DNA of 64,000 bases from Cellulomonas avistercoris (GTDB taxonomy: Bacteria; Actinomycetota; Actinomycetes; Actinomycetales; Cellulomonadaceae): positions 1 to 64,000 of the forward strand of contig NZ_JACSQV010000008.1 of NCBI RefSeq assembly GCF_014836445.1, read 5' to 3'. How positions within the stretch are numbered: the stretch's first letter is position 1; the number at the start of each line of letters is the position of its first letter. Of this stretch, positions 1 through 64,000 are shown piece after piece. The notes under the pieces were generated by a model. That model saw only the letters and a list, made by a program, of their open reading frames with translations, was not told where the DNA came from and ran no database searches. Both the position numbers and the translations under genes were made by a program.

Positions 1-1089
1 CGCCACGCCCGTCCCGTGGGCGCCCTCGCGCTCCTCGTCGCGCTGCTCGCGCTGGTGGGCCCCACCGGGCCGGCGTCCGCCGCGACGACCGAGCCCGACC
101 CCGCGCCCACCGGCACCGTCACGTGGACCGTCCAGCCGGCGACCGCCGAGGGCCCCGACGGCCGCATCTCGCTGCGGCACGTGCTCGACCCCGGCGCGAC
201 GGTCACGGAGCACGTCACCGTCACCAACTTCAGCGAGCGGGCGGCCACCTTCCTCGTGTACGCCGCGGACGGCATGGTCTCCGGCTCCGGCGACTTCGAC
301 GTCCCCGGTGCGGGCGCGACCGCCGACGGCGGCGCGTGGGTGGAGCTCGGGGAGGTCCCGGGCGCGCAGCGTGTCGACGGCACCCTGGAGCTCACGCTCG
401 ACGCTGGCGCCGCCGTGACCGTCCCGCTGACGATCACCGTCCCCGCCGACGCGACACCTGGCGACCACCCCGCGGGCGTCGTCGCCGAGCTCGTCAGCGG
501 CGACGACGTGCGCCTGGCCGCACGCGTGGGCACCCGGCTGCACCTGCGCGTCGCCGGGGACGTCGTCGCCGCGCTCGAGCCGCAGGACGTCGTCACGCGG
601 TGGGAGCCGTCGTGGAACCCCTTCGCCCCCGGCACCGTGCACGTGAGCTACCGCGTCGCCAACACCGGCGACGTCCGGCTGGCCGCCCGGGCCGTGACCA
701 CGCTCGCGGGCCCGTTCGGCGCGGGCGCGACCGAGGACGCCACCGACGTCCGCGAGGTGCTGCCCGGGCAGTCGGCGCTGGTCGAGGCCGAGCTGGAGAT
801 GTGGCCGGTCGTCCGTGCCACGGGGCACGTCGACGCCCGGCCGTGGGTCGTCGGCGACGACGTCGTCGACGCCGCCCTGCGCACGGGGACCGCCCAGGTC
901 ACCGTGTGGGCGGTGCCGTGGTCGCAGCTCGCGCTGCTCGTGCTCGTCGTGGGCGGTGTGCTCGGTGTCCGCTGGTGGCGCCGCCGCTCGGCCCGGCAGG
1001 TGCAGGCCCGCATCGACGCGGCGCTGGCGGAGGCCGGGGTGCCCGGTGCGTCGTCGGACGCGGCCGGGCCGCGCACGCCCGTGGCGTGA
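1..1089 (+). CDS. DUF916-like cell-surface protein, 5' end outside window
   Basis: The reading frame is open to the left edge, so the true start is probably upstream; the first possible start in the window is GTG at 16. Counting from there, residues 1-22 are a hydrophobic signal-peptide core ending near ASAA. Residues about 35-185 resemble the DUF916 (WxL-associated) beta domain: WTVQPA opening, a TEHVTVTNFSERAATFLVY strand pair and a VPADATPGDHPAGVVAEL motif. A second beta domain follows. A transmembrane helix near residues 303-322 is followed by a short Arg-rich cytoplasmic tail, giving a type I membrane topology. DUF916 proteins are thought to bind peptidoglycan or WxL partners at the cell surface. 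The fold assignment is fairly firm; the function is not. Confidence 0.75.
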   Translation, partial: RHARPVGALALLVALLALVGPTGPASAATTEPDPAPTGTVTWTVQPATAEGPDGRISLRHVLDPGATVTEHVTVTNFSERAATFLVYAADGMVSGSGDFDVPGAGATADGGAWVELGEVPGAQRVDGTLELTLDAGAAVTVPLTITVPADATPGDHPAGVVAELVSGDDVRLAARVGTRLHLRVAGDVVAALEPQDVVTRWEPSWNPFAPGTVHVSYRVANTGDVRLAARAVTTLAGPFGAGATEDATDVREVLPGQSALVEAELEMWPVVRATGHVDARPWVVGDDVVDAALRTGTAQVTVWAVPWSQLALLVLVVGGVLGVRWWRRRSARQVQARIDAALAEAGVPGASSDAAGPRTPVA

Positions 1090-1122
1090 CGCGGTCCGGC
1101 CGCGCGAGCGCCCGCCGGCCGG

Positions 1123-1428
1123 TCAGGACCCCGGGCCCACCGTGGACATGAAGATCGAGAACGCGATGCCGATGACCGGCAGCAGGAGCCCGAAGCGCCA
1201 CCACAGGTTGACGTCCGTGCGACCCTCGGGGTCCAGCGCTCGCCCCTCCTCGTTCGAGATCGGCTGCTGCGCCCACCCGGCCTCGGTGGCCGTCGCGAGC
1301 AGGTAGCCGGACGGCCACGAGAAGCGGAACAGCCAGAACAGGTGGAAGTGGCCCCAGATGCGCACGAGCGCACGCCCCGGGTCGAGGTCAGCGGTCTTGG
1401 AGCGTCGGCCCCAGCCGAAGAAGATCAC
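1123..1428 (-). CDS. Small conserved membrane protein, unknown function
   Basis: 101 codons. The GTG start at 1428 is chosen because AGGA lies about 8 nt upstream; the frame extends further upstream but only with Arg-rich, shadow-like sequence. The protein begins IFFGWGRRSK, has an aromatic stretch (WGHFHLFWLFRFSWPSGY) that may be one membrane segment, and ends with a clear helix (WWRFGLLLPVIGIAFSIFM). Two membrane passes are likely. It lies 33 bp beyond the end of the DUF916-like gene on the opposite strand. I do not recognise a named family. Confidence 0.65.
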   Translation of the reverse strand: MIFFGWGRRSKTADLDPGRALVRIWGHFHLFWLFRFSWPSGYLLATATEAGWAQQPISNEEGRALDPEGRTDVNLWWRFGLLLPVIGIAFSIFMSTVGPGS

Positions 1429-1619
1429 GTTGGCGTCCTGGGAGGTCGGTCCGATGGGTCGCCCGCAGCCTAGGGTGGCCGCACGTCCGTGATGTCCCGT
1501 TTTCCACAGCAATCGACCGGACGGGTGCCGGGGTGATCTGCGCGAGGCCACCCGTCCGGCCGAGCGGCCGGACGGACGCACGAGCCGGCCGGGACGGACG
1601 CACGAGCGGCCACCACCCA

Positions 1620-1679
1620 CCGGATCGCTCTCTCACCCGGGGGGTGGAACCCCCTTCCTGGCGTGAGAGAGCAATCCGG
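1620..1679. repeat. Large imperfect hairpin (17-bp arms)
   Basis: Positions 1620-1636 and 1663-1679 are inverted copies with one mismatch (core GCTCTCTCAC / GTGAGAGAGC). The loop contains a second GGGGG/CCCCC stem. It lies 31 bp beyond the 3' end of the zinc-ribbon gene, so a terminator or 3'-end RNA structure is plausible, but there is no U-tract. A 16-bp direct repeat (GGACGGACGCACGAGC at 1570-1585 and 1592-1607) sits just to the left. No gene is seen in 1429-1710. Confidence 0.55.
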
Positions 1680-1710
1680 TCGCGCGACGCCGGGCGGTCC
1701 CGGTGAGGGG

Positions 1711-2091
1711 TCAGAAGTCGAAGAGGTCCTCGAGCCACGACTCCTTCTTCTTGCGCTTGCGGCCGTCGTGGCCGCGGTCGTCCCGCCCCCGGTCGTACCC
1801 GCGGTCGTCGCGCCCGCTGTCGTAGCGGGGACGGTCGTAGCCGGGTGCGTCGTACCCGCGGGGCTCCGGGGTGCCGTAGGCGGGCGCGCCGTACGGCGGC
1901 GCGGGAGCGGCGCCGGGGACGGCCCGCGGGTCGACGCCCGGGGCTGCGGGCGACGTCGACGCGGCGCGGTCGATGATCTTGTCGAGCTCGCCACGGTCCA
2001 GCCAGATGCCGCGGCACACGGGGCAGTAGTCGATCTCGACGCCCTGGCGCTCGGTCATCACGAGCTGGGTCTGGTCCACGGGGCACTGCAT
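1711..2091 (-). CDS. TFIIB-type zinc-ribbon protein
   Basis: 126 residues. The first 45 form a zf-TFIIB domain: CPVDQTQLV...CPVCRGIWLDRGELDKI, with two CPxC-type knuckles (Cys3 in MQCP, then CPVC) and the family signature WLDRGEL. The remainder is low-complexity, with a Pro/Ala/Gly stretch and then repeated GYD/RYD/DRG units. It ends in a basic RKRKKKE block and an acidic WLEDLFDF tail. The family is widespread in bacteria and poorly understood; nucleic-acid or protein binding is assumed. The ATG start fits the domain edge exactly. The gene lies 35 bp downstream of the DUF72 gene on the same strand and may be cotranscribed. Confidence 0.8.
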   Translation of the reverse strand: MQCPVDQTQLVMTERQGVEIDYCPVCRGIWLDRGELDKIIDRAASTSPAAPGVDPRAVPGAAPAPPYGAPAYGTPEPRGYDAPGYDRPRYDSGRDDRGYDRGRDDRGHDGRKRKKKESWLEDLFDF

Positions 2092-2126
2092 GGCGTGATC
2101 CTCACGTCGACGGCGGGAGGACGAAC

Positions 2127-3059
2127 CTACGCGAACCCGCTGTGCGCCGCGTGGTCGTCGTCGAGCGGGTCGGGGCGCGGCGGGGCGACGCCCAGCCTGG
2201 CGGCGAGCGCCATCGCGTCGAACGGCGCGCGCACCTTGACGTCGTTGTCGAAGTAGACGTGCACGTCGCGGGGCCGGTCCGCCGCCGCGGGGCTCACCCG
2301 CGGACCGTCCGGCGGCGGCGTGCCCGTGGACCACGCGCGGACCTTCGCGGCCCACGCGTCGAGCGCGTCGTCGTCGTACCCCGACACGTACAGCTCGCTG
2401 TGCCCGTGCAGCCGCACGTAGACGACGTCGCTGGTCAGGTCCTCGAGGTGCGGCCACCGGCCGGCCGTGTCGGCGACGACGAGGCCCACGTCGTGGGCAC
2501 GCAGGAGCGCGGGGAACGCGGGGTCGAGGAACGTGTCGTGCCGGACCTCCAGCACGTGGCGCAGCGGGCGGTCCGCCTCGACGGTCGTCAGGGCACGGCC
2601 CTCGGGGACCTTGTCGTCGTGGTGCGCGGCGAGCTCGGCCGCAGCGGCGGTCGAGCGGGGCAGGAGATCGAAGAACCGTGCGAGGCGGTCGGGGTCGAAC
2701 CCCAGGTTCGGGGGCAGCTGCCACAGCACGGGCCCGGTGCGGTCCTCGAGCGCCAGGACGCCCGACGCGAAGAAGTTCGCCAACGGCGTCTCGACGCCCG
2801 CGAGCTTCTTCATGTGCGTGACGAAGCGCGGCCCCTTGATCGCGAACACGAACCCGTCGGGGGTGTCCGCGCGCCACGCGCGGTAGCTGTCGGGGCGCTG
2901 CAACGAGTAGAACGAGCCGTTGATCTCGATCGACCCCAGGCGCCGCGCCGCGTACTCCAGCTCGCGGCGCTGCGGCAGGCCCGGCGGGTAGAACTCCCCG
3001 CGCCACGGGGCGTACCGCCAGCCGGAGATGCCGATCCGCACCTCGCCCGCCTGCCCCAT
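2127..3059 (-). CDS. DUF72 (YecE-like) protein
   Basis: 310 residues with the DUF72 pattern: RIGISGWRYAPWRGEFYPPGL near the N terminus, then SIEINGSFYSLQ, FAIKGPRFVTHMKKL, LWQLPPN and, late in the protein, VYVRLHGH and DVHVYFDND. DUF72 proteins adopt a TIM-barrel-like fold; their biochemical role is unknown. The ATG at 3059 lies 7 nt downstream of TAGAGT (3072-3067) and has no Shine-Dalgarno, which suggests a leaderless transcript. Its promoter region is shared with the divergent aldo/keto reductase gene. Confidence 0.88.
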   Translation of the reverse strand: MGQAGEVRIGISGWRYAPWRGEFYPPGLPQRRELEYAARRLGSIEINGSFYSLQRPDSYRAWRADTPDGFVFAIKGPRFVTHMKKLAGVETPLANFFASGVLALEDRTGPVLWQLPPNLGFDPDRLARFFDLLPRSTAAAAELAAHHDDKVPEGRALTTVEADRPLRHVLEVRHDTFLDPAFPALLRAHDVGLVVADTAGRWPHLEDLTSDVVYVRLHGHSELYVSGYDDDALDAWAAKVRAWSTGTPPPDGPRVSPAAADRPRDVHVYFDNDVKVRAPFDAMALAARLGVAPPRPDPLDDDHAAHSGFA

Positions 3060-3158
3060 GCCCGCGACTCTAGGAGAGGCGGCGGCGCGCTGCCCGCCCG
3101 GCCCGGGCGGTGCGCGTGCGGCCGGGCGCGACGGCGGCAGGGGTGCTGGGATGGAGCC

Positions 3159-4169
3159 ATGGAATTCCGCTACCTCGGCAGCTCGGGGCTCAAGATCTCC
3201 GAGATCACCTACGGCAACTGGCTCACGCACGGCTCGCAGGTCGAGAACGAGACCGCGGCGCAGTGCGTCCGCGCCGCGCTCGACGCGGGCATCTCGACGT
3301 TCGACACCGCCGACGTCTACGCGAACACCAAGGCGGAGAGCGTCCTCGGCGAGGCGCTCCAGGGCGAGCGGCGCGAGTCGCTCGAGATCTTCACCAAGGT
3401 CTACTGGCCGACCGGCCCGGGCGGCAAGAACGACGTCGGGCTCTCGCGCAAGCACATCATGGAGTCGATCAACGGCTCGCTGCGGCGCCTGCAGACCGAC
3501 TACGTCGACCTCTACCAGGCCCACCGGTACGACACCGAGACGCCGCTCGAGGAGACGATGCAGGCGTTCGCGGACGTCGTGCGCCAGGGCAAGGCCCTGT
3601 ACATCGGCGTCAGCGAGTGGACCGCCGACCAGCTCCGCGCGGGCCACGCGCTCGCGAAGGACCTGGGCGTGCAGCTCATCTCGAGCCAGCCGCAGTACTC
3701 GATGCTGTGGCGCGTGATCGAGGACGAGGTCGTCCCGACGTCGCGCGAGCTCGGCATCTCGCAGATCGTCTGGTCGCCCGTCGCCCAGGGCGTGCTCACC
3801 GGCAAGTACCGGCCCGGTCAGCAGCCGCCGGCCGGGTCGCGCGCCACGGACGAGAAGGGCGGCGCGAACATGATCAAGCGGTTCATGAACGACGACGTCC
3901 TCACCCGCGTGCAGGGCCTGCAGCCTGTCGCCGACGAGCTGGGCCTGTCGATGGCGCAGCTCGCGATCGCGTGGGTGCTGCAGAACGACAACGTCGCCGC
4001 CGCGCTGATCGGAGCGTCGCGCCCCGAGCAGGTCACCGAGAACGTCAAGGCCGCCGGCGTGCGGATCCCGGCCGAGGCGATGGCACGGATCGACGAGGTC
4101 CTCGGCGACGTCGTCGAGCGCGACCCGCGCAGGACCGCCGAGACGGCGCCGCAGAAGCGCCCGGTCTGA
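3159..4169 (+). CDS. Aldo/keto reductase (Kv-beta/YghZ-like subgroup)
   Basis: 336 residues, the usual length for the superfamily. It has the AKR signature FDTADVYANTKAESVLGEAL around residue 48 (catalytic Asp and Tyr), Lys in IFTKVYW, DYVDLYQAHRYD with the catalytic His, and the NADPH-site motifs SQPQYSML and ALIGASRPEQV. These point to an NAD(P)H-dependent reductase of aldehydes or ketones; the voltage-gated K+ channel beta-subunit-like subgroup is the closest match by pattern. The ATG is preceded by TGGGAT at 3147-3152 with a 6-nt gap, fitting a leaderless start. A strong terminator follows at 4175. Confidence 0.9.
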   Translation: MEFRYLGSSGLKISEITYGNWLTHGSQVENETAAQCVRAALDAGISTFDTADVYANTKAESVLGEALQGERRESLEIFTKVYWPTGPGGKNDVGLSRKHIMESINGSLRRLQTDYVDLYQAHRYDTETPLEETMQAFADVVRQGKALYIGVSEWTADQLRAGHALAKDLGVQLISSQPQYSMLWRVIEDEVVPTSRELGISQIVWSPVAQGVLTGKYRPGQQPPAGSRATDEKGGANMIKRFMNDDVLTRVQGLQPVADELGLSMAQLAIAWVLQNDNVAAALIGASRPEQVTENVKAAGVRIPAEAMARIDEVLGDVVERDPRRTAETAPQKRPV

Positions 4170-4174
4170 CGTCA

Positions 4175-4206
4175 CGTCCCGGGCGGGCGGGGTCCCGCCC
4201 GGGACG
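4175..4206 (+). terminator. Hairpin terminator after the aldo/keto reductase gene
   Basis: A perfect 13-bp stem (CGTCCCGGGCGGG / CCCGCCCGGGACG) with a 6-nt loop lies 5 bp after the stop codon. There is no U-run, as is common for terminators in GC-rich actinobacteria. Confidence 0.7.
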
Positions 4207-4263
4207 GGTGCGTCCAGGTGCGCGGGCTACCCTGAGGCGAGTCCCGGACCTGAGGAGGACGCC

Positions 4264-4623
4264 GTGCGCGACCGCGCCAAGCGCACCCGGACCGTCGCCG
4301 TCGTCGTGGTGGCGGCCCTGGTCGGCTCCACCCTGCTCGGGGCCCTGGCCGCCCTCGGCGGCGGGGGCAGGTCGACGGTGCAGATCCCGTCGCAGGGGCC
4401 GTGGACGGTGCTCGTCGCCGCGGACCTGCGGACGGCCGCGACGTGCGCGCAGGACCCGGCGGTGGCCGACGCCTACGTCAGCCAGGAGGCCCCGGCGGCG
4501 GGCGGCGGGATCACCATGGCGTCCGACGCCCGCGTCGACGACGTCGAGCGGGTGGTCCAGTGCCTCGCCCGCGTGATCGACCCGGCGCTCATCGAGGTCG
4601 TGCAGGCGTCCCCGGCGGCATGA
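4264..4623 (+). CDS. Small secreted or membrane-anchored protein, unknown
   Basis: 119 residues with a GTG start behind a good Shine-Dalgarno (GAGGAGG, 6 nt upstream). An N-terminal basic segment (RDRAKRTR) is followed by one hydrophobic helix (residues 11-32), then a compact soluble domain with two Cys residues (ATCAQDP, VVQCLAR) that could form a disulfide outside the cell. A -10-like TACCCT lies further upstream, so this gene appears to have a normal leader. Its 3' end overlaps the convergent ACT-domain gene by 35 bp. No family recognised. Confidence 0.6.
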   Translation: MRDRAKRTRTVAVVVVAALVGSTLLGALAALGGGGRSTVQIPSQGPWTVLVAADLRTAATCAQDPAVADAYVSQEAPAAGGGITMASDARVDDVERVVQCLARVIDPALIEVVQASPAA

Positions 4624-5122
4624 CGTCGGGCGGCTGGAGGTCGGGCGGCTGGACGACCGTCGCGTCGCTCGTCGCCCCCGCGGCCCGTGCGGCCGCCACC
4701 GTCGCTTCGACACCGGTGAGCGGCCCCTCGACGAGCAGCGGCTGACCCTCCCCCGTCCCGCCCGACCACCGCACAGCGGCACCCGCCGGCGGCCGGAACA
4801 CGACCCCGGGCGGCAGCTGCACGACCGCGGCGGCGCGCACCGACGGGTCGTCGACGGGCCGGACGCGCACCGCGCGGACGTGCGGCAGCCGCTCGACCGT
4901 GCGGGCCAGCAGGCGGGCGCGACGCTCACCGGCGCGGAAGGTCATCACGACGACCCCGTCGTCGCCCTGGACGTCGCCCGTGGCGAGGGAGTCGACGTTC
5001 ACGCCGCGGGTCGAGAACACGCCCGCGAGCGCGGAGATCGCACCGGTGCGGTGCTCGGTGCGGAACCAGCCGACCCAGCGGGTGTCGTCGTCGGCGCGGT
5101 CCGCGCCCGTCGGCCCCGTCAT
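4589..5122 (-). CDS. ACT-domain protein resembling the acetolactate synthase regulatory subunit
   Basis: 177 residues. Residues about 13-85 resemble the IlvN/IlvH ACT domain: WFRTEHRTGAISALAGVFSTRGVNVDSLATG parallels the RxAGLFSRRGFNIESL pattern, followed by VVVMTFRAG and VRAVRVRPV strands. The remaining 90 residues do not look like the IlvN C-terminal domain. ACT domains usually sense amino acids. No acetolactate synthase catalytic gene is nearby; instead the ATG overlaps the stop of the malate-dehydrogenase-like gene by 4 nt (ATGA), implying translational coupling and a shared task, perhaps allosteric control of that enzyme (inference). Confidence 0.7.
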   Translation of the reverse strand: MTGPTGADRADDDTRWVGWFRTEHRTGAISALAGVFSTRGVNVDSLATGDVQGDDGVVVMTFRAGERRARLLARTVERLPHVRAVRVRPVDDPSVRAAAVVQLPPGVVFRPPAGAAVRWSGGTGEGQPLLVEGPLTGVEATVAAARAAGATSDATVVQPPDLQPPDVMPPGTPARPR

Positions 5123-6207
5123 CGTGACCCCTCGGCTGCGGCCGTCCACGGTGCCGTGCCCGCGGCGATCACGCCGGCCGCGGCAGCCAGCCGCGCGTCC
5201 TCGTCGGGCGGCAGGGCGTCGAGCAGCACGCGCGTCCACCCCTCGGGGCCCAGGACGAGCGGCACGCCGAGCACCCCGTGCACCGGTGCCCCGCCGACGG
5301 CGACCTCCCCGGCGAGCGCGACCTGCCCGGCGACGACCATCTCGCGCCCGTCCAGGACGGTCTCGAGCAGGTCGATGGTCGCCGACGCCGTGCCGGTGGC
5401 GGTCTTGGCGCCGGACTGGTGCGTCATCCACGGCCGCGCGAGGGCCCGCAGGTCGGGGGGCCAGGAGTCGATGAGCGCGAACGCGGCCGCGACGTCCGTG
5501 GCGGCGACGTCGAGCAGGTCCGTCTTGGCCTGCTGGATCTCGGCCGGGAACGTCGTCAGCGTGCGCGCCCCCCGCAGCCGCGCCACGGCCCGCTCGCGCT
5601 CGGCGACGTCCAGGCCGCTGATGCGCACGGTCGACCACAGCGGGACGGCGTCGTCACCGTGCTGCCCGGCCACGAACCCGCCGACGCGGTGCCGGCGCAC
5701 CCCGAGCTGCACGGCGACCTCGCGGCGGAACCGCAGCGTGTCGAGCCACGCCCCCATCCCGACGACCCGGTGACGTCCCAGCCGCTCGGCCATGATCGCC
5801 ACGCCGAGCTCGACGGGGTTGGCCACGACGACCACGACCTCGCTGCCGGACCCGTGCGCCGCCAGGGCGTCGGCGTACGCACGGAAGACCGCGGCGTTGG
5901 CCTCGGCGAGCTCGGTGCGGCTGGGCGGCACGCCGCCGGAGCGCGGCGGGACCGTGCGACCGGCCGCCACGACGACGACGTCGGCGACCACGTCGTCGGG
6001 GTCCAGCGCGACGTCCAGCACCGGCGCGTGCTCGTCGTACGCGTCGACGAGGTCGGCACGCAGACCGTGCACGGCCCGGCCGGACGCACCCCCGGGCCGT
6101 CCGACCAGCTGCAGCCGCGACGTCGTCGGCAGCACCTGCCGCTCGACGAGCTGCGTGCAGATCTGCCGCCCGACGTCTCCCGTCGCCCCGAGCACCGCCA
6201 CGTCCAT
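5119..6207 (-). CDS. Malate/lactate dehydrogenase-like oxidoreductase
   Basis: 362 residues. It has an N-terminal Rossmann motif (VAVLGATGDVGRQI), VVVVAAGR, the cofactor-loop motif VVANPVELGV, the substrate-site motif GAWLDTLRFRREVA and the catalytic-His motif VAGQHGDDAVP. These follow the LDH/MDH order, so an NAD-dependent 2-hydroxyacid dehydrogenase is likely. The substrate cannot be read from the sequence, and the protein is somewhat longer than standard MDH (about 320). The ATG is 7 nt downstream of TAGCCT (6220-6215), suggesting a leaderless start. It forms a two-gene unit with the ACT protein. Confidence 0.8.
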   Translation of the reverse strand: MDVAVLGATGDVGRQICTQLVERQVLPTTSRLQLVGRPGGASGRAVHGLRADLVDAYDEHAPVLDVALDPDDVVADVVVVAAGRTVPPRSGGVPPSRTELAEANAAVFRAYADALAAHGSGSEVVVVVANPVELGVAIMAERLGRHRVVGMGAWLDTLRFRREVAVQLGVRRHRVGGFVAGQHGDDAVPLWSTVRISGLDVAERERAVARLRGARTLTTFPAEIQQAKTDLLDVAATDVAAAFALIDSWPPDLRALARPWMTHQSGAKTATGTASATIDLLETVLDGREMVVAGQVALAGEVAVGGAPVHGVLGVPLVLGPEGWTRVLLDALPPDEDARLAAAAGVIAAGTAPWTAAAEGSR

Positions 6208-6328
6208 GCAGGTCAGGCTACGGGCGCCAGGTGTCGCGCACGTTGCGCGGCAGGTCGGGCCCTGGTGGGCGGCGGTGCACGGTGGCGCTCGACCTGCGCG
6301 GCGGGCCGGGACTGGCCACGATGGGCCG

Positions 6329-6388
6329 ATGACCGCAGACGCCGTGACGCCCGCACACCCCCGCACGGCGACGGGTGCGCGGCCGTGA
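6329..6388 (+). CDS. Leader ORF coupled to the glucose-6-phosphate dehydrogenase gene
   Basis: A 19-codon ORF, MTADAVTPAHPRTATGARP, whose TGA overlaps the downstream GTG start as GTGA. Its ATG follows CACGAT (6317-6322) by 6 nt, matching the leaderless arrangement seen elsewhere in this window. The downstream gene has no Shine-Dalgarno, so ribosomes may reach it by finishing this leader. This is an inference from the layout. Confidence 0.45.
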   Translation: MTADAVTPAHPRTATGARP

Positions 6389-7749
6389 CCGCCGGTCTCG
6401 TCGTCCTCGGGGCCACCGGAGACCTCACGGCCCGCTACGTCCTGCCCGGGCTCGCGCGGGTCGAGCCCCTGGTCGACGGCGGTCTGCGGCTCGTCGGCGT
6501 CGCGAACGACGACCTCGACGACGACGGGTTCCGCGCGCTGGTGCGCGAGAAGGTCGCGGGCCACGCGGACGGACGCGTGGACCCCGCGGTCGGGGCGCTG
6601 GTCGACCGGGCGGTCTGGGTGCACGGCGACGTCACCGACCCCGCGACGCTGAGCGCGGCGATCGCCGCGTGCGAGGTGAGCGACGCCGACCCGCTCGTGG
6701 TGTACCTCGCGCTGCCGCACGTGCTGTTCCTGCCGGTCGTGCACGCACTCGCGGAGGTCGACCTGCCGAGCGGCGTGCGGGTCGTCGTCGAGAAGCCCTT
6801 CGGGGAGGACCTGGCGGGGGCCGTCGAGCTCAACGCCGCCCTGGCCCGGCTGCTGCCCGAGGACCAGATCTTCCGCGTCGACCACTTCCTCGCCAAGCAG
6901 ACCGTGCTCAACCTGCTGGGCCTGCGGTTCGCCAACCGGATCCTCGAGCCGCTGTGGACCAGCACGGACGTGGCCTCCGTCGACATCGTCTTCGACGAGA
7001 CCGTGGACGCGCAGTCACGCGCGTCGTACTACGACCGGTCCGGCGCGCTGCGTGACATGGTCCAGAACCACCTGCTGCAGCTGCTGACGTACGTCGCGAT
7101 GGAGCCGCCGACGTCGATGGCGCCCGCGGACCTCGCGTCGCGCAAGGCCGACGTGCTCAAGGCCGTCCGGACGCCGGACCGCGAGTCCGTCGCGCGCTGG
7201 ACACGCCGCGGGCGGTACACGGCCGGCGAGGTCGACGGGCGCGCGGTCGACGGGTACACCGACGCCCCCGGCGTCGACGCCGACCGCGGGATCGAGACGT
7301 ACGCCGAGGTCACGCTGCACGTCGACACGTGGCGCTGGTCGGGCGTGCCGTTCCGCCTGCGCACGGGCAAGGCGCTGTCCGCGGACCGGCGCGAGATCGT
7401 CGTGCGGTTCCGTGACGTGCCGCTGCACGTCTTCGACGGCCCGGCGCCCGTGCGCAACGAGCTGCGTCTGCAGCTCGACCCGGACCGCATGTCCCTGGAC
7501 CTCAACGTCAACGGCATCGACGACCCGTTCAAGCTGGAGACGGTCACCCTCGACACCGAGCTGGCCCGGCAGGACCCCACGCCGTACGGGCAGCTGCTGC
7601 TGGCCGTGATCGACGGGGACACGCGGTTGTCCGCGCGGGCCACCGAGGCGGAGGAGGGCTGGCGCATCGTCGAGCCGATCCTCGCCGCGTGGGCGGACGG
7701 CGCGGTGCCGCTCGAGGAGTACCCGGCGGGCAGCGACGGGCCGTCCTGA
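6385..7749 (+). CDS. zwf: Glucose-6-phosphate 1-dehydrogenase family protein (divergent)
   Basis: 454 residues. The N terminus carries the NADP-binding motif VVLGATGDLTARYVLPGL; EKPFGEDLAGA and the catalytic-region motif FRVDHFLAKQTVLNLL (canonical RIDHYLGKE) follow, then FRLRTGKALSADRREIVVRF. It would oxidise glucose-6-phosphate or a similar hexose phosphate to the lactone, feeding the pentose phosphate pathway. It is a little shorter than typical Zwf and the substrate-site residues deviate, so it may be a paralog with another preference. GTG 6385 is the only start consistent with the family N terminus. It converges on the aminotransferase gene with a 4-bp gap. Confidence 0.82.
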   Translation: MTAGLVVLGATGDLTARYVLPGLARVEPLVDGGLRLVGVANDDLDDDGFRALVREKVAGHADGRVDPAVGALVDRAVWVHGDVTDPATLSAAIAACEVSDADPLVVYLALPHVLFLPVVHALAEVDLPSGVRVVVEKPFGEDLAGAVELNAALARLLPEDQIFRVDHFLAKQTVLNLLGLRFANRILEPLWTSTDVASVDIVFDETVDAQSRASYYDRSGALRDMVQNHLLQLLTYVAMEPPTSMAPADLASRKADVLKAVRTPDRESVARWTRRGRYTAGEVDGRAVDGYTDAPGVDADRGIETYAEVTLHVDTWRWSGVPFRLRTGKALSADRREIVVRFRDVPLHVFDGPAPVRNELRLQLDPDRMSLDLNVNGIDDPFKLETVTLDTELARQDPTPYGQLLLAVIDGDTRLSARATEAEEGWRIVEPILAAWADGAVPLEEYPAGSDGPS

Positions 7750-7753
7750 GGCG

Positions 7754-8929
7754 TCAGAGCGAGCGCTGCCAGGCCACGATGCGGTCCGCCGCCTCGGCGA
7801 CCACCTGCGGCGACGACGCGAACGACAGCCGCACCCAGTCGCGGCCGCCCACGGGGTCGAAGTCGGTGCCCGGGGTGATGGCCACGCCCGCCTCGTCGAG
7901 CAGGCGCGCGCAGTACGTCACCGCGTCCAGGCCCGTCACCGACACGTCGCCGTACAGGTAGAACGCCCCGTCGGCGGGCGCCACGGGATCCCAGCCGAGG
8001 TCCGGCAGGCGGTCCAGCAGCAGCCGGCGCGAGTCGGCGTACCGCTCGACGTTGGCGCGCGCCGCCGCCATGCCGTCGGCGCTGAACGCCGCGACGCCCG
8101 CGTGCTGCGCGAGCGCCGGCGGGCACAGCGCGACGTTGCCCGCGAGCGCGTCGACGGGCGTGACGAGGTCGTCGGGCAGGACCAGCCAGCCCAGGCGCCA
8201 ACCCGTCATGGCCCAGTACTTGGAGAACGAGTTCACGACGACGGCGCCCGTGCCGAGGTACTGCGCCGCGGTGGCGGTCGCGGGGGTCGTGCCGGCCGCG
8301 TCGGCGTAGGTGATGCCGTGGTAGATCTCGTCGCTGACGAGGCGGACCCCGTGCTCGCCGCACCACGCGGCGAGGGCCGCGAGCTCGTCGGGCTCGATCA
8401 TCGTGCCCGTCGGGTTGGCGGGGCTGGCGACGACGAGCCCCGCGACCGGCTCGTCGAGCGCCTCGAGCTGCGCGACCGTCGGCTGGTAGCGCTGCTCGGG
8501 CCCGCACGGCAGGTCGACGACCTCGCAGCCCAGCGCCGTCAGGATGTTCGCGTACGCCGGGTACCCGGGGCGGGCCAGGGCCACGCGGTCGCCGACGTCG
8601 AACGCCGCGAGGAACGCGAGCATGAACCCGCCGGACGAGCCGGTGGTCACCGCGACGCGCCGCGCGTCCACGTCGACGCCGTACGTGTCGCCGTAGTGCG
8701 CCGCGATCGCCGCGCGCAGGCCCGGCGCCCCCAGCGACTCGGTGTACCCGAGGTCCCCCGACGTCAGCAGCTCGATCGCCCGCTGCCGCACGACGTCCGA
8801 CGCCCCCGTCGACGGCTCGCCCGCGCACAGGCTGAGCACGTGCTCCCCCGCGGCGCGGCGCGCGTTGGCGGCGGCCAGGATCTCCATGACGGCGAACGGC
8901 GGGACGTGCGCGCGGGCGGCGACCTTCAT
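7754..8929 (-). CDS. Class I/II PLP-dependent aminotransferase
   Basis: 391 residues, typical of fold-type I aspartate aminotransferase-like enzymes. Visible motifs are LSLCAGEP near the N terminus, TGSSGGFML, RPGYPAY, SPANPTGTMIE (substrate Asn), SDEIYHGI (Asp that pairs with the pyridine N) and VVNSFSKYWAMTGWRLGW with the Schiff-base Lys. It transfers an amino group between an amino acid and a 2-oxo acid; the substrate is not evident. Of the two ATGs, 8929 is chosen because CAGACT lies 6 nt upstream (8941-8936) and the homologous core begins just after it. Confidence 0.9.
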   Translation of the reverse strand: MKVAARAHVPPFAVMEILAAANARRAAGEHVLSLCAGEPSTGASDVVRQRAIELLTSGDLGYTESLGAPGLRAAIAAHYGDTYGVDVDARRVAVTTGSSGGFMLAFLAAFDVGDRVALARPGYPAYANILTALGCEVVDLPCGPEQRYQPTVAQLEALDEPVAGLVVASPANPTGTMIEPDELAALAAWCGEHGVRLVSDEIYHGITYADAAGTTPATATAAQYLGTGAVVVNSFSKYWAMTGWRLGWLVLPDDLVTPVDALAGNVALCPPALAQHAGVAAFSADGMAAARANVERYADSRRLLLDRLPDLGWDPVAPADGAFYLYGDVSVTGLDAVTYCARLLDEAGVAITPGTDFDPVGGRDWVRLSFASSPQVVAEAADRIVAWQRSL

Positions 8930-8981
8930 GGGGTCAGTCTGCCGCGCGGGGGCCGCGGGAACGTCCGGATGGCCTCGAGGT

Positions 8982-9374
8982 TCACGGGAGGTCACCAGCG
9001 GCCCGGACCAGCGCGTCCATCGCCCGCTGCGCGCGGAGCACGTCACCAGCGCTCACGGACCCTGCCGCGTAGCCGGCCTGGGTCTTGAGCGCCAGCAGCG
9101 TCTGGAGATGCCGCGCCAGGGCGCCGTCGGCAGACCTCAGGAGCTCGACCAACTCGTGATGGCTCTCGCTGCGCGAGTAGTGGCCCAGGCGCGCGCAGCA
9201 GACGGCGTCCGCTGCGGCGATGCCGGCATGGACGGCCAACGTGACGTAGGCGTCTGCGATGTCGCTCGGCCTGGCCGCCAGCTCCAGCTGGTCCGCCGCT
9301 ACCCCGGCGAACTGCCTGGCCTTCGCGAGCCGACCGGCGCGAACCGCCGGCGTCGAGGCCTGGAGCCTCATCAC
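8982..9374 (-). CDS. HEPN-domain protein, putative RNase toxin of a HEPN/MNT pair
   Basis: 130 residues, largely helical: two long N-terminal helices (RAGRLAKARQFAGVAADQL, DAYVTLAVHAGIAAADAVCCARLG) and then YSRSESHHELVELL. RSESHH fits the Rx4H RNase motif of HEPN toxins, and the Cys-rich helix before it is usual for the MNT-linked group. The ATG overlaps the upstream nucleotidyltransferase stop as ATGA, so antitoxin and toxin are coupled. HEPN toxins of this type cleave RNA and are inactivated by AMPylation from the MNT partner (family knowledge). Confidence 0.75.
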   Translation of the reverse strand: MMRLQASTPAVRAGRLAKARQFAGVAADQLELAARPSDIADAYVTLAVHAGIAAADAVCCARLGHYSRSESHHELVELLRSADGALARHLQTLLALKTQAGYAAGSVSAGDVLRAQRAMDALVRAAGDLP

Positions 9375-10000
9375 GCAGCGGCCACGAGCCCGAGCGCACG
9401 GCGGAGCCAGCGCTCGTCACCTGCGACCGACCGACCCTCCCGCGCAGCGTTCTCCAGCACCGGACGCAGTGCCGGGTCGTGGCGGACCTGGCCCTCGGTG
9501 AGCACGAGGGCCTGGGCCTCGTTCCCGGTCCACGCCCGGATGCGCCCCTGCAAAGCTCTCGCCGACGGATCGACGTCGTCGGGGTCCACCGTCGCGGTGA
9601 CGACCACGAGCACGTCGATGTCGGATGTCGTCGTGGCCTCACCGCGCGCCCAGGATCCGAAGACCGCCGCGTAGAGCGGCGCGACGGGCCACTGCGCGAT
9701 GTCCTGCTCGATACGGTGCAAGAGCTCGGTCGGCTGCGACGCGAGCAACCTGATCGCGGGCGCTGCGACGTGGTCGACGTTCAGCCGGTAGACCACGGCA
9801 TGACCCGCGGGCGTCGCCAGCACGACGCCCTGCTCCGTCAGGCGCTCGAGCGTCCGTCGTACACCGTCGACCGACCTGTTCGGGATCAACCGCTGCAGCT
9901 GCCCAGCCGTGAACATCGCACCCTCGGCCCGCGCGAGCCTCATCAGCACGTCGGCATCAAGGGTGGGGGCCACCACGGCGAACGGACGCTGCACATCCAT
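9371..10000 (-). CDS. MNT-type nucleotidyltransferase with N-terminal winged helix, putative antitoxin
   Basis: 209 residues. Residues about 15-75 look like a winged-helix DNA-binding domain (TAGQLQRLIPNRSVDGVRRTLERLTEQGVVL, then a wing HAVVYRLN). Residues about 105-140 hold the polymerase-beta-like site AAVFGSWARGEATTTSDIDVLVV: GSW plus the DID catalytic acids. The protein could both AMPylate the HEPN toxin and repress the operon through its own helix-turn-helix. There is no Shine-Dalgarno; TATCCT lies 6 nt before the ATG, predicting a leaderless mRNA whose promoter is buried in the palindromes at 10014-10060. Confidence 0.8.
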   Translation of the reverse strand: MDVQRPFAVVAPTLDADVLMRLARAEGAMFTAGQLQRLIPNRSVDGVRRTLERLTEQGVVLATPAGHAVVYRLNVDHVAAPAIRLLASQPTELLHRIEQDIAQWPVAPLYAAVFGSWARGEATTTSDIDVLVVVTATVDPDDVDPSARALQGRIRAWTGNEAQALVLTEGQVRHDPALRPVLENAAREGRSVAGDERWLRRALGLVAAA

Positions 10001-10006
10001 ATGACG

Positions 10007-10060
10007 AGGATAGTCGACGATCGTCGAACATTGTCGACACTCGTCGAGTTTTCTCGACGA
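10007..10060 (-). promoter_or_regulatory. HEPN/MNT promoter with three phased palindromes (operator)
   Basis: The 60 bp upstream of the MNT start hold three TCGA-based dyads: TCGACGATCGTCGA at 10014-10027, TGTCGACA at 10032-10039, and TCGTCGAG-TTTT-CTCGACGA at 10041-10060. Their centres (10020.5, 10035.5, 10050.5) are exactly 15 bp apart. The putative -10 box TATCCT (10012-10007) abuts the first dyad. Binding there would block the promoter, so autoregulation by the winged-helix antitoxin is the obvious model (inference). Confidence 0.7.
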
Positions 10061-11647
10061 TCACCCCACCGGGACGAGCGGCCGGCGCGCGACCGTCAGC
10101 ACGTGCGTGTCCGGCCAGTCGACGGCTGCGCCCGTCACCGGGTCGCGCAGCGCGGCACCCACGCTCAGGCGGTGCTCGACCAGCCAGTCGTTGCGCCACG
10201 GGCCGCTGCCGGGGTCGAGCTCGAAGCCGACGCCCGTCAGCAGGTCCGTCCAGTCGTCGCCGGTCAGGTCGCAGAACCGCTCGTGGCACTCCGAGAGCCA
10301 GGAGTCCGTGTAGTCGCGCGTGCACAGGTACTCCATGGCGGTGCGCAGGGTGGTGCGCGCGACGCTGCGGTCCGGCCCGCGCTCGACCCACTCGACCTTC
10401 ACGTCGGCGCCGGACAGCGCCGGGAAGTCCTGCGCGAACTGCACGAGCCGCGCCGCGGGCGACAGCCCCGCGACGTGCGCGGCGGCCTGCGCGCGCTCCA
10501 GCCCCGACAGGTCGCGGGCCGGCACGTCCGCGTCGCCGTCGAGCACCAGGTCGACGACCCGCTCGGGGTCCGCCGGGCCCAGCACGTCGGAGTTGATCCA
10601 CACCCCGCCGGGACGCGTGTGCTCGAAGATGCGCCGCGCCAGCAGCTCGAGGTCGGCGCGACCGTCCCCGTAGCTCGCGATCTCGTGCGTGAGCGCGATC
10701 GTCGTCGTCGTGTCGACGGACCGCTCCGGGAAGACCGGGCCGAGCAGCAGGTTGCGCTGCGCGAAGAACACGTTGGGGTTGGCGAAAACGCCCTGGTCCC
10801 GGCGGTGCTCCGCCTCGGCGACGAGGTGCCGCGACACGTCGACGCCGTACAGGTCGGACTCCGCGAGGCGCGGGTCGCGGGCCGCGCGCTCCAGCAGGCC
10901 ACCGGCCGCGCACCCGAGGTCGACGACCCGCCCGGGCCGCACGTGCGGCGCGACCTGCTCCCACTTGCGGTCCGACGCGTCGTCGAAGGCGGCCGTGTAC
11001 GTCGCGTAGTCGCGGGTCTCGGTGAGGTCGCCGTCGTCCTGCACCGTCGGGTCGGTGTGGACGAGCCGCACCTGCGCGTCGAGCCGGTACCGCTCGTAGT
11101 ACGCGACGGCCTGCGGGTCGGCGAGGGTGCGCCACGCGTCGTCGCCCGCGACCATCCGCTCGAGGACGTCCCACGGCCGCGCCGGGTCGCCCGGTGCGCC
11201 GGCCTCGACCGTCGCGATGCGGAAGCCCTCGGCGGCGTACATGGCTGCGACCTCGGGCGTCGAGCACGCGACGACGGTGTCGTGCGGTGCCAGCGCCTCG
11301 CCCAGGACCAGCTCCGACGTGGCCAGGACGGTGTGCGCGAACCGGGGGCTGGGCGGCACGTCGGCCACCGGGACGACGAGCGACGGAAGGCCCGCGCGCG
11401 TCGTCACCGCCTCGATCATGGCCTCGCGGCGGTGCGCCGGGACGGGGTTGCGCCGCGTGCCGCTGTGCGACGCGGAGGTCAGCGCCCACACGACCCGCGC
11501 GTCGGGGGCGCAGGTCACGGGCTCGCCGTCGGCGTCGCGGACGCGGCCCGCGAGCAGGTCGGTCAGGTACGCGACCTGGAAGGCGGTGACCAGGTGGTGG
11601 CGACCGGGGAACAGGACGTGGCGGATCGGGGCGGGCACAGCGAGCAC
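10061..11647 (-). CDS. NadM-like nucleotidyltransferase fused to a SAM-dependent methyltransferase
   Basis: 528 residues. The first roughly 190 resemble a cytidylyltransferase/NMN-adenylyltransferase fold: RHVLFPGRHHLVTAFQ in place of the (H/T)xGH loop, and SHSGTRRNPVPAHRREAMIEAV, which closely parallels the NadM motif SHTxxNPFTAGERIxMI. The HxGH spacing is off, so catalysis is uncertain. From about residue 225 a class I methyltransferase follows: RVVDLGCAAGGLLE (motif I), YGVDVS, then a C-terminal region ending TVARRPLVPVG. No substrate is apparent. The GTG at 11647 is a weak start without Shine-Dalgarno; GTG 11638 is an alternative. It lies directly upstream of the HEPN/MNT promoter. Confidence 0.7.
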   Translation of the reverse strand: MLAVPAPIRHVLFPGRHHLVTAFQVAYLTDLLAGRVRDADGEPVTCAPDARVVWALTSASHSGTRRNPVPAHRREAMIEAVTTRAGLPSLVVPVADVPPSPRFAHTVLATSELVLGEALAPHDTVVACSTPEVAAMYAAEGFRIATVEAGAPGDPARPWDVLERMVAGDDAWRTLADPQAVAYYERYRLDAQVRLVHTDPTVQDDGDLTETRDYATYTAAFDDASDRKWEQVAPHVRPGRVVDLGCAAGGLLERAARDPRLAESDLYGVDVSRHLVAEAEHRRDQGVFANPNVFFAQRNLLLGPVFPERSVDTTTTIALTHEIASYGDGRADLELLARRIFEHTRPGGVWINSDVLGPADPERVVDLVLDGDADVPARDLSGLERAQAAAHVAGLSPAARLVQFAQDFPALSGADVKVEWVERGPDRSVARTTLRTAMEYLCTRDYTDSWLSECHERFCDLTGDDWTDLLTGVGFELDPGSGPWRNDWLVEHRLSVGAALRDPVTGAAVDWPDTHVLTVARRPLVPVG

Positions 11648-11706
11648 CGTGCCACACGTCGGCGCGATCTCCCGTCCCCTGCGCGGGTGAGGTGCGCCGG
11701 GCGGTG

Positions 11707-12243
11707 TCAGTCCGCGGCCGCGTCGCGGTAGGCGAGAGCCTGGCGGACGTGGGCGACGATGCCGTCGGCGGCGGCCTCCACCTCGGCGAGCGTGGTCTCG
11801 AAGCCCTCCTCCGGGCCGTACCAGGGGTCGTCGACGTCCAGCACGCTCTCGGGCTGCCCGGGCTCGGCCGGCGCCGCCGGGTCGAAGCTGCGGTACATGC
11901 GGATGCGGGAGGTCGCGGCGGGGTCGCCGCCCGCGAGCCGGCGCAGCGAGCGCGCGTGCGTGGCGGTCATCGGCAGCACCAGGTCCCGCTCGAGGAGGTG
12001 CTCCGGGCGGACCTGGCGGGCGCGGTGGCCCTCGCCCGTCGGGTAGCCGTGGCGGCGCAGGACGGACCGTGCGCGCCAGTCGACGGGGTTGCCGTCCTCC
12101 TCGTCGCTGATGCCCGTCGAGTCGACCTCGACCACGTCGGCGAGGCCCGCGTCGGCCAGCCGGCGGCGCAGCACGATCTCGGCCATGGGTGACCGGCAGA
12201 TGTTGCCGGTGCAGACGGTCATCACGCGGTAAGGACGAGGCAC
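11707..12243 (-). CDS. Low-molecular-weight protein-tyrosine phosphatase
   Basis: 178 residues. VMTVCTGNICRSPMAE is the P-loop CX5R(S) signature with the nucleophilic Cys and phosphate-binding Arg, placed at the N terminus as in all LMW-PTPs; the general-acid loop DDPWYGPEEGF lies near residue 138. It removes phosphate from tyrosine, for example on envelope-polysaccharide kinases. GTG 12243 is chosen because GAGGAT sits 6 nt upstream, which works either as a Shine-Dalgarno or as a leaderless -10 box; a more upstream GTG (12264) lacks either. Confidence 0.9.
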   Translation of the reverse strand: MPRPYRVMTVCTGNICRSPMAEIVLRRRLADAGLADVVEVDSTGISDEEDGNPVDWRARSVLRRHGYPTGEGHRARQVRPEHLLERDLVLPMTATHARSLRRLAGGDPAATSRIRMYRSFDPAAPAEPGQPESVLDVDDPWYGPEEGFETTLAEVEAAADGIVAHVRQALAYRDAAAD

Positions 12244-12371
12244 CGCGACATCCTCGCAGGTCACGCCGCTCCCGTTACCGTTCCGTGATGATCGTCACCA
12301 CGGCGTGGGCCCGCTTCACTCGTCCGTGTGGAGGCCGGTCGGCGCCGGGTATGCCCGGCTACAGTGGCCGC

Positions 12372-13388
12372 GTGCCGACGACGACGCGCAGCGCGACCGC
12401 CCTGGCCGTCGCCTGCGCCGTCGTGCTCCTGCTGCCCGCGTGCCGGCCCACCGCGGGCCCGGCCGCGTCGCCCGTCGCCGCTACGCCGGCCGCCACCGCG
12501 TCCGCCGACGCCGCCGCCCCCACGGAGGCGCCCGAGGCGACCGCCTCACCCACCACGGGCGCTGCGACGCCGTCCTTGACGACCGGCCCGACCCCCGCCG
12601 CGAGCACGCCCGCGCCGGTCGCCACGCCCACGCCCGGCCCGACGACCGCACCGCGCACCGTGACGCTCCCGGCACCCGGGGCGCGGTTCGAGTACCAGCT
12701 GGGTGGCGCCGACGAGCCGGCCGACGACACCGCGGTGGTCGTCCGGGACTCCACGGCCGCGCCCACCGGCCGCTACGACGTCTGCTACGTCAACGGCTTC
12801 CAGACCCAGCCCTCCCAGACCGAGCGGCTGCTGCGCACCGAGCCCGCGCTCGTGCTGCACCACGACGGTGAGCCCGTGCGGGACGACGGCTGGCCCGACG
12901 AGGTCCTCTACGACCTGACCACCCCCGAGCTGCGGGCACGTGTCGCCGAGCGCGTCGGGCACGTGATCGACGCGTGCGCCGCCGCCGGGTTCGACGCCGT
13001 CGAGGTCGACAACCTCGACTCCTACACGCGCTCGCTGGGCCGCATCACGCCCGCCGACACGCTCGCGTACACGGCGCTGCTCGTCGAGCGCGCGCACGCC
13101 GCCGGGCTGGCCTTCGCGCAGAAGAACACGGCCGAGCTGACGACGCAGGTCAGGGCGCTGGGTGCGGACCTCGTCGTCGCCGAGGAGTGCCGCGAGTGGC
13201 AGGAGTGCGACGTGTACACGGCCGCGTACCCGGTGGTGCTCGACGTCGAGTACGACCGTGCGGCGTTCGACGCCGCGTGCGCCGAGCAGTCGGACCCCGC
13301 GACGCGGGCGGCGGGCCTCTCGGTGGTCCTGCGCGACCGCGACGTGTCCCCACGCGGCGCACCGGGCGCGGTCCACGACGCCTGCTGA
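12372..13388 (+). CDS. GH114-type lipoprotein (endo-alpha-1,4-polygalactosaminidase family)
   Basis: 338 residues. An N-terminal lipoprotein signal ends with the lipobox LLPAC, followed by about 75 residues of Ala/Pro/Thr linker. The catalytic part has GARFEYQLGG, YDVCYVNGFQTQPSQTE, DAVEVDNLDSYTRS (conserved Asp/Glu of the TIM barrel), FAQKNTAEL and VVAEECREWQECDVY. This pattern matches GH114, whose members cleave galactosaminogalactan-type polymers. Here the enzyme would act on the outer face of the membrane. The GTG start follows TACAGT (12360-12365) by 6 nt, a leaderless arrangement. Confidence 0.83.
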   Translation: MPTTTRSATALAVACAVVLLLPACRPTAGPAASPVAATPAATASADAAAPTEAPEATASPTTGAATPSLTTGPTPAASTPAPVATPTPGPTTAPRTVTLPAPGARFEYQLGGADEPADDTAVVVRDSTAAPTGRYDVCYVNGFQTQPSQTERLLRTEPALVLHHDGEPVRDDGWPDEVLYDLTTPELRARVAERVGHVIDACAAAGFDAVEVDNLDSYTRSLGRITPADTLAYTALLVERAHAAGLAFAQKNTAELTTQVRALGADLVVAEECREWQECDVYTAAYPVVLDVEYDRAAFDAACAEQSDPATRAAGLSVVLRDRDVSPRGAPGAVHDAC

Positions 13389-13481
13389 CGGCGGGCCCGA
13401 CGGCCCCGGCGATCCCGCGAGCGGTGGGCCCTGCGGGCCACGTGGGCGCCGGTCGTCGTCGCGGCGACGGAAGATGGTGGG

Positions 13482-15074
13482 GTGGAGCGGCCAGGTGACC
13501 AGGCGCAGCGACTCGTCACCGCCGTGCGCATGCGCGACGCCGCGACCGTCCTGCACCTCGACGCCGACGCGTTCTTCGCGGCCGTCGAGCAGCGCGACAA
13601 GCCGTCGCTGCGTGGCAAGCCGGTGCTGGTCGGCGGCGTCGGCGGACGGGGTGTCGTGTCGACCGCGTCGTACGAGGCGCGCCGCGCGGGCGCGCGCTCC
13701 GCGATGCCCATGGCACGGGCCCGTCGCCTGACCCCGGCCGCCGCGGTGCTCGTGCCCCGGTTCGCCGCGTACGCCGCGTACTCGCAGGTCATCATGGGCG
13801 TCCTGCGCGAGCTGACGCCCGCGGTCGAGCCGCTGTCGATCGACGAGGCGTTCGCCGACCTCACGCAGGCACCCGGCGGCACGCCCGAGCCCGAGGACGC
13901 CGCCGCGCAGGTCCAGGCGCGCGTCGCCGAGCTCACGGGGCTGACCGTGTCCGTCGGGGTGGGCCGCTCCAAGCTCGTCGCCAAGATCGCCTCCGACCTG
14001 CGCAAGCCCGGGGGCGTCGTCGTGGTGCGGCCGCAGGACGAGGACGACGTGCTGCTGCCGCTCGACGTGCGGACCGTGCCGGGCGTCGGCCCCGCGACGC
14101 AGGGCGCGCTCGAGCGGCTCGGCGTGCGCACGGTCGCGGACCTGCGCCGGCAGCCGCTCGACACCCTGACGATGACGCTCGGCGAGGCGCACGGCACGGG
14201 GCTGTACCTCATGTCGCGCGGCCTGGACGACCGGCCCGTCGTCACGACGACCGAGCGCAAGTCCGCCGGCGCCGAGCGCACGTTCGCGGTCGACCTGCGG
14301 GGCCGCGACGTCGTGCTGTCCGCCGTGGACGACGTCGTCGACGAGGCCCTGCAGCGGCTCGAGCGCCACGGCGGTGCCGCCCGGACCGTCGTCGCCAAGG
14401 TCCGCTACGCCGACTTCTCGACCGTCACGCGCTCGGTCACGTTCCCCCACCCCACCGCGTCGGACGCCGACCTGCGCGACGCCGCCCGCAAGGCCGTGCT
14501 CGCGGCGGGCGTCGTCGAGCCCGTGCGCCTGCTGGGCGTCGCGTTCCACGCGCTGTCGCCGCACGCGCAGCTCGCGCTCGACCTCGACGCCCACCTGTTC
14601 GACGCGCCGCGGCGTGCCGTGGTCGGCGAGCACGACCACGTCGGCGGGCGGCTGGCGGAGGGGCCGGACGGCCCGGACGACGGCCCACCGGACGACACCG
14701 CCGGCACACGCCTGCCCGACGGCAGCACGGCACAGGGTCTCGACGACGTCGTGGCGGAGCTCGTCGAGGACGACGCGCGGCTGGTCGGCGCGGAGAAGGC
14801 CGTCGTCGGGCGGCCGCTCGGCGGCTCCCAGGTGGGGCGGCCGCTCGACGAGTCGAATGCGCGGCCCGGGCTCGACGTCGAGCACGCCACGCTCGGCCGC
14901 GGCTGGGTCGTGCACGTGCGCGGCCGGGAGGCGACCGTGCGGTTCGAGACGGCCCTGACCCCGCCCGCCCGCTCGCGCGTCCTCGACCTCGACGAGGACC
15001 CGCTCGTGCTCGTCGACCCCGTCGGTGTCACACCGCCGTCGGCCGTGCCGCCCGAGCTGCGCGACGACGCCTGA
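13482..15074 (+). CDS. dinB: DNA polymerase IV (Y family)
   Basis: 530 residues, longer than E. coli Pol IV (351). The palm is intact: LHLDADAFFAAVEQ with the first catalytic Asp, PLSIDEAFADLT with the Asp-Glu pair, VSVGVGRSKLVAKIASDLRKP, and the helix-hairpin-helix VPGVGPATQGALERLGV. The little-finger domain extends to about residue 370. The last 150 residues are an acidic linker and a beta-rich tail (LGRGWVVHVRGREATVRFET) found in actinobacterial versions, with no clear beta-clamp motif seen. It performs error-prone translesion synthesis. GTG 13482 follows GAAGAT by 6 nt; ATG 13530 is an alternative. The 3' end overlaps the next gene by 47 bp, convergent. Confidence 0.92.
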   Translation: MERPGDQAQRLVTAVRMRDAATVLHLDADAFFAAVEQRDKPSLRGKPVLVGGVGGRGVVSTASYEARRAGARSAMPMARARRLTPAAAVLVPRFAAYAAYSQVIMGVLRELTPAVEPLSIDEAFADLTQAPGGTPEPEDAAAQVQARVAELTGLTVSVGVGRSKLVAKIASDLRKPGGVVVVRPQDEDDVLLPLDVRTVPGVGPATQGALERLGVRTVADLRRQPLDTLTMTLGEAHGTGLYLMSRGLDDRPVVTTTERKSAGAERTFAVDLRGRDVVLSAVDDVVDEALQRLERHGGAARTVVAKVRYADFSTVTRSVTFPHPTASDADLRDAARKAVLAAGVVEPVRLLGVAFHALSPHAQLALDLDAHLFDAPRRAVVGEHDHVGGRLAEGPDGPDDGPPDDTAGTRLPDGSTAQGLDDVVAELVEDDARLVGAEKAVVGRPLGGSQVGRPLDESNARPGLDVEHATLGRGWVVHVRGREATVRFETALTPPARSRVLDLDEDPLVLVDPVGVTPPSAVPPELRDDA

Positions 15075-15483
15075 GGGCGGCGAGGAGCGCGGCGGCGCCG
15101 GCACCCGCGAGCGCACCGGCGACCAGCTGCACGGCGAGCTCGGCCCCCGTCAGCGCGTCCGCGATCCCCGAGAGCACGAGGGTCGCCACCAGGAGCAGCG
15201 CGAGGAGGGCGAGCTCCAGGACCGTCCACCACCGTGTGCCGGTCCGGCGGGTCCGCACGGTGCTGTCGGCCGCGACGACGAGCATCGCCGCGAGGGCCGC
15301 GGGGCCGAGGTCGGTCAGCGCCCACGCCAGGACCAGGACACCGCCGGCCGTGGCGCGCAGCCAGCGGTCGCCGTCGCGGTACCAGCGCGGCGCGTCGGGG
15401 TCGGTGGACGGGTCGTCGCGGTAGTCGCGCGCGGCCACGGGCGGCGCGCTCGGGATGCCGGGACGGGCCTGGTCGGCGCTCAT
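15028..15483 (-). CDS. Three-helix membrane protein, unknown function
   Basis: 151 residues: a 40-residue cytoplasmic segment with many Asp/Arg/Pro (YRDDPSTDPDAPRWYRDGDRWL), then three hydrophobic helices (GGVLVLAWALTDLGPAALAAML, VLELALLALLLVATLVLSGI, LAVQLVAGALAGAGAAALLAAL) and an Arg-rich tail. The ATG follows CAGGAT (15495-15490) by 6 nt. It overlaps the 3' end of dinB on the other strand. No family is recognised. Confidence 0.65.
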   Translation of the reverse strand: MSADQARPGIPSAPPVAARDYRDDPSTDPDAPRWYRDGDRWLRATAGGVLVLAWALTDLGPAALAAMLVVAADSTVRTRRTGTRWWTVLELALLALLLVATLVLSGIADALTGAELAVQLVAGALAGAGAAALLAALRRRRAARAARPTAV

Positions 15484-15651
15484 CCGCACATCCTGTCGGA
15501 CGCGCAAGGCCCAGGTGACCGGTTCGCCCCGACCCGTCGGCGACGAGCACGCCGGAGCGCTCGGTGGCCTGTGGACGACCGCCGACGGCCGTGGCGCGGC
15601 AACCCTACGGTTCACCCGGATCCCCCCGAGACGGACACATCGGAGCAGAAC

Positions 15652-16983
15652 ATGACACGACATGCCCTCGCCCTGCTGCTGGTCGCCGGCACCCTCGTCG
15701 GCTGCAGCGCGGCGCCCTCCCCGACGACGTCCGACCCGCGGCCGACGCCTACGCCGTCGACCAGCCCCACACCGCTCACCGCACCGGTGTCCACCGACGC
15801 GCTGGTCGACCGTGGACTCACCGCCGAGCCGGTGCCGGGCTCCGTCGGCACTGCGGTCGGGGTCGAGCCGTGTCCCGACGTCGAGACGGACGGCTACGGG
15901 ACCTACTCGCGCGTGTGCCTGCGCGACGACGCACCGATCCTCGCCTTCGACCCTCAGGGTCCCTACAGCTGGTTGGCCCTCGGCGTGCCCTACCCTGTGC
16001 GACCGGACTTCACCGCGGCGCAGATCCCCGTCGCGGCGCGGTTCCTCCTCGGCGCCCTGGCGGACCCTGTGACGCAGTGGGACGACTCGCCGGCGGCCTG
16101 GGCACGCACGAACGCCGAGCTGGACACCCTGTTCGGCGAGCCGGGACACGACCTGCGGCCCGAGGACCCCGCCTCGGATGCGGTCATGGGGCTGTTCGAC
16201 GCGGGCGGCTGGCGAGGGGCTGCCGGGCTCCGCCCGGCCGCCACCACGGCGGGGCAGACGCGCACCCGCGTCGACACGCTCGAGATCTCCGGCCTCTCGG
16301 GGTCGTCGGTGGGCGAGGCCACGGTGGAGAACCAGGGCCTGACGGTCGACGTCAAGGCCGTGACGTCGGCGGTCGTCCTCGACGACCACGTCGCGTGGGA
16401 GCTGCGCCGCGGTGTGCTGGCCCACGTCCGCTCCGTGCAGTCCACCGGGCTCGTCGACGGCGTCGAGTGGAGCGCCTGGCACGCGGTGGGCCGAGAGGTC
16501 GCCGGCGGCGTCGATGCGTTGCCGGTGCTCGCGACGCAGGCCGCGGTACCGGACGGATGGGTGGTCCGCGACGAGGTTCCCGGTCTGTCCTTCGCGCTGC
16601 CGCCGGACGCAGGCGAGCCGGAGGTGACGACCGGCGACGAACCGGGCACGACCTACACGTACACGTTCGCCGACAGCGGTGCGCAGGTCCGTGTCGAGCG
16701 GCGCTACGTCCCACGAGGCGACGCCGGTCGATGGTTCGCGAGGCGCGACCACGAGAGCTACGGGCTGCGGGTCCCCGGCATCCGCTACGCCGCAGCCGAG
16801 GCGGGGACCAGCCCACGGGGCCGCTACCTCGTGACGGTCGACCTGGTCACCGAGCCGCCGGCCGACCCCGAGGGCGGCGACGACCAGGTCGGCGCGTACA
16901 CGGTGACGTGGGAGTCCACCGGGCAGACGGCCACCGAGGAGATCCGTGAGCGGATCGGGACGTTCAGCCACTCCTGGGGGTGA
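15652..16983 (+). CDS. Large lipoprotein of unknown function
   Basis: 443 residues with a signal peptide and lipobox (LVGC at residues 15-18), then a Pro/Thr/Ser linker, then a mostly beta protein. Two Cys pairs are likely: EPCPDVE and YSRVCLRDD. A second module from about residue 300 contains VPGLSFALPPDAGEPEV and TYTYTFADSGAQVRVERRY. I see no catalytic signature. It is anchored to the outer face of the membrane and may be a substrate- or wall-binding protein. ATG 15652 has GGAG about 8 nt upstream. Confidence 0.7.
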   Translation: MTRHALALLLVAGTLVGCSAAPSPTTSDPRPTPTPSTSPTPLTAPVSTDALVDRGLTAEPVPGSVGTAVGVEPCPDVETDGYGTYSRVCLRDDAPILAFDPQGPYSWLALGVPYPVRPDFTAAQIPVAARFLLGALADPVTQWDDSPAAWARTNAELDTLFGEPGHDLRPEDPASDAVMGLFDAGGWRGAAGLRPAATTAGQTRTRVDTLEISGLSGSSVGEATVENQGLTVDVKAVTSAVVLDDHVAWELRRGVLAHVRSVQSTGLVDGVEWSAWHAVGREVAGGVDALPVLATQAAVPDGWVVRDEVPGLSFALPPDAGEPEVTTGDEPGTTYTYTFADSGAQVRVERRYVPRGDAGRWFARRDHESYGLRVPGIRYAAAEAGTSPRGRYLVTVDLVTEPPADPEGGDDQVGAYTVTWESTGQTATEEIRERIGTFSHSWG

Positions 16984-16989
16984 CGCGGC

Positions 16990-17051
16990 GCCCCACGTGG
17001 GGCCGGGATGTCGGAGATGCCGCCATCTGCGGTCATGCCGCCATCCCGGCC
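16990..17051. terminator. Convergent terminator region
   Basis: Two structures separate the lipoprotein gene from the convergent SDR gene. A perfect 14-bp palindrome, GCCCCACGTGGGGC, lies at 16990-17003. A 10-bp stem follows (GGCCGGGATG 17001-17010 with CATCCCGGCC 17042-17051), enclosing two copies of ATGCCGCCATC. They overlap and are probably alternative. Either could end transcription from both sides. Confidence 0.55.
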
Positions 17052-17125
17052 GAACACGGCCGGTCACGTGCGCGGTTCGGAGCCGCCTTCCACGGGCTCG
17101 AGGCGGTGGGCCGCCTCCTCCGTCA

Positions 17126-17893
17126 TCACCACAGGGTGTAGCCCCCGTCGACCACCATCACCGACCCGGTCACGAAGCTCGACGCGTCGCTCGCGAGGTA
17201 CAGGGCGCAGGGTGAGATCTCGTCCGGCGACGCGTACCTCTGCATCGGCACCTCGTCGACCCAGTAGTGCCGGTACTCGGGGAGATCGATGTCGGCGATC
17301 TCCGTCTTGACGTAGCCCGGCGCGATCGCGTTCACGCGCACCTTCGACGGCGCCCACTCGGCTGCCAGCGACCGTGTGAGGTGGTGGACCGCCGCCTTCG
17401 ACACGCCGTACGGCGAGTGCCACTGCGGGCGGTTGACGATGAGCCCCGACATGGAGCCGATGTTGACGATCGACCCGGTGCGACGCTCGACCATCTGCCG
17501 TGCGACGACCTGGCTCGCCTTCCAGACGCCCTGGAGGTTGACGGCGAACAGCCGGTCCCACTCGTCGTCGGGCAGCGTCAGCGCGTCCGCGTGGAAGCCG
17601 ATGCCGGCGTTGTTGACCAGGACGTCCACGGGCCCGGCGGTACGGGTGACCTCCTCGACCATCCGCTCGAGGTCGGAACGCTCGGAGACGTCGACCCGGA
17701 CGGCGAACGCCTGGAGGCCCGCCGCGTGGAGCTCCGCGACGGCACGCTCGTTGCGCTCCTCGTCGCGGGCGGCGATCGCGACGGTCGCGCCGGCCTCCGC
17801 GAGGGCCTGCGCGATGCCGCGGCCGATCCCGCGGTTGCCGCCGGTGACGACGGCAACCCTGCCGTCGAGCCGGAACTTGTCGAGCACGGACAC
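17126..17893 (-). CDS. Short-chain dehydrogenase/reductase, last gene of the sugar operon
   Basis: 255 residues, a classical SDR: VVTGGNRGIGRGIA cofactor loop, NNAGIGFH, the catalytic Ser in GSMSGL, YGVSKAAVH with the Tyr-x3-Lys pair, and RVNAIAPGYVKTEI. Probably an NAD(P)-dependent polyol or sugar dehydrogenase. GTG 17893 is chosen because AGGAGG (17905-17900) lies 6 nt upstream. It is the distal gene of the uptake operon, 10 bp after the kinase, so its substrate is probably the imported sugar or its product. Confidence 0.88.
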   Translation of the reverse strand: MSVLDKFRLDGRVAVVTGGNRGIGRGIAQALAEAGATVAIAARDEERNERAVAELHAAGLQAFAVRVDVSERSDLERMVEEVTRTAGPVDVLVNNAGIGFHADALTLPDDEWDRLFAVNLQGVWKASQVVARQMVERRTGSIVNIGSMSGLIVNRPQWHSPYGVSKAAVHHLTRSLAAEWAPSKVRVNAIAPGYVKTEIADIDLPEYRHYWVDEVPMQRYASPDEISPCALYLASDASSFVTGSVMVVDGGYTLW

Positions 17894-17903
17894 GGTGGTC
17901 CTC

Positions 17904-18599
17904 CTAGGTGAGCGGGTCGGGGTGGTGGTGACGCCCGGAGGCGTCCGAGGTCGAGGGCGGCACGACGACGACCCTGTCGGCGCGTGACCGCGTGAGACCG
18001 ATGACCTCGGCGTTGCGCTGGTCCGTGCCCAGCGACCGTTCGCGCGCCTCGTCGACGGACCGTCCGTGGCCCACGTGCCGCGCGATGAGACGCTCGATGC
18101 GCACGTCCTCGCCCGGGTCGACGTACCAGCACGCGTCGAGCAGCTCGCTGACCTGCGACCATCCCGGCTGGTCGACGAGCAGGTAGTTGCCCTCGGTGAT
18201 GACCAGGCGGACGTCACGCCGGACCGGCACGGCGCACGCGATCGGCTCCTCGAGGTCCCGGTCGAAGCGCGGGGCGTACACGACGTCCTCGTCGGCGGCG
18301 CGCAGCCGACGCAGCAGGTTGACGTAGCCGAGGGCGTCGAACGTGTCGGGCGCACCCTTGCGCTCGTGCCTGCCGAGCCGGTCGAGCTCCTCCTGCGCGA
18401 GGTGGAACCCGTCCATCCCCACGAGCACGGCCACGTCGGCCAGCGCGGCCGCGAGGTGCTCACCCAGTGTCGACTTCCCCGAGCCCGGTGACCCGGTGAT
18501 GCCGAGGACGACGCGCCGCCGGTCCCCGAGCAGGGCACGCGCGTCCGCCACGAGGTCGTCGAGCAGGTCGTACTCCACCTCGTCGGTGTCGTTCGTCAT
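17904..18599 (-). CDS. FrcK-like P-loop carbohydrate/nucleoside kinase
   Basis: 231 residues. VLGITGSPGSGKSTLGEHL is a Walker A loop near residue 33; VGMDGFHLAQEELDRLG and VYAPRFDRDLEEPIA are typical of the uridine-kinase/pantothenate-kinase-like group that includes FrcK of rhizobial fructose operons; VITEGNYLLVD is the Walker B-like strand. It would phosphorylate the imported sugar or a related metabolite. The ATG overlaps the ATPase stop as ATGA. Position between the transporter and the SDR supports a catabolic role. Confidence 0.8.
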   Translation of the reverse strand: MTNDTDEVEYDLLDDLVADARALLGDRRRVVLGITGSPGSGKSTLGEHLAAALADVAVLVGMDGFHLAQEELDRLGRHERKGAPDTFDALGYVNLLRRLRAADEDVVYAPRFDRDLEEPIACAVPVRRDVRLVITEGNYLLVDQPGWSQVSELLDACWYVDPGEDVRIERLIARHVGHGRSVDEARERSLGTDQRNAEVIGLTRSRADRVVVVPPSTSDASGRHHHPDPLT

Positions 18600-19453
18600 G
18601 CGGAGCGGTCCTTCCAGGTCGGCGGGGCGTCGGGGGCAGTGGCCGCCGCGGCGGTCAGCACGGGGTCGGTGACGGCTGACTCGAGCTCGCTCGCCTCGGT
18701 CGCACCGGTCATCACCGCGACGACCTCCGACATCGAGGTCGTCCCCGGCCGGACCAGCGCCGCACGCCTGCCGAGCCGGTGGATGTGGATGCGGTCGGCG
18801 ACCTGGAAGACGTTCGGGATGTTGTGGCTGATGAGGACGACCGGCAGACCCTGGTCACGGACCCGCTGGATCAGGTCGAGCACCTGGTTGGTCTCACGTA
18901 CGCCGAGCGCTGCGGTCGGCTCGTCCATGACGACGACACGACGTCCCCAGGCTGCGGCGCGTGCCACGGCCACGGCCTGACGCTGCCCACCCGAGAGGTT
19001 CTCGACCGCCTGGCGCACCGACTGGATGCGGATGCCGAGGTCGGCCATGTGGTCGGCCGCCTCCTGGCGCATCCGCTTCTTGTCCAGGCGTCGTAGCACC
19101 GTTCCCATGACGCCCGGCATGCGGTGCTCGCGGCCCAGGTACAGGTTCTGCGTGACGTCGAGCGCCGGGGCCACCGCGAGCTCCTGGTACACGGTCTCGA
19201 TGCCGGCGCGTCGTGCGTCGAGCGGGCTGCGGAACCGCACCTCCTCGCCGTCGAGGACGATGGTGCCGGCGTCCGGCACGACCGCCCCCGTGAGGGACTT
19301 GATGAGGGTCGACTTGCCGGCGCCGTTGTCGCCCACGACGGCGAGGATCTCCCCGGCCGCGAGCTCGAAGTCGGCGCCGTCCATCGCCAGGACGTGCCCG
19401 TACCGCTTGTCGAGGCCCCGTCCTGTGAGGACCAGCGGTGTCGTCTCGCTCAT
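18596..19453 (-). CDS. Sugar ABC transporter ATP-binding protein (single-domain)
   Basis: 285 residues with one nucleotide-binding domain: Walker A GDNGAGKST, Q-loop YQELAVAP, signature LSGGQRQAVAVA, Walker B VVVMDEPTAA and switch SHNIPNVFQ. Ribose-type ATPases (RbsA) carry two domains; this one-domain form matches the FrcA-like branch. It powers import through the adjacent permease. Start and stop overlap both neighbours by 4 nt (ATGA), so the middle of the operon is tightly coupled. About 45 Ala/Thr-rich residues extend past the domain. Confidence 0.9.
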   Translation of the reverse strand: MSETTPLVLTGRGLDKRYGHVLAMDGADFELAAGEILAVVGDNGAGKSTLIKSLTGAVVPDAGTIVLDGEEVRFRSPLDARRAGIETVYQELAVAPALDVTQNLYLGREHRMPGVMGTVLRRLDKKRMRQEAADHMADLGIRIQSVRQAVENLSGGQRQAVAVARAAAWGRRVVVMDEPTAALGVRETNQVLDLIQRVRDQGLPVVLISHNIPNVFQVADRIHIHRLGRRAALVRPGTTSMSEVVAVMTGATEASELESAVTDPVLTAAAATAPDAPPTWKDRSA

Positions 19454-20487
19454 GACTTGTTCCTCCTGCGCACCAGCTGGTCGAACCCGACCGCCGCGAT
19501 CACCAGGACACCGACGGCGACCTGCTGGTAGAGCGAGTCGATGCCCGCCTGCGTGAGTCCGTTCTGCAGGACCGAGACGATGAGGGCGCCGACGACCGTG
19601 CCCGCCACCCCACCACGCCCGCCGAACAGCGACGTGCCGCCGATGACGACGGCCGTGATGGTGTCGAGGTTCGCCGTCTGGTAGCCCGACGGGTCACCGA
19701 TGGGCGTGCGGCCGAGCGCCGCGAGGGCCGCGACCGCGTAGATCAGGCCCGCCACGAGGTACACGCTGAACAGCACGCGGGAGACCTTGATGCCGGTGAG
19801 CCGGGCGGCGTGCGGCGAGTCGCCGACGGCGTAGACGCGGGTGCCCCACGCCGTCTGCGTCAGCGCGTAGCCCAGCGCGAGGGCGAGCAGCAGCCAGAGC
19901 ATCGTGCCGTACGTGATCTTGGCGCCCCCGACGACCGGGCCGGAGCCCAGCAGCCGCAGGACGTCGGACGTCACCGGGTAGCTCGCGGAGCTCGTGTAGA
20001 GGCGCGTCGCCGCGGCGATGACGGTCAGCGTCCCGAGCGTCACGATGAACGGCGGGAGATTCCAGCGGGCCACGACGAGGCCGTTCACCGCCCCCATGAG
20101 CGCACACCCGAGGAAGCCGATCAGCACCGCGACGAGCACGTTGCCCTCGCCTGCGAGCCGGGCGATGAGCACGGTCCCCAGGACCATGATCGCGCCGGCC
20201 GACAGGTCGATGCCCGCGGTGAGGATGATGAGCGTCTGCCCCAGCGCGAGCGTGCCGATGACCACGGACTGCTGAAGGACGAGCGACACGTTGGCGGGGT
20301 TGAGGAACGTGTCCGTCGTGAGGGAGAAGGCGACGACCGCGACGGCGAGCGCGGCGAGCGGACCCGCCAGCTGCCGCGACATCGCGCTCCTGACCAGGTC
20401 GGCGACCCGCTCGGGGAGAGCCCGCTGCGGCGCGAGCCCTCCCCTGCGCGCGTCGCCGGCTGCCACGGGCACCAGCGACTCGTTCAC
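19450..20487 (-). CDS. Sugar ABC transporter permease (ribose/fructose type)
   Basis: 345 residues, about nine hydrophobic helices after a 35-residue cytoplasmic N terminus. It contains the family signatures LILTAGIDLSAGAIMVLG and AVVIGGTSLFGGRGGVAGTVVG near the ATPase contact loop. It forms the membrane channel, probably as a homodimer, with the ATPase encoded next. Its ATG lies 3 bp downstream of the binding-protein stop. Confidence 0.9.
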   Translation of the reverse strand: MNESLVPVAAGDARRGGLAPQRALPERVADLVRSAMSRQLAGPLAALAVAVVAFSLTTDTFLNPANVSLVLQQSVVIGTLALGQTLIILTAGIDLSAGAIMVLGTVLIARLAGEGNVLVAVLIGFLGCALMGAVNGLVVARWNLPPFIVTLGTLTVIAAATRLYTSSASYPVTSDVLRLLGSGPVVGGAKITYGTMLWLLLALALGYALTQTAWGTRVYAVGDSPHAARLTGIKVSRVLFSVYLVAGLIYAVAALAALGRTPIGDPSGYQTANLDTITAVVIGGTSLFGGRGGVAGTVVGALIVSVLQNGLTQAGIDSLYQQVAVGVLVIAAVGFDQLVRRRNKS

Positions 20488-20490
20488 GTG

Positions 20491-21543
20491 CTACTCGCCC
20501 CAGCAGTTCTTCAGGCCCCACTCCGACGTCTCCGAGTCGATGCCGTCGACCGGCTCGTCGGTGATGAGCACGGTGCCGGAGTTGATGAGCCCCTCGGGCC
20601 GCGTCCCGCTCGCGACGAACTCCACGATCGCGTCGACCGCCATCTCGCCCATGCGGGTGGGGAACTGCATGACGGTCGCGCCGATGGTGCCGTCCTTCAC
20701 GCTGCGCACGCCGGCGCAGCTGCCGTCGATCGAGGTGACGAGCACCTGGTCCTCGACACCGGCCCCGCTGATCGCGGCGAACGCGCCCTGCGCGGCCGGC
20801 TCGTTGATCGTGTACAGGACGTTGATGTCGCGGTGCGCGGACAGCAGGTTCTCCATCGCCGTCTGCCCGGTCTCGAAGTTCGACTCGGTCAGCGCGGTGC
20901 CGGCGATCTCCGGGGAGTCGTCGGTGATGCCGAAGCCGTCGAGGAAGCCGTCGTGCCGTGCGGCGGCTGTCTTGTCGGCGAGGTCGTAGTCGAGCATGGC
21001 GACGCGCGCCTCGGCGTCACCGAGCGACGCCTTGGCCCACTGGCCCATGAGGCGGCCACCCTCGAAGTTGTCCGTCTCGAACGACGCGGCAGCGGTGTCC
21101 AGCGGGTCGAGGGACGTGTTGACCGTCACGACCAGGATCCCGGCCGCGGTCGCCTGCTCGACGACGTCGACCAGCGCGGTCGCGCTCGCCGGGTCCAGCA
21201 CGATGCCCTTCACGCCGCGGGCGATCATGTTCTCGATCGCCTTGACCTGGCTCTCGGTGTCGCCGGCGACCTTGGACTCGGCGGTCATGATCTCGAGCCC
21301 CTGCTTCTTCGCCTGGGCGACCGCTGCCTCCTGCAGCTTGGCGAAGAACGGGTTGGCGAGCTGCTGCTCGACGATGCCGATCGTGAACGTCTCGTCGGAT
21401 CCGGCCGTGCTCCCGTCGCCGTCGCCCGCGGGGGACGGCTCGGGTGAGGTGCTGCACGCGGCGAGCGTGAGCGCGAGGGACAGACCGGCGGCGGCGAGCC
21501 CGGCACGCCGACGCGCAGCGTGCCCAGTGCGGTGAAGCCTCAT
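20491..21543 (-). CDS. Sugar ABC transporter substrate-binding lipoprotein
   Basis: 350 residues. Basic N terminus, hydrophobic core and lipobox LAAC, then a Ser/Gly/Asp linker. The mature part is a periplasmic-binding-protein type 1 fold: FTIGIVEQQLANPFFAKLQEA, GVKGIVLDPASATAL, VVTVNTSLDP, ETDNFEGGRLMGQWA and VTSIDGSCAGVRSVKDG, as in ribose, fructose or xylose binders. It is the first gene of the operon, with AGGAGG 7 nt before the ATG. The upstream 185 bp is shared with the divergent ROK regulator. Confidence 0.9.
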   Translation of the reverse strand: MRLHRTGHAARRRAGLAAAGLSLALTLAACSTSPEPSPAGDGDGSTAGSDETFTIGIVEQQLANPFFAKLQEAAVAQAKKQGLEIMTAESKVAGDTESQVKAIENMIARGVKGIVLDPASATALVDVVEQATAAGILVVTVNTSLDPLDTAAASFETDNFEGGRLMGQWAKASLGDAEARVAMLDYDLADKTAAARHDGFLDGFGITDDSPEIAGTALTESNFETGQTAMENLLSAHRDINVLYTINEPAAQGAFAAISGAGVEDQVLVTSIDGSCAGVRSVKDGTIGATVMQFPTRMGEMAVDAIVEFVASGTRPEGLINSGTVLITDEPVDGIDSETSEWGLKNCWGE

Positions 21544-21653
21544 TGCTTACCTCCTGAACGGTGGAGCGCGGCGCGCGGCCCGCAGCGTTGCGGGGTTGCG
21601 CCGGTCGGCTCGCCCGGGGGTGGCGGCCGTGGCATGACCCTCCCACATCATGT

Positions 21654-21675
21654 GCAACCTTCAAACAGAAGTTGC
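21654..21675. promoter_or_regulatory. Candidate ROK operator between divergent genes
   Basis: An imperfect dyad, GCAAC-CTTC-AAACA-GAAG-TTGC (one-base bulge), sits in the AT-richest part of the 185-bp divergent spacer. AT-rich palindromes of about this size are typical for NagC/XylR-like repressors. A TTGACA at 21694-21699 with GACGCT 17 nt further on and 6 nt before the ATG could be the regulator's own leaderless promoter. Confidence 0.45.
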
Positions 21676-21728
21676 GGCACTTACGACGGCATCTTGACAT
21701 TAGTCCGCCCAGAAGCGACGCTTCCCCC

Positions 21729-22985
21729 ATGGCAGAGCAGCCCCCGGCGACGCGCGTCTACCTCCCGCCCGACGGCGGGCCGCGCGAGGCGGGACCGGGC
21801 CACGTCCTGCAGCTCGTGGCCTCGGGCACCGCACGAACCCGCGCGGCCATCGCCAACGCAACAGGGCTGTCACGCCCGACGGTCGCGCAACGGCTCGAGT
21901 CGCTCTTCGCAGCAGGACTCGTCCGGGAGTCGGCCGAGACCGAGTCGTCAGGCGGCCGGCCCGCCAAGGTGCTGACGTTCCAGGCGTCGGCCGCGGTCGT
22001 GCTCTGCGTCGACATCGGGGAGGCGCGCACCCGGGTCGCGGTGGCCGACCTCGTCGCCGGCATCCTCGCCGAGGAGGTCGTCGCGGTACCGGTCGCTGCG
22101 GGTCCCGAGGCGCTCCTGCGACGGGTCGTCGCCACGGCGCGTGCGCTGCTGGACGAGCCGGAGGTGCCGCACGCGCCCCTCGCCGCCGTCGGTGTCGGCC
22201 TGCCCGCTCCCGTGGACTTCGCGACGGGCCGACCCGTCGGCTGGTCCGTCATGGCGGGCTGGGACGGGTACGACGTGCGCGCCCACCTGGGCGGGGTGTT
22301 CGACGTGCCCGTCGTCGTCGACAACGACGTCAACCTGCTCACCCTCGCGGAGCACCGGACACGGTGGCCGGACGAGCGGCACCTGTTCTACGTCAAGGCC
22401 GGTACCGGCATCGGCAGCGGGATCGTCTCCGACGGACGGGTCAACCGCGGCGCCCTGGGCGCCGCCGGTGACATCGGCCACGCACGCCTGTCCGGCTACG
22501 GGGACCCCGCGTGCCGCTGCGGCAACGCCGGCTGCCTGGAGGCGCTCGCAGGTGGCTGGGCGCTGGCGCGGGACCTGTCCGGCGACGGCTCGGCCGGGGA
22601 GATCCGCGAGGCCCGCGACGTGCTCACCCTCGTCCGACGCGGCAACGACGACGCCGTGCGCCGGCTGCGCGACGCGGGGCGGACCCTCGGTGAGGCCGTC
22701 GCCTACGCCACGAGCCTGCTCAACCCCCGCGTCATCGTCATCGGCGGCATGCTCGCGGCAACGGGCGATCACCTGATCGCAGGCGTGCGCGAGGTCGTCT
22801 ACCAGCGCTCGCTCCCCCTGGCGACCCGAGAGCTCACGATCACCACCACGCAGCTCGACCACCACGGCGGCGTCATCGGTGCCGCGTACCTCGCCGCGGA
22901 CTCGGTGCTCGACCCGGCGACGGTCGACCGGGCACTGGCACGGAGCGACGGCGAGACGCGGACCCTGCGCTGGGTGCTCGCCTAG
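21729..22985 (+). CDS. ROK-family transcriptional regulator (NagC/FrcR-like)
   Basis: 418 residues. Residues about 30-75 are a winged helix (TRAAIANATGLSRPTVAQRLESLFAAGLV). The ROK sugar-kinase-like domain follows: VLCVDIGEARTRVAV, VVDNDVNLLTLAEH, GTGIGSGIVSDG, GAAGDIGHARL and the zinc-site motif CRCGNAGCLEALAGG. It most likely represses the divergent sugar uptake operon and is released by the imported sugar or its phosphate. The ATG start has no Shine-Dalgarno and fits a leaderless promoter. Confidence 0.9.
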   Translation: MAEQPPATRVYLPPDGGPREAGPGHVLQLVASGTARTRAAIANATGLSRPTVAQRLESLFAAGLVRESAETESSGGRPAKVLTFQASAAVVLCVDIGEARTRVAVADLVAGILAEEVVAVPVAAGPEALLRRVVATARALLDEPEVPHAPLAAVGVGLPAPVDFATGRPVGWSVMAGWDGYDVRAHLGGVFDVPVVVDNDVNLLTLAEHRTRWPDERHLFYVKAGTGIGSGIVSDGRVNRGALGAAGDIGHARLSGYGDPACRCGNAGCLEALAGGWALARDLSGDGSAGEIREARDVLTLVRRGNDDAVRRLRDAGRTLGEAVAYATSLLNPRVIVIGGMLAATGDHLIAGVREVVYQRSLPLATRELTITTTQLDHHGGVIGAAYLAADSVLDPATVDRALARSDGETRTLRWVLA

Positions 22986-23002
22986 GACCCGCGTCTCGTG
23001 GG

Positions 23003-23767
23003 TCAGTCGCGGGCCGTCAGGACGACCGGGCCGCGCTTGGTGATCGCCACCGTGTGCTCGGCGTGCGCGGCGAGCGCGCCGTCGGCGCTGCGGATGGTCC
23101 AGCCGTCGTCGTCGATGACGTAGTCGCCGCTGCCGGCCATGAGCCACGGCTCGATGGCGATGACCGTGCCGGGCTTGAGGCGGATGCCGGTGCCGGGGCG
23201 GCCGTCGTTGGGGACGTGCGGGTCCTCGTGCATCGTCCGCCCGACGCCGTGCCCGCCGAAGTCGGTGTTGAGGCCGAACCCGGACTGGCGCGCGATCCGG
23301 CCGATCGCGGCCGACACGTCACCCATGCGGGCGTTCGGCTGGGCCGCGGCGATGCCGGCGGCGAGCGCCTGCTCGGTCGTCGAGATGAGGCGCTGCGCCT
23401 CGGGCGTCGTCGTGCCGAGCTGGAACGTCAGCGCCGAGTCCGCGACCCACCCCTCGACCTGGCACGCGAAGTCGATGCTCAGGACGTCGCCGTCCTGCAG
23501 CACGCGGTCCGACGGCAGGCCGTGCAGCGCGTGGTCGTTGACCGACGTGCACAGGACGCCCGGGTACGGCATCGCCCCGAAGCTCGGGTGGTAGCCGAGG
23601 TAGACCGAGTGCGCGCCGGCCTTGGCGATGAGCTCGCGCGCGTGGGCGTCGAGGTCGTTCGTCGTCATGCCGATGCGGGCGTGCTCGCGCAGCGACGTCA
23701 GGACGTCGGCCACGAACCGCCCGGCGGGGCGCATCTGCTCGATCTCTGCGGGGGACTTGAGTGCCAC
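23003..23767 (-). CDS. map: Methionine aminopeptidase, type I
   Basis: 254 residues. All five metal ligands are recognisable: Asp in LSIDFACQ, Asp in VADSALTF, His in FGGHGVGRTMHEDP, Glu in AIEPWLM and Glu in AEHTVAI. It removes the initiator Met from new proteins. Actinobacteria often have two copies; this one is not in the adk-infA context, so it is probably the second. GTG 23767 is the start, with a G-rich GAGAGGGTGGGGG stretch upstream. It sits behind a long leader (23768-24065) described separately. Confidence 0.93.
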   Translation of the reverse strand: MALKSPAEIEQMRPAGRFVADVLTSLREHARIGMTTNDLDAHARELIAKAGAHSVYLGYHPSFGAMPYPGVLCTSVNDHALHGLPSDRVLQDGDVLSIDFACQVEGWVADSALTFQLGTTTPEAQRLISTTEQALAAGIAAAQPNARMGDVSAAIGRIARQSGFGLNTDFGGHGVGRTMHEDPHVPNDGRPGTGIRLKPGTVIAIEPWLMAGSGDYVIDDDGWTIRSADGALAAHAEHTVAITKRGPVVLTARD

Positions 23768-23845
23768 ACCCCCACCCTCTCATCCGCCCGGACCCGGCCG
23801 GTGCGGCTGCCGGGCACGCCGCGCGAGCGGGAGCAGGGCAGGGAA

Positions 23846-23913
23846 CAGCCCGTGGGCCGGGCCCCCTGGAGGGGCCCTGCCGCGAGGGACGAGGTCGCGG
23901 CTCCCACGGGCTG
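23846..23913 (-). ncRNA. Three-way-junction RNA element in the map leader
   Basis: Closing arms CAGCCCGTGGG (23846-23856) and CCCACGGGCTG (23903-23913) pair over 11 bp and enclose two hairpins: GGGCCCC/GGGGCCC (23859-23865 with 23871-23877) and GCCGCGA/TCGCGGC (23879-23885 with 23895-23901). Only one or two unpaired bases lie at each junction. The structure can be drawn on either strand; it is assigned to the minus strand because it would then lie in the map 5' leader. It matches no riboswitch that I know. Confidence 0.5.
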
Positions 23914-24000
23914 CGGTGACTGCTGGTTTTCGCTGCCGCCCTGCCGTCGTGCCGGCGGAGCGGGTGCGGACCTGGGCAGTCCGTCCGATGACTCGGGCGG

Positions 24001-24039
24001 CTAGCGGACAGCCACCTCACTCGTCCGGGAGTGCTTCAT
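24001..24039 (-). CDS. 12-residue leader peptide upstream of map
   Basis: The ORF MKHSRTSEVAVR has a very strong Shine-Dalgarno (GGAAGGAGG) 11 nt before its ATG. A small hairpin, CACTC-CCGGAC-GAGTG, lies inside it. GTCCGA near the ribosome-binding site (24048-24043) can pair with TCGGAC after the stop (23988-23983), giving an alternative fold of the attenuator sort. There is no run of a single amino acid, so the inducing signal is unclear. Confidence 0.45.
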   Translation of the reverse strand: MKHSRTSEVAVR

Positions 24040-24071
24040 GTCTCGGACCACCTCCTTCCCGTGTACCGACG

Positions 24072-24100
24072 ACGCTACGTCGCACGCGGACGTCCGCCAA
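24072..24100 (-). promoter_or_regulatory. Predicted promoter of the map leader transcript
   Basis: TTGGCG (24100-24095), a 17-bp spacer and TAGCGT (24077-24072) give a good sigma-70-like promoter, with transcription expected to begin near 24065. That yields a roughly 300-nt leader containing the uORF and the three-way junction. Confidence 0.5.
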
Positions 24101-24206
24101 GGGGTTTTCCGACGCCGCCGTACCAGGTCCCCCGAACCGGTGACACGGCCCGTGGACGCCGCCAGGACCCCTCGAGCGCGGTAGGAAACCGTCGAGCGCG
24201 CCACTC

Positions 24207-24246
24207 GTAGGTACCGCGCTCGGCGGGTAGGTACCGCGGTCGGCGG
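24207..24246. repeat. Two tandem 20-bp repeats
   Basis: GTAGGTACCGCGCTCGGCGG and a copy with one change (GTAGGTACCGCGGTCGGCGG) lie head to tail, each with the palindrome GGTACC. A degenerate third copy may lie at 24181-24200. They fall just beyond the acetyltransferase stop codon. Function unknown. Confidence 0.6.
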
Positions 24247-24262
24247 GGAGGGGGGCGGGGAC

Positions 24263-24901
24263 TCAGGACGTGAGCTGGGCCGGGCGGCCGACGCGCTCCG
24301 ACGCGGGGGCGCGCCACATCGTCACGGGCGCCGCGGGGATGCCGCGGACCGGGACGCCGTCGACGAAGCCGTGCCGGCGGTACAGGCGGCGGTTGCGCTC
24401 GGTCGACGACTCGAGGTACGCGGCGGCGTCCTGGCCGTCGACGGTCGCGAGCCGCGCGTCGAGGAGGGCACCACCGACGCCCTGGCCGCGCGCCGCGTCG
24501 GCGACCCCGATCTCCTGCAGGTACCAGTGGGGCGGGCGGGGCCGGTACCGGTCGACCGCGCGCTTGGTGACGAGCGCGCGCCACAGGTGGTCCGGGCCGC
24601 ACGCGCGCCAGAAGGACGGCAGCTGCGCCATGAGCCGCGGGATGGTCGTCACCGCGTCGGGCGCCTCCCAGATCGCGACGCCCAGCACGTCGTCCTGCCC
24701 GGCCCGGCGGGCCACGTCGACGGTGCCGTCGGCGATGACCGGGCGCAGCAGCCCGACGAAGAGGTGGTGGGCGCGCGCCGACCGGTCGTGACCCCGACCG
24801 CCGAGCAGCGTCCCGGTGACCGGGTCGTCGACGAAGGCCTCGGCCAGCACCGACGCCGCGGCGGTGAGGTCTCCGGGCTCGGCGGGTGCGACGACGATCA
24901 T
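24263..24901 (-). CDS. GNAT-family N-acetyltransferase
   Basis: 212 residues. The acetyl-CoA site is visible as HWYLQEIGVADAARGQGVGGALLDARLA (motif A, RGQGVG), followed by AAYLESSTERNRRLYRRHGFV, where Asn and Tyr commonly act in catalysis. The substrate is unknown. The ATG has GGAGGA 5 nt upstream. It is transcribed away from the TetR gene across a 101-bp spacer, so TetR control is plausible. Confidence 0.87.
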   Translation of the reverse strand: MIVVAPAEPGDLTAAASVLAEAFVDDPVTGTLLGGRGHDRSARAHHLFVGLLRPVIADGTVDVARRAGQDDVLGVAIWEAPDAVTTIPRLMAQLPSFWRACGPDHLWRALVTKRAVDRYRPRPPHWYLQEIGVADAARGQGVGGALLDARLATVDGQDAAAYLESSTERNRRLYRRHGFVDGVPVRGIPAAPVTMWRAPASERVGRPAQLTS

Positions 24902-24952
24902 GGGGTCCTCCTCCCGGGCGTCACGGTGCGCGTGACTTCACCGTATGACGAT

Positions 24953-24996
24953 TTGGCCGCTTGTCCAAGTCGGATGGCCAAGTCCGCGCCTACCAT
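24953..24996 (+). promoter_or_regulatory. TetR promoter/operator region
   Basis: TTGGCC (24953-24958) and GGCCAA (24976-24981) form an inverted repeat, CTTG-TC-CAAG lies inside it, and CCAAGTC is repeated directly. TACCAT (24991-24996) is 6 nt before the TetR GTG, the leaderless arrangement. TetR binding here could control both divergent genes. Confidence 0.5.
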
Positions 24997-25002
24997 GGAG
25001 GG

Positions 25003-25608
25003 GTGAATCTCACCGGCGGCGGCCACCGGCCCGTCGACGAGCGCCGGGCGCAGCTGCTCGACGCCGCGCTGGCGGTGCTGCGCGAGCACGGCCTGGCCGG
25101 CCTGACGACGCGGGCCGTGACGACCCGGGCGGGCGTGCCGCACGGGATCTTCCACTACGCCTTCGGGTCCAAGGCCGCCCTGGTGCGCGCGCTGGTCGAG
25201 CGCGAGCTGACGGGGGCGACCGCCGCCTGGGACGCGGCCGTCGCGACCGACGACCTCGAGACCGCGCTGCGGCGTGCGCTGCGCGCGCAGCTCGACATCG
25301 TGCGCGCCGACCCCGCCCACCAGGCCGCGATGTACGAGCTGATCCGTGCCGCGCGCGACGACTCGGACACCAGCACCGTGGCGTGGGAACGGCGGCAGTA
25401 CCTCGCGGAGATCGAGCGCCAGCTCGTCGCGTGGTCGCAGCGCGGCGGCGTCACCTGGACCGCCCCCGTCGAGCACGTCGCGGCCCTCGTCCTGTCCGCC
25501 GCGGACGGCGTCATCCAGGCCTGGGTGGCCGACCACGACGACGAGCGCGCCGACGCCTCGGTCGAGCTGCTGGCCCGCGCGGTCGCGTCGCTGGCCCACC
25601 CCGCCTGA
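25003..25608 (+). CDS. TetR-family transcriptional regulator
   Basis: 201 residues. The N-terminal helix-turn-helix is clear: RRAQLLDAALAVLREHGLAGLTTRAVTTRAGVPHGIFHYAFGSKAALVRAL, with the tight turn and recognition helix of TetR proteins (TRAGVPHGIFHYAF). The C-terminal ligand domain is not assignable. GTG 25003 is preferred: TACCAT is 6 nt upstream, and the frame further upstream has no good start. It probably controls itself and the divergent acetyltransferase. Confidence 0.88.
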   Translation: MNLTGGGHRPVDERRAQLLDAALAVLREHGLAGLTTRAVTTRAGVPHGIFHYAFGSKAALVRALVERELTGATAAWDAAVATDDLETALRRALRAQLDIVRADPAHQAAMYELIRAARDDSDTSTVAWERRQYLAEIERQLVAWSQRGGVTWTAPVEHVAALVLSAADGVIQAWVADHDDERADASVELLARAVASLAHPA

Positions 25609-25644
25609 CCCCGTGCTGCGCGACCCGTCGCCGCGGCGACGCGG

Positions 25645-26466
25645 TCAGGCCGCGGAGCCGCGGACCGCCGTGCGCAGCACCTCGCGGTGGGCCGCCGTCG
25701 CGGGGTCGTCCCGGTCGCGGTCGCGCGCGTCGTCGGCGCCCGGAGCGGGGACGTCCCGCAGCCGGTGGTCGACCACGACGCGCCCCGGCGACGCCGAGAA
25801 CACCAGCGCGCGCGTCCCCAGGAACGCGGCCTCGTCGACCGAGTGCGTGACGAACAGGACCGTCGTGCCCGTCGTCGCCCACAGGTGCAGCAGCTCCTCC
25901 TGGAGCCGCTCGCGCGTGAGGGCGTCGAGCGCCGCGAACGGCTCGTCCATGAGCAGCACGCGGGGACGCCCCACGAGCGCACGCGCGATCGCGGCGCGCT
26001 GCTGCATGCCGCCCGACAGCTCCCACGGCCGCCGGTCGCCCGCGTCCGGCAGGCCGACGAGCTCGAGCGTCGCCTGAGCGAGCTCGGTGCGCTCGCGCCG
26101 TCCCGCACCGGCCAGGCGCGGCCCGAGCGCGACGTTGTCCCGCACCGTCAGCCACGGGAACAGGCGCGGCTGCTGGAAGACGACACCGCGGTCGACGCCC
26201 GGGCCGCGCACCGGCACGTCGTCGACGAGCACGCGGCCGCGCGTGGGCTCGAGGAACCCCGCGACCAGGTTGAGCGCGGTCGACTTGCCGCACCCCGACG
26301 GGCCGACGAGCACGACGAGCTCACCCGGGGCGACGTCCACGTCGAGGACGGCCAGCGCCGGGCGCGCGTCACGCCCGCGGCCGAACGTGCGGGTCACGCC
26401 CTCGAGCCGGACGCGGGCACCGTGCGTGGTGCCCGCGTCCGGCCGCGGCGCGAGGGCCGTGGTCAC
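25645..26466 (-). CDS. ssuB: Sulfonate ABC transporter ATP-binding protein
   Basis: 273 residues. Walker A GPSGCGKSTALNL, Q-loop VFQQPRLFPWLTV (typical of Ssu/Tau/nitrate importers), signature LSGGMQQRAAIARAL, Walker B VLLMDEPFAALD and switch THSVDEAAFL. It energises import of sulfonates. The GTG start overlaps the stop of the binding-protein gene as GTGA. It is the last gene of the operon; the final 45 residues are Asp/Arg-rich. Confidence 0.88.
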   Translation of the reverse strand: MTTALAPRPDAGTTHGARVRLEGVTRTFGRGRDARPALAVLDVDVAPGELVVLVGPSGCGKSTALNLVAGFLEPTRGRVLVDDVPVRGPGVDRGVVFQQPRLFPWLTVRDNVALGPRLAGAGRRERTELAQATLELVGLPDAGDRRPWELSGGMQQRAAIARALVGRPRVLLMDEPFAALDALTRERLQEELLHLWATTGTTVLFVTHSVDEAAFLGTRALVFSASPGRVVVDHRLRDVPAPGADDARDRDRDDPATAAHREVLRTAVRGSAA

Positions 26467-27539
26467 CTCCCGCCGAAGACGCGCGCGAGCGCGTCGACCG
26501 CGATCCGGTCCTGCAGGTCGGCGACGTCCGGGACGGCGTCGATCGCTCCCTGCGCGTGCAGGAACTGCGCGGCCGACGCGAGGCTCGCGGCGAACGCGCC
26601 CGGTGCGTCGGGCGTGCCGAAGTACGTCTCCCCGGCCTGCTCCGAACCGCGCAGGAACGTCAGCCCGGCGAGCTGCGTCGTGACCTCGTCGGTCGGCAGG
26701 TCGAGCTCGGCACCGATGGCCTCGGCCGCCGCGTCCGGGTCGTCCTGCAGCAGCGCGACCGCGCGGTCCTGCGCCTCGAGCCACGCGTCCACGGCGTCGG
26801 GGTGCTCGTCGGCGAACGCACGCGTCACGACGCCGAGGTCGTACGTCGGGTGCCCGCCCTGCGCGACCTGCGTCGACGTCGTCAGGACCGTGCCGCCCAG
26901 CTCGGACAGCGTCGGCTCCCACACGTACGCCGCGTCGACGTCGCCGCGGGTCCACGCCCCCAGGATGTCCGCGGGCTGCAGGTCCACCAGCCGCACGTCG
27001 TCCTCGCCGACCCCGGCCTCCGCGAGCGCGGCCGTGAGCGAGTAGTGGGCGGTCGACGCGAACGGCGTCGCGATGGTCCTGCCGGCGAGGTCGGCCACCG
27101 AGGACACGCCCGACCCGTCGCGTGCGACGAGCGACTCCGCGTCACCGATGACGTCGTGCACCCACAGCACCCGGTAGTCGATGTCCAGGGGCTTCGACAG
27201 GCCGCGCGTCACCGGGCTGGAGCCCGCCAGGCCCACGTCGACCGACCCCGCGACCACGGCCGTGTTGACGTCGCCGCCCGAGTCGAAGCGGATCCACTGG
27301 ACGTCGGTGCCGGGCAGCGCCTCCTCGAGCCAGCCCTCGTGCTTGACGACGAGGTCGCCGTTGGGGATCAGCTGGTAGCCGATGCGCAGGACGTCGGGAC
27401 CGGAGGCGTCGGCGGACGCGGCGTCACCCGTCGCCGACGACGTGGACGTGCACGCGGCGAGCGTGAGCGCGGCGCCCAGGCCGGTGACCAGGGCGGTGAC
27501 GAGCAGCGCGGGGGTGCGCGGCCTGCGGGTGGGGGACAT
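26463..27539 (-). CDS. ssuA: Sulfonate ABC transporter substrate-binding lipoprotein
   Basis: 358 residues with signal peptide and lipobox LAAC. The mature protein is a type 2 binding fold of the SsuA/TauA group: LRIGYQLIPNGDLVVKHEGWLEEALPG, DVNTAVVAGSVDVGLAGSSPVTRGL, LAGRTIATPFASTAHYSL and DAAYVWEPTLSEL. It captures taurine- or alkanesulfonate-like compounds outside the cell. A 116-bp spacer separates it from ssuC; no promoter is evident there. Confidence 0.88.
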   Translation of the reverse strand: MSPTRRPRTPALLVTALVTGLGAALTLAACTSTSSATGDAASADASGPDVLRIGYQLIPNGDLVVKHEGWLEEALPGTDVQWIRFDSGGDVNTAVVAGSVDVGLAGSSPVTRGLSKPLDIDYRVLWVHDVIGDAESLVARDGSGVSSVADLAGRTIATPFASTAHYSLTAALAEAGVGEDDVRLVDLQPADILGAWTRGDVDAAYVWEPTLSELGGTVLTTSTQVAQGGHPTYDLGVVTRAFADEHPDAVDAWLEAQDRAVALLQDDPDAAAEAIGAELDLPTDEVTTQLAGLTFLRGSEQAGETYFGTPDAPGAFAASLASAAQFLHAQGAIDAVPDVADLQDRIAVDALARVFGGR

Positions 27540-27655
27540 GGGGGTTCCTCTCGGTGGATCGGTCGGTCGGTCGACGTCCGGGCGGACGACGACGGCGGAC
27601 GTGCAGGTGCTGACCGGGGGCCGTCGTGGGGGCGCGTCGTGAGGGGGGCGGCGAC

Positions 27656-28537
27656 CTACGCGCGGCCGCGCCACGGCCCCGCGCGGCGCTCGACCGCGCG
27701 CAGACACGCGTCGAGGAGCAGGCCGGAGACGCCGAGGACGAGGATCCCGAGGACCACGACGTCGGTCTGGAGGTAGCGCTGGGCGTCGCGGATCATGCCG
27801 CCGATGCCCGGCACGCCGTTGACGGTCTCCGCCGCGACGACCGACGTGTACGCGACGCCCACGCCGAGGCGGATGCCGACGAGGATCTCCGGCAGCGCCG
27901 CGGGCAGGACGACCCAGCGGGCGACGTCCCACCGGCCGGCGCCCAGCGAGCGCGCGCCGTTGACGTAGTCGCGGTGCACACCGCCGACGGCCGCGGCGGT
28001 CGCGACGGCCACGGGCGGCATCGCGGCGACGAGCAGCAGCCAGATCTTCGGCGTCTCCTCGATGCCGAACCAGATGACGAGCAGGCTGAAGTACGCGAGC
28101 GGGGGCAGCTGCCGCAGGAAGGTCACGGCCGGCTCGAGGACCGTGCGCACGGGCCCGACGGTCGCGACGAGCAGCCCCAGCACCACGCCCAGCACCGTGC
28201 CGATGCCGGACCCGACGACGATGCGCCGCAGGCTCGTGCCCAGGTGCTCGTGCAGCAGGTGGCCGCTGAAGCCGGTGCGTCCCGAGGCGTCGGGCGCGAG
28301 GCCCGACACCGTGACGAACGCGTCGAGCACGTCGCCCGGGGACGGGACGAGGACGCGCGGCCAGACCTCCAGCGCGGCGACCAGCCACCACGCGCCGAGG
28401 AGCACCGCGAGCGCGACGAGCCGCAGGCCCAGCGTCCGGGCCCGTGCGCGACGACGGGCCGCGCGCTCGCGCCGCTCGTCGTCGGACCGGTCTTGCGCCG
28501 CGGGAAGGGCGCGCGCGGCGACGTCCTGCGCGCTCAT
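27656..28537 (-). CDS. ssuC: Sulfonate ABC transporter permease
   Basis: 293 residues. A basic cytoplasmic N terminus is followed by about six helices. The inner-membrane permease signature for ATPase contact is YVNGARSLGAGRWDVARWVVLPAALPEILVGIRLG (EAA-like loop). FWFGI-type motif LVIWFGIEETPKIW is typical of Ssu/Tau permeases. Its ATG overlaps the stop of ssuD by 4 nt (ATGA). Confidence 0.88.
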   Translation of the reverse strand: MSAQDVAARALPAAQDRSDDERRERAARRRARARTLGLRLVALAVLLGAWWLVAALEVWPRVLVPSPGDVLDAFVTVSGLAPDASGRTGFSGHLLHEHLGTSLRRIVVGSGIGTVLGVVLGLLVATVGPVRTVLEPAVTFLRQLPPLAYFSLLVIWFGIEETPKIWLLLVAAMPPVAVATAAAVGGVHRDYVNGARSLGAGRWDVARWVVLPAALPEILVGIRLGVGVAYTSVVAAETVNGVPGIGGMIRDAQRYLQTDVVVLGILVLGVSGLLLDACLRAVERRAGPWRGRA

Positions 28538-29625
28538 GCCGCGACCCGGGCGGCGACGCGGGGCAGCACCTCCTCCCCCACGCGGTACGCCTCCTCCAGG
28601 TGCGGCCAGCCGGACAGGATCAGGTGCTCGAAGCCCGCGTCCTGCAGCTCGACGATCCGGTCGGCGACCTCGTCGTGCGACCCGACGAGCGCGGTCCCGG
28701 CCCCCTCGCGCAGCAGGCCGATCCCGGCCCACAGGTTGGGCCCCACGGTCTGGGCGCGCGCGTGCGTCCCGAGGCCCACCGTCAGGTCGTTCATGCGGCG
28801 CTGCCCGACCGACTCCATCTGCGCGAACCGGCGCTGCGCCGCGGCCTTCGCGTCGGGGTCCATGCCGGCGAGCAGCCGGTCCGCCTCGTCCCACGCCTCG
28901 TCGGCCGTGTCGCGCGCGACGACGTGCAGGCGGACGCCGAACCGCAGGTCCCGGCCCTGCGCGACGGCGAGCGCGCGGACACGGGCGGCGCGCTCGCGCA
29001 GGGCGTCGAGCGGCTCGCCCCAGGCCAGGTGGACGTCGGCGTGCCGTGCGGCGACGCGCTCGGCGGCGGGCGACGCACCGCCGAAGAACACCGGCGGCCG
29101 GTCGGCCGGGAGCCGCGGGAAGCCCGCGCCCGTGACGTCGTAGTACGGCCCCGCGTGGTCGAACGGTGCGGCGTCCCACGTGCCGCGGAACGTCGTGAGG
29201 AAGTCGTCCGTGCGGGCGTACCGCTCGTCGTGCGGCAGGCGGTCGCCGTAGGCGCGCTGCTCGACGGGGTCGCCCCCGGTGACGACGTTGATGGCGAGGC
29301 GCCCGCCGGACAGCCGCTGGAACGTCGCGGCCTGCTGCGCGGCGAGCGTCGGCAGCAGGTAGCCGGGCCGGAACGCGACGAGGAACCGCAGCGTGCGCGT
29401 CAGCGGCAGCAGCGCGGCGGTGGTGAGCCAGGCGTCCTCGCACCCGGCGCCCGTGGGCGTCAGGACGGCGTCGAAGCCGGACTGCTCGGCCGCGCGGGCG
29501 ACCTGGCCGAGGTAGTCGAGCGACGCGGGCCGGGTCAGCGCGCCGCGGCCGACACCGGCGGACGCGACGACGTTGGCCACGTGACGGCCGTCGCCGTTGG
29601 TGGGCAGGAACCAGTGGAAGGACAT
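28534..29625 (-). CDS. ssuD: FMNH2-dependent alkanesulfonate monooxygenase
   Basis: 363 residues. The LLM (luciferase-like) fold is evident: FHWFLPTNGDGRH at the N terminus as in SsuD, GFDAVLTPTG, FLVAFRPGYLLPTLAAQQAATFQRLSGGRLAINVVTGGDP, and RYARTDDFL. SsuD releases sulfite and an aldehyde from alkanesulfonates using reduced flavin. The flavin reductase partner (SsuE) is not in this window. First gene of ssuD-C-A-B, presumably induced by sulfur limitation. Confidence 0.9.
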   Translation of the reverse strand: MSFHWFLPTNGDGRHVANVVASAGVGRGALTRPASLDYLGQVARAAEQSGFDAVLTPTGAGCEDAWLTTAALLPLTRTLRFLVAFRPGYLLPTLAAQQAATFQRLSGGRLAINVVTGGDPVEQRAYGDRLPHDERYARTDDFLTTFRGTWDAAPFDHAGPYYDVTGAGFPRLPADRPPVFFGGASPAAERVAARHADVHLAWGEPLDALRERAARVRALAVAQGRDLRFGVRLHVVARDTADEAWDEADRLLAGMDPDAKAAAQRRFAQMESVGQRRMNDLTVGLGTHARAQTVGPNLWAGIGLLREGAGTALVGSHDEVADRIVELQDAGFEHLILSGWPHLEEAYRVGEEVLPRVAARVAA

Positions 29626-29791
29626 GGGCAGACCTGTCGGGTGGGGCCCGCGGTCCGGGTGGGACGGGAGCGGGCGGGGCGCGGCGGGGGGACCGGGCGG
29701 CTGATCACCGGGTGCGACAGGAGCGCAGCGGACGTGCGGACGCGCAGGTGCCGGGCTGCGGCACGGGGCGGGTCGGCGTCGTCACGCGTAC

Positions 29792-29840
29792 ATAGTGGAC
29801 TGTTCCGGTCGGCTATGCCAAGTATCAGGACGGACCGTCC
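29792..29840 (-). promoter_or_regulatory. Candidate ssu operon promoter with upstream palindrome
   Basis: On the minus strand, TTGGCA (29821-29816), an 18-bp spacer and CACTAT (29797-29792) form a plausible promoter about 165 bp before ssuD. Immediately upstream is the palindrome GGACGG-A-CCGTCC (29828-29840), placed where an activator could bind. The rest of the 429-bp spacer up to 30054 holds no gene; another dyad, AACTT-6-AAGTT, lies at 29938-29953 before the divergent gene. Confidence 0.45.
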
Positions 29841-30054
29841 CGCTGCGTGGGACACCGACCCCCGCCAGCGCCCTCTGGAGCGGTCCCCGGGCGTTCTTCA
29901 CCCGCCCCCAGCACGTCCGAACGGATGATTCGTCCCCAACTTGGACAGAAGTTCACCAACCACCCGAGGTTTGCCTCTATTGTCCGTTACGCCCGATGGC
30001 GTGGCCGTCGTCGCCGGGCACCCGTCCAAGCGTCCGCGGCCGAGGAGTCCCCCC

Positions 30055-31083
30055 GTGAACCGCCGTCTGCCACTCGTCATCCTGTCCGTCGCAGCCCTCG
30101 TCGTGCTGCCCTCCACCGCCGCGACCGCCACCGGGGGTGGTCACCACGGGTCGGGCAAGCCCGGCTACTCGGCCGGCTACAAGCCCAAGCCCGGCAAGCC
30201 CACGCCCGCGCCCCAGCCCACGGCCGCCCCCGGCGCGCTGTGCGGCGGCAAGCGCACCGGCGACGTGATCCCCTGGAACGCCTACACGTGCGACCAGGCC
30301 ACGGGGTACTTCCTCTACAAGAAGCTCGACGTCCGCAAGGCCGCCGGGTACTGGAACAGCGGGCCGCAGCACCGCGTCGCGCTGCACGCCGTGTGGGCGT
30401 GGCCGACCGCGAACGGGTCCGGCCGCACCGAGGCGTCCCGGAACCTGCCGCGCGACGCGCAGACCATCCCGCTCGAGCTCGACGCCACCGACGCCGCGGC
30501 GGTCTGCGCCGACCGCGAGGCCTACGGCCTGCAGGTGGACCTCGTGGGCGACGGCGAGGCCGGCCGTGGGCTCGACGTCGCGTCGCTGGTCCCGACCGTC
30601 ATCACGCCCCCGCACGACGGCGGGTTCCCGGTGCCGAACACCCTGGCGTTCTACGGGCACTACGACGTGGACGACCTCGTCGACCTCGACGTGCTGTGCG
30701 CCCCGGTCGTCGTCCCGACGCCCTCGGCGTCCCCGACGCCGCCGCCCTCCCCGACACCCAGCCCGACGCCGACGCCGACCGCCGACGTGGACGACGAGCC
30801 CACCGTCGCGCCGACCCCGACGCCCGCACCGTCGCCGAGCGAGACCAGCGAGGTCCTGCCGGCACCGGCCGAGACCCCGACACCGACCGCCACCGCGACG
30901 GCCACGCCCACCCCGTCCCCGACGCCGACCGAGCGCGCCGAGGTGCTCGCCGCGGTCGACGACGACGACACGCTCGCCGCGACGGGCACGCAGGCCGCCT
31001 TCGGCCTGCTCGCCGCGATCGGTGCGATCGCCGGTGGTACGGCCCTCGTGCTCGCCCGGCGCCGTCACCGCACGGAGAGCTGA
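30055..31083 (+). CDS. Sortase-anchored surface protein with LAATG motif
   Basis: 342 residues. N-terminal signal peptide (ending near ATA), a His/Gly/Lys/Pro linker, then one domain with Cys in ALCGGKR, YTCDQATG, AVCADRE and VLCAPVV, suggesting two disulfides. A long Pro/Thr/Ser spacer leads to LAATG at residues 307-311, a hydrophobic helix and RRRHR. LAxTG is the signal used by class E sortases of actinobacteria, which link proteins to the cell wall. Start GTG 30055 has GAGGAG 8 nt upstream. The function of the exposed domain is unknown. Confidence 0.82.
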   Translation: MNRRLPLVILSVAALVVLPSTAATATGGGHHGSGKPGYSAGYKPKPGKPTPAPQPTAAPGALCGGKRTGDVIPWNAYTCDQATGYFLYKKLDVRKAAGYWNSGPQHRVALHAVWAWPTANGSGRTEASRNLPRDAQTIPLELDATDAAAVCADREAYGLQVDLVGDGEAGRGLDVASLVPTVITPPHDGGFPVPNTLAFYGHYDVDDLVDLDVLCAPVVVPTPSASPTPPPSPTPSPTPTPTADVDDEPTVAPTPTPAPSPSETSEVLPAPAETPTPTATATATPTPSPTPTERAEVLAAVDDDDTLAATGTQAAFGLLAAIGAIAGGTALVLARRRHRTES

Positions 31084-31135
31084 CCCGGGGCGCGACCGCG
31101 CCCACCCACCGGGTGCCCCCGGCACCCCCTGAACC

Positions 31136-31172
31136 GTCACCCCCCGGCCCACCCCCCCGGCCGGGGGGTGAC
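31136..31172 (+). terminator. Strong hairpin terminator
   Basis: A perfect 14-bp stem (GTCACCCCCCGGCC / GGCCGGGGGGTGAC) with a 9-nt loop lies 53 bp beyond the sortase-substrate stop. It insulates that gene from the propeller array that begins at 31224. Confidence 0.75.
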
Positions 31173-31211
31173 GTCTGTCCGCCCACCCGTGCCGACGCAC
31201 TCCCCCGTCGC

Positions 31212-31217
31212 TACGCT
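31212..31217 (+). promoter_or_regulatory. -10 box of array gene 1 (leaderless)
   Basis: TACGCT ends 6 nt before the GTG at 31224. The four other array genes have the same arrangement (32770, 34403, 35940 and 37505), so each has its own promoter. No matching -35 consensus is obvious. Confidence 0.6.
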
Positions 31218-31223
31218 GCAGCG

Positions 31224-32741
31224 GTGGCACGCGGCGACGCGAGGAGAGACGTCGAGCTCGTCGAGGACGACGAGGGCGTCACCGGCGGCGCGCCCCCCGG
31301 CGGCGGGAGTCAGCCGGGCACCGCAGCGGGCGACGGCGAACCGGCCGGTGCGCCGCACCGCACCCGCCGGCGCCTCCTGGTCGCGGGCGCGGTGCTGCTC
31401 GGGCTTGCCGTGGTCTTCGGCGTCGTCGCCCAGGGCGTCGTGACGTCCCGCGAGCGCGCACGGATGGCGGCGGTCGCGGGGCTGCCGGGGGTCCTGAACC
31501 CCGTCGACGGGCCGGTGAGCGCGCTGCGGTCGGACGCCGACGCGGACGCGGAGCTGCTGCGCGCGAGCGCCCGCACGCCCGACGGCCTGTTCGTCGCCTC
31601 ACGGGAGACCGTGGACGGTACGGCGTCGGTCGTCGCGTTCGACCCGGCCGACGGTGCGGTCGCCTGGGAGGTCGAGCTGATCGGCCCCGGGAGCGCGCTC
31701 GACGTCCTGCCGGACGGGGAGGTGGTCCGCAGCCACGGCTCGTGCGAGACGTACGGGACCGAGCGGGAGCTGCTCGTGTGCCTGGCCGACAACGGGGTCA
31801 ACGTCGTCGGGCGCGGCACCCTCGCGCAGATCCTGCCGACCGAGACGCGGCTGGTCGTCCTCGACGCGCGCGACGGCGCGGTCGTGAACGACCTGTCGTC
31901 GGCGGCGGGCGAGCCGCTCGCGTCGCGGTCGATCGCCGTGCTGGCGGATCTCGTCGTCCTGGCCGGCACCGGGGAGTCCACCGCCCGGGTGCGGGCCCTC
32001 GCCGCGGACGGCACGGTCGCGTGGCAGACCTCGTTCCCGACCACGACGACGACGGCCTACGGGGCGCGTGCGGAGCTGCGGGCGACGTCGGACGCCGTCG
32101 CGCTCCTGACGCCCGACGCCTTGCGCCTGCTCGACGAGGCGGGCGAGACACGGCAGCAGGTCGAGCTGACGTCGGACACGCGCATGGAGGTGGCGCCCGG
32201 CTACGCCGTGGCCGACACCCCGCAGGGCACGGTCGTGGTGCGGCCGGACGGGATCCAGCGGGCACCGGGGACGTGGGTCAGGCTCACGGTCGACGACGGC
32301 AGCGCGCCCGGGCTCGTCCTGACGTCCGACGAGCGCGGCCTGCACGCGTGGGACGTCGACGGCCGGGCGCTGTGGACGGCGGTCCCGACGCCCACCGCGT
32401 ACTCGGCGGTGCTCCTCGACGGCCGGGTCCTCATCGGCAACGGCACCGCCCTCGACGCGCTGGACGCCGGCACGGGGGAGCGGATGTGGAGCGCGCCGGG
32501 CCTGCTGCCCCAGTCGGGGACGGCGACGGACGGCCGGTACGTCCTCGTCCTCGCGCCGGGACCCGGCGGCAGCACGCCGGACGTGCTCGTGGCGCTGGAC
32601 GCCGCGGACGGGCAGCGCGCCTGGGCGGTGGACCTGACCGAGCCGGTCTCGTCGATCCTCCCCGTCCACGGCGTGCTCGTCGCCTACTCGTTCGACGGGT
32701 CGCAGGACGGTGGCGGGCTCGTCACCTATGTGCTCGGCTGA
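31224..32741 (+). CDS. Membrane-anchored PQQ-like beta-propeller protein, array paralog 1
   Basis: 505 residues. A short cytoplasmic segment contains DVELVEDDEG, a motif shared with the sister genes; one transmembrane helix follows (residues about 49-71, RLLVAGAVLLGLAVVFGVVAQ); the rest is an extracellular beta-propeller with repeats such as VAFDPADGAVAWEVEL, VVLDARDGAVVNDL and LDALDAGTGERMWSA (PQQ-like D-x-x-x-G-x-x-x-W blades). Shared landmarks are SHGSCETYG and VDDGSAPGLVL. No active site is visible, so a binding or scaffold role is more likely than an enzyme. Family members occur only as this tandem set in the window. Confidence 0.8.
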   Translation: MARGDARRDVELVEDDEGVTGGAPPGGGSQPGTAAGDGEPAGAPHRTRRRLLVAGAVLLGLAVVFGVVAQGVVTSRERARMAAVAGLPGVLNPVDGPVSALRSDADADAELLRASARTPDGLFVASRETVDGTASVVAFDPADGAVAWEVELIGPGSALDVLPDGEVVRSHGSCETYGTERELLVCLADNGVNVVGRGTLAQILPTETRLVVLDARDGAVVNDLSSAAGEPLASRSIAVLADLVVLAGTGESTARVRALAADGTVAWQTSFPTTTTTAYGARAELRATSDAVALLTPDALRLLDEAGETRQQVELTSDTRMEVAPGYAVADTPQGTVVVRPDGIQRAPGTWVRLTVDDGSAPGLVLTSDERGLHAWDVDGRALWTAVPTPTAYSAVLLDGRVLIGNGTALDALDAGTGERMWSAPGLLPQSGTATDGRYVLVLAPGPGGSTPDVLVALDAADGQRAWAVDLTEPVSSILPVHGVLVAYSFDGSQDGGGLVTYVLG

Positions 32742-32781
32742 GCGCGGCCCGGGCGCGCCACCACCGCGCTAGCCTGCAGCG

Positions 32782-34356
32782 GTGGCACGTCGCGGCGCCA
32801 GGATGCACGTCGAGCTCGTCGAGGACGACGGGACGCAGGACGGCCCCCTGCCCGCGGTCGCACCGGGCAGCACCCCCGACGGGCAGGGCGTCGTCGACGT
32901 CCACGCACGCCACCTCGCGCCCCGCGCCCGTCGCCGGGTGCTCGCGGCCACGGCCACGGTCGTCGTGGCGCTCGTCGCTGTCGGCGTCGTCGGGCAGGTC
33001 CGCGAGGCGGCCCGCGACCGCGCCCGGCTCGCGGTCGTGGCGACGCTGCCGCAGGCGCTCGCGCCGCTCGACGGACCGCCCGAGGTCCTGTGGACGGCCA
33101 CGAACGACGACGTGCTGTGGGCGACGGCCCGCACGCCCGACGGGCTGCTCGTGGGCACGCGGGCCGGTGACGACGGCGGGGACACCGCGCAGGCGACGGA
33201 CCCGGTGACGGGCGAGGTCGTCTGGGAGCGGGAGCTGCTCCCCGCGTCGGCCGCCCCGCCGGACGCGCGCGGCGACACCCGCACGCGGGGCGGCTCCTGC
33301 CTGACGCACGGCACCGACGGCGAGGGCCTGGTCTGCTTCGCCCACAACGCACGCTCCGTCTTCGGGGCGGCGGTGCAGCACCGCGCGCCCACGGTGACCC
33401 GCCTGCTGCTGCTGGACCCGGACGACGGGGCGGTCGTCGCGGACCTGTCCGACGCCGTGGACGACACGGGGATCTTCCCGACGTTCGTCGTCCTCGACGA
33501 CCTCGCGGTGGTGGGCAGCGTCGTCGACGACGACGCGCACGTCGTGGCCGTCGCACCGGACGGCACCGTGGCGTGGCGGGCCACGTTCCCGGCGGTGACC
33601 TCCCCCGCGTCAGCGCTCCCGCGGTACGGGCCACGCGTCCAGGTGATGCTGCTGGGTGACGACCTGCTGGTGTCGACCGCCGGTGAGCTGCGCATCCTCG
33701 ACGCCACGGGGACGGTCCTGCGCAGCTTCCCGGTGGGTCCCGACGAGCTCCTCAGCGGCACGTCCGGCGCATCGGCGCTCACGAGCCCGGGTTCCGAGCA
33801 GCTCGTCTTCACGCGCATCGGCACCCGGACCGTCGCCACGGGCGCGAGGACCCGGCTCGTGCGCGCGGACCGCGTCGGCGGGCTCGCCGGGCGCTGGGTG
33901 CCCACGGGCGTCGACGACGGCAGCGCCGACGGCCTCCTGCTCACCGTGGACGGGGCCGGGCTGCACGGCTGGGACAGCGACGGCACCTGGCGGTGGACCG
34001 CGCCCCGGGTGCCGACCTCGGTCGGGTCCGCGCACGTGCTCGCGGAGCGCGTCCACGTCGTCGTCGGCAGCAACCTGGTGACGTACGACGCGCGCACGGG
34101 CGCCGAGCTGTGGCGCAGCGGCGGCCTGACCGGCCAGGAGCCGCCCCTGACGGACGGCCGCCGCCTCCTGGTACGGGCCGCCGGCGCCGACGGCCGCGGG
34201 ACGGACCTGGTCGCGCTGGACGCAGCCGACGGCTCCGTGGCGTGGCGGACGGCGTTCCCGCCCCGCGTCGAGCTGCTGCACGCGACGTTCGGTGCCCTCG
34301 TCGGGGTCACCCCGCTCGAGGACGGGGCGAGGGCGAGCGTCACCGTCCTGGGCTGA
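32782..34356 (+). CDS. Membrane-anchored PQQ-like beta-propeller protein, array paralog 2
   Basis: 524 residues, same layout as paralog 1: N-terminal HVELVEDDG, helix near residues 52-72 (RVLAATATVVVALVAVGVVGQV), then propeller blades (ATDPVTGEVVWERELL, LLLDPDDGAVVADL, VTYDARTGAELWRSGG, VALDAADGSVAWRTAF). Shared landmarks are GSCLTHGTDGEGLVC and VDDGSADGLLL. The GTG follows TAGCCT by 6 nt; the gene starts 40 bp after paralog 1 with its own -10 box. Confidence 0.8.
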   Translation: MARRGARMHVELVEDDGTQDGPLPAVAPGSTPDGQGVVDVHARHLAPRARRRVLAATATVVVALVAVGVVGQVREAARDRARLAVVATLPQALAPLDGPPEVLWTATNDDVLWATARTPDGLLVGTRAGDDGGDTAQATDPVTGEVVWERELLPASAAPPDARGDTRTRGGSCLTHGTDGEGLVCFAHNARSVFGAAVQHRAPTVTRLLLLDPDDGAVVADLSDAVDDTGIFPTFVVLDDLAVVGSVVDDDAHVVAVAPDGTVAWRATFPAVTSPASALPRYGPRVQVMLLGDDLLVSTAGELRILDATGTVLRSFPVGPDELLSGTSGASALTSPGSEQLVFTRIGTRTVATGARTRLVRADRVGGLAGRWVPTGVDDGSADGLLLTVDGAGLHGWDSDGTWRWTAPRVPTSVGSAHVLAERVHVVVGSNLVTYDARTGAELWRSGGLTGQEPPLTDGRRLLVRAAGADGRGTDLVALDAADGSVAWRTAFPPRVELLHATFGALVGVTPLEDGARASVTVLG

Positions 34357-34414
34357 CGCGGACCCGGCCGAGGCCCCTGCGGCGCAGCACGCTCGGGGCG
34401 GTTAGCGTGCGGCC

Positions 34415-35878
34415 ATGGCGCGCGCACGCAGGGTCGAGGTGGTGCTGGAGGGCGGTGACGCCGACACCGCGGCGCCGCCCTCCGATGCCCGGTCGACCGC
34501 CCGGCGGCGCCGGTGGTGGTGGCTCGCCGTCCCGCTCGCCGCGGTCCTCGCGCTCGTCGCCGGCCAGGTCGTCACCGACCGCCGCGAGCGCGCCGCGCTG
34601 ACGGCCCTGGCCGAGGTCCGGGGCGTCCTGGCGCCGCTCGACGACGAGGTCGAGGTCGCGTGGGAGGTGGACGAGGGCACGCGCCTCGAAGGCGCCGCCC
34701 GTGTCGGCTCGGTGCTGGCGGCCACGCGCGCGACGGCCGACCACACCGTCGTGCTCGAGGGCCGCGACGTGGCCACGGGCGCCCGGCTCTGGGCGCGCGA
34801 CGTGGTCGGTCCCCGCCCGCGCTGGACGCCCGACGCCGAGGCCGACCCGGTGCCGTGCACGGCGCTGCCCGACCGCCCCGGAGAGGTGGTCTGCCTGGTC
34901 CCGGACGGCGGCGGTGACGTCGTCGACGGGGCGTGGGCGACGATCGCCCCGACGACGACGCGGCTGCTCGTGCTCGACGCCGCCGACGGCACCGTGCAGG
35001 TCGAGCGTGAGGTCCCCGCGACGGTGCAGTGGCTGACCCCGTCCGGCGACGACGTGCTGCTCGTCGGCACGGTCGACGGCACGACGCACGTCCGGTCGCA
35101 GCACCTGCTGGACGGCACCGAGCGCTGGCACGTCACGGTCGGCGCCGGCGCGGACGACCTGCCGTTCACGCCGGGCGCCGCGACGAGCACGCTGCTCGAC
35201 GCACGGACGCTCGCCGTGGACCACGGCAACGCGGTCACGCTCGTGTCCACGGACGGCAAGGTCCTGCGCACGGTGGGGACGCAGCCGGGGACCGGCCTCA
35301 CGGGCCGGCGCACCACGACGAGGGTCGAGCTCTCCACGGCCCTCGCGGCCGCCGTGATCGGCAGCGAGTCCTCGTCCGCCGTGGTGTCGGCGACGGCCGA
35401 GGTCCCCCTCGACGGGTCCGTCCTGCCCGTCGTCGTGGACGACGGCAGCGTCCCGGGGCTCGTCCTGACGCGCACGCCGCGGCTGCAGGCGTGGGACGCG
35501 AGCGCCGGCTCGCCACGCTGGGACGCCGACGTCGTCGACGCCCAGGACGCCACGATCCTGCAGGGCCGGGTGCACGTCGGGACGTCCGCCTGGCTCGTGA
35601 CGTACGACGGTGCCACCGGTGACGAGCTGTGGCGGTGGTCCCGCCCGACCGGTACCGGGCCGCTCCTGACGGACGGCCGCCACCTGTACGTGCTGGGCAG
35701 CCGCGACGGCCGGCACAGCGGGCCCTACGACGTGGTGGCGCTGCACGTCGCCGACGGCACCGAGGCGTGGCGCACGCCGCTGGCCGCCCGCACGTGGCTG
35801 CTCACGCTGGACGGTCTGCTCCTGGCGCAGACGTTCGACGAGACCAGCCAGGTGGAGACGTACCGCGTCCTGCGCTGA
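34415..35878 (+). CDS. Membrane-anchored PQQ-like beta-propeller protein, array paralog 3
   Basis: 487 residues. The N-terminal motif is altered (VEVVLEGGD in place of VELVEDD). The transmembrane helix follows RRRRWWW near residues 34-54. Blades include LEGRDVATGARLWARDV, LVLDAADGTVQVER, VTYDGATGDELWRWSR and HVADGTEAWRTPL; the shared motif reads VDDGSVPGLVLTR. TAGCGT lies 6 nt before the ATG. A single pair of Cys (VPCTAL, VVCLVP) could form a disulfide. Confidence 0.8.
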   Translation: MARARRVEVVLEGGDADTAAPPSDARSTARRRRWWWLAVPLAAVLALVAGQVVTDRRERAALTALAEVRGVLAPLDDEVEVAWEVDEGTRLEGAARVGSVLAATRATADHTVVLEGRDVATGARLWARDVVGPRPRWTPDAEADPVPCTALPDRPGEVVCLVPDGGGDVVDGAWATIAPTTTRLLVLDAADGTVQVEREVPATVQWLTPSGDDVLLVGTVDGTTHVRSQHLLDGTERWHVTVGAGADDLPFTPGAATSTLLDARTLAVDHGNAVTLVSTDGKVLRTVGTQPGTGLTGRRTTTRVELSTALAAAVIGSESSSAVVSATAEVPLDGSVLPVVVDDGSVPGLVLTRTPRLQAWDASAGSPRWDADVVDAQDATILQGRVHVGTSAWLVTYDGATGDELWRWSRPTGTGPLLTDGRHLYVLGSRDGRHSGPYDVVALHVADGTEAWRTPLAARTWLLTLDGLLLAQTFDETSQVETYRVLR

Positions 35879-35951
35879 ACCGTGCCCCTCGACGGCAGCC
35901 GTCCGGCCGGAACCCGCCCTGGACCGCCGTGCGCGGCGCTAGCCTGCGACG

Positions 35952-37427
35952 ATGGCACGCCGCAGCCCCCTGCACGACGTCGAGCTCGTCGACGACGACG
36001 ACGCGCCCACCGTGCCCACCGACGCGGACGCGGACCCGGCCGCGCGGCGTCGCAGCCGCCGGGCGCTGGTCGTCGGGGTCGCGCTCGTGACGGTTCTGGT
36101 CGCCGGTGCGGTCGTGGGCCAGTCCGTGGTGGACCGCCGCGAGCGCGCGGGGGTCGCGGCGGTCGCCGGGCAGATGGGCGCGGTGGACCTGCTGGACGGC
36201 CCGCCCGCCGCCCGGTGGGAGACGACCGAGGACGCGTTCACGACGATGACCACGCGCACCTCCGACGGGGTCCTGGTCGGTGTGCAGCACGCGCTCAGCG
36301 GCCCGGTGGAGGTGGCGGCGGTCGATGCCGCGACGGGCGCGCAGACGTGGCGCGTCGAGCTCATCGACAGCTCGACCCGCGCCGCGCAGGACACCCCGGC
36401 GACCTACGCGTGGTCGGGGTCGTGCAGCGAGGTCCCCGGCCGGGACCACCGGGTCGCGTGCCTGGTGCACGACGGGACGCAGTCCACCGACGAGAACGGT
36501 GAGCCCGTCGGGGCGCCGCCGTCGGTGGTGCGCGTCGTCACCCTCGACACGCGCGACGGCACGGTGGTCCAGGACCTCTCCGACGCGCTGGACGTCACGG
36601 GGGCGGTGTCGTCGTTCGTCTTCACGGGGGAGGTCCTCGCCGTCGCGACCCGGGGCGGGACGGGGAGCGAGCGGGTGACGCATGTGCGAGCGGTCACGTG
36701 GGACGGCGCGTCGGCCTGGGACCTGACGATCCCCGAACCCGGCGACGACGAGCCGTCCCAGATCTACCTCGCCGAGCTCGGCGACCTCGTGGGCGTCGCC
36801 ACCCCGACCGAGCTCCGGCTCGTCGACGCCCGCGGGCGCACGGTGCGGACCCTGCCGCTGGACGGCGGGTACGTCGCGGGCTGGGGCGGCGATGTGCTCT
36901 ACGTGATGACGTCCGACGTCGACGGCACCACGACCGTCGTCCGTCCCGACGGTGACGTCGACGTGACGGGTTACGTCGTGCCCGCCCTCGTCGACGACGG
37001 CAGCGTCCCGGGCCTCACCGTCACGTCCGACGACGGTCTGCTCACCGCGTGGGACGGCGAGGGGGCACGGCTGTGGTCGTCCGAGCTCGCGCCGCCGGCG
37101 TCCGTCATCGTGCTCGGTGGGCGCGTCCTCCTCGACGCGGGCCGGGGGCTGGCGGCGCTCGACGCGCGTACCGGGGACGAGCTGTGGACGAACGACGTGT
37201 CCGGGGCCGACCCCGTGACCGACGGTCGGCACGTGTACGCGCTGGTCTCCGCACCGAGCCGGGGGCAGCGCAGCGAGATGGTGGCCCTGGACCCGGCGGA
37301 CGGCTCGGAGGTGTGGCGCGCGCCGCTCCCCGACGGCACCGACGAGCTGATCGCGTTCACGGGCCTGCTGGTCGCGTTCGGCCGCGACGACGCGGGCGAC
37401 CTCACGCACCTCACGGTCATGCGCTGA
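35952..37427 (+). CDS. Membrane-anchored PQQ-like beta-propeller protein, array paralog 4
   Basis: 491 residues. N-terminal DVELVDDDD, then a helix near residues 37-57 (LVVGVALVTVLVAGAVVGQSV). Propeller blades include VDAATGAQTWRVEL, VTLDTRDGTVVQDL, AALDARTGDELWTND and LDPADGSEVWRAPL. It carries the GSC...RVACLV and VDDGSVPGLTV landmarks. TAGCCT lies 6 nt before the ATG. N-terminal similarity is closest to paralogs 1 and 2 by eye. Confidence 0.8.
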   Translation: MARRSPLHDVELVDDDDAPTVPTDADADPAARRRSRRALVVGVALVTVLVAGAVVGQSVVDRRERAGVAAVAGQMGAVDLLDGPPAARWETTEDAFTTMTTRTSDGVLVGVQHALSGPVEVAAVDAATGAQTWRVELIDSSTRAAQDTPATYAWSGSCSEVPGRDHRVACLVHDGTQSTDENGEPVGAPPSVVRVVTLDTRDGTVVQDLSDALDVTGAVSSFVFTGEVLAVATRGGTGSERVTHVRAVTWDGASAWDLTIPEPGDDEPSQIYLAELGDLVGVATPTELRLVDARGRTVRTLPLDGGYVAGWGGDVLYVMTSDVDGTTTVVRPDGDVDVTGYVVPALVDDGSVPGLTVTSDDGLLTAWDGEGARLWSSELAPPASVIVLGGRVLLDAGRGLAALDARTGDELWTNDVSGADPVTDGRHVYALVSAPSRGQRSEMVALDPADGSEVWRAPLPDGTDELIAFTGLLVAFGRDDAGDLTHLTVMR

Positions 37428-37517
37428 CGGGTCCCGGCCGGGGCGTGTGCCCCGATGCGTCGTCGGCTCTGGTCCGGGCTCTGTTCCGCGTCGTGCCCGC
37501 TCGGTAGCGTGCGGGAG

Positions 37518-38954
37518 GTGGGTGACCCGGTGCTGGTCGAGCTCGACGACGACCCCGGAGCGCCCGCGCCGGACGTTCCCGCCGGCCCGGCGCGGCGCCG
37601 GTGGGGCGCCCTGGTGCTGCTCGCGGTCGTGGCGGCGCTCGTCCTGGCGCAGCTCGTCGCGGACGCGCGCGAGGGGGCGCGCCTCGCGGCGCTCACCGAG
37701 GTCACGGGCGTGCTCGACCCCGTCCCGGACCCGCCGCACGTCGCGTGGCGGCTGGACGACGACGCCACACGCGACGTGCAGGTCGTCGGGTCACGGCTCC
37801 TCGAGGGCCGGATCGCACCCGACGGTGCGATGTCCGTGGCCGCGCGCGACCTCGCGACGGGAGCCGTGCAGTGGACGGCTCCGCTGCTCGCGGCGCCCGA
37901 CGCCCCCCTGCCGGACGGGACCGTCCGGTACGGGCTGCAGTGCACCGCCGGGCCCGCGCTGCCCGGCCGCGTCGTGTGCCTCGTGCACGACGCGACGGTC
38001 GCCGGCACCCCCGAGGGGCCCTCGATGACGTCGACCGGCGCAGCGGCCGTCGCGGCCCGCGTGGAGGTCGTCGACATCGCGTCGGGCGAGGTGGTCGGCG
38101 ACTACCCGGCGGCCGACGGCGGGACCGTCGCGGCGGCCGTCGGCGTGACCGACGGGGCCCTCGTGCTCGCGGCACCGCTCGACGACGGCACGTCGGTGTG
38201 GGCGCTGGACCCCGCGACGGGCGCCCCGCGGTGGCGCGTGCACGCCGAGACCGGGTTCGGGGGCGGCTGGCTGCGGTGGGGCGCGGAGGTGCGGGTCGTC
38301 CCCGTGGGCGACACCGCGGTCGGCGTGCTGGGCGCGGGCGTCGTCCTGCTGGACGGCACCGACGGCTCGACCCTCGCGACCGCCGGCACGCTGGCCACCG
38401 TCACGGGCGCACGCCAGGACGGCACCGCGCTGGTGGTCGGCAGCGAGGGCTACACGCGCCTGGTCGGCCCGGCGGGCGAGGTGCGGCTCGAGGGCGCGCC
38501 GGTGCCCGTGGACGTCGACGACGGCAGCGTCCCGGGGCTCGCGCTCACCATGTCGGGCGGCCTGCGGGCGTGGGACGCGAGGACCGGGGAGCCGCGGTGG
38601 CAGGCGGAGGTCGCGGGTCAGACGGCGCTGGTGGTCGGCGGCTGCCTGCACGTGTACGACGCGCTCCACGTCACGACGCTCGACGCGCGCACGGGCGAGG
38701 TGCTGTGGACGACGACGGCACCCGAGCTGCTCGGCGGGGACGCCGCGGTCACCGGCCTGGCGACCGACGGCTCCCACCTGCTCGTCGCCGGGACCACGCC
38801 GACCACCGGTGCACGGCTCGTCGCGGTCGACCCCGCCGACGCGTCCGTGCAGTGGCGCACGGACCGCACCGGGCTGGGCGACGTCATGCGCGTGGACGCG
38901 GCCGACGGTGTCCTGCTGGGCACGGACCCGCAGGACACCGTCGTGCTGCGCTGA
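37518..38954 (+). CDS. Membrane-anchored PQQ-like beta-propeller protein, array paralog 5
   Basis: 478 residues. A short N terminus with VLVELDDDP stands for the shared acidic motif; the helix is near residues 31-50 (WGALVLLAVVAALVLAQLVA). Blades include AARDLATGAVQWTAPL, WALDPATGAPRWRVH, TTLDARTGEVLWTTT and VAVDPADASVQWRTD; VDDGSVPGLALT is conserved. GTG 37518 follows TAGCGT by 7 nt, in place of the 6 nt of the others. The last gene of the array; it converges on the VWA gene with a 4-bp gap. Confidence 0.8.
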   Translation: MGDPVLVELDDDPGAPAPDVPAGPARRRWGALVLLAVVAALVLAQLVADAREGARLAALTEVTGVLDPVPDPPHVAWRLDDDATRDVQVVGSRLLEGRIAPDGAMSVAARDLATGAVQWTAPLLAAPDAPLPDGTVRYGLQCTAGPALPGRVVCLVHDATVAGTPEGPSMTSTGAAAVAARVEVVDIASGEVVGDYPAADGGTVAAAVGVTDGALVLAAPLDDGTSVWALDPATGAPRWRVHAETGFGGGWLRWGAEVRVVPVGDTAVGVLGAGVVLLDGTDGSTLATAGTLATVTGARQDGTALVVGSEGYTRLVGPAGEVRLEGAPVPVDVDDGSVPGLALTMSGGLRAWDARTGEPRWQAEVAGQTALVVGGCLHVYDALHVTTLDARTGEVLWTTTAPELLGGDAAVTGLATDGSHLLVAGTTPTTGARLVAVDPADASVQWRTDRTGLGDVMRVDAADGVLLGTDPQDTVVLR

Positions 38955-38958
38955 GGCG

Positions 38959-41900
38959 TCAGGCGAAGATGCCGTACGTCCACGCGCTGCCGCGCGTCGA
39001 GTGGACGATCTCGGCCGTCGGCGACGTGGCGTCGTACTCGTCGTAGAAGATCATGACGCACTCGAAGTGGTAGCTCGGGGGCACGCCGTCCACGACGACC
39101 TGCCAGGGCTCCCCGCGCCGCAGCGGGCTCTCGGCGACCACGGTGAACGTCTGCCCCGGCGTTCCCTGGTCACCCGTGTTCGTGCCGTCCACGAACGCCA
39201 GCGCGGTGCACGACGCCTGCACGGACCGGGCGTCCAGGCGCCACGAGGGGACGCTCAGCGCGAGGCTCTGGTAGCGCGTGTCGCCGGTCCAGTCGACCTC
39301 GCCCCAGGTGTCCGAGAGGTCGGCCGCGGTGAGCACCGTGGCAGCGAGCACCGTGCCGGCCGCCGACCTCGCCACGACCTCGCACGTGTAGGTGCGCTCG
39401 GCGTACGGGACGTGGACGCCCTCCGGCGAGCCCGACCACCAGGCCGTGCCCCTGCCGTCCTCCCACACCTCGGTCCACGAGGACGGGGACGCCTGCGGCA
39501 GCGGGACGTCGACGTCGCACGAGATCGACACGCCGTCCGGTGCGGTGCCCGCCGGCGCTTCGTCGATCGTCACCTCCAGGTGCTCGTAGCGCAGGTCGCG
39601 GCTCTCCTCGTACTCCCGCACGAAGGCCGTCGCGCGCAGCGCGTCCTCGCGGCCGAGCACCTGCCGCACGAAGGGACGCACGTACCGCCGCGTCTGGTAC
39701 TGCGAGTCCTCCGGCAGCGACAGCAGCAGGCCGCCGCCCTCCTGGGCGAGCGTCGCGAGCGCGGTCAGGTCGCTCGTCGGCTCGGGAGCGATGACGTTGA
39801 CCGTGATCCCGGCACCCACGGCACGCGTCAGGTCCTCGGGGACCGACGACCCGTCGCCGTCGCCCACGGCCAGCACCGCGCGGACGCGGTCCGGATCGCC
39901 CTTCTCGAGAAGCATGTCCACGGCGGCCGCGACGCCGCCCGCCAGGTCGGGGCGGTCGGAGCCCGTCCAGTCGTAGAGGTCGTACGCGCGGTCGAGGCCG
40001 TCCATCACCTCCGCGAGGTCGGCGGTCAGCGGCAGCACGGTGGTCGCCGATCCGGAGTACGCCACGATGCCGACGCGGTCGCCCGCCCGCAGCGCCTCGA
40101 CGGCGTCCCGCAGGAGCCAGTGGTGGTGGCTGGTCCACGCGCCACCCTCCATGCTGAGGTCGACCACGAGGACGACGTCGGCCGCGTCACGCGGTCCGCC
40201 GGGGTCCGTCGGGTCGGTCGGGTCCGTCGGATCGGTCGGGTCGGTCGGGTCCGTCGGGTCGGTCGGGTCGGTCGGGTCCGTCGGGTCCGTCGTCCCCGAC
40301 CACGGCCGCTCGTCGACGTGCAGGACGACGCGCTGCTCCGCGATCTCGTGGTCCCACGACGCGATGTGCCGGCCCAGCACCGCCAGCGACACCCCGATGC
40401 TGCTCACGGACACGAGGTCGAGCTGGCGCTTGATCGTCTGCTTCGCGACGGAGACCTCGGCGCTCAGCGCAGGGCCGACCCGGACCGCGACGTACGGCCC
40501 GGCCTGGTCGTAGATCCTCGCGATGAACGCCAGGCGGGCCGACAGCCCGACCTCGACGGCCAGCAGGATGTCCGGCTCCCAGATGGGGGTGGCGGACTTC
40601 TCGGCGACCGGCGCCCAGCGCCCGTCCTCGAAGCGGACGCCGTAGGTGAGCGCGATGTCGATCCCGAGCTTGGCCGACACCGCGGCGCTCGCCTCGACGC
40701 TGGCGACCAGCGTGGTCCCGAGGTAGTACGTCATGACCACGGGGACCGTCGCGATCATGAACGTGTTGGTGAAGAGGAACCGCTCCGGCAGCGCCTTCTC
40801 GAGCTTCACCTTCGCGGCCGCCGTGGCCTTGAGCTCGGCCGCGAACGGGAATCTCACGCCATAGCTGAGCTCGAACCTGTCGAGCCGCGCCGACACCCCG
40901 GACCAGGAGATGTCGAGGTCGATGTCGAGGACGACCGTCACGGTCACCGTGTACGACAGCTCGTACCCGATCGAGACGGGGGACGTGGCGAGCTGTCCCT
41001 CGAGCCGCAGGGACGGGAGCACCGTCGCGCCGCGGGCGGCCCGCCCGGCGACGCGTGCCGACACGACCTCACCCGTCGCGCCGTCGACCACCTGGTGCGA
41101 CCCGTCGAGCTCGAGCTCGTGGACATCGAGGTGCACCTGCAGGAGCGCGTCGGTGAGGGCGGCGGCCGACGTCTCGACGACGGTGGTGGCCCCCACGCGC
41201 CGCACCGACTCGACGCGGCGCAGCAGGCCCTCCGGTGCCATCGGGGCGACGTCGCTGACCAGCACGTCACCCGCGGCCAGCGGGATCGCGCCGTCGATGA
41301 CGAGGTGGTCGTCGTGGACCTCGAGCAGGCGCTCACCCTCCTCGGGCTCCAGCACCCGGGCGTCGGGGGCGACGACGACGGCGTCCTGCGGTGCCGCCTC
41401 GACGGTGATCTGACGCGTCAGGGTCGTCGAGCGGCCCGCCCAGTCGCGTGCGACCACGCTCAGGGTGTGTGCGCCCGTGGGCGTCGGGATCGCCAGGCTC
41501 CACGTCAGCGGACCCGACGCCCCCGGGTGCAGCCGGGCGCGGCCCAGCGTGACGCCGTCCCCGCTCACGACGACCTCGCGCACGCCGGCACCCGCGTCGT
41601 GGACCGTCCCCTCGACGACCAGCTCGGGCGTCGTCGCCTGGGACACCACCGCGCCCTGCCGGGGCGACGTCACGGTCAGCGCCGGCGCGGTGCGGTCCGC
41701 GGAGGCCGCGACGGGTGCGGTCAGGTGACCGATCAGCCGCGCACCGAGGACCTCCCCGCCCACGGGCGGGACGACGACGGCGGTGCCGGACGCGCTGACG
41801 GGCACGGCGAGCGTGACGGTCGTGGTCGTGCGGGCGGGCACCGGCACGTCGGCGTCCAGCTGCAGGACCGCACGTGCCAGCGAGCTGCCGGTCGCGAGCA

Positions 41901-42891
41901 CGCCGGGCAGGCTGCCGCTGCGGACCTCGACCTGGAGCAGCACCTGCGTCGTGGTCGACGGCAGGTCGGCACCCGCCAGGCGGACGGTCCGCGCGCCGGC
42001 GAGCCCGCGCTGCAGGGTGAGCGTGCGTGCGCTCGTGACGGCGACCCCGCCGTCGACCGGGTCGGGCGACGTCCCGCCGCCGTCGGCCACCCACCCGACG
42101 ACCGCGACGCGCAGCCCCGACGTCGTGGCGTCCCGCAGCACGCTCACGGTCCCGTCGACGTCCACGGGCGCCAGGACGAGCGCGGTGCGCCAGGAGGTCG
42201 TCACGGGGACCCCGGCCGCTGCCACGCCGTCCGCCGCGGGGAAGGAGATCGCACCGCCGTCCCCGGCGGACTGGACCGAGAGCCACACGGCGCGTACTCC
42301 CTCGGTGGGAAGTCCTGCGCGCCCCGCGACGGGGACACGGACGGGAGCGCCGGGTGCGGGCAGGTCCCCGCCCTCGCCCGTCGCCTGGTCGAGCACGGTC
42401 GTCGACGCGACGACGGTGGTCCCGCCGGCCCCGACGGCCTCGTCCTCGCTGCTCGGGACGACCCCGACCACCGAGACGGTGACCCGGGCGTCGGTGGTCG
42501 AGCTGACGGGCACGACACCCTGGGAGTCCGACGTGACCAGCGTCGTCGCGGACGAGGTGCCGGCCGGGTAGCTGACCGCGGGCGCCGCGTCCGTGGTGCT
42601 GCCGAACGTCAGGGTGCCCGCGGTGCGCGCCGACGTGACGGCCACCTGGACGACCAGACCCGTGCGGGCGGCGCGCTCACCCGCCGCGCGCAGCCGCAGG
42701 TCGACGACCTGGCCGGCCCCGAGGGTGACGCCCGCGGTCGCGCCGACGACCGACGGCCGCGTCTGCGCCCACGAACCGACGGGCCGCACGGGCCCGCTGG
42801 TCTGCGCGTGCGCGACGGAGGGCTGCAGGACCAGCGCCACCACGACCGACATGACGAGCACGAGTCGTGACGGGAAGAACGACGTGCGCAC
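38959..42891 (-). CDS. Large secreted protein with Ig-like and von Willebrand A domains
   Basis: 1,310 residues. A signal peptide ends at SVAHAQT. Residues about 30-420 are repetitive beta modules. An Ig-like module at about 430-530 (APALTVTSPRQGAVVSQATTPELVVEGTVHDAG) is followed by a large beta-rich region without recognised domain. A (Thr-Asp-Pro)x10 hinge then leads to a VWA domain at about 905-1080 (DVVLVVDLSMEGG, imperfect MIDAS, and ADVAAAVDMLL-like helix). Two Cys-containing beta modules (VSISCDVDV, RTYTCEVVA) end the protein. No wall anchor is seen. VWA domains bind ligands or partners through a metal. AGGAGG is 6 nt before GTG 42891, a classical leader unlike the neighbouring array genes. 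Confidence 0.8.
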   Translation of the reverse strand: MRTSFFPSRLVLVMSVVVALVLQPSVAHAQTSGPVRPVGSWAQTRPSVVGATAGVTLGAGQVVDLRLRAAGERAARTGLVVQVAVTSARTAGTLTFGSTTDAAPAVSYPAGTSSATTLVTSDSQGVVPVSSTTDARVTVSVVGVVPSSEDEAVGAGGTTVVASTTVLDQATGEGGDLPAPGAPVRVPVAGRAGLPTEGVRAVWLSVQSAGDGGAISFPAADGVAAAGVPVTTSWRTALVLAPVDVDGTVSVLRDATTSGLRVAVVGWVADGGGTSPDPVDGGVAVTSARTLTLQRGLAGARTVRLAGADLPSTTTQVLLQVEVRSGSLPGVLATGSSLARAVLQLDADVPVPARTTTTVTLAVPVSASGTAVVVPPVGGEVLGARLIGHLTAPVAASADRTAPALTVTSPRQGAVVSQATTPELVVEGTVHDAGAGVREVVVSGDGVTLGRARLHPGASGPLTWSLAIPTPTGAHTLSVVARDWAGRSTTLTRQITVEAAPQDAVVVAPDARVLEPEEGERLLEVHDDHLVIDGAIPLAAGDVLVSDVAPMAPEGLLRRVESVRRVGATTVVETSAAALTDALLQVHLDVHELELDGSHQVVDGATGEVVSARVAGRAARGATVLPSLRLEGQLATSPVSIGYELSYTVTVTVVLDIDLDISWSGVSARLDRFELSYGVRFPFAAELKATAAAKVKLEKALPERFLFTNTFMIATVPVVMTYYLGTTLVASVEASAAVSAKLGIDIALTYGVRFEDGRWAPVAEKSATPIWEPDILLAVEVGLSARLAFIARIYDQAGPYVAVRVGPALSAEVSVAKQTIKRQLDLVSVSSIGVSLAVLGRHIASWDHEIAEQRVVLHVDERPWSGTTDPTDPTDPTDPTDPTDPTDPTDPTDPTDPGGPRDAADVVLVVDLSMEGGAWTSHHHWLLRDAVEALRAGDRVGIVAYSGSATTVLPLTADLAEVMDGLDRAYDLYDWTGSDRPDLAGGVAAAVDMLLEKGDPDRVRAVLAVGDGDGSSVPEDLTRAVGAGITVNVIAPEPTSDLTALATLAQEGGGLLLSLPEDSQYQTRRYVRPFVRQVLGREDALRATAFVREYEESRDLRYEHLEVTIDEAPAGTAPDGVSISCDVDVPLPQASPSSWTEVWEDGRGTAWWSGSPEGVHVPYAERTYTCEVVARSAAGTVLAATVLTAADLSDTWGEVDWTGDTRYQSLALSVPSWRLDARSVQASCTALAFVDGTNTGDQGTPGQTFTVVAESPLRRGEPWQVVVDGVPPSYHFECVMIFYDEYDATSPTAEIVHSTRGSAWTYGIFA
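40201..40290 (-). repeat. Ten 9-bp coding repeats (Thr-Asp-Pro linker)
   Basis: Ten in-frame copies of a 9-bp unit, varying only at a few C/G positions, encode TDP tripeptides between the beta-rich region and the VWA domain. Such tracts change length by slippage; changes in whole units keep the frame. Confidence 0.9.
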
Positions 42892-43082
42892 CTGCTGCCT
42901 CCTGGGCCGACGGGCTCCGGCGGCCCGAGGGCGACAGCATCGGGGGGCGAGGGGGGACGCCGTGGCGATTCGCACCCTGTGCGGCGAGATGTCACTCGAA
43001 CGCCCCATCGAGTGCCGTCGGACGGCCCAACCCGTACCGTCGGCACAGGCGCCCACCGGGCCCGACACCACGGAGGACGTGC

Positions 43083-44249
43083 ATGGGCTGGTTCGGCGGA
43101 CGACGCGACGTGACGACGGCACGACCGGCCGTCCCCCCACCCGTTTCCCCACCCGTGGCGCAGCGCGGCCCCACTGCGTCCCTGTGGTCCGACGGCTTCG
43201 GACGCGTCGGCACCCGCTCGCTGCAGGTGCTCGCGATCCTCGCGGTCGTCGCCGTCGGCGTGGTGGCCGTCATGCAGCTGACGCTCGTGGTCATCCCCGT
43301 GCTCATCGCGCTCGTGCTCGCCGCCGCGATCAGCCCGCTCGTCTCCTGGCTGCGCCGCCGCGGCGTGCCGTCGCTGCTCGCGACGTGGCTCGCGCTGGTG
43401 ACCCTCGTCGGGGTGCTCTCGCTCGTCGTCTGGGCGGTCGTGCGCGCCGTCGCCGACCAGTGGGACGACCTCGCCGGCTCCGCGGTGGACGGCCTCGGCG
43501 AGCTCCGGGAGCTCGTCTCGGGCCTGCCGTTCGAGATCACCGACGAGCAGATCACCGAGGCCCAGGACGCGCTGCAGGGCGCGCTGACCTCCGACGCGGT
43601 CGGTGCCGGCGCGGCCGCGGGCCTGTCCCAGACCGCCGACTTCGTCGCGGGCTTCTTCATCATGGTCGTGGTGCTGTTCTTCTTCCTCAAGGACGGGCCG
43701 AGGATCTGGGAGTTCCTGCTGCGGCCGTTCGAGGGGGCGCGCTACGAGCGCGGGCTGCGCGTGGGGCACAAGACCGTGCAGACCCTCGGCGGGTACGTGC
43801 GCGGCACCGCGATCGTCGCGGCCGTGGACGCGATCGGGATCGGCATCGGGCTGGCGATCGTGGGCGTGCCGCTCGTGCTGCCGCTGTCCGTCCTGGTGTT
43901 CCTGCTCGCGTTCATCCCGCTGGTCGGCGCGACCCTCGCCGGCATCCTCGCGGCGCTCGTCGCCCTCGTGGCGCTCGGGCCGGTCCAGGCGCTCGTCGTC
44001 CTGGTGATCGTCGTCGGCGTGAACCAGCTCGAGGGCGACTTCCTGCAGCCGGTCGTCATGGGCCGCTCGCTGCGCCTGCACCCGCTGGTCATCCTCGTGG
44101 CCCTGACCGCGGGCACCGTGCTGGCGGGCGTCACGGGCGCCGTGCTGGCGGTGCCGATCGCGGCGTCCCTGTGGGGTGCGGTCCAGGTGTGGGACGGCCC
44201 CGCGACGCCCGCGCGCTTCGCGCGGCAGAAGAGGGCAGAGACCGTCTGA
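43083..44249 (+). CDS. AI-2E family transporter (UPF0118)
   Basis: 388 residues. A basic N terminus and eight predicted helices, including the family pattern of two early helices (LAILAVVAVGVVAVMQLTLVVIPVLIALVLAAAISPLVSWLRRRGV), a helical cytoplasmic middle (DQWDDLAGSAVDGLGELRELV), then VVLFFFLKDGPRIW and a C-terminal set with GVNQLEGDFLQPVVMGRSLRLHPL. The family includes AI-2 exporters and Na+/H+ antiporters; the substrate here is unknown. GGAGG lies 5 nt before the ATG. Confidence 0.88.
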   Translation: MGWFGGRRDVTTARPAVPPPVSPPVAQRGPTASLWSDGFGRVGTRSLQVLAILAVVAVGVVAVMQLTLVVIPVLIALVLAAAISPLVSWLRRRGVPSLLATWLALVTLVGVLSLVVWAVVRAVADQWDDLAGSAVDGLGELRELVSGLPFEITDEQITEAQDALQGALTSDAVGAGAAAGLSQTADFVAGFFIMVVVLFFFLKDGPRIWEFLLRPFEGARYERGLRVGHKTVQTLGGYVRGTAIVAAVDAIGIGIGLAIVGVPLVLPLSVLVFLLAFIPLVGATLAGILAALVALVALGPVQALVVLVIVVGVNQLEGDFLQPVVMGRSLRLHPLVILVALTAGTVLAGVTGAVLAVPIAASLWGAVQVWDGPATPARFARQKRAETV

Positions 44250-44275
44250 GGTAGAAGGCCGAGACCGTCTGAGGT
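44238..44275. repeat. Direct repeat of the gene end (15 bp, period 23)
   Basis: GAGACCGTCTGAGGT occurs at 44238-44252 and again at 44261-44275. The first copy contains the stop codon of the transporter gene; the second reaches the stop of the convergent ThuA gene. This is a small tandem duplication. Confidence 0.8.
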
Positions 44276-44946
44276 CAGGCGGGCGGCAGGCCCACGAGCC
44301 AGCGCGCCTCGCGGCGCAGCAGCGCGGCCCGCGCGGGCGCGGCGTACGAGCCGACGTCGTGGCCCAGCGCGTCGTAGACGACCCGGCCGCCCGCCACGAC
44401 CCACACCACCGGGTGCGTCGCGCCGCCCTCGTCGTGCGTCACGAGGGCGTCCACGTCCGGTGCGACGAGGAGGTCGGTGTACCGCTCGTCGTCGACCACC
44501 AGCGGGCCCAGCCCGCGCGTGACCGGGTGCCCGGCGCGGACGTCGAACGTCGCGACGCCCTGCGGCGGGTGCCAGGACCGGCCCTCGACCCAGCGGCCGC
44601 CCATGACGTCCGACCACCACGGGCTGTCGGCGAACGTCATGGCCGCCTGGTGCAGCGCGAGCACGGGGCCGCCCGCGGCAGCGTGGTCGCGGACGCGCTC
44701 GTGCAGCGGGCGCCACGCTGCGTCGTCGTCGTCCGCGGGACCCTGACCTGCGTTGACGACCAGCAGGTCCTCCGCCCGCAGGTCCGCGAGCGCGTCGGGG
44801 AACGTGCTGCGCACCGCGACGTCGAACCCGGCGTCGGTCAGCTCGCACGCCACGGCGTGCGACGTCGCGGCGTGGTCGTGCCACGGGTCGGCGTAACGGG
44901 CGCGGCCCGCGAGGACGAGGGCGCGGGGCGACGACGGTCCGGGCAT
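44275..44946 (-). CDS. ThuA-like domain protein
   Basis: 223 residues. A glutamine-amidotransferase-like (ThuA) fold: ALVLAGRARYADPWHDH at the start, DLLVVNAGQGPAD, PVLALHQAAMTF (His in place of the usual nucleophilic Cys, as in ThuA), PWWSDVMGGRWVEGRSWHPPQG and HPVVWVVAGGRVVYDALGHDVGSY, a typical ThuA ending. ThuA proteins are linked to trehalose or sugar metabolism. The ATG follows TAGCGT (44958-44953) by 6 nt. Divergent from the YchJ-like gene. Confidence 0.85.
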   Translation of the reverse strand: MPGPSSPRALVLAGRARYADPWHDHAATSHAVACELTDAGFDVAVRSTFPDALADLRAEDLLVVNAGQGPADDDDAAWRPLHERVRDHAAAGGPVLALHQAAMTFADSPWWSDVMGGRWVEGRSWHPPQGVATFDVRAGHPVTRGLGPLVVDDERYTDLLVAPDVDALVTHDEGGATHPVVWVVAGGRVVYDALGHDVGSYAAPARAALLRREARWLVGLPPA

Positions 44947-45000
44947 GCCCCCACGCTAGGCGACGCGCGACGCACCGCCGTGGCCGGGCAGACTCGTCCC

Positions 45001-45393
45001 GTGAACCCGACCCGGTGCCCCTGCGGCAGTGGCCTGCCCTTCGCCGAGTGCTGCGAGCCGCTGCACCGGGGTGAGCGCACCGCCGGCACGGCCGAGCAGC
45101 TCATGCGCTCGCGCTTCAGCGCGTTCGCCGTCGGCGACGTCGCGTACCTGCGGCGCTCGTGGCACCCCTCGACCCGCCCGGCGGACCTCGCGCTCGACGA
45201 CGACGTGCGCTGGTACCGCCTCGACGTGGGCGCGACCACGGGCGGCGGCGTGTTCGACAGCGCGGGGACGGTCGAGTTCGAGGCGTTCTGGCGCAGCCCC
45301 GACGGCCGTGGGTCGATGCGCGAGGTCAGCCGGTTCGTCCGCGGTGCGGACGGCTGGCAGTACGTGGACGGGGACGTCGACCCGCCGCGCTGA
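45001..45393 (+). CDS. YchJ-family (UPF0225) SEC-C protein
   Basis: 130 residues. N-terminal SEC-C zinc motif CPCGSGLPFAECCEPLH, then the UPF0225 pattern TAEQLMRSRFSAFAVGDVAYLRRSWHPSTRP and FEAFWRSPDGR...EVSRFVRGADGWQYVDGDV. The SEC-C motif binds zinc and, in SecA, SecB or ribosomes; the role of YchJ is unknown. GTG 45001 follows CAGACT (44989-44994) by 6 nt. Confidence 0.9.
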   Translation: MNPTRCPCGSGLPFAECCEPLHRGERTAGTAEQLMRSRFSAFAVGDVAYLRRSWHPSTRPADLALDDDVRWYRLDVGATTGGGVFDSAGTVEFEAFWRSPDGRGSMREVSRFVRGADGWQYVDGDVDPPR

Positions 45394-45422
45394 CCGCTCG
45401 ACGCCCCGCCCGCGCCCGCCCG

Positions 45423-46889
45423 TCAGCGCAGGCCGCCCCAGCGCATCGGGTTGGTCGCGTTCGACGCGAGCAGGAACCACGACGTCGCGCCGACGTGCTG
45501 CACCTGGAAGTAGCCGAACCCGAAGCCCGAGTCGATGAGGCTCGATGCCGCGACGACGCCGCCGTCGACCTCGGCGCCGCCCAGGTGCTGGCCGCCGCCG
45601 AGCGTGTCCTGCGCGCGGCGCACCTGGCCCAGGAGCCACTCGGCGCGCTGGCGGTCCTCGCGGCGGTCGCGGTCGAGCAACGACGTGGCGAGCTGCGCGG
45701 TGCCCTCGAGCCACACGCCCTGCGGGTGCACGGTGATGCCGTTGTACTGGGCGGTCGAGGTGAGCGACGCGGTGCTGAACGTGACACCGGAGATCCGCTC
45801 GGCGTCGTCGGGCAGCTGGGACGTCGGGGCGGACGGGTCGTCCGTCACCGCGAGCGCCTGACCCGCCCAGTCGAGCGCGCGGTCGTACCGGCGCTCCCGG
45901 ATCGCGAGGCGGCTCCACGTCGCGGGGTCGAGCGGGACCGGGTCGCGGTTGATCTCGACGCCGTCGTTCGTGCCCGTCCAGAACCAGCCCGAGGCCGGCT
46001 CCCACATGCGGTCGACGAACGCGAGCGCGTGCTCGGACGCGTCGGTCCAGCGTCGCTCCCCCGTGGCCTTGCGCAGCATCGAGAAGAAGGCGACGCAGTC
46101 GACGTTGTGCTCGGTCGACCCGTTGGGGACGGGCTGGTTGCCGCCGTCGACGCCGAACGAGAAGCCGCCCAGGGGCGCGGTGGACCACGTGGTCGTCGTG
46201 ATCCACTCCCCGATGCGCACGGCCGCGCGCACGTACCGGGGGTCGCGCGTCGCGCGGAACAGGTGCAGCAGCGCGATGCCCGGCCACGCCATGTCGCCGA
46301 CCGCGGTGCCGAGGAACCCGAACTGCCAGCCGACGTTCGCGGCGCCGTCGGCGCGCACGAACCCGTCCGGCTGCGGCGTGCCGTCGTAGAACGTGTACGG
46401 CCCGACGTTGTAGCCCTGGCGCAGGCGCCCGTCGGCGTGGTCGGGGTCGTGGTCCTGCGCGAAGACGAGGCCGTCGCCGATCGTGCGGGCGGTGTCGACG
46501 CTGCTGCGGCGGCCGTCGGCGAGCAGGGCGCAGATCGCGAGCGCGTTGTCGTAGACGAACGCGGTCGAGAACAGGCCGAGCTCGTCGGTGTAGCTCTGCG
46601 CGAGGCGCGGGCCGGTGTTGATGGTGGGGTAGGCGTCGGCGGCGGCGCGGACGAAGGCGACGGCCGCCCGCTCGGACCCGGCCCGGTCGCCGTGGTGACG
46701 GCCCGGACGGTGGTGCAGCGCGGGCCGCGGGCCCCAGGCGCGCCCGTCGTGCGCCGACGCCGCGCCCGCACCGGCGACGACCGCCGTCGCAGCACCGGCC
46801 ATGGCGAGGAACGTGCGGCGACCCAGCACGCCCGGAGGGGTGCCGGGCGTCGTGCGGGTCGTGGCGGGGACTTCGGTGGTGTCCGGCAT
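45423..46889 (-). CDS. Tat-exported six-hairpin (alpha/alpha-barrel) protein, putative glycosidase
   Basis: 488 residues. A twin-arginine signal (GRRTFLAMAGAATAVVAGAGAASA) marks Tat export of a folded protein. The mature part has repeated helical segments typical of an alpha/alpha barrel: TAFVYDNALAICALLADG, GWQFGFLGTAVGDMAWPGIALLHLF, HNVDCVAFFSMLRKAT and VWLEGTAQLATSLL. Conserved Asp and aromatic residues (VYDNAL, MWEPASGWFWTGT) suggest a carbohydrate-active enzyme, but I cannot place it in a numbered GH family. GGGAG lies about 7 nt before the ATG. Confidence 0.72.
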   Translation of the reverse strand: MPDTTEVPATTRTTPGTPPGVLGRRTFLAMAGAATAVVAGAGAASAHDGRAWGPRPALHHRPGRHHGDRAGSERAAVAFVRAAADAYPTINTGPRLAQSYTDELGLFSTAFVYDNALAICALLADGRRSSVDTARTIGDGLVFAQDHDPDHADGRLRQGYNVGPYTFYDGTPQPDGFVRADGAANVGWQFGFLGTAVGDMAWPGIALLHLFRATRDPRYVRAAVRIGEWITTTTWSTAPLGGFSFGVDGGNQPVPNGSTEHNVDCVAFFSMLRKATGERRWTDASEHALAFVDRMWEPASGWFWTGTNDGVEINRDPVPLDPATWSRLAIRERRYDRALDWAGQALAVTDDPSAPTSQLPDDAERISGVTFSTASLTSTAQYNGITVHPQGVWLEGTAQLATSLLDRDRREDRQRAEWLLGQVRRAQDTLGGGQHLGGAEVDGGVVAASSLIDSGFGFGYFQVQHVGATSWFLLASNATNPMRWGGLR

Positions 46890-47000
46890 CGCGCGCTCCC
46901 GGGGTGTGGGGGTGGCCGCGGCGTCGCGGCACCCGACCCAGGCTAGGGACCTGGGCCGGGCGGCGGAACCCCACACTTCACCCGATCTGCCGCATAGGGC

Positions 47001-47567
47001 TCACGCGCGGTCCGACGGCTCGGGGACCAGCGACAACGCGATGCTGAGCGCCCCCAGGGCCAGCCCTGTGCGGGTGTGCGGGAACCGCACGCCGGCCGCC
47101 GCGCGGGCCTCTCCGCGGCGGTACAGCCACTTCTCGCCCGCGATCGTCAGCGCCGTGGACGCGGCGAGCGCGACGACACCGACGACCGCGACGGCGGTCT
47201 TCCGGGAGGCCGACGCGTCCTCGTCCGTCACCGCGGCCGACCCGTCGACGGCCCGGGTCACCGCGGCGTCGCCCGTCACCGCCGCGTCGCCCGTCACCGC
47301 TGCGGCGTCCGTCACCGCTGCGGCGTCCGTCACCGCTGCGGCGTCCGTCACCGCGACCCCCTCCCGCCACGTCGAGCGCAGCTTCCGCAAGCCTTCACGG
47401 CTCTCCGGCTCCGACGCGGTGAGCGCCACCCCCGCGACGAGACAGGCGGCCTTGAGCCAGCCGCGTGCCGCCCGGGACGGGGTGACGTCGGGGACGGCGT
47501 AGTACGCGGTGGTCGCCAGACCGGTGAGGCCGGCGTTCAGGGCTCGGGACCTGGGGTTCGTGGTCAT
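47001..47567 (-). CDS. Membrane protein with hexapeptide repeats
   Basis: 188 residues. N-terminal half with helix LKAACLVAGVALTA, then repeated A-V-T-D/G-A-A units (residues about 74-105), then two helices (KTAVAVVGVVALAASTALTIAG, TGLALGALSIALSLV). The repeats are encoded by an 18-bp minisatellite. A GGAG-type site precedes ATG 47567. It is a membrane protein of unknown function. Confidence 0.65.
   Translation of the reverse strand: MTTNPRSRALNAGLTGLATTAYYAVPDVTPSRAARGWLKAACLVAGVALTASEPESREGLRKLRSTWREGVAVTDAAAVTDAAAVTDAAAVTGDAAVTGDAAVTRAVDGSAAVTDEDASASRKTAVAVVGVVALAASTALTIAGEKWLYRRGEARAAAGVRFPHTRTGLALGALSIALSLVPEPSDRA
47257..47346 (-). repeat. 18-bp coding minisatellite, five units
   Basis: Five 18-bp units (plus strand GTCACCGCTGCGGCGTCC and variants), the last three identical, with a partial sixth after 47346. 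The unit length keeps the reading frame. The near identity of three copies points to recent expansion. Confidence 0.88.
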
Positions 47568-47706
47568 GGTGGGTCTCCTGTCGTCGAGCCGCCACGGTAG
47601 CGAGCGGGGTGACGGCCCGGCATCGGTCGCCGGGACGACCGGGGGTCGGTCGCGCGACGGGTGCGGTGCGTCGGGGCGCCCGGCGCGTGGCATCGTGGGT
47701 GCTGCC

Positions 47707-48327
47707 ATGCGCTCCTACCTGACCATCGCCCGGGACGGTGAGGCGACCCTCGAGGTCAAGCGGTCCCGGTTCCTGTGCACGCTGCGCCGGGTCGAGCAGG
47801 AGAGCGAGGCCCGCGCGCTGGTCGACGAGCTGCGCAAGGCCCACTGGGACGCGCGCCACCACTGCTCGGCGTTCGTCATCGGCCCGGACGCGATGCTGCA
47901 GCGCTCGTCCGACGACGGCGAGCCGGCCGGCACCGCCGGGGCGCCGATGCTCGAGGTGCTCCGCGGTCACGGCGTCAGCGACGTCGCCGTGGTCGTCACC
48001 CGCTGGTTCGGCGGGATCCTGCTGGGCGCCGGCGGGCTCGTGCGGGCGTACGGCGACGCGGTGTCCGCCGGGCTGGCGGAGGTGGGCACGCTCGAGCGGC
48101 GGCTGCTCGAGGAGTGGAGCGTGCGCCTGGACCACACCGAGGCGGGACGCGTCGAGGCCGAGCTGCGCACGCGCGGCGTCGAGGTGCTCGACACCACGTA
48201 CGCGCAGGACGTGCGGCTGCTGCTCGGTGTCACCGACCCGCGGGCGCTCGTGGCGACCGTCGCGGCGCTCACCTCGGGCCGGGTCGAGCCGGAGCGCGTC
48301 GGCGAGCGCTGGGTCGACGGTCGCTGA
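47707..48327 (+). CDS. YigZ/IMPACT-family protein
   Basis: 206 residues. The UPF0029 motif is clear: KRSRFLCTLRRVE, HHCSAFVIG, DDGEPAGTAGAPMLEVLRG and VVVTRWFGGILLGAGGLVRAYGDAV. IMPACT/YigZ proteins have a ribosomal S5-like fold; eukaryotic IMPACT modulates Gcn2, while the bacterial role is uncertain. The C-terminal DUF1949-like half is present. The ATG at 47707 is taken because the conserved domain starts at once; no strong Shine-Dalgarno. Confidence 0.9.
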   Translation: MRSYLTIARDGEATLEVKRSRFLCTLRRVEQESEARALVDELRKAHWDARHHCSAFVIGPDAMLQRSSDDGEPAGTAGAPMLEVLRGHGVSDVAVVVTRWFGGILLGAGGLVRAYGDAVSAGLAEVGTLERRLLEEWSVRLDHTEAGRVEAELRTRGVEVLDTTYAQDVRLLLGVTDPRALVATVAALTSGRVEPERVGERWVDGR

Positions 48328-48340
48328 GCAACCCAGCGCC

Positions 48341-49987
48341 TCAGTCCGGCCGGACCTCGCCCACCTGACCGTCCTCGACGTGCCAGCGCCGCGTCAGGCG
48401 CACGGTGTCGAGCATCCGCCGGTCGTGCGTGACCAGCAGGATCGTGCCGTCGAACGACTCCATGGCCTGCTCGAGCTGCTCGATGGCCGGCAGGTCCAGG
48501 TGGTTGGTGGGCTCGTCGAGGACCAGCAGGTTGACGCCGCGGGCCTGCAGCAGCGCGAGGGCGGCACGCGTGCGCTCACCGGGCGACAGCGACGCCGCGG
48601 GGCGGCCCACCTGGTGCCCCGCGAGGCCGAACTTCGCGAGCAGCGTGCGCACGTCGGCCGTCGTCCACTCCGGCACCTGCCGCGCGAACGCCTCCCCGAC
48701 CGGCTCGTCGCCCTCGAAGGCCGCGCGCGCCTGGTCGACCTCACCGACCAGCACGCCGGGCCCGAGCGCCGCGCTGCCCTCGTCGGGGGCCAGCCGGCCC
48801 AGCAGCAGCGCGAGCAGCGTCGACTTGCCGGACCCGTTCGGGCCCGTGACCGCGACGCGGTCCTGCCAGTCGAGCTGCAGGTCCACCGGCCCCAGGACGA
48901 AGTCCCCGCGGCGCACCACCGCGGCGCGCGTCGTCGCCACCACGGCGCCCGAGCGCGGCGCCGTCGCGATGCTCATCTGCAGCTGCCACTCCTTGCGCGG
49001 CTCCTCCACGGTCTCGAGCCGCTCGATCATCCGGTCCGTCTGCCGGGCCTTCGACGCCTGCTTCTCGGACGTCTCGCCCCGGTGGTGCTTGACGTGCTTG
49101 TCGTTGTCGGAGGCCTTGCGGCGCGCGTTGCGCACGCCCTTCTCCATCCACGCGCGCTGCATCCGGGCGCGCGACGCCAGCGCGTCGCGCCGCCCCGCGT
49201 AGTCCTCGTACGCCTCGCGCGCCTGGCGGCGGGCCGTCGACCGCTCCTCGAGGTAGGCGTCGTACGAGCCCCCGTACGTCACGACGCGCTGCAGGCTGCG
49301 GTCGATCTCGACGACCGTCGTCACGGTCCGCGCGAGGAACTCCCGGTCGTGGCTGACGACGACGACCGGCGCCTGCGCGCGCGCCACGAACTCCTCGAGC
49401 CGGTCCAGGCCGTCGGCGTCGAGGTCGTTGGTCGGCTCGTCGAGCAGGTACAGGTCGAAGCGCGAGAGCAGCAGCGCCGCGAGGCCGACGCGTGCCGCCT
49501 GCCCGCCGGACAGCGCGGTCATGGGCAGGTCGAGGTCGACCGCGAGGCCCAGGTCGGCGGCGACCACGTCGAGCCGCGTGTCGAGGTCCGCGCCGCCCAG
49601 CGCCATCCAGCGCTCGAGCGCACGGGTGAACTCGTCCGCGGCGTCGGGCTCGTCCGCCGCGAGCGCGTCCGACGCCGCGTCCATCGCGCGCTGCGCGTCG
49701 TGCACGCCGGTCCGCCGCTCCAGGTACGCGCGCACGCTCTCGTCCGCGCGCCGCTCGACCTCCTGGACGAGGTAGCCGACCTGCGCCGTCGGCGGTGAGA
49801 GCGCGACGGACCCCGCATCCGGAGCGCGCTGACCCGCGAGGATGCGCAGCAGGGTCGTCTTGCCCGCGCCGTTGGGCCCGACGAGGCCGATGACGTCACC
49901 CGGTGCGACGACGAGGTCGAGCCCGGAGAACAGCTCACGGTCGCCGAACGCCGCGGCGACCGACCGGGCCTGGAGGGTTGCACTCAT
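48341..49987 (-). CDS. ABC-F family ATPase (ribosomal protection / translation factor)
   Basis: 548 residues with two complete nucleotide-binding domains: GPNGAGKTTLLRIL ... LSGGQAARVGLAALL ... LYLLDEPTNDLD, and GPNGSGKSTLLALL ... LSPGERTRAALALL ... LLVLDEPTNHLD. A charged helical linker lies between them (residues about 245-330, with ARRKASDNDKHVKHHRGE). No membrane domain is present. ABC-F proteins bind the ribosomal E site; some give resistance to macrolides or lincosamides. ATG 49987 follows CAGGAT by 6 nt. Confidence 0.9.
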   Translation of the reverse strand: MSATLQARSVAAAFGDRELFSGLDLVVAPGDVIGLVGPNGAGKTTLLRILAGQRAPDAGSVALSPPTAQVGYLVQEVERRADESVRAYLERRTGVHDAQRAMDAASDALAADEPDAADEFTRALERWMALGGADLDTRLDVVAADLGLAVDLDLPMTALSGGQAARVGLAALLLSRFDLYLLDEPTNDLDADGLDRLEEFVARAQAPVVVVSHDREFLARTVTTVVEIDRSLQRVVTYGGSYDAYLEERSTARRQAREAYEDYAGRRDALASRARMQRAWMEKGVRNARRKASDNDKHVKHHRGETSEKQASKARQTDRMIERLETVEEPRKEWQLQMSIATAPRSGAVVATTRAAVVRRGDFVLGPVDLQLDWQDRVAVTGPNGSGKSTLLALLLGRLAPDEGSAALGPGVLVGEVDQARAAFEGDEPVGEAFARQVPEWTTADVRTLLAKFGLAGHQVGRPAASLSPGERTRAALALLQARGVNLLVLDEPTNHLDLPAIEQLEQAMESFDGTILLVTHDRRMLDTVRLTRRWHVEDGQVGEVRPD

Positions 49988-50061
49988 GGGCACATCCTGC
50001 CGGTGGTGCCAGCGCCTACGCTGTTGCCGACCTGTGGCCGGACGCGAGGGAGGGGACCGAC

Positions 50062-51042
50062 GTGGCGCGCGTCACCAGCGCCGACGTGGCCCGTGAGAGC
50101 GGCGTCTCGCGGACCACCGTCTCCTACGTCCTCAACGCCAAGACCGGGATCGCACTCACCGACGCGACCCGTCAGCGCGTGCTCGAGACCGCCGCCCGCC
50201 TGGGCTACACGCCGTCCGCACCGGCGCGTGCGCTGCGCTCGGGACGCAGCGACCTCGTGCTGTGCGTCCTGCCGGACTGGACCATCGGGCCCGCCATCGA
50301 CCGGCTGCTCGACCTCCTGGCGACAGCACTGGCCGAGCACGGCCTGACGGTCCTGGTGCACATCTGCCGCGACTCGCGCCCGCTGGCCGAGCTCTGGCGC
50401 GCGGTCACCCCCTGTGCGGTGCTGGGCCTGACGCCGTTCGGCGAGCAGGACGCCCGGGCGATGCGCCAGGCGGGCATCCCCGTGGTCGGTGCGACGCTCG
50501 ACGCCGACCCGCAGCCCGACGTCTTCGCGGTCCCGCAGACGAGCATCGGCGCGCTGCAGGCCGACCACCTCGTCTCGCGCGGCCGCCGCGTCCTGGCGTA
50601 CGCGTCGCCGCACGACGACCGCGTCGCGGCCTTCGCCGACCGGCGGCTCGCCGGCGTGCGCGCCGCGTGCGAGCGTCACGGCCTGCCGGAGCCGCTGGTC
50701 ACCGCGGTCGACCTCGACGTCGCGTCCGCGGCGGACGCCGTCCGCAGCTGGCGCGCGGGCGGCGTGACGGGGGTCGCCGCATACAACGACGAGGTGGCGC
50801 TGGCGGTCCTCGCGGGGCTGCGGGCGCAGGGCGCCGACGTGCCGGGCGACGTCGCGGTGATCGGGGTCGACGACATCCCCGCCGCACGCGTCGCCGCACC
50901 CGCGCTGACGACCGTGTGGCAGGCCATCGACGCGCAGGCCGACTACCTGGCCGCCGCGCTGCTCGCCGCGCTGGGGCTCGCCGATGACCCGCCGGAGCGG
51001 CCCGACGACGTGTTCCACGTGGTGCAGCGCGCGTCGACCTGA
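50062..51042 (+). CDS. LacI-family transcriptional regulator
   Basis: 326 residues. N-terminal helix-turn-helix VTSADVARESGVSRTTVSYVLNAKTGIALTDATRQRVLETAARLGYTPS with the hinge helix ARALRSGRSDLV. The effector domain is a periplasmic-binding-protein fold ending VAVIGVDDIPAARVAAPALTTV. No target operon is adjacent (neighbours are ABC-F and YiaA), so the regulated genes and effector are unknown. GTG 50062 has GGGAGGGG about 7 nt upstream. Confidence 0.92.
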   Translation: MARVTSADVARESGVSRTTVSYVLNAKTGIALTDATRQRVLETAARLGYTPSAPARALRSGRSDLVLCVLPDWTIGPAIDRLLDLLATALAEHGLTVLVHICRDSRPLAELWRAVTPCAVLGLTPFGEQDARAMRQAGIPVVGATLDADPQPDVFAVPQTSIGALQADHLVSRGRRVLAYASPHDDRVAAFADRRLAGVRAACERHGLPEPLVTAVDLDVASAADAVRSWRAGGVTGVAAYNDEVALAVLAGLRAQGADVPGDVAVIGVDDIPAARVAAPALTTVWQAIDAQADYLAAALLAALGLADDPPERPDDVFHVVQRAST

Positions 51043-51088
51043 GCGCCCCGCCCGGGGTCAGGGCCGGTCGACCGTCACGTTGCGACGG

Positions 51089-51144
51089 TCACGTCCGGAC
51101 CTTCACGTCCGGACCTTCACGTCCGGACCGTCACGTCCGGACCG
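51089..51144. repeat. Four tandem 14-bp repeats between convergent genes
   Basis: TCACGTCCGGACC plus T or G, four times, with degenerate copies on each side (GTCACGTTGCGACG before; TCACTTCCAGACGG after). Each unit contains the 8-bp palindrome GTCCGGAC. The array ends at the last codon of the YiaA-like gene. It may serve as a bidirectional terminator or protein-binding array. Confidence 0.85.
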
Positions 51145-51612
51145 TCACTTCCAGACGGTCGCGTGGACGTCCGTCTCGGCCGGCGGCCGCGGCGCGGCGG
51201 GCGCAGCAGCCGCGGCGGCTGCCAGGTCCCGGACGTTCTTCTGCACCGCGACCACCGCGAACAGCGCCATCGTGTAGCCCAGCCCGTAGAAGCCCTTCTC
51301 GGACAGCGTGAGGTTCGCGTTGGACAGGCCCACGGCCACGAGCAGCATCGAGACGAGCACCATGCTCCACGACAGGCCGAGGAAGATGCTCGTCACGGGC
51401 ACCCCCTCGGCGCGGTCGCGCACGGACTTCTGCGTGGCGATCGCCGAGAACAGGCCGAGCAGCAGCAGGGTCCCGTAGAAGCCCTTCTCGGACAGCAGCA
51501 TGTCGGCGTTCCACAGCCCCACGCCGAACGCCGTGACCGCGATGACGAGGGCCACCCACGACGCGCCGACGAACGCGGCGGTGGGGCGGGCGGGGACGGT
51601 CTGCTGCGACAT
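51145..51612 (-). CDS. YiaA/YiaB-type membrane protein with duplicated domain
   Basis: 155 residues and four helices in two similar halves: LWNADMLLSEKGFYGTLLLLGLFSAIATQKSVRD and LSNANLTLSEKGFYGLGYTMALFAVVAVQKNVRD. The NA(D/N)..LSEKGFYG motif is the YiaA/B signature. Function unknown; inner-membrane location expected. The ATG follows GGAG at about 10 nt. Its 3' end abuts the 14-bp tandem repeats. Confidence 0.88.
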   Translation of the reverse strand: MSQQTVPARPTAAFVGASWVALVIAVTAFGVGLWNADMLLSEKGFYGTLLLLGLFSAIATQKSVRDRAEGVPVTSIFLGLSWSMVLVSMLLVAVGLSNANLTLSEKGFYGLGYTMALFAVVAVQKNVRDLAAAAAAAPAAPRPPAETDVHATVWK

Positions 51613-51793
51613 GGGGGGCGCTCCGGAGGTCGGGCTGCCGGCACCGTGCCAGCCGCGGCACGATGGTGGCGGGCGGCGCACGGCGCCGCAAGCATCCGAC
51701 CGCAGCTGGTCGAACTTGTGACCATTTCGGGTCCCCCGTACGGCTCGCACCGGGCAGTGGTCGCAGATCCGACCAGTTCCGTCGCGACGAGGC

Positions 51794-51808
51794 GCACATG
51801 TGACCACA
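51794..51808. promoter_or_regulatory. 15-mer shared with the fhaA upstream region
   Basis: GCACATGTGACCACA occurs here, 58 bp before the ECF41 sigma gene, and again at 55677-55691 upstream of fhaA. A related TGTGACCA is at 51717-51724, and TGGTC/GACCA dyads lie nearby (51709-51723, 51759-51774). This suggests a regulator site shared by two loci; the regulator is unknown. Confidence 0.35.
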
Positions 51809-51865
51809 TCGGGGCACCACCGCCCGCACGGCGCTCCGGGACGAGTGCCCTGGCAGGATGCCCGG

Positions 51866-52774
51866 ATGACCCAGCAGGACGAGCTCGCGCGCGAGTTCGA
51901 GGCACACCGGTCCCGGCTCGTCGGCGTGGCCTACCGGATCCTCGGCAGCGTCGTCGAGGCCGAGGACGCGGTGCAGGACGCGTGGCTCCGGCTCGCCGCC
52001 GCCGACCGGTCCGCGATCGACGAGCCCGCCGCGTGGCTCACGACCGTCACGTCGCGCCTGTGCCTCGACCGGCTGCGCTCGGCGCGGGTGCGTCGCGAGA
52101 CGTACGTCGGCCCGTGGCTCCCGGAGCCGTGGGTGCAGGGGGTCGAGGCGCCACCCGGGCCCGACGCGCTCGTCGAGCTCGACGAGTCGGTCCGGCTCGC
52201 GCTGCTCGTCGTGCTCGAGGGCCTCACGCCCGAGCAGCGGGTGGCGTTCGTGCTGCACGACGTGTTCGCGGTGCCGTTCACGGAGGTCGCCGACGCGCTC
52301 GGGACGTCCGTGGCCGCGGCGCGCCAGCTCGCGTCGCGTGCCCGCCGGGCCGTCCGGGACCACCGGCCGCCGCCGGCGGTCCCGCTCGCCCGTCAGCGCG
52401 AGGTCGTCGAGGCGTTCACGCGCGCGACGCTGGCCGGTGACCTCGACGGCCTGCTGCGGACCCTCGCGCCCGGCGTCGTGCTGCGGTCCGACGGCGGCGG
52501 GGTCGTCAGCGCCGCGCTGCGCCCCGTGGTGGGTGCCGACCACGTCGCCCGGCTGCTGGTCGGGCTGGTGGTCCGGGCGGGAGGCGCCCCGGTGACGGTC
52601 GTCCCCGTGCTGGTCAACGGCGAGCTGGGGGCGATCGTCGAGATCGGGGATGCCGGTGCGGCGAGCGCAGAGACCAACGTCGTGCTGCCGCGCGTCGGGC
52701 CTGACGGCCTCGTGCACGGCGTCGACATGGTCCGCAACCCCGAGAAGCTCACGCGGATCCGCGTCCCGGGCTGA
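51866..52774 (+). CDS. ECF41-type RNA polymerase sigma factor
   Basis: 302 residues. Region 2 (FEAHRSRLVGVAYRILGSVVEAEDAVQDAWLRL) and region 4 (LTPEQRVAFVLHDVFAVPFTEVADALGTSVAAARQLASRARRAV) are followed by a SnoaL-like C-terminal domain of about 120 residues. Two hallmarks of ECF41 are present: WLPEP in the linker and DGGG in the C-terminal domain. ECF41 factors use this domain, not an anti-sigma protein, for control, and usually drive a neighbouring carboxymuconolactone decarboxylase-like gene, as found here. ATG 51866 follows CAGGAT by 6 nt. The 3' end overlaps the next gene by 26 bp. Confidence 0.93.
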   Translation: MTQQDELAREFEAHRSRLVGVAYRILGSVVEAEDAVQDAWLRLAAADRSAIDEPAAWLTTVTSRLCLDRLRSARVRRETYVGPWLPEPWVQGVEAPPGPDALVELDESVRLALLVVLEGLTPEQRVAFVLHDVFAVPFTEVADALGTSVAAARQLASRARRAVRDHRPPPAVPLARQREVVEAFTRATLAGDLDGLLRTLAPGVVLRSDGGGVVSAALRPVVGADHVARLLVGLVVRAGGAPVTVVPVLVNGELGAIVEIGDAGAASAETNVVLPRVGPDGLVHGVDMVRNPEKLTRIRVPG

Positions 52775-53360
52775 CGTCCGCCGGGCGCGGCGGCGCCGCG
52801 TGGACGGCCGGCAGCGCGCACACCGTCGCGTCCGTGAAGCCCTGCGCCGTGATCCCCAGCGCGTGGTTGAGCCGCGACCGTTGGTTCTCCAGCGCCACCA
52901 GGTGCGCCAGCTCGACGACGCCCGCGTCGCCCAGGTCGGCGCGCAGCCCGGCGACCATGTCGTCCGTCACCCGGGGCGGGGTGGCCGTGGCGGCGTCGGC
53001 GAAGGCCATCGCCCGCTTCTCCAGGTCGCTGAAGGCGGGCGACGACGCGTAGTCGGGCACGGCGAGGACGTCCTGCGCGCTGATCCCGACGCGCAGCGCG
53101 AGCATCGCGCCGAAGTCGATGCACCACGAGCAGCCGATGACGACCGCGACCCGGTGCTCGACGAGGCTGCGCAGCCGCTCCGGCAGGTGGTGACGCGCGC
53201 GCAGCAGCACCACCTCCCCGAGGAGCTGGGACCACAGGACACCGCGGTGGTGCGCCGTGACGGCCGCCGGCTCGAGGGACCGGCCGAACATCCGGCGGGT
53301 CGCGGCGCCGGCGAGCCGGTCGGCGGGGCGGCGGCGGACGGGCGGGGTGATGCGGGCCAT
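52749..53360 (-). CDS. Carboxymuconolactone decarboxylase/AhpD-like protein, probable ECF41 target
   Basis: 203 residues. The AhpD-like CxxC motif appears in VAVVIGCSWCIDFGAMLALRVGI; further helices include SDLEKRAMAFADAATATPPRV and VELAHLVALENQRSRLNHALG. Such proteins often act as peroxidases or redox partners through the Cys pair. The gene is convergent to, and overlaps, the ECF41 gene, the usual partner arrangement (COE: carboxymuconolactone decarboxylase, oxidoreductase or epimerase). AAGGAG is 6 nt before ATG 53360, and an ECF41-type promoter lies upstream. Confidence 0.88.
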   Translation of the reverse strand: MARITPPVRRRPADRLAGAATRRMFGRSLEPAAVTAHHRGVLWSQLLGEVVLLRARHHLPERLRSLVEHRVAVVIGCSWCIDFGAMLALRVGISAQDVLAVPDYASSPAFSDLEKRAMAFADAATATPPRVTDDMVAGLRADLGDAGVVELAHLVALENQRSRLNHALGITAQGFTDATVCALPAVHAAPPRPADVSPGRGSA

Positions 53361-53393
53361 GGAGGGCTCCTTCGTGGTCGTCGGTACCGGGAT

Positions 53394-53420
53394 GACGACG
53401 CAGGACGGCCGGACGTGACA
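53394..53420 (-). promoter_or_regulatory. ECF41-type promoter
   Basis: On the minus strand TGTCACG (53420-53414), exactly 16 bp, and CGTC (53397-53394) match the ECF41 consensus TGTCACA-N16-CGTC with one mismatch. It lies 33 bp before the decarboxylase-like gene, so that gene is the predicted target of the adjacent sigma factor. Confidence 0.7.
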
Positions 53421-53486
53421 GCGCGGGACGACGGGCCCTGCACCATGGCGCGGCATGACCTGCGCACGGCCCCGTACCGTCGCCAC

Positions 53487-54374
53487 ATGGCACCGCGGAG
53501 CTTCACGAGCCACGACACCGGGCCCTTCGACCGCGAGGCGGCCCGGGAGCGCGTCGAGGTGCTGCGGTCGATGCTGCCGCCCGGCACGCAGATCCGGCTG
53601 ATCGAGCCCTCGAAGGGCGTCGATCTGACGTACCTGGTCCGGACGGTCGGCGACCGGGCTCGCGCCTCGGCGCTGCTCGCCGCGGTCGTCGACGTCGTGC
53701 GCACCGGTGACGAGCGCTGGGCGGTGGACCTGTCCGTGCACGCGACCGACGACGACACGTCCCCCTGCACGACCTTCGCGCTGCCCGACGACGCGCTGCC
53801 GGCCCTGGACCTGCTGCTCGCGGCGCACGACGACCTGTACGCGGCCCTGCCCACGCAGACGATCGGCCTCGACGCCGCCGACGGCACGTTCACCATCAGC
53901 GACGTCCCCCGCGACGCGGCGCTCGCCACCGCGCGCCTCGCTGCGCGCTGGTGGGAGAGCCTGCTGCAGCGCGCCGACGGCCGGTGGCGCGACTCGTCGC
54001 TGTCGGTCGCGGTCGGCGGCCAGAGCGGGACCGACGGCGTGCACGCCGAGATCAGCTACGACGCCACCATCGAGCGCGAGCCCGACCCCATGGGCTACCG
54101 CAGGAGCGACAACGGCTCGCGCAAGGTCAGCGACGCCGTGTGGACGGCCCGCGTCGTCGCCGCGTGGGACGAGAACCTGCCGGTGCTCGAGGCGATGCTG
54201 CGCCTGCCCGTGCCGCCCGACCACGAGGTCGACCTCACCCTCGCCGACGACTCCCTGCGGCCGCAGCTGTCGGTGTGCCACCACGAGACGTACGAGGACG
54301 ACGACGTCACGGCCGAGGCGCTCGTCGCGATCATCCGCAGCGAGGTGCCGGGGACGCGGCTGACGGTGGGCTGA
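53487..54374 (+). CDS. Conserved hypothetical protein
   Basis: 295 residues with no signal peptide or membrane helix; alternating beta/alpha pattern. Features seen: RIEPS-like RLIEPSKGVDLTYLVRTVGDRA, DLSVHATDDDTSPCTTFALPDD, WWESLLQRADGRWRDSSLSVAVGG, and EISYDATIEREPDPMGYRR. No active-site signature known to me. The ATG at 53487 follows TACCGT (53475-53480) by 6 nt, so it is preferred over ATG 53445. Divergent from the ECF41 target gene; a functional link is possible but not shown. Confidence 0.65.
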   Translation: MAPRSFTSHDTGPFDREAARERVEVLRSMLPPGTQIRLIEPSKGVDLTYLVRTVGDRARASALLAAVVDVVRTGDERWAVDLSVHATDDDTSPCTTFALPDDALPALDLLLAAHDDLYAALPTQTIGLDAADGTFTISDVPRDAALATARLAARWWESLLQRADGRWRDSSLSVAVGGQSGTDGVHAEISYDATIEREPDPMGYRRSDNGSRKVSDAVWTARVVAAWDENLPVLEAMLRLPVPPDHEVDLTLADDSLRPQLSVCHHETYEDDDVTAEALVAIIRSEVPGTRLTVG

Positions 54375-54379
54375 GCGGG

Positions 54380-55135
54380 TCAGTCGGCGGTCACGAGGTC
54401 GAGCTCCAGCCACTGCGCCAGGTCGGCGATCTCCCGGTCGACCGCGGCGGTGACCGCGCCGGTGAACGGGACGTCCTGGTGCACCGCCGTGACGCGCAGG
54501 ACGCCCGCGCGCACGTCCGCCGTCGCGTCGACCTTGCCGACGAGGCGGTCGCCGTGCAGCACCGGCATCGCCCAGTACCCCCACCGGCGCCGGGCCACCG
54601 GCTTGTACATCTCGAGCTGGTAGTCGAACTCGAAGAGCTCGGTCATCCGCTTGCGGTCCATCACGAGCCGGTCCAGCGGCGACAGCAGCGCGGTCCGCCC
54701 CTCGAACGGTCGGTCCAGCGCCGCGGGATCGACGCGCCACGTCCCGCGGACCCCCTCGACGACGGCCTGGTCGCCCGCCTCGCCCACGTCGTCGGGCTCA
54801 CCGGGCCGTTCGCCCGTCCGCGCGCGAGCGATGCCCAGCGCCCGCAGACGCCGCTCGTCACGGACGCGACGCGCCTGCGCGGACGGCACGGCCGGGGCGT
54901 CCGGGTAGACCCGCACCGCGAGGTCCCACAGCTTGTCGCGCCGCTCCGTGCCGGCCACCGCGACCTCCCCGCGGGCCGCCATCACGCCGAGCAGCATCTG
55001 CACGTTCCGGTTGTCGTTCCACCCCGTCGACCGCCAGGGCCGCACGCACGTGTCGGGGATGCTGCGCGCCGTCAGCGGCCCGTCCGCCCGCAGCAGCTCG
55101 AGCACGTCGTGCCGCGCGGCCTCCCTGCACCGACG
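54380..55135 (-). pseudogene. ycaQ/alkZ-like winged-helix DNA glycosylase, N terminus lost
   Basis: About 250 residues match the C-terminal two-thirds of the YcaQ/AlkZ family: winged-helix part VLELLRADGPLTARSIPDTC, LLGVMAARGEVAVAGTERRDKLWDLAVRVYP, then ALLSPLDRLVMDRKRMTELFEFDYQLEMYKPVARRRWGYWAMPVLHGDRLVGKVD, the strongest family signature. Full-length members have about 380-420 residues; the first 90-100, which hold the Q-x-(Q/D) catalytic motif, are missing. The sequence runs into an IS481-like remnant at about 55128-55135. The remaining frame is intact from an ATG formed at the junction, but an active enzyme is unlikely. Confidence 0.8.
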
Positions 55136-55404
55136 CACCCCCGCCGCCGCCTACGCCGCGAAAGCCAAGGCCTACCCCCACGGCGGCGCCGGCACCCACG
55201 AACGCGTCCGCCACGACCGCATCGACACCAACGGCAAGCTCACGCTGCGCGTCGCCGGCCGCCTGCACCACATCGGCATCGGACGAACCCACGCCCGAAC
55301 CCCCGTGATCATGCTCATCGCCGACCTCGACATCCGCGTCGTGAACGCCATCACCGGCGAGCTCCTGCGCGAGCTCACCCTCGACCCCACCCGCAACTAC
55401 CAAC
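55128..55404 (+). mobile_element. IS481-type transposase remnant (C-terminal end)
   Basis: The plus-strand frame reads RTPAAAYAAKAKAYP, then HERVRHDRIDTNGKLTLR, VAGRLHHIGIGRTHARTPV, LDIRVVNAITGELLRELTLDP and TRNYQP, the C-terminal portion of an IS481/integrase-core transposase. The catalytic DDE part is absent, and no stop codon follows in the expected place, so both ends have been lost. It adjoins the broken ycaQ-like gene and lies 70 bp from tRNA-Leu. Confidence 0.8.
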
Positions 55405-55414
55405 CCCACACAAC

Positions 55415-55450
55415 GCAACAAGCCGGACCCCTGAGGGTCCGGCTTGTTGC
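55415..55450. terminator. Strong bidirectional hairpin
   Basis: A perfect 16-bp stem (GCAACAAGCCGGACCC / GGGTCCGGCTTGTTGC) with loop CTGA lies 24 bp beyond the 3' end of the tRNA gene on the minus strand. On that strand it is followed by a T/G-rich stretch (GTTGTG), so it probably terminates the tRNA transcript. Confidence 0.75.
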
Positions 55451-55473
55451 CGATGTCCTGCGACATCACACTG

Positions 55474-55556
55474 TGCGCGAGGCGGGATTTGAACCCGCAC
55501 GCCCTTTCGGACACTGGCACCTGAAGCCAGCGCGTCTGCCGTTCCGCCACTCGCGC
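55474..55556 (-). tRNA. tRNA-Leu (anticodon CAG)
   Basis: Minus strand. The acceptor stem GCGCGAG pairs with CTCGCGC, the D arm is GCGGAACGGCAGACGC, the anticodon stem CTGGC/GCCAG carries the loop TTCAGGT (anticodon CAG, reading CUG), there is a long variable arm typical of class II tRNAs, and the T arm is GCGGGTTCAAATCCCGC. No CCA is encoded. A tRNA-Leu next to fhaA is a known arrangement in actinobacteria. Confidence 0.95.
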
Positions 55557-55907
55557 GCGCCGCAGAACGTTAGCACGGCGGAGCCCTCGCCACCGAACCG
55601 CCGGTACGACGGACCTCCCGGAGCCCGGATCCCCGTGAAGTGGTCACGCACCTGACCACCTCACGGCGGAGGCCCCGCACATGTGACCACAACGCTCGAC
55701 CCGCCCGCGCTACCCCCGCGCAGACCCCCGTACCGACCCGTCCACAGGTCCCCCGCACGCGCGCCGCGTGCACCGATCACACCCGTGCGCACCCGTCCAG
55801 CCCGTCGCACGGATACCATCGAGCCGGACCGTCGTCGCACCGCGTCGCACGAGCCGACGAGCACAGGGACGGGCCACCCGGCCCGCCCGATGCGGGAGGA
55901 GGTGGAC

Positions 55908-56615
55908 GTGGGATTCCTCGACAAGTTCGAGAACGGCGTGGAACGCGTCGTCAACAACGCGTTCGCTCGCGCCTTCCGTAGCGAGGTCAAGCCCATCGAG
56001 CTGGCCGACGCGCTGCGTCGCGAGCTCGACGACCGCGCCGCCGTCGTCGGCCGCGACCGCACCGTCGTGCCCAACGAGTTCACGATCGAGCTGTCCACGC
56101 CCGACTACGACCAGGTCGAGGCGTGGGGCGCGGAGGCCCTCGCGGAGGAGCTCGCCGCCAACGTCACCGAGCACGCGTCCAGCCAGCACTACGCGTTCGT
56201 CGGCCCCGTCACCGTCTCCTTCTCGGAGAACACGGAGCAGGACGCCGGCCGGTTCGCGGTGCACAGCGCCACGGTCCGCGGCGCGGTCGCGCCCGCGACC
56301 AACGCGGCGCCGAGCCCGCGGCACCCGCTCATCGACATCGACGGCCAGCGGTACATCCTCACGGGCCCCGTCACGGTCATCGGCCGCGGCTCCGAGGCCG
56401 ACATCATCGTCGACGACCCCGGCGTCTCACGGCGCCACCTGGAGATCCGCGTGACGCCCGACGGCGTCGTGGCCAGCGACATGGGGTCCACCAACGGCGT
56501 CTTCGTCGAGGGGCACCAGGTGCCTGCGGCGACGCTGCTCGACGGCAACACCCTGACCATCGGTCGCACCCGCATCCTGTTCTGGACCGGCGGCGACGCG
56601 GACGTGGACGAGTGA
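55908..56615 (+). CDS. fhaA: FHA-domain protein FhaA (DUF3662)
   Basis: 235 residues. Residues 1-110 are the FhaA N-terminal domain (GFLDKFENGVERVVNNAFARAFRSEVKPIELADALRREL), and the C-terminal FHA domain shows VIGRGSEADIIVDDPGVSRRHLEI and DMGSTNGVFVEG, with the phosphothreonine-binding Arg, Ser and Asn. The linker between them is only about 25 residues, far shorter than in M. tuberculosis FhaA. It reads phosphorylation by PknA/PknB and takes part in cell-wall synthesis with MurJ. GTG 55908 follows GGAGGAGG by 5 nt. Confidence 0.93.
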   Translation: MGFLDKFENGVERVVNNAFARAFRSEVKPIELADALRRELDDRAAVVGRDRTVVPNEFTIELSTPDYDQVEAWGAEALAEELAANVTEHASSQHYAFVGPVTVSFSENTEQDAGRFAVHSATVRGAVAPATNAAPSPRHPLIDIDGQRYILTGPVTVIGRGSEADIIVDDPGVSRRHLEIRVTPDGVVASDMGSTNGVFVEGHQVPAATLLDGNTLTIGRTRILFWTGGDADVDE

Positions 56616-56624
56616 TGCCGCGGC

Positions 56625-57128
56625 ATGAGTGAGCTGACCATCACCCTGCTGCGGCTGGGATACCTCGCACTGCTGTGGTTCCTCGTCCTGTCGGCCATCA
56701 CGGTGCTGCGCCGCGACCTGTACGGCACGCGGATCATCGACCGACGCCGCACACCGGGCAAGGGCACGCCCGCGGCCGAGTCGCCCGTGCCCGTCGGCGA
56801 GTCCCCCCGTGCGCCCCGACGCCCGCGCGGCGCCGGCGGCCCCACCCGGCTCGTCGTGACCGAGGGTCCGCTGCGCGGCACCACGGTCCCGCTCGGCTCG
56901 TCCGCGGTCCTGGTCGGCCGCGCGCCCAGCTGCACGCTCGTGCTCGACGACGACTACTCGTCGTCCCGCCACGCCCGGATCTTCCCGCAGGGCGAGCAGT
57001 GGTTCGTCGAGGACCTGGGCTCGACGAACGGCACGTTCGTCGGCGAGCAGCGGGTCGAGCAGCCCACGCCCGTCCCGACCGGAACCGCGGTGCGGATCGG
57101 TCAGAGCCTGCTCGAGCTGCAGAGGTAG
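56625..57128 (+). CDS. fhaB: FHA-domain membrane protein FhaB/FipA
   Basis: 167 residues. One N-terminal helix (LLRLGYLALLWFLVLSAITVLRR), a Pro/Arg/Gly linker, then an FHA domain: VLVGRAPSCTLVLDDDYSSSRHARIF and DLGSTNGTFVGEQRV, with the phosphothreonine-binding Arg, Ser and Asn. It binds phosphorylated division proteins in the septal and elongation machinery. It begins 9 bp after fhaA and ends 4 bp before pstP. Shine-Dalgarno is weak, so coupling with fhaA is likely. Confidence 0.93.
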   Translation: MSELTITLLRLGYLALLWFLVLSAITVLRRDLYGTRIIDRRRTPGKGTPAAESPVPVGESPRAPRRPRGAGGPTRLVVTEGPLRGTTVPLGSSAVLVGRAPSCTLVLDDDYSSSRHARIFPQGEQWFVEDLGSTNGTFVGEQRVEQPTPVPTGTAVRIGQSLLELQR

Positions 57129-57132
57129 TGCC

Positions 57133-58620
57133 GTGACGGTCGCCCTCCGCTACGCCGCGCGCTCCGACGTCGGCCTCGTCCGCTCGGACAACCAGGACTC
57201 CGCCTACGCGGGGCCCCACCTGCTCGTCGTCGCCGACGGCATGGGCGGGCACGCGGGCGGCGACGTCGCCTCGTCCGTCGCCGTGGCGGCGCTGGCGCCG
57301 CTCGACGGCGAGTCGCACGGCCCCGACGACGCGCTCGACGAGCTCGAGACGGCTCTGGACGACGCGCGCTCCGAGATCATCGCGCGCAGCGACGCCGAGC
57401 CCGACCTCGCCGGCATGGGCACGACCGTCACCGCGATCCTGCGCGCCGGCAACAAGCTCGCGATGGTGCACCTGGGCGACTCGCGGGGGTACCTGTTCCG
57501 CGAGGGCACGCTCACGCAGGTCACCACGGACCACACGTTCGTCCAGCACCTGGTCGACACGGGCCGCATCACGCCCGAGGAGGCCGAGCACCACCCGCAG
57601 CGGTCGGTCGTCATGCGCGTGCTCGGGGACTTCGACAGCGACGTGACGGCGGACCTGTCGGTCCGCGAGGCACGCCCGGGCGACCGGTGGCTGCTGTGCT
57701 CCGACGGCCTGTCGGGGTACGTCTCGGCCGAGACGATCGCCGAGACGCTCGCCGACATCGAGGACGTCGACGCGTGCGCGGACCGGCTCGTGCAGCTCGC
57801 GCTGCGTGCCGGCGGACCGGACAACGTGACCGTCGTCATCGCCGACGTCGTCGAGCTCGACACCCTCGCGGACGGCGCGATGCCGTCGACCGCCAGCGCG
57901 GTCGTCGGGGCCGCGGCCGTCAGCCGCAACCGCCCCTCGGCCGCCGCGGACGGACCGGCGGCCCGTGCCGCGTGGCTGTCGCGCAAGGCCCGCTCCGGCT
58001 CCGCCACCACGGAGGACGAGGCGGGCGACGACGACGAGCCGGGCGACGCGCCCCCCGCACCTCCCGAGGACACGCCGGCCCCGACGGACGAGGACGAGCC
58101 GCTCGAGCCCTCGCCCCGCCGGCGCGGCCTCGCGCTGACGTGGGTCGCCGTGGGCGTCGCGCTGGTCGCCGCCCTCGCCGGCGGGTACCTGTGGACGCAG
58201 ACGCAGTACTTCGTCGGCGCGCCCGACGGCACCGTCGCGATCTACCGCGGCATCGCGCAGTCCCTCGGCCCGGTGGAGCTGGCGTCGCTCGTCGAGACGT
58301 CCGACGTCCAGGTCGAGGAGCTGCCCGGCTACCTGCGCGAGCGCGTCGAGCAGACGATCTCCGCGGGGTCCCTCGACGAGGCGCGACGCCTGGTCGAGAT
58401 GCTCGCCGACGGCGCGGTCGACCCCGAGCCGACGAAGTCGGCCGTCCCGACGCCGACCCCCTCGCCCACCCCGTCGCCCGCGCCCACCGCCACGGCGGCC
58501 GCGGCCGGCGGCACCCTCCCCGCACAGCTCGTCGCCCTCGTGATCGCGTCCGCGGACGACCCCGAGCCGATCGCCGGTGCGCCGACCCACGGCACGCCGG
58601 CGATGACGCACGCCTCGTGA
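57133..58620 (+). CDS. pstP: PP2C-type Ser/Thr protein phosphatase
   Basis: 495 residues. The catalytic domain (about 1-240) has the PP2C motifs RSDNQDS, VVADGMGGHAGGD, GTTVTAIL, HLGDSRGYLF, LLCSDGLSG and GGPDNVTVVIADV, which supply the metal-binding Asp residues. An Ala/Pro/acidic linker leads to one membrane helix (WVAVGVALVAALAGGYLW, about 337-355) and an extracytoplasmic domain with a Pro/Thr-rich end. It reverses PknA/PknB phosphorylation. GTG start 4 bp after fhaB; its TGA overlaps the next ATG. Confidence 0.95.
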   Translation: MTVALRYAARSDVGLVRSDNQDSAYAGPHLLVVADGMGGHAGGDVASSVAVAALAPLDGESHGPDDALDELETALDDARSEIIARSDAEPDLAGMGTTVTAILRAGNKLAMVHLGDSRGYLFREGTLTQVTTDHTFVQHLVDTGRITPEEAEHHPQRSVVMRVLGDFDSDVTADLSVREARPGDRWLLCSDGLSGYVSAETIAETLADIEDVDACADRLVQLALRAGGPDNVTVVIADVVELDTLADGAMPSTASAVVGAAAVSRNRPSAAADGPAARAAWLSRKARSGSATTEDEAGDDDEPGDAPPAPPEDTPAPTDEDEPLEPSPRRRGLALTWVAVGVALVAALAGGYLWTQTQYFVGAPDGTVAIYRGIAQSLGPVELASLVETSDVQVEELPGYLRERVEQTISAGSLDEARRLVEMLADGAVDPEPTKSAVPTPTPSPTPSPAPTATAAAAGGTLPAQLVALVIASADDPEPIAGAPTHGTPAMTHAS

Positions 58621-60230
58621 TGGCCAGCGTCCAGCCCCACCGGGTGCGGCCCGGGCGAGGGACCGAGCTGCTGCTGCTCGTCCCGGCGCTGGGCATCGGC
58701 ATCGCCGGGTACGTGCTCGCGGGTCTCGGCGCGACGGGTTCCGTGCCGCCGCACGTCATCGCGTACGCGGTCGGGACCACGGTGCTCGCCTTCGCGGTGC
58801 ACGTCGTGCTGCGCCTGCGCGCGCCGTGGGCGGACCCCGTGATCCTGCCGGTCGTCGTCGCCCTCAACGGCATCGGGCTCGCGATGATCTACCGCATCTC
58901 CATCGCGTACGCCGAGCGCGGCCGGTCCGAGGCGGACATCGCGGACCGCCAGCTCGCGTGGACCGCGATCTCCGTGGCCCTCGCGATCGCGGTCCTGTGG
59001 TTCCTGCGCGACCACCGCACGCTGCGCCGCTACACGTACACGGCGATGGTCGCGGGTCTCGTGCTCATCCTCCTGCCGCTGGTCCCCGGGCTCGGGCAGA
59101 CCATCAACGGCGCACGCATCTGGGTGCGCGTCGGCCCGGTCGGCATGCAGCCCGCCGAGTTCGCGAAGATCGCGCTGGCCGTGTTCTTCGCCGGCTACCT
59201 GGTGACGCACCGCGACACGCTCGCCCTCGCCGGCAAGCGCGTGCTGGGCCTGCAGCTGCCGCGGGCGCGCGACCTCGGCCCGATCATCCTGGTGTGGGCC
59301 GCGTCCCTCGTGGTCCTCGTCCTGCAGCGGGACCTCGGTACGTCGCTGCTCTTCTTCGGGCTGTTCGTCGCGGTGCTGTACCTGGCGACCGAGCGCACCT
59401 CGTGGATCGTCATCGGCCTCGTGCTGTTCGTCGGCGGTGCCGCCGCGGCGGCCGCGACGTTCGGTCACGTCGGTGCGCGGTTCGACGTCTGGCTCCACGC
59501 GCTCGACCCCGACATCTACAACCGGTCGCCGGGCGGCTCGGGGCAGCTCGTCGCGGGCCTGTTCGGCATGGCCAGCGGGGGCCTGTTCGGCACCGGCCTG
59601 GGCCAGGGACGCCCCGACCTCGTGCCCTTCTCGTACTCCGACTTCATCGTCGCGGCCCTCGGCGAGGAGCTCGGCCTGACGGGCCTGCTCGCGATCCTCC
59701 TGCTCTACACGATCCTGGTGTCCCGCGGCCTGCGGACGGCGATCGGCGTGCGCGACGGGTTCGGCAAGCTCCTCGCGGGCGGCCTGTCGTTCGTCATGGC
59801 GTTCCAGCTGTTCGTCGTCGTCGGGGGCGTCACGCGCCTCATCCCCCTGACGGGCCTGACGACGCCGTTCCTCGCCTACGGCGGGTCGTCGCTGGTCGCC
59901 AACTGGGTCATCGCCGCCCTGCTCCTGCGGATCTCGGACGAGGCACGTCGTCCGGTGCCCGCGGTGCGGGCCGTCCCGACGCCGGACATCGGCGTCCCGC
60001 TCTCGCCCCCGGGCCGCTCCCGGCCCGTGGGCACGGGACGCAGCACGGGTCGCACCGGCACGCCCGCCGCCGGCACCCCGGTGGTGGTCGGTGACGCACC
60101 GGTCCGCACGTCGACGACCACGACGTCCCTCGACACCGGGGACGGCCCCGCGCCGGACGACAGCCCCACCCAGCACATGGACGCGGACGCCCGACCGGAC
60201 GACGACCGACAGGGAGGCGAGGCACGATGA
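58620..60230 (+). CDS. rodA: SEDS glycosyltransferase RodA/FtsW
   Basis: 536 residues with about 12 helices over residues 15-440. SEDS signatures are present: INGARIWVRVGPVGMQPAEFAKIALAVFFAGYL, LVLQRDLGTSLLFFGLFVAVLY (conserved Asp after the Gln-Arg), SGGLFGTGLGQGRPDLVPFSYSDFIVAALGEELGL and PLTGLTTPFLAYGGSSLV. It polymerises lipid II into glycan strands and pairs with PbpA. The last roughly 95 residues are a low-complexity Thr/Pro/Asp tail. ATG overlaps the pstP stop (TGATG); GTG 58617 is an alternative. Confidence 0.95.
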   Translation: MASVQPHRVRPGRGTELLLLVPALGIGIAGYVLAGLGATGSVPPHVIAYAVGTTVLAFAVHVVLRLRAPWADPVILPVVVALNGIGLAMIYRISIAYAERGRSEADIADRQLAWTAISVALAIAVLWFLRDHRTLRRYTYTAMVAGLVLILLPLVPGLGQTINGARIWVRVGPVGMQPAEFAKIALAVFFAGYLVTHRDTLALAGKRVLGLQLPRARDLGPIILVWAASLVVLVLQRDLGTSLLFFGLFVAVLYLATERTSWIVIGLVLFVGGAAAAAATFGHVGARFDVWLHALDPDIYNRSPGGSGQLVAGLFGMASGGLFGTGLGQGRPDLVPFSYSDFIVAALGEELGLTGLLAILLLYTILVSRGLRTAIGVRDGFGKLLAGGLSFVMAFQLFVVVGGVTRLIPLTGLTTPFLAYGGSSLVANWVIAALLLRISDEARRPVPAVRAVPTPDIGVPLSPPGRSRPVGTGRSTGRTGTPAAGTPVVVGDAPVRTSTTTTSLDTGDGPAPDDSPTQHMDADARPDDDRQGGEAR

Positions 60231-61678
60231 ACACCCCCCTGCGTCGCCTCGCGACCATCACCCTCGTCATGTTCGTGGCCCTCATGGCCTCGGCCACGTG
60301 GGTGCAGTTCTTCCAGGCGGAGTCGCTCAACACCGACGGGCGCAACGTGCGCACCCTGTACCGCGAGCACGGCAACGCGCGGGGCCCGATCGTGGCGGGA
60401 GGCGAGGCCATCGCCGCGTCCGTCCCCGTCGACGACCCGTTCGGGTACCAGCGGACCTACTCGCACGGCGAGCTCTACTCGGCCGTGACGGGCTTCTACT
60501 CGATCGCCAACGGTCGCAGCGAGCTCGAGAAGTACGAGAACGACCAGCTCACCGGCCGCTCGGACCAGCTGTTCTTCACGCGCATCCGCGACCTGCTCAC
60601 GGGCAAGCGACCCGAGGGTGCGGCCGTGGAGACGACCGTGCTGCCGGCGGCGCAGCAGGCGGCGCGCGACGGGCTCGGGGACCAGAACGGCGCCGTCGTG
60701 GCGATCGAGCCCTCCACCGGTCGGATCCTCGCCATGGTCTCCACGCCCGGCTTCGACCCGAACCAGCTCGCGGTGCACTCCACGAGCGAGGCCGCGGCGG
60801 CGTACCGGGCCCTCGCGGAGGCGCCCGGCAACCCCCTGCGGTCCAACGCGACGCAGGAGCGGTACGCGCCCGGGTCGACGTTCAAGCTGGTCACGGCCGC
60901 GGCGGCGCTCGAGTCCGGGTCGTACACGGCCGACAGCCTCGTGCCGTCCCCCACGCAGCTCACCCTGCCGCAGACGACCGCGACGATCGGCAACTTCGGC
61001 GGCAGCAGCTGCGGAGGCGAGGAGATCACGCTCACCGAGGCACTGCGCATCTCCTGCAACACCGCGTTCGCGAGCCTGGGCCTGACCCTCGGCGAGGACG
61101 CGCTGCGCGAGCAGTCGGAGCGCTTCGGGTTCCTCGACCCCGAGCAGACCGTCCCGATGCCCGTCGTCGAGTCGGTCTTCCCCACCGGGCTCGACCCGGC
61201 GATGCTCGCGCAGTCCGCGATCGGGCAGCGCGACGTGCAGGCCTCGCCCATGCAGATGGCGATGGTGGCGTCCGCGATCGCGAACGGCGGACGGCTCATG
61301 ACGCCGTACCTCGTCGAGACCGTGCGCGCCGCCGACCTCACCGTCGTGTCGCAGACGCGGCCCGAGGTGCTGTCCGACGCCGTGTCCTCCGGCACGGCGA
61401 GCGCTCTGACGCAGATGATGGTGGGCGTGGTCGAGTCCGGCACCGGACGCGCAGCCCGCATCGACGGCGTGCAGGTCGCGGGCAAGACCGGCACGGCCCA
61501 GACCGTCGAGGGCCAGCCGCCGCACGCGTGGTTCACGGCGTTCGCACCGGCCGAGGCTCCCCGCGTCGCCGTCGCCGTGATCGTCGAGAACGGCGGCAAC
61601 CTGGGCAACGAGGCGACCGGCGGCGCGATCGCCGCGCCCATCGCGCGTGCCGTGATCCAGGCGGTGCTCGGCTCATGA
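60227..61678 (+). CDS. pbpA: Class B penicillin-binding protein PbpA (D,D-transpeptidase)
   Basis: 483 residues. One N-terminal anchor helix (ATITLVMFVALMASATWVQFF) precedes the extracytoplasmic domain. Active-site triad: Ser217-x-x-Lys220 in PGSTFKL, SCN at 276-278 and KTG at 420-422. It crosslinks peptidoglycan, acting with the SEDS protein encoded just before. The ATG overlaps the rodA stop by 4 nt, and its own stop overlaps the pknA start the same way. Confidence 0.95.
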   Translation: MNTPLRRLATITLVMFVALMASATWVQFFQAESLNTDGRNVRTLYREHGNARGPIVAGGEAIAASVPVDDPFGYQRTYSHGELYSAVTGFYSIANGRSELEKYENDQLTGRSDQLFFTRIRDLLTGKRPEGAAVETTVLPAAQQAARDGLGDQNGAVVAIEPSTGRILAMVSTPGFDPNQLAVHSTSEAAAAYRALAEAPGNPLRSNATQERYAPGSTFKLVTAAAALESGSYTADSLVPSPTQLTLPQTTATIGNFGGSSCGGEEITLTEALRISCNTAFASLGLTLGEDALREQSERFGFLDPEQTVPMPVVESVFPTGLDPAMLAQSAIGQRDVQASPMQMAMVASAIANGGRLMTPYLVETVRAADLTVVSQTRPEVLSDAVSSGTASALTQMMVGVVESGTGRAARIDGVQVAGKTGTAQTVEGQPPHAWFTAFAPAEAPRVAVAVIVENGGNLGNEATGGAIAAPIARAVIQAVLGS

Positions 61679-63018
61679 GGACCGCACCGGGTGTCGCGCT
61701 GGGCGGTGGCCGCTACCGCCTGCTGCGCCGTATCGCCGTCGGCGGCATGGGCGAGGTGTGGGAGGCGAACGACGACGCGCTCGCCCGCGCGGTCGCCGTC
61801 AAGGTCCTGCGCGACGAGTTCGCCGGCGACGTCGGGTTCCTCGAGCGGTTCCGCACCGAGGCGCGCAACTCCGCCGCCCTGCACCACCCGCACATCGCGG
61901 CGCTGTTCGACTACGGCGAGCAGGACGGCTCGGCGTACCTCGTCATGGAGCTCGTCGTCGGCGAGCCGCTCTCCGACCTGCTCGAGCGCGAGCCCGTGCT
62001 GCCGCCGCGGCGTCTGCTGCCGATGCTCGCCCAGACGGCCCGCGGCCTGCACGCGGCCCACCTGGCCGGGGTCGTGCACCGCGACGTCAAGCCCGGCAAC
62101 ATCCTCATCGCGCGCTCCGGCAAGGTGAAGATCACCGACTTCGGCGTCTCGCTGGCCGCCGACCAGAAGACGATGACGGCGACGGGCATGGTCATGGGCA
62201 CGGCCCAGTACCTCTCGCCCGAGCAGGCCGTCGGACGCCCCGCGACGCCCCTGTCCGACCTGTACTCGCTCGGTGTCGTCGCCTACGAGGGGCTCGCGGG
62301 CAAGCGGCCCTTCACCGGCCCGACCGCGGTCGACATCGCGGTCGCGCACGTCAACGACCCGGTGCCGCCCCTGCCGTCGTCGGTCGACAAGCGGCTCGCG
62401 GCCCTGGTGCTGCGGCTGCTGTCCAAGGAGCCGAGCGAGCGCCCCGCGTCCGGCGAGGAGCTCGCGGCCCTGCTCGACCGGCTCATGCCGCAGACACCCC
62501 CGTCGGGCGTCGCGGTACTGGTCAGCAAGCCGACCCGCGCCCGCGAGGAGCGCCGCACGGCCACCACGACCCGGACGTCGCGGGACACGCCGGCCCCGGC
62601 CGGCGCTCCGGCTGGCCCCGACACGCCGCCGTCGTACCCGCCGTCGCGTCGTGAGCGCGCGGGTCGTCCCGCGGCCGACGAGGGCACGCGGCGCAACCGC
62701 CACGCGATGCCCGCCGAGCGCGTCTCGGACGGCGTGCTGACCGCCGCCGTCGGGTGGGTGCGGCGCCTGCGGCTGCCGCTCGTCGCGCTCGTGCTGGTGC
62801 TCGTCGCCCTGCTGGGCGCGGCGCTGGCCGACCGGCTCCTGGGCTCCGGCCCGGACGGCTCGACCGTCGGCCTGCTGGCCGCCGAGTACCCTCGTGGCGG
62901 CCCACCAGGTGGGATGATCGCCGCAGAACCGACCCGGGACGGCACGTCCGTCCCGGCGGCAGACGGAGCCCCGGCACGCGCCGGCGGCCCGCGACCGACG
63001 GAAGTGAAGGACTCCTAG
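61675..63018 (+). CDS. pknA: Ser/Thr protein kinase PknA
   Basis: 447 residues. Kinase domain at 10-280: glycine loop IAVGGMGEVWEA, VAVKVLRDEF with the ATP Lys, HRDVKPGN with the catalytic Asp137, DFGVS and GTAQYLSPEQ. A long basic Pro/Arg/Thr juxtamembrane region follows, then one helix (LRLPLVALVLVLVALLGAALADRLL, about 367-390) and a short extracytoplasmic tail. It regulates cell shape and division. The ATG overlaps the pbpA stop (ATGA) and its TAG overlaps the pknB GTG. Confidence 0.95.
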   Translation: MRTAPGVALGGGRYRLLRRIAVGGMGEVWEANDDALARAVAVKVLRDEFAGDVGFLERFRTEARNSAALHHPHIAALFDYGEQDGSAYLVMELVVGEPLSDLLEREPVLPPRRLLPMLAQTARGLHAAHLAGVVHRDVKPGNILIARSGKVKITDFGVSLAADQKTMTATGMVMGTAQYLSPEQAVGRPATPLSDLYSLGVVAYEGLAGKRPFTGPTAVDIAVAHVNDPVPPLPSSVDKRLAALVLRLLSKEPSERPASGEELAALLDRLMPQTPPSGVAVLVSKPTRAREERRTATTTRTSRDTPAPAGAPAGPDTPPSYPPSRRERAGRPAADEGTRRNRHAMPAERVSDGVLTAAVGWVRRLRLPLVALVLVLVALLGAALADRLLGSGPDGSTVGLLAAEYPRGGPPGGMIAAEPTRDGTSVPAADGAPARAGGPRPTEVKDS

Positions 63019-64000
63019 TGGTGGACGACGGATCGCGCATCCTCGCCGGCAGGTACCAGGTCGGCGAGCTCATCGGCCGCGGCGGCATGGCCGAGGTGCA
63101 CATCGGGCACGACACGCGCCTGGGACGCACCGTCGCCATCAAGATCCTGCGCTCGGACCTGGCCCGCGACCCCTCCTTCCAGGCCCGGTTCCGCCGTGAG
63201 GCGCAGTCGGCGGCCGCCCTCAACCACCCGGCGATCGTGGCTGTCTACGACACCGGCGAGGACGTCTTCACCGAGCCCTCGGGCAACGTCGCGCACGTGC
63301 CGTTCATCGTCATGGAGTACGTCGAGGGCCACACCGTGCGGGACATCCTGCGCGACGGCCACGCCGTGCCCATCGACGAGGGCATCGAGATCACGGCCGG
63401 TGTGCTGTCGGCGCTCGAGTACTCGCACCACGCGGGCATCGTCCACCGCGACATCAAGCCCGCGAACGTCATGATCACGCCCACCGGCGCCGTCAAGGTC
63501 ATGGACTTCGGCATCGCGCGCGCCGTGGCGGACTCCGCCGCGACGATGACGCAGACGCAGGCCGTCATCGGCACGGCGCAGTACCTGTCCCCCGAGCAGG
63601 CGCGCGGCGAGCAGGTCGACACGCGCTCCGACCTGTACTCCACCGGCTGCCTGCTGTTCGAGCTGCTCACGGGCCGCCCGCCGTTCGTCGGCGACTCCCC
63701 CGTGGCGGTGGCGTACCAGCACGTGCGGGAGATCCCCCCCGTGCCCAGCTCGATCGCCTCCGACCTGCCCGAGACGCTCGACCGCATCACGCTCAAGGCG
63801 CTGGCCAAGGACCGTGACGCCCGGTACTCGACCGCGGCGGAGTTCCGCGCGGACCTCGAGGCCGTGCTGCGCGGCGGGCAGGTCAGCGCCCCGACCGTCG
63901 GCGCCGCCATGGCGGCTGTCCCGTCGGGCGACACCACGCAGGTCATGGCGCCGCCGGTCGCGACCACGCAGGCCATGCCGCCCGCGACCGCGCCGTGGGG
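63018..64000 (+). CDS. pknB: Ser/Thr protein kinase PknB, 3' end outside window
   Basis: The first 327 codons are present. Kinase domain: LIGRGGMAEVHIG glycine loop, TVAIKILRSDL with the ATP Lys, HRDIKPAN with the catalytic Asp145, MDFGIARAV, and the activation loop ATMTQTQAVIGTAQYLSPEQARG. The window ends in the juxtamembrane linker; the membrane helix and PASTA repeats expected of PknB must lie beyond. The GTG start overlaps the pknA stop (TAGTG); GTG 63021 is in the same frame, and GAAGGA upstream could serve either. Confidence 0.93.
   Translation, partial: MVDDGSRILAGRYQVGELIGRGGMAEVHIGHDTRLGRTVAIKILRSDLARDPSFQARFRREAQSAAALNHPAIVAVYDTGEDVFTEPSGNVAHVPFIVMEYVEGHTVRDILRDGHAVPIDEGIEITAGVLSALEYSHHAGIVHRDIKPANVMITPTGAVKVMDFGIARAVADSAATMTQTQAVIGTAQYLSPEQARGEQVDTRSDLYSTGCLLFELLTGRPPFVGDSPVAVAYQHVREIPPVPSSIASDLPETLDRITLKALAKDRDARYSTAAEFRADLEAVLRGGQVSAPTVGAAMAAVPSGDTTQVMAPPVATTQAMPPATAPW

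Follow-up and report, generated by a model that had tools for sequence, protein, structure and literature searches.

In the window, a 64,000-nucleotide stretch of the Cellulomonas avistercoris genome, five consecutive genes encode paralogous proteins that are predicted to be propellers anchored in the membrane. They may best be read as lineage-specific surface binding or scaffold proteins whose outer face diversifies and whose inner docking motif is common to all, a reading to which we assign a probability of roughly 0.45. The five open reading frames lie on the forward strand between positions 31224 and 38954: copy 1 (P0001, 505 amino acids, GTG start, 31224..32741), copy 2 (P0002, 524 amino acids, GTG start, 32782..34356), copy 3 (P0003, 487 amino acids, ATG start, 34415..35878), copy 4 (P0004, 491 amino acids, ATG start, 35952..37427) and copy 5 (P0005, 478 amino acids, GTG start, 37518..38954). 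Each consists of a short tail, one predicted transmembrane (TM) helix, a stalk and a PQQ-type propeller. Copy 2 is 42% identical to copy 1, copy 3 31%, copy 4 37% and copy 5 33%, and together with the reading frames this bears out the first-pass annotation, which had described five tandem paralogous genes of 478-524 residues on one strand. The five are not fragments of one characterised protein.

The proposed architecture is that of a one-pass membrane protein with its N terminus inside and its propeller outside. A tail of some 30-45 disordered residues, containing a short hydrophobic-acidic motif (core V-E-L/V, then acidic residues), would lead through basic residues into a single TM helix in which a Gln close to the outer end is conserved, then into a conserved stalk (DARERA..LA..PGV), and finally into a propeller of the PQQ/BamB type. 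In the AlphaFold model of copy 1 the TM and stalk helices occupy model residues 46-84 (31359..31475, forward strand), including the conserved Q70 and the RERA sequence, and in the model of copy 3 they occupy residues 31-66 (34505..34612, forward strand). Of the 49 rows of the family alignment, 42 have Q70, 41 R76, 39 A79, 40 P88 and 41 G89. The predicted orientation is consistent with the distribution of Lys and Arg, which are more numerous before the TM helix than after it in 87 of 112 homologues and not so in the other 25.

That these are membrane-anchored propellers had been claimed from the letters of the sequence, and the predicted helix, the Pfam matches and the structural models all agree with it. 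Using hmmscan, PQQ_2 (PF13360) matches copies 1, 2, 4 and 5 at 43-61 bits against a cut-off of 27.6; copy 3 has no PQQ_2 match by hmmscan at E<=1, and in a six-frame search it reaches 31.3 bits, above the same cut-off. The AlphaFold models of copies 1 and 3 (pLDDT 86, pTM 0.81-0.82) consist of a disordered tail, a helix and a propeller, and in our own parse each is read as nine four-stranded units. The Trp of the N-terminal strand is found in 40 of the 49 rows, and the repeat count is nine. The top fold matches of the models are the designed proteins Cake10 and Cake9 (Z 21-23), which fit better than BamB, and human eIF2A is also found (Z 16.1 and 18.2). The eukaryotic IFT-A propellers (8bbf; Z 17.4 and 19.3) come next after the Cake proteins or level with BamB, and since they rank so high, fold rank alone cannot settle how many blades there are. 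Foldseek lists the eight-bladed Cake8 for copy 1, the 50 VIA rows do not, and absence from a match list is not taken as exclusion; a search of a viral fold library matched assorted propeller proteins. Judging from the models, the propeller is probably nine-bladed, and would share this number with eIF2A, Cake9 and Cake10. Unlike the Cellulomonas family, however, neither the eukaryotic translation factor nor the designed proteins are anchored in a membrane.

PF13360, which is named after BamB, and BamB structures are among the leading matches in sequence and fold, and the family shares with them the blade type, the turn Gly and the docking Trp. This could suggest a tandemly expanded BamB orthologue or PQQ-dependent enzyme, an explanation that we consider highly improbable. 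BamB has a lipid anchor and eight blades, whereas the Cellulomonas family has a predicted TM anchor with a conserved cytoplasmic tail and a predicted nine blades, and the invariant cysteine pair is a feature of its own (C174 and C186). The NCBIfam models for BamB score far below their cut-offs (TIGR03300 reaches no more than 25.9 bits where 285.2 are required, NF008351 no more than 18.1 where 423 are). Omp85/BamA (PF01103) has no match in the genome (G000), and the same profile matches 7 of 14 control genomes. A lipobox, searched for with a simple pattern, is present in none of the 112 homologues. These last three results contradict BamB, and with it the concern that the array is a BamB-like housekeeping gene. 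A quinoprotein enzyme is unlikely, given that the matches to quinoprotein dehydrogenases cover only part of the chain and lie far under the family cut-offs.

The string VDDGS-x-PGL had been proposed as a landmark of all five proteins. It is exact in four of them: copy 1 (VDDGSAPGL, 32289..32315, between the first and second strand of blade 6), copy 3 (VDDGSVPGL, 35435..35461), copy 4 (VDDGSVPGL, 36990..37016) and copy 5 (VDDGSVPGL, 38514..38540), all on the forward strand. Copy 2 deviates with VDDGSADGL (33910..33936, forward strand), and the exact string occurs in only 18 of the 49 rows. What holds across the family is the core D-D-G-S-x-P, with the two Asp in 47 and 49 rows, Gly in 44, Ser in 45 and Pro in 43. 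The strand order would have the stalk enter the propeller where the A-B and C-D turns lie, which is also the side of this core, and the D-A and B-C loops are then expected to point away from the cell. These outer-side loops have a dN of 0.17 and an entropy of 2.85-2.99, compared with a dN of 0.05 and 0.08 and an entropy of 1.83 and 1.89 for the inner-side loops, a comparison made within this family only. Since the structural turn of PQQ blades is among the inner-side turns, their conservation does not have to signify a docking face.

The propellers evolve faster than most of their neighbour genes. In eight locus pairs, the propeller dN/dS exceeds the median for the remaining genes of the pair in all 21 comparisons, with values ranging from 0.21 to 1.01. 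Fast evolution is not exclusive to them, as 12 of 85 other genes also attain the lowest propeller value of their pair, and a short neighbour that was dropped from the pair comparison by a length limit has a dN/dS of 0.95 over 76 codons. Because the genes evolve fast and vary most on the loops away from the stalk, there is indirect support for different ligands per copy, as the first-pass annotation had suggested. A dN/dS below or about 1 is accounted for equally well by relaxed constraint.

On the inner side, the tail motif had been described as VELVEDD or close. Copies 1 (31251..31271) and 2 (32809..32829) have exactly this sequence and copy 4 has VELVDDD (35979..35999), while copies 3 (VEVVLEG, 34433..34453) and 5 (VELDDD in the context VLVELDDD, 37536..37553) deviate, so that the words "or close" are required for two of the five; all five motifs are on the forward strand. 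In the family alignment, where starts were chosen partly by the tail motif, V10 is found in 48, E11 in 42, L12 in 41 and D/E14 in 45 of the 49 rows. Where starts were picked without the tail motif, in the 112 homologues led by a TANNNT element, V[ED][LVMI] is found in 96 tails against 12.6 expected. When the window is compared with G009, the closest relative in the set, dN is 0.022 in the motif and 0.224 in the remaining tail (40 and 130 codons). The comparisons thus support the motif as a family-wide feature and as what is conserved in a tail that otherwise varies, which in turn lends indirect support to a common cytoplasmic partner that reads it.

Sharing of the motif with other proteins of the genome was considered and set aside, as a strict pattern gives seven places genome-wide, four of them N termini of the propeller family (copies 1, 2 and 4 and a sixth copy). 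The strict pattern does not capture forms like the ones in copies 3 and 5, and the motif may be in looser use elsewhere. The other three of the seven places are inside a protein that presumably resembles a universal stress protein, at the N terminus of what we take to be a relative of isopentenyl-diphosphate isomerase, and in no called frame. The motif Val is encoded by GTC in 81 of 91 cases; at other positions of these genes, a Val followed by a GA-codon has GTC in 583 of 783 cases. A role of this region at the DNA level was also set aside, since the positions that follow vary in both residue and codon; the GTC preference is a weak hint.

Each gene is preceded on the forward strand by a -10-like element: TACGCT 6 nt before copy 1 (31212..31217), TAGCCT 6 nt before copy 2 (32770..32775), TAGCGT 6 nt before copy 3 (34403..34408), TAGCCT 6 nt before copy 4 (35940..35945) and TAGCGT 7 nt before copy 5 (37505..37510). 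An in-frame start 5-8 nt after TANNNT is found in 112 of 142 distinct homologues, compared with 0 of 346 shifted frames; the other 30 homologues have no TANNNT-led start. In an earlier tally TANNNT preceded 77 of 95 homologue starts, compared with 42 of 418 for the other genes in the same loci, with start choice partly guided by the motif and eight gene-5 orthologues scored at a start 9 nt too far upstream. Scans for sigma-70 promoters and terminators gave no hit, and in 111 aligned regions upstream of TANNNT no column exceeds 0.3 bits. TANNNT 5-8 nt before the start codon is the mark of leaderless actinobacterial genes, and the proposal of one leaderless-type promoter per gene agrees with it at the level of sequence.

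The family is found in 70 of 81 genomes of the genus and in 110 of 200 genomes of the bacterial family, and hardly beyond, with 1 to 12 matches per genome. Seven of 72 good-quality genus genomes have no match at E<=1e-10, and the family therefore looks dispensable. A gene that is present in 12 of the 25 genera of the bacterial family has expanded several times, and the array is one of these expansions. In the phylogeny the five copies form separate orthologous groups common to several species (bootstrap 100 each), which supports the view of the array as old and maintained. The copy 5 orthologue is the sole propeller gene in 2 of 10 related loci and adjoins a fragment in a third. It is possible, if unlikely, that the copies of the array are redundant products of birth and death, that is, tandem duplicates under weak constraint that keep one ancestral role and vary by drift. 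The range of dN/dS would fit this, as would the losses, the extra copies and a fragment (L056) that distinguish the species and a match with an internal stop in G058. Against redundancy, the five groups persist between species at 46-70% identity; the motif, the promoter element, the Cys pair and the stalk all remain conserved; and there is no internal stop among the matches listed from the genus and bacterial-family genome searches.

Upstream of the array lies a gene for a secreted-type protein of 342 amino acids with a C-terminal LAATG sorting signal (30055..31083, forward strand), and such a neighbour also precedes the propellers in 9 of 10 related loci. It bears on another possible, though doubtful, explanation, in which the propellers are envelope assembly scaffolds that would hold enzymes of cell-wall or surface-protein assembly together, as the mycobacterial propeller Rv3035/MMAR_1667 is reported to do and as BamB does in Gram-negatives, the copies serving different enzymes or substrates, perhaps sortase-anchored proteins like this neighbour. 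The excerpt of PMC12802301 describes MMAR_1667/Rv3035 as a predicted eight-bladed, lipoprotein-like propeller in complex with FecB and the arabinosyltransferase AftB. Like the Cellulomonas family it is an actinobacterial extracytoplasmic propeller, and the Rv3035 structure from M. thermoresistibile (9p3g) is a fold match of copy 1 (Z 14.9, rmsd 5.2, 283 aligned). However, Rv3035 differs in predicted blade number and anchor and does not appear at E<=0.01 in the profile search, and the LAATG homologue is confined to array loci, with none at the other family loci in that search (L049, L060-L065). Fast evolution and so variable a copy number would also be unusual for a housekeeping scaffold.

No constant partner gene is linked to the family across the loci examined. 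Genes resembling otsAB with an ABC ATPase, a sigma factor, a kinase/PP2C/MoxR cluster and an alpha/beta-hydrolase are each found at some loci only, so gene linkage was rejected as a route to the partner. LpqB of MtrAB-LpqB, an actinobacterial three-component system, which we take to contain a propeller as well, is encoded with a histidine kinase and a response regulator. No such pair was noticed alongside the Cellulomonas family, where the cluster that precedes the sixth copy is the only one with a kinase gene. In the excerpt of PMC10714768, LpqB is an extracellular-side lipoprotein joined to signalling. A defence or mobile origin was rejected after searches of PADLOC with all five copies (E<=0.1), of plasmids with copy 5 and of phages with copy 1, each of which gave no match. 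Among the papers listed by the literature searches, no title or abstract opening names this array or family.

The reading as surface binding or scaffold proteins would make the propellers cell-surface binding platforms, receptor or scaffold, whose outer side diversifies across copies and species, while the motif, the TM helix, the stalk and the membrane-near side dock every copy to one common partner. The earlier idea of receptors or scaffolds with different ligands and a common partner thus gains indirect support from the conserved motif and the variable outer loops, but not from a linked partner gene. We infer partner, ligands and direction of signal, and the term receptor is meant in the same way. 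A narrower version, rather unlikely in our view, is a diversifying repertoire of nine-bladed, single-TM surface receptors with different targets, which would share one cytoplasmic adaptor through the strand-like V-E-L-acidic motif, and whose own leaderless promoters would let single copies come or go without breaking an operon.

The family would then consist of surface propellers that evolve fast, vary in copy number within one actinobacterial family and all have one conserved inner motif. If the nine blades are true, a rare blade number would gain a large bacterial set anchored in the membrane. It would not be the sole natural case, as eIF2A is among the fold matches and the excerpt of PMC9218822 mentions nine-bladed forms of the DPPIV-type propeller and nine-blade cyanobacterial chitinase sequences. 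With a single inner motif in all copies, one tail-based experiment could expose the pathway that they may share.

The five propeller genes lie consecutively on the forward strand, at 31224-32741 (copy 1, 505 residues), 32782-34356 (copy 2, 524 residues), 34415-35878 (copy 3, 487 residues), 35952-37427 (copy 4, 491 residues) and 37518-38954 (copy 5, 478 residues), with gaps of 40, 58, 73 and 90 nt. These coordinates, and the 31-42% identity of copies 2-5 to copy 1, bear out the tandem array of paralogues described in the first-pass annotation, which also took the array to be old and maintained. In a tree of 61 homologues the copies fall into separate groups, each with orthologues of other species (support 100/100 for copy 1 with 6 rows, copy 2 with 5, copy 3 with 8 and copy 5 with 8; 100/99 for copy 4 and relatives, 9 rows). 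Ten related loci were compared: all five copies are present in G009, the closest relative in the set, and in G059, four in G079 and three in G032; G017 has seven propeller genes, with copies 3 and 4 doubled, and G068 has five but no copy-5 gene. Copy 5 stands alone in G077 and G072 and with a fragment in G078, and the G035 locus has a single divergent member. Separate four-gene tandem groups occur in G024, G040 and G041. Because orthologous groups are shared between species and the content of the loci varies, the array is indeed old; it has been maintained, with copies gained and lost. Gene decay is also apparent: at L056:7830-8198 a 122-aa fragment of a propeller lies next to an intact orthologue of copy 5, and in G058 one match to the family is interrupted by a TAG. 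At E<=1e-10, and as lower bounds because scoring was limited to each genome's best candidates, matches were found in at least 70 of 81 genomes of the genus (at least 65 of 72 of good quality), in at least 110 of 200 genomes and 12 of 25 genera of the bacterial family including the genus, and in at least 6 of 149 genomes of the order. These six are five of the organism's own bacterial family and G232, where the match is confined to profile positions 336-469, which are generic blades.

For copies 1 and 3, the AlphaFold models (alignment input 29 rows; mean pLDDT 86.0 and 86.4) both begin with a low-confidence tail, continue as a single long helix (residues 46-84 in copy 1, 31-66 in copy 3) and end in a propeller, in agreement with the proposed membrane-anchored propeller. 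Lysine and arginine are more frequent before the hydrophobic stretch than after it (mean 4.2 vs 2.8 over 112 homologues, with an N-terminal excess in 87), which favours a tail on the inner side of the membrane. By strand reading, both models contain nine units of four strands each. The N-terminal strand completes the ninth, and a Trp is found in this strand in 40/49 rows of the family alignment. The C-D turn Gly is present in 43-49/49 rows for seven of eight turns; that of blade 5 is degenerate (14/49). The best fold matches are designed propellers, Cake10 (copy 1: Z 21.2, 5.0 A, 333 residues; copy 3: Z 23.3, 4.0 A, 334 residues) and Cake9 (Z 21.1, 4.9 A, 332 residues; Z 22.6, 4.0 A, 335 residues), ahead of the IFT-A propeller 8bbf (Z 17.4 and 19.3), human eIF2A (Z 16.1 and 18.2) and E. 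coli BamB (about Z 15-16 and 18-19). PMC8458387 describes Cake9 as designed with nine blades and as folding with eight repeats too, and the abstract of PMC4125824, a paper on eIF2A, contains the term 'nine-bladed'. Since prediction programs can disagree over whether a given set of blades makes eight or nine, as in one reported case (PMC9218822), nine blades are graded as likely only. C174 and C186 are invariant in the 49 rows and lie on adjacent strands of blade 2 in the model, so a disulphide between them is likely. The string VDDGS-x-PGL, proposed as a landmark, is exact in only 18/49 rows, but the core, D-D-G-S-x-P, is shared across the family (47, 49, 44, 45 and 43 of 49 rows); it is modelled between strands 1 and 2 of blade 6, on the stalk-entry side. 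The proteins are not BamB: none exceeds 25.9 bits with the BamB model, whose cut-off is 285.2, the genome has no Omp85, and a simple lipobox pattern, looked for as a sign of a lipid anchor, is found in 0/112 homologues (a Cys precedes the end of the membrane helix in four).

The start codon follows the -10-like element TANNNT by 6 nt in copies 1-4 and by 7 nt in copy 5, as had been noted. An in-frame start 5-8 nt past TANNNT is found in 112 of 142 distinct homologues, which were selected by an in-frame membrane region and without the tail motif and are not independent because their genomes were chosen for carrying the family and many belong to one genus, compared with 0 of 346 shifted frames, repeated copies of loci included. 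Actinobacteria are already known to have leaderless genes with a -10 box of this kind, as outlined in PMC3160421 and PMC3898074. The mechanism is ordinary; the notable point is its consistency within one family. The acidic tail motif likewise proved common to the family: V[ED][LVMI] occurs within the first 26 residues of 96/112 homologues, against 12.6 expected from shuffled peptides, and the remaining 16 mostly have near variants (VVLVEDE, IELDDE, FLEDD), with a few lacking one. In the 49 rows, whose start codons were partly picked by the motif, V10 is conserved in 48, E11 in 42, L12 in 41 and D/E14 in 45. When the window is compared with G009, the 40 motif codons have a dN of 0.022 and the other 130 codons of the tail one of 0.224; motif dS is also low, at 0.038 from a single synonymous change. 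The acidic residues of the motif come after a short hydrophobic strand, an arrangement that presumably resembles SUMO-interacting motifs.

Propeller dN/dS is 0.21-1.01 over eight locus pairs (L060/L061 and L061/L062 have one locus in common; L099/L100, dN 0.60, and L111/L112, dN 0.47, are strongly diverged and possibly paralogues), and all 21 comparisons exceed the median of the other genes in their own pair (0.056-0.193). The lowest propeller value of the pair is reached by 12/85 other genes; a 76-codon neighbour at 0.95 is below the length limit of the comparison. In the five window-G009 pairs, dN is 0.17 for the blade loops D-A and B-C, 0.05 and 0.08 for A-B and C-D on the other side, and 0.10 for strands, an order repeated by family entropy. 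The conserved side also carries the turn motifs of PQQ blades. Given that the chain's entry point is on the C-D side of the propeller, the variable side should, on this geometry, face outward.

Upstream of the array, 30055-31083 encodes a 342-aa protein of secreted type. It has no Pfam match at E<=0.01 and carries a C-terminal LAATG sorting signal, an ending kept in all nine homologues found at related loci. Present in the window and at 9/10 related loci, it was the most constant of the neighbours observed and is a candidate client, although synteny alone also explains its retention. On the reverse strand, 4 nt past copy 5, a convergent gene (38959-42861) encodes a 1300-aa secreted-type protein that has a VWA domain and, in addition, a long (DPT)n repeat; in G009 no such gene lies between copy 5 and the gene for the AI-2E transporter.

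Other members have other locations. The window belongs to contig 29 of the 4.17 Mb genome, and a sixth, distant copy on contig 26 ends a cluster (L089:10576-16181 and L049:8-10239) with Pfam-assigned alpha/beta-hydrolase, PP2C, protein kinase and RDD-FHA proteins, and others that we take to resemble fibronectin-type, MoxR, DUF58 and transglutaminase proteins. The neighbourhood of this copy recurs in three other genera, at five loci (L111-L114, L118), where a member comes after an era-like gene and immediately follows an alpha/beta-hydrolase gene, without the cluster just described, and precedes a leuA-like gene where the stretch reaches that far (era-like and leuA-like being our presumed labels). 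Separate four-gene arrays (L060:11807-14848, L061:4246-7284, L062:4684-7707) begin 16-34 nt, by start chosen, after a sigma-factor-like gene, presumably of ECF type. A second conserved location (L063, L065, L099, L100) is flanked on one side by genes that we take to be trehalose-phosphate synthase/phosphatase-like and on the other by what we take to be an ABC ATPase gene.

No defence-system match was found for copies 1-5, no plasmid match for copy 5 and no phage match for copy 1. The propellers may act as surface platforms whose outer sides vary and which share an inner docking motif, a reading to which we give somewhat less than even odds (about 0.45). Its main rival, by analogy and less likely, is a scaffold role like that of the mycobacterial FecB-AftB-Rv3035 complex, the nearest working precedent, in which, as summarised in PMC12802301, a propeller assists a wall glycosyltransferase. 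The family is not named in the titles and abstract openings of the literature searched. These proteins make up a well-supported family that offers testable handles and uses a common fold.
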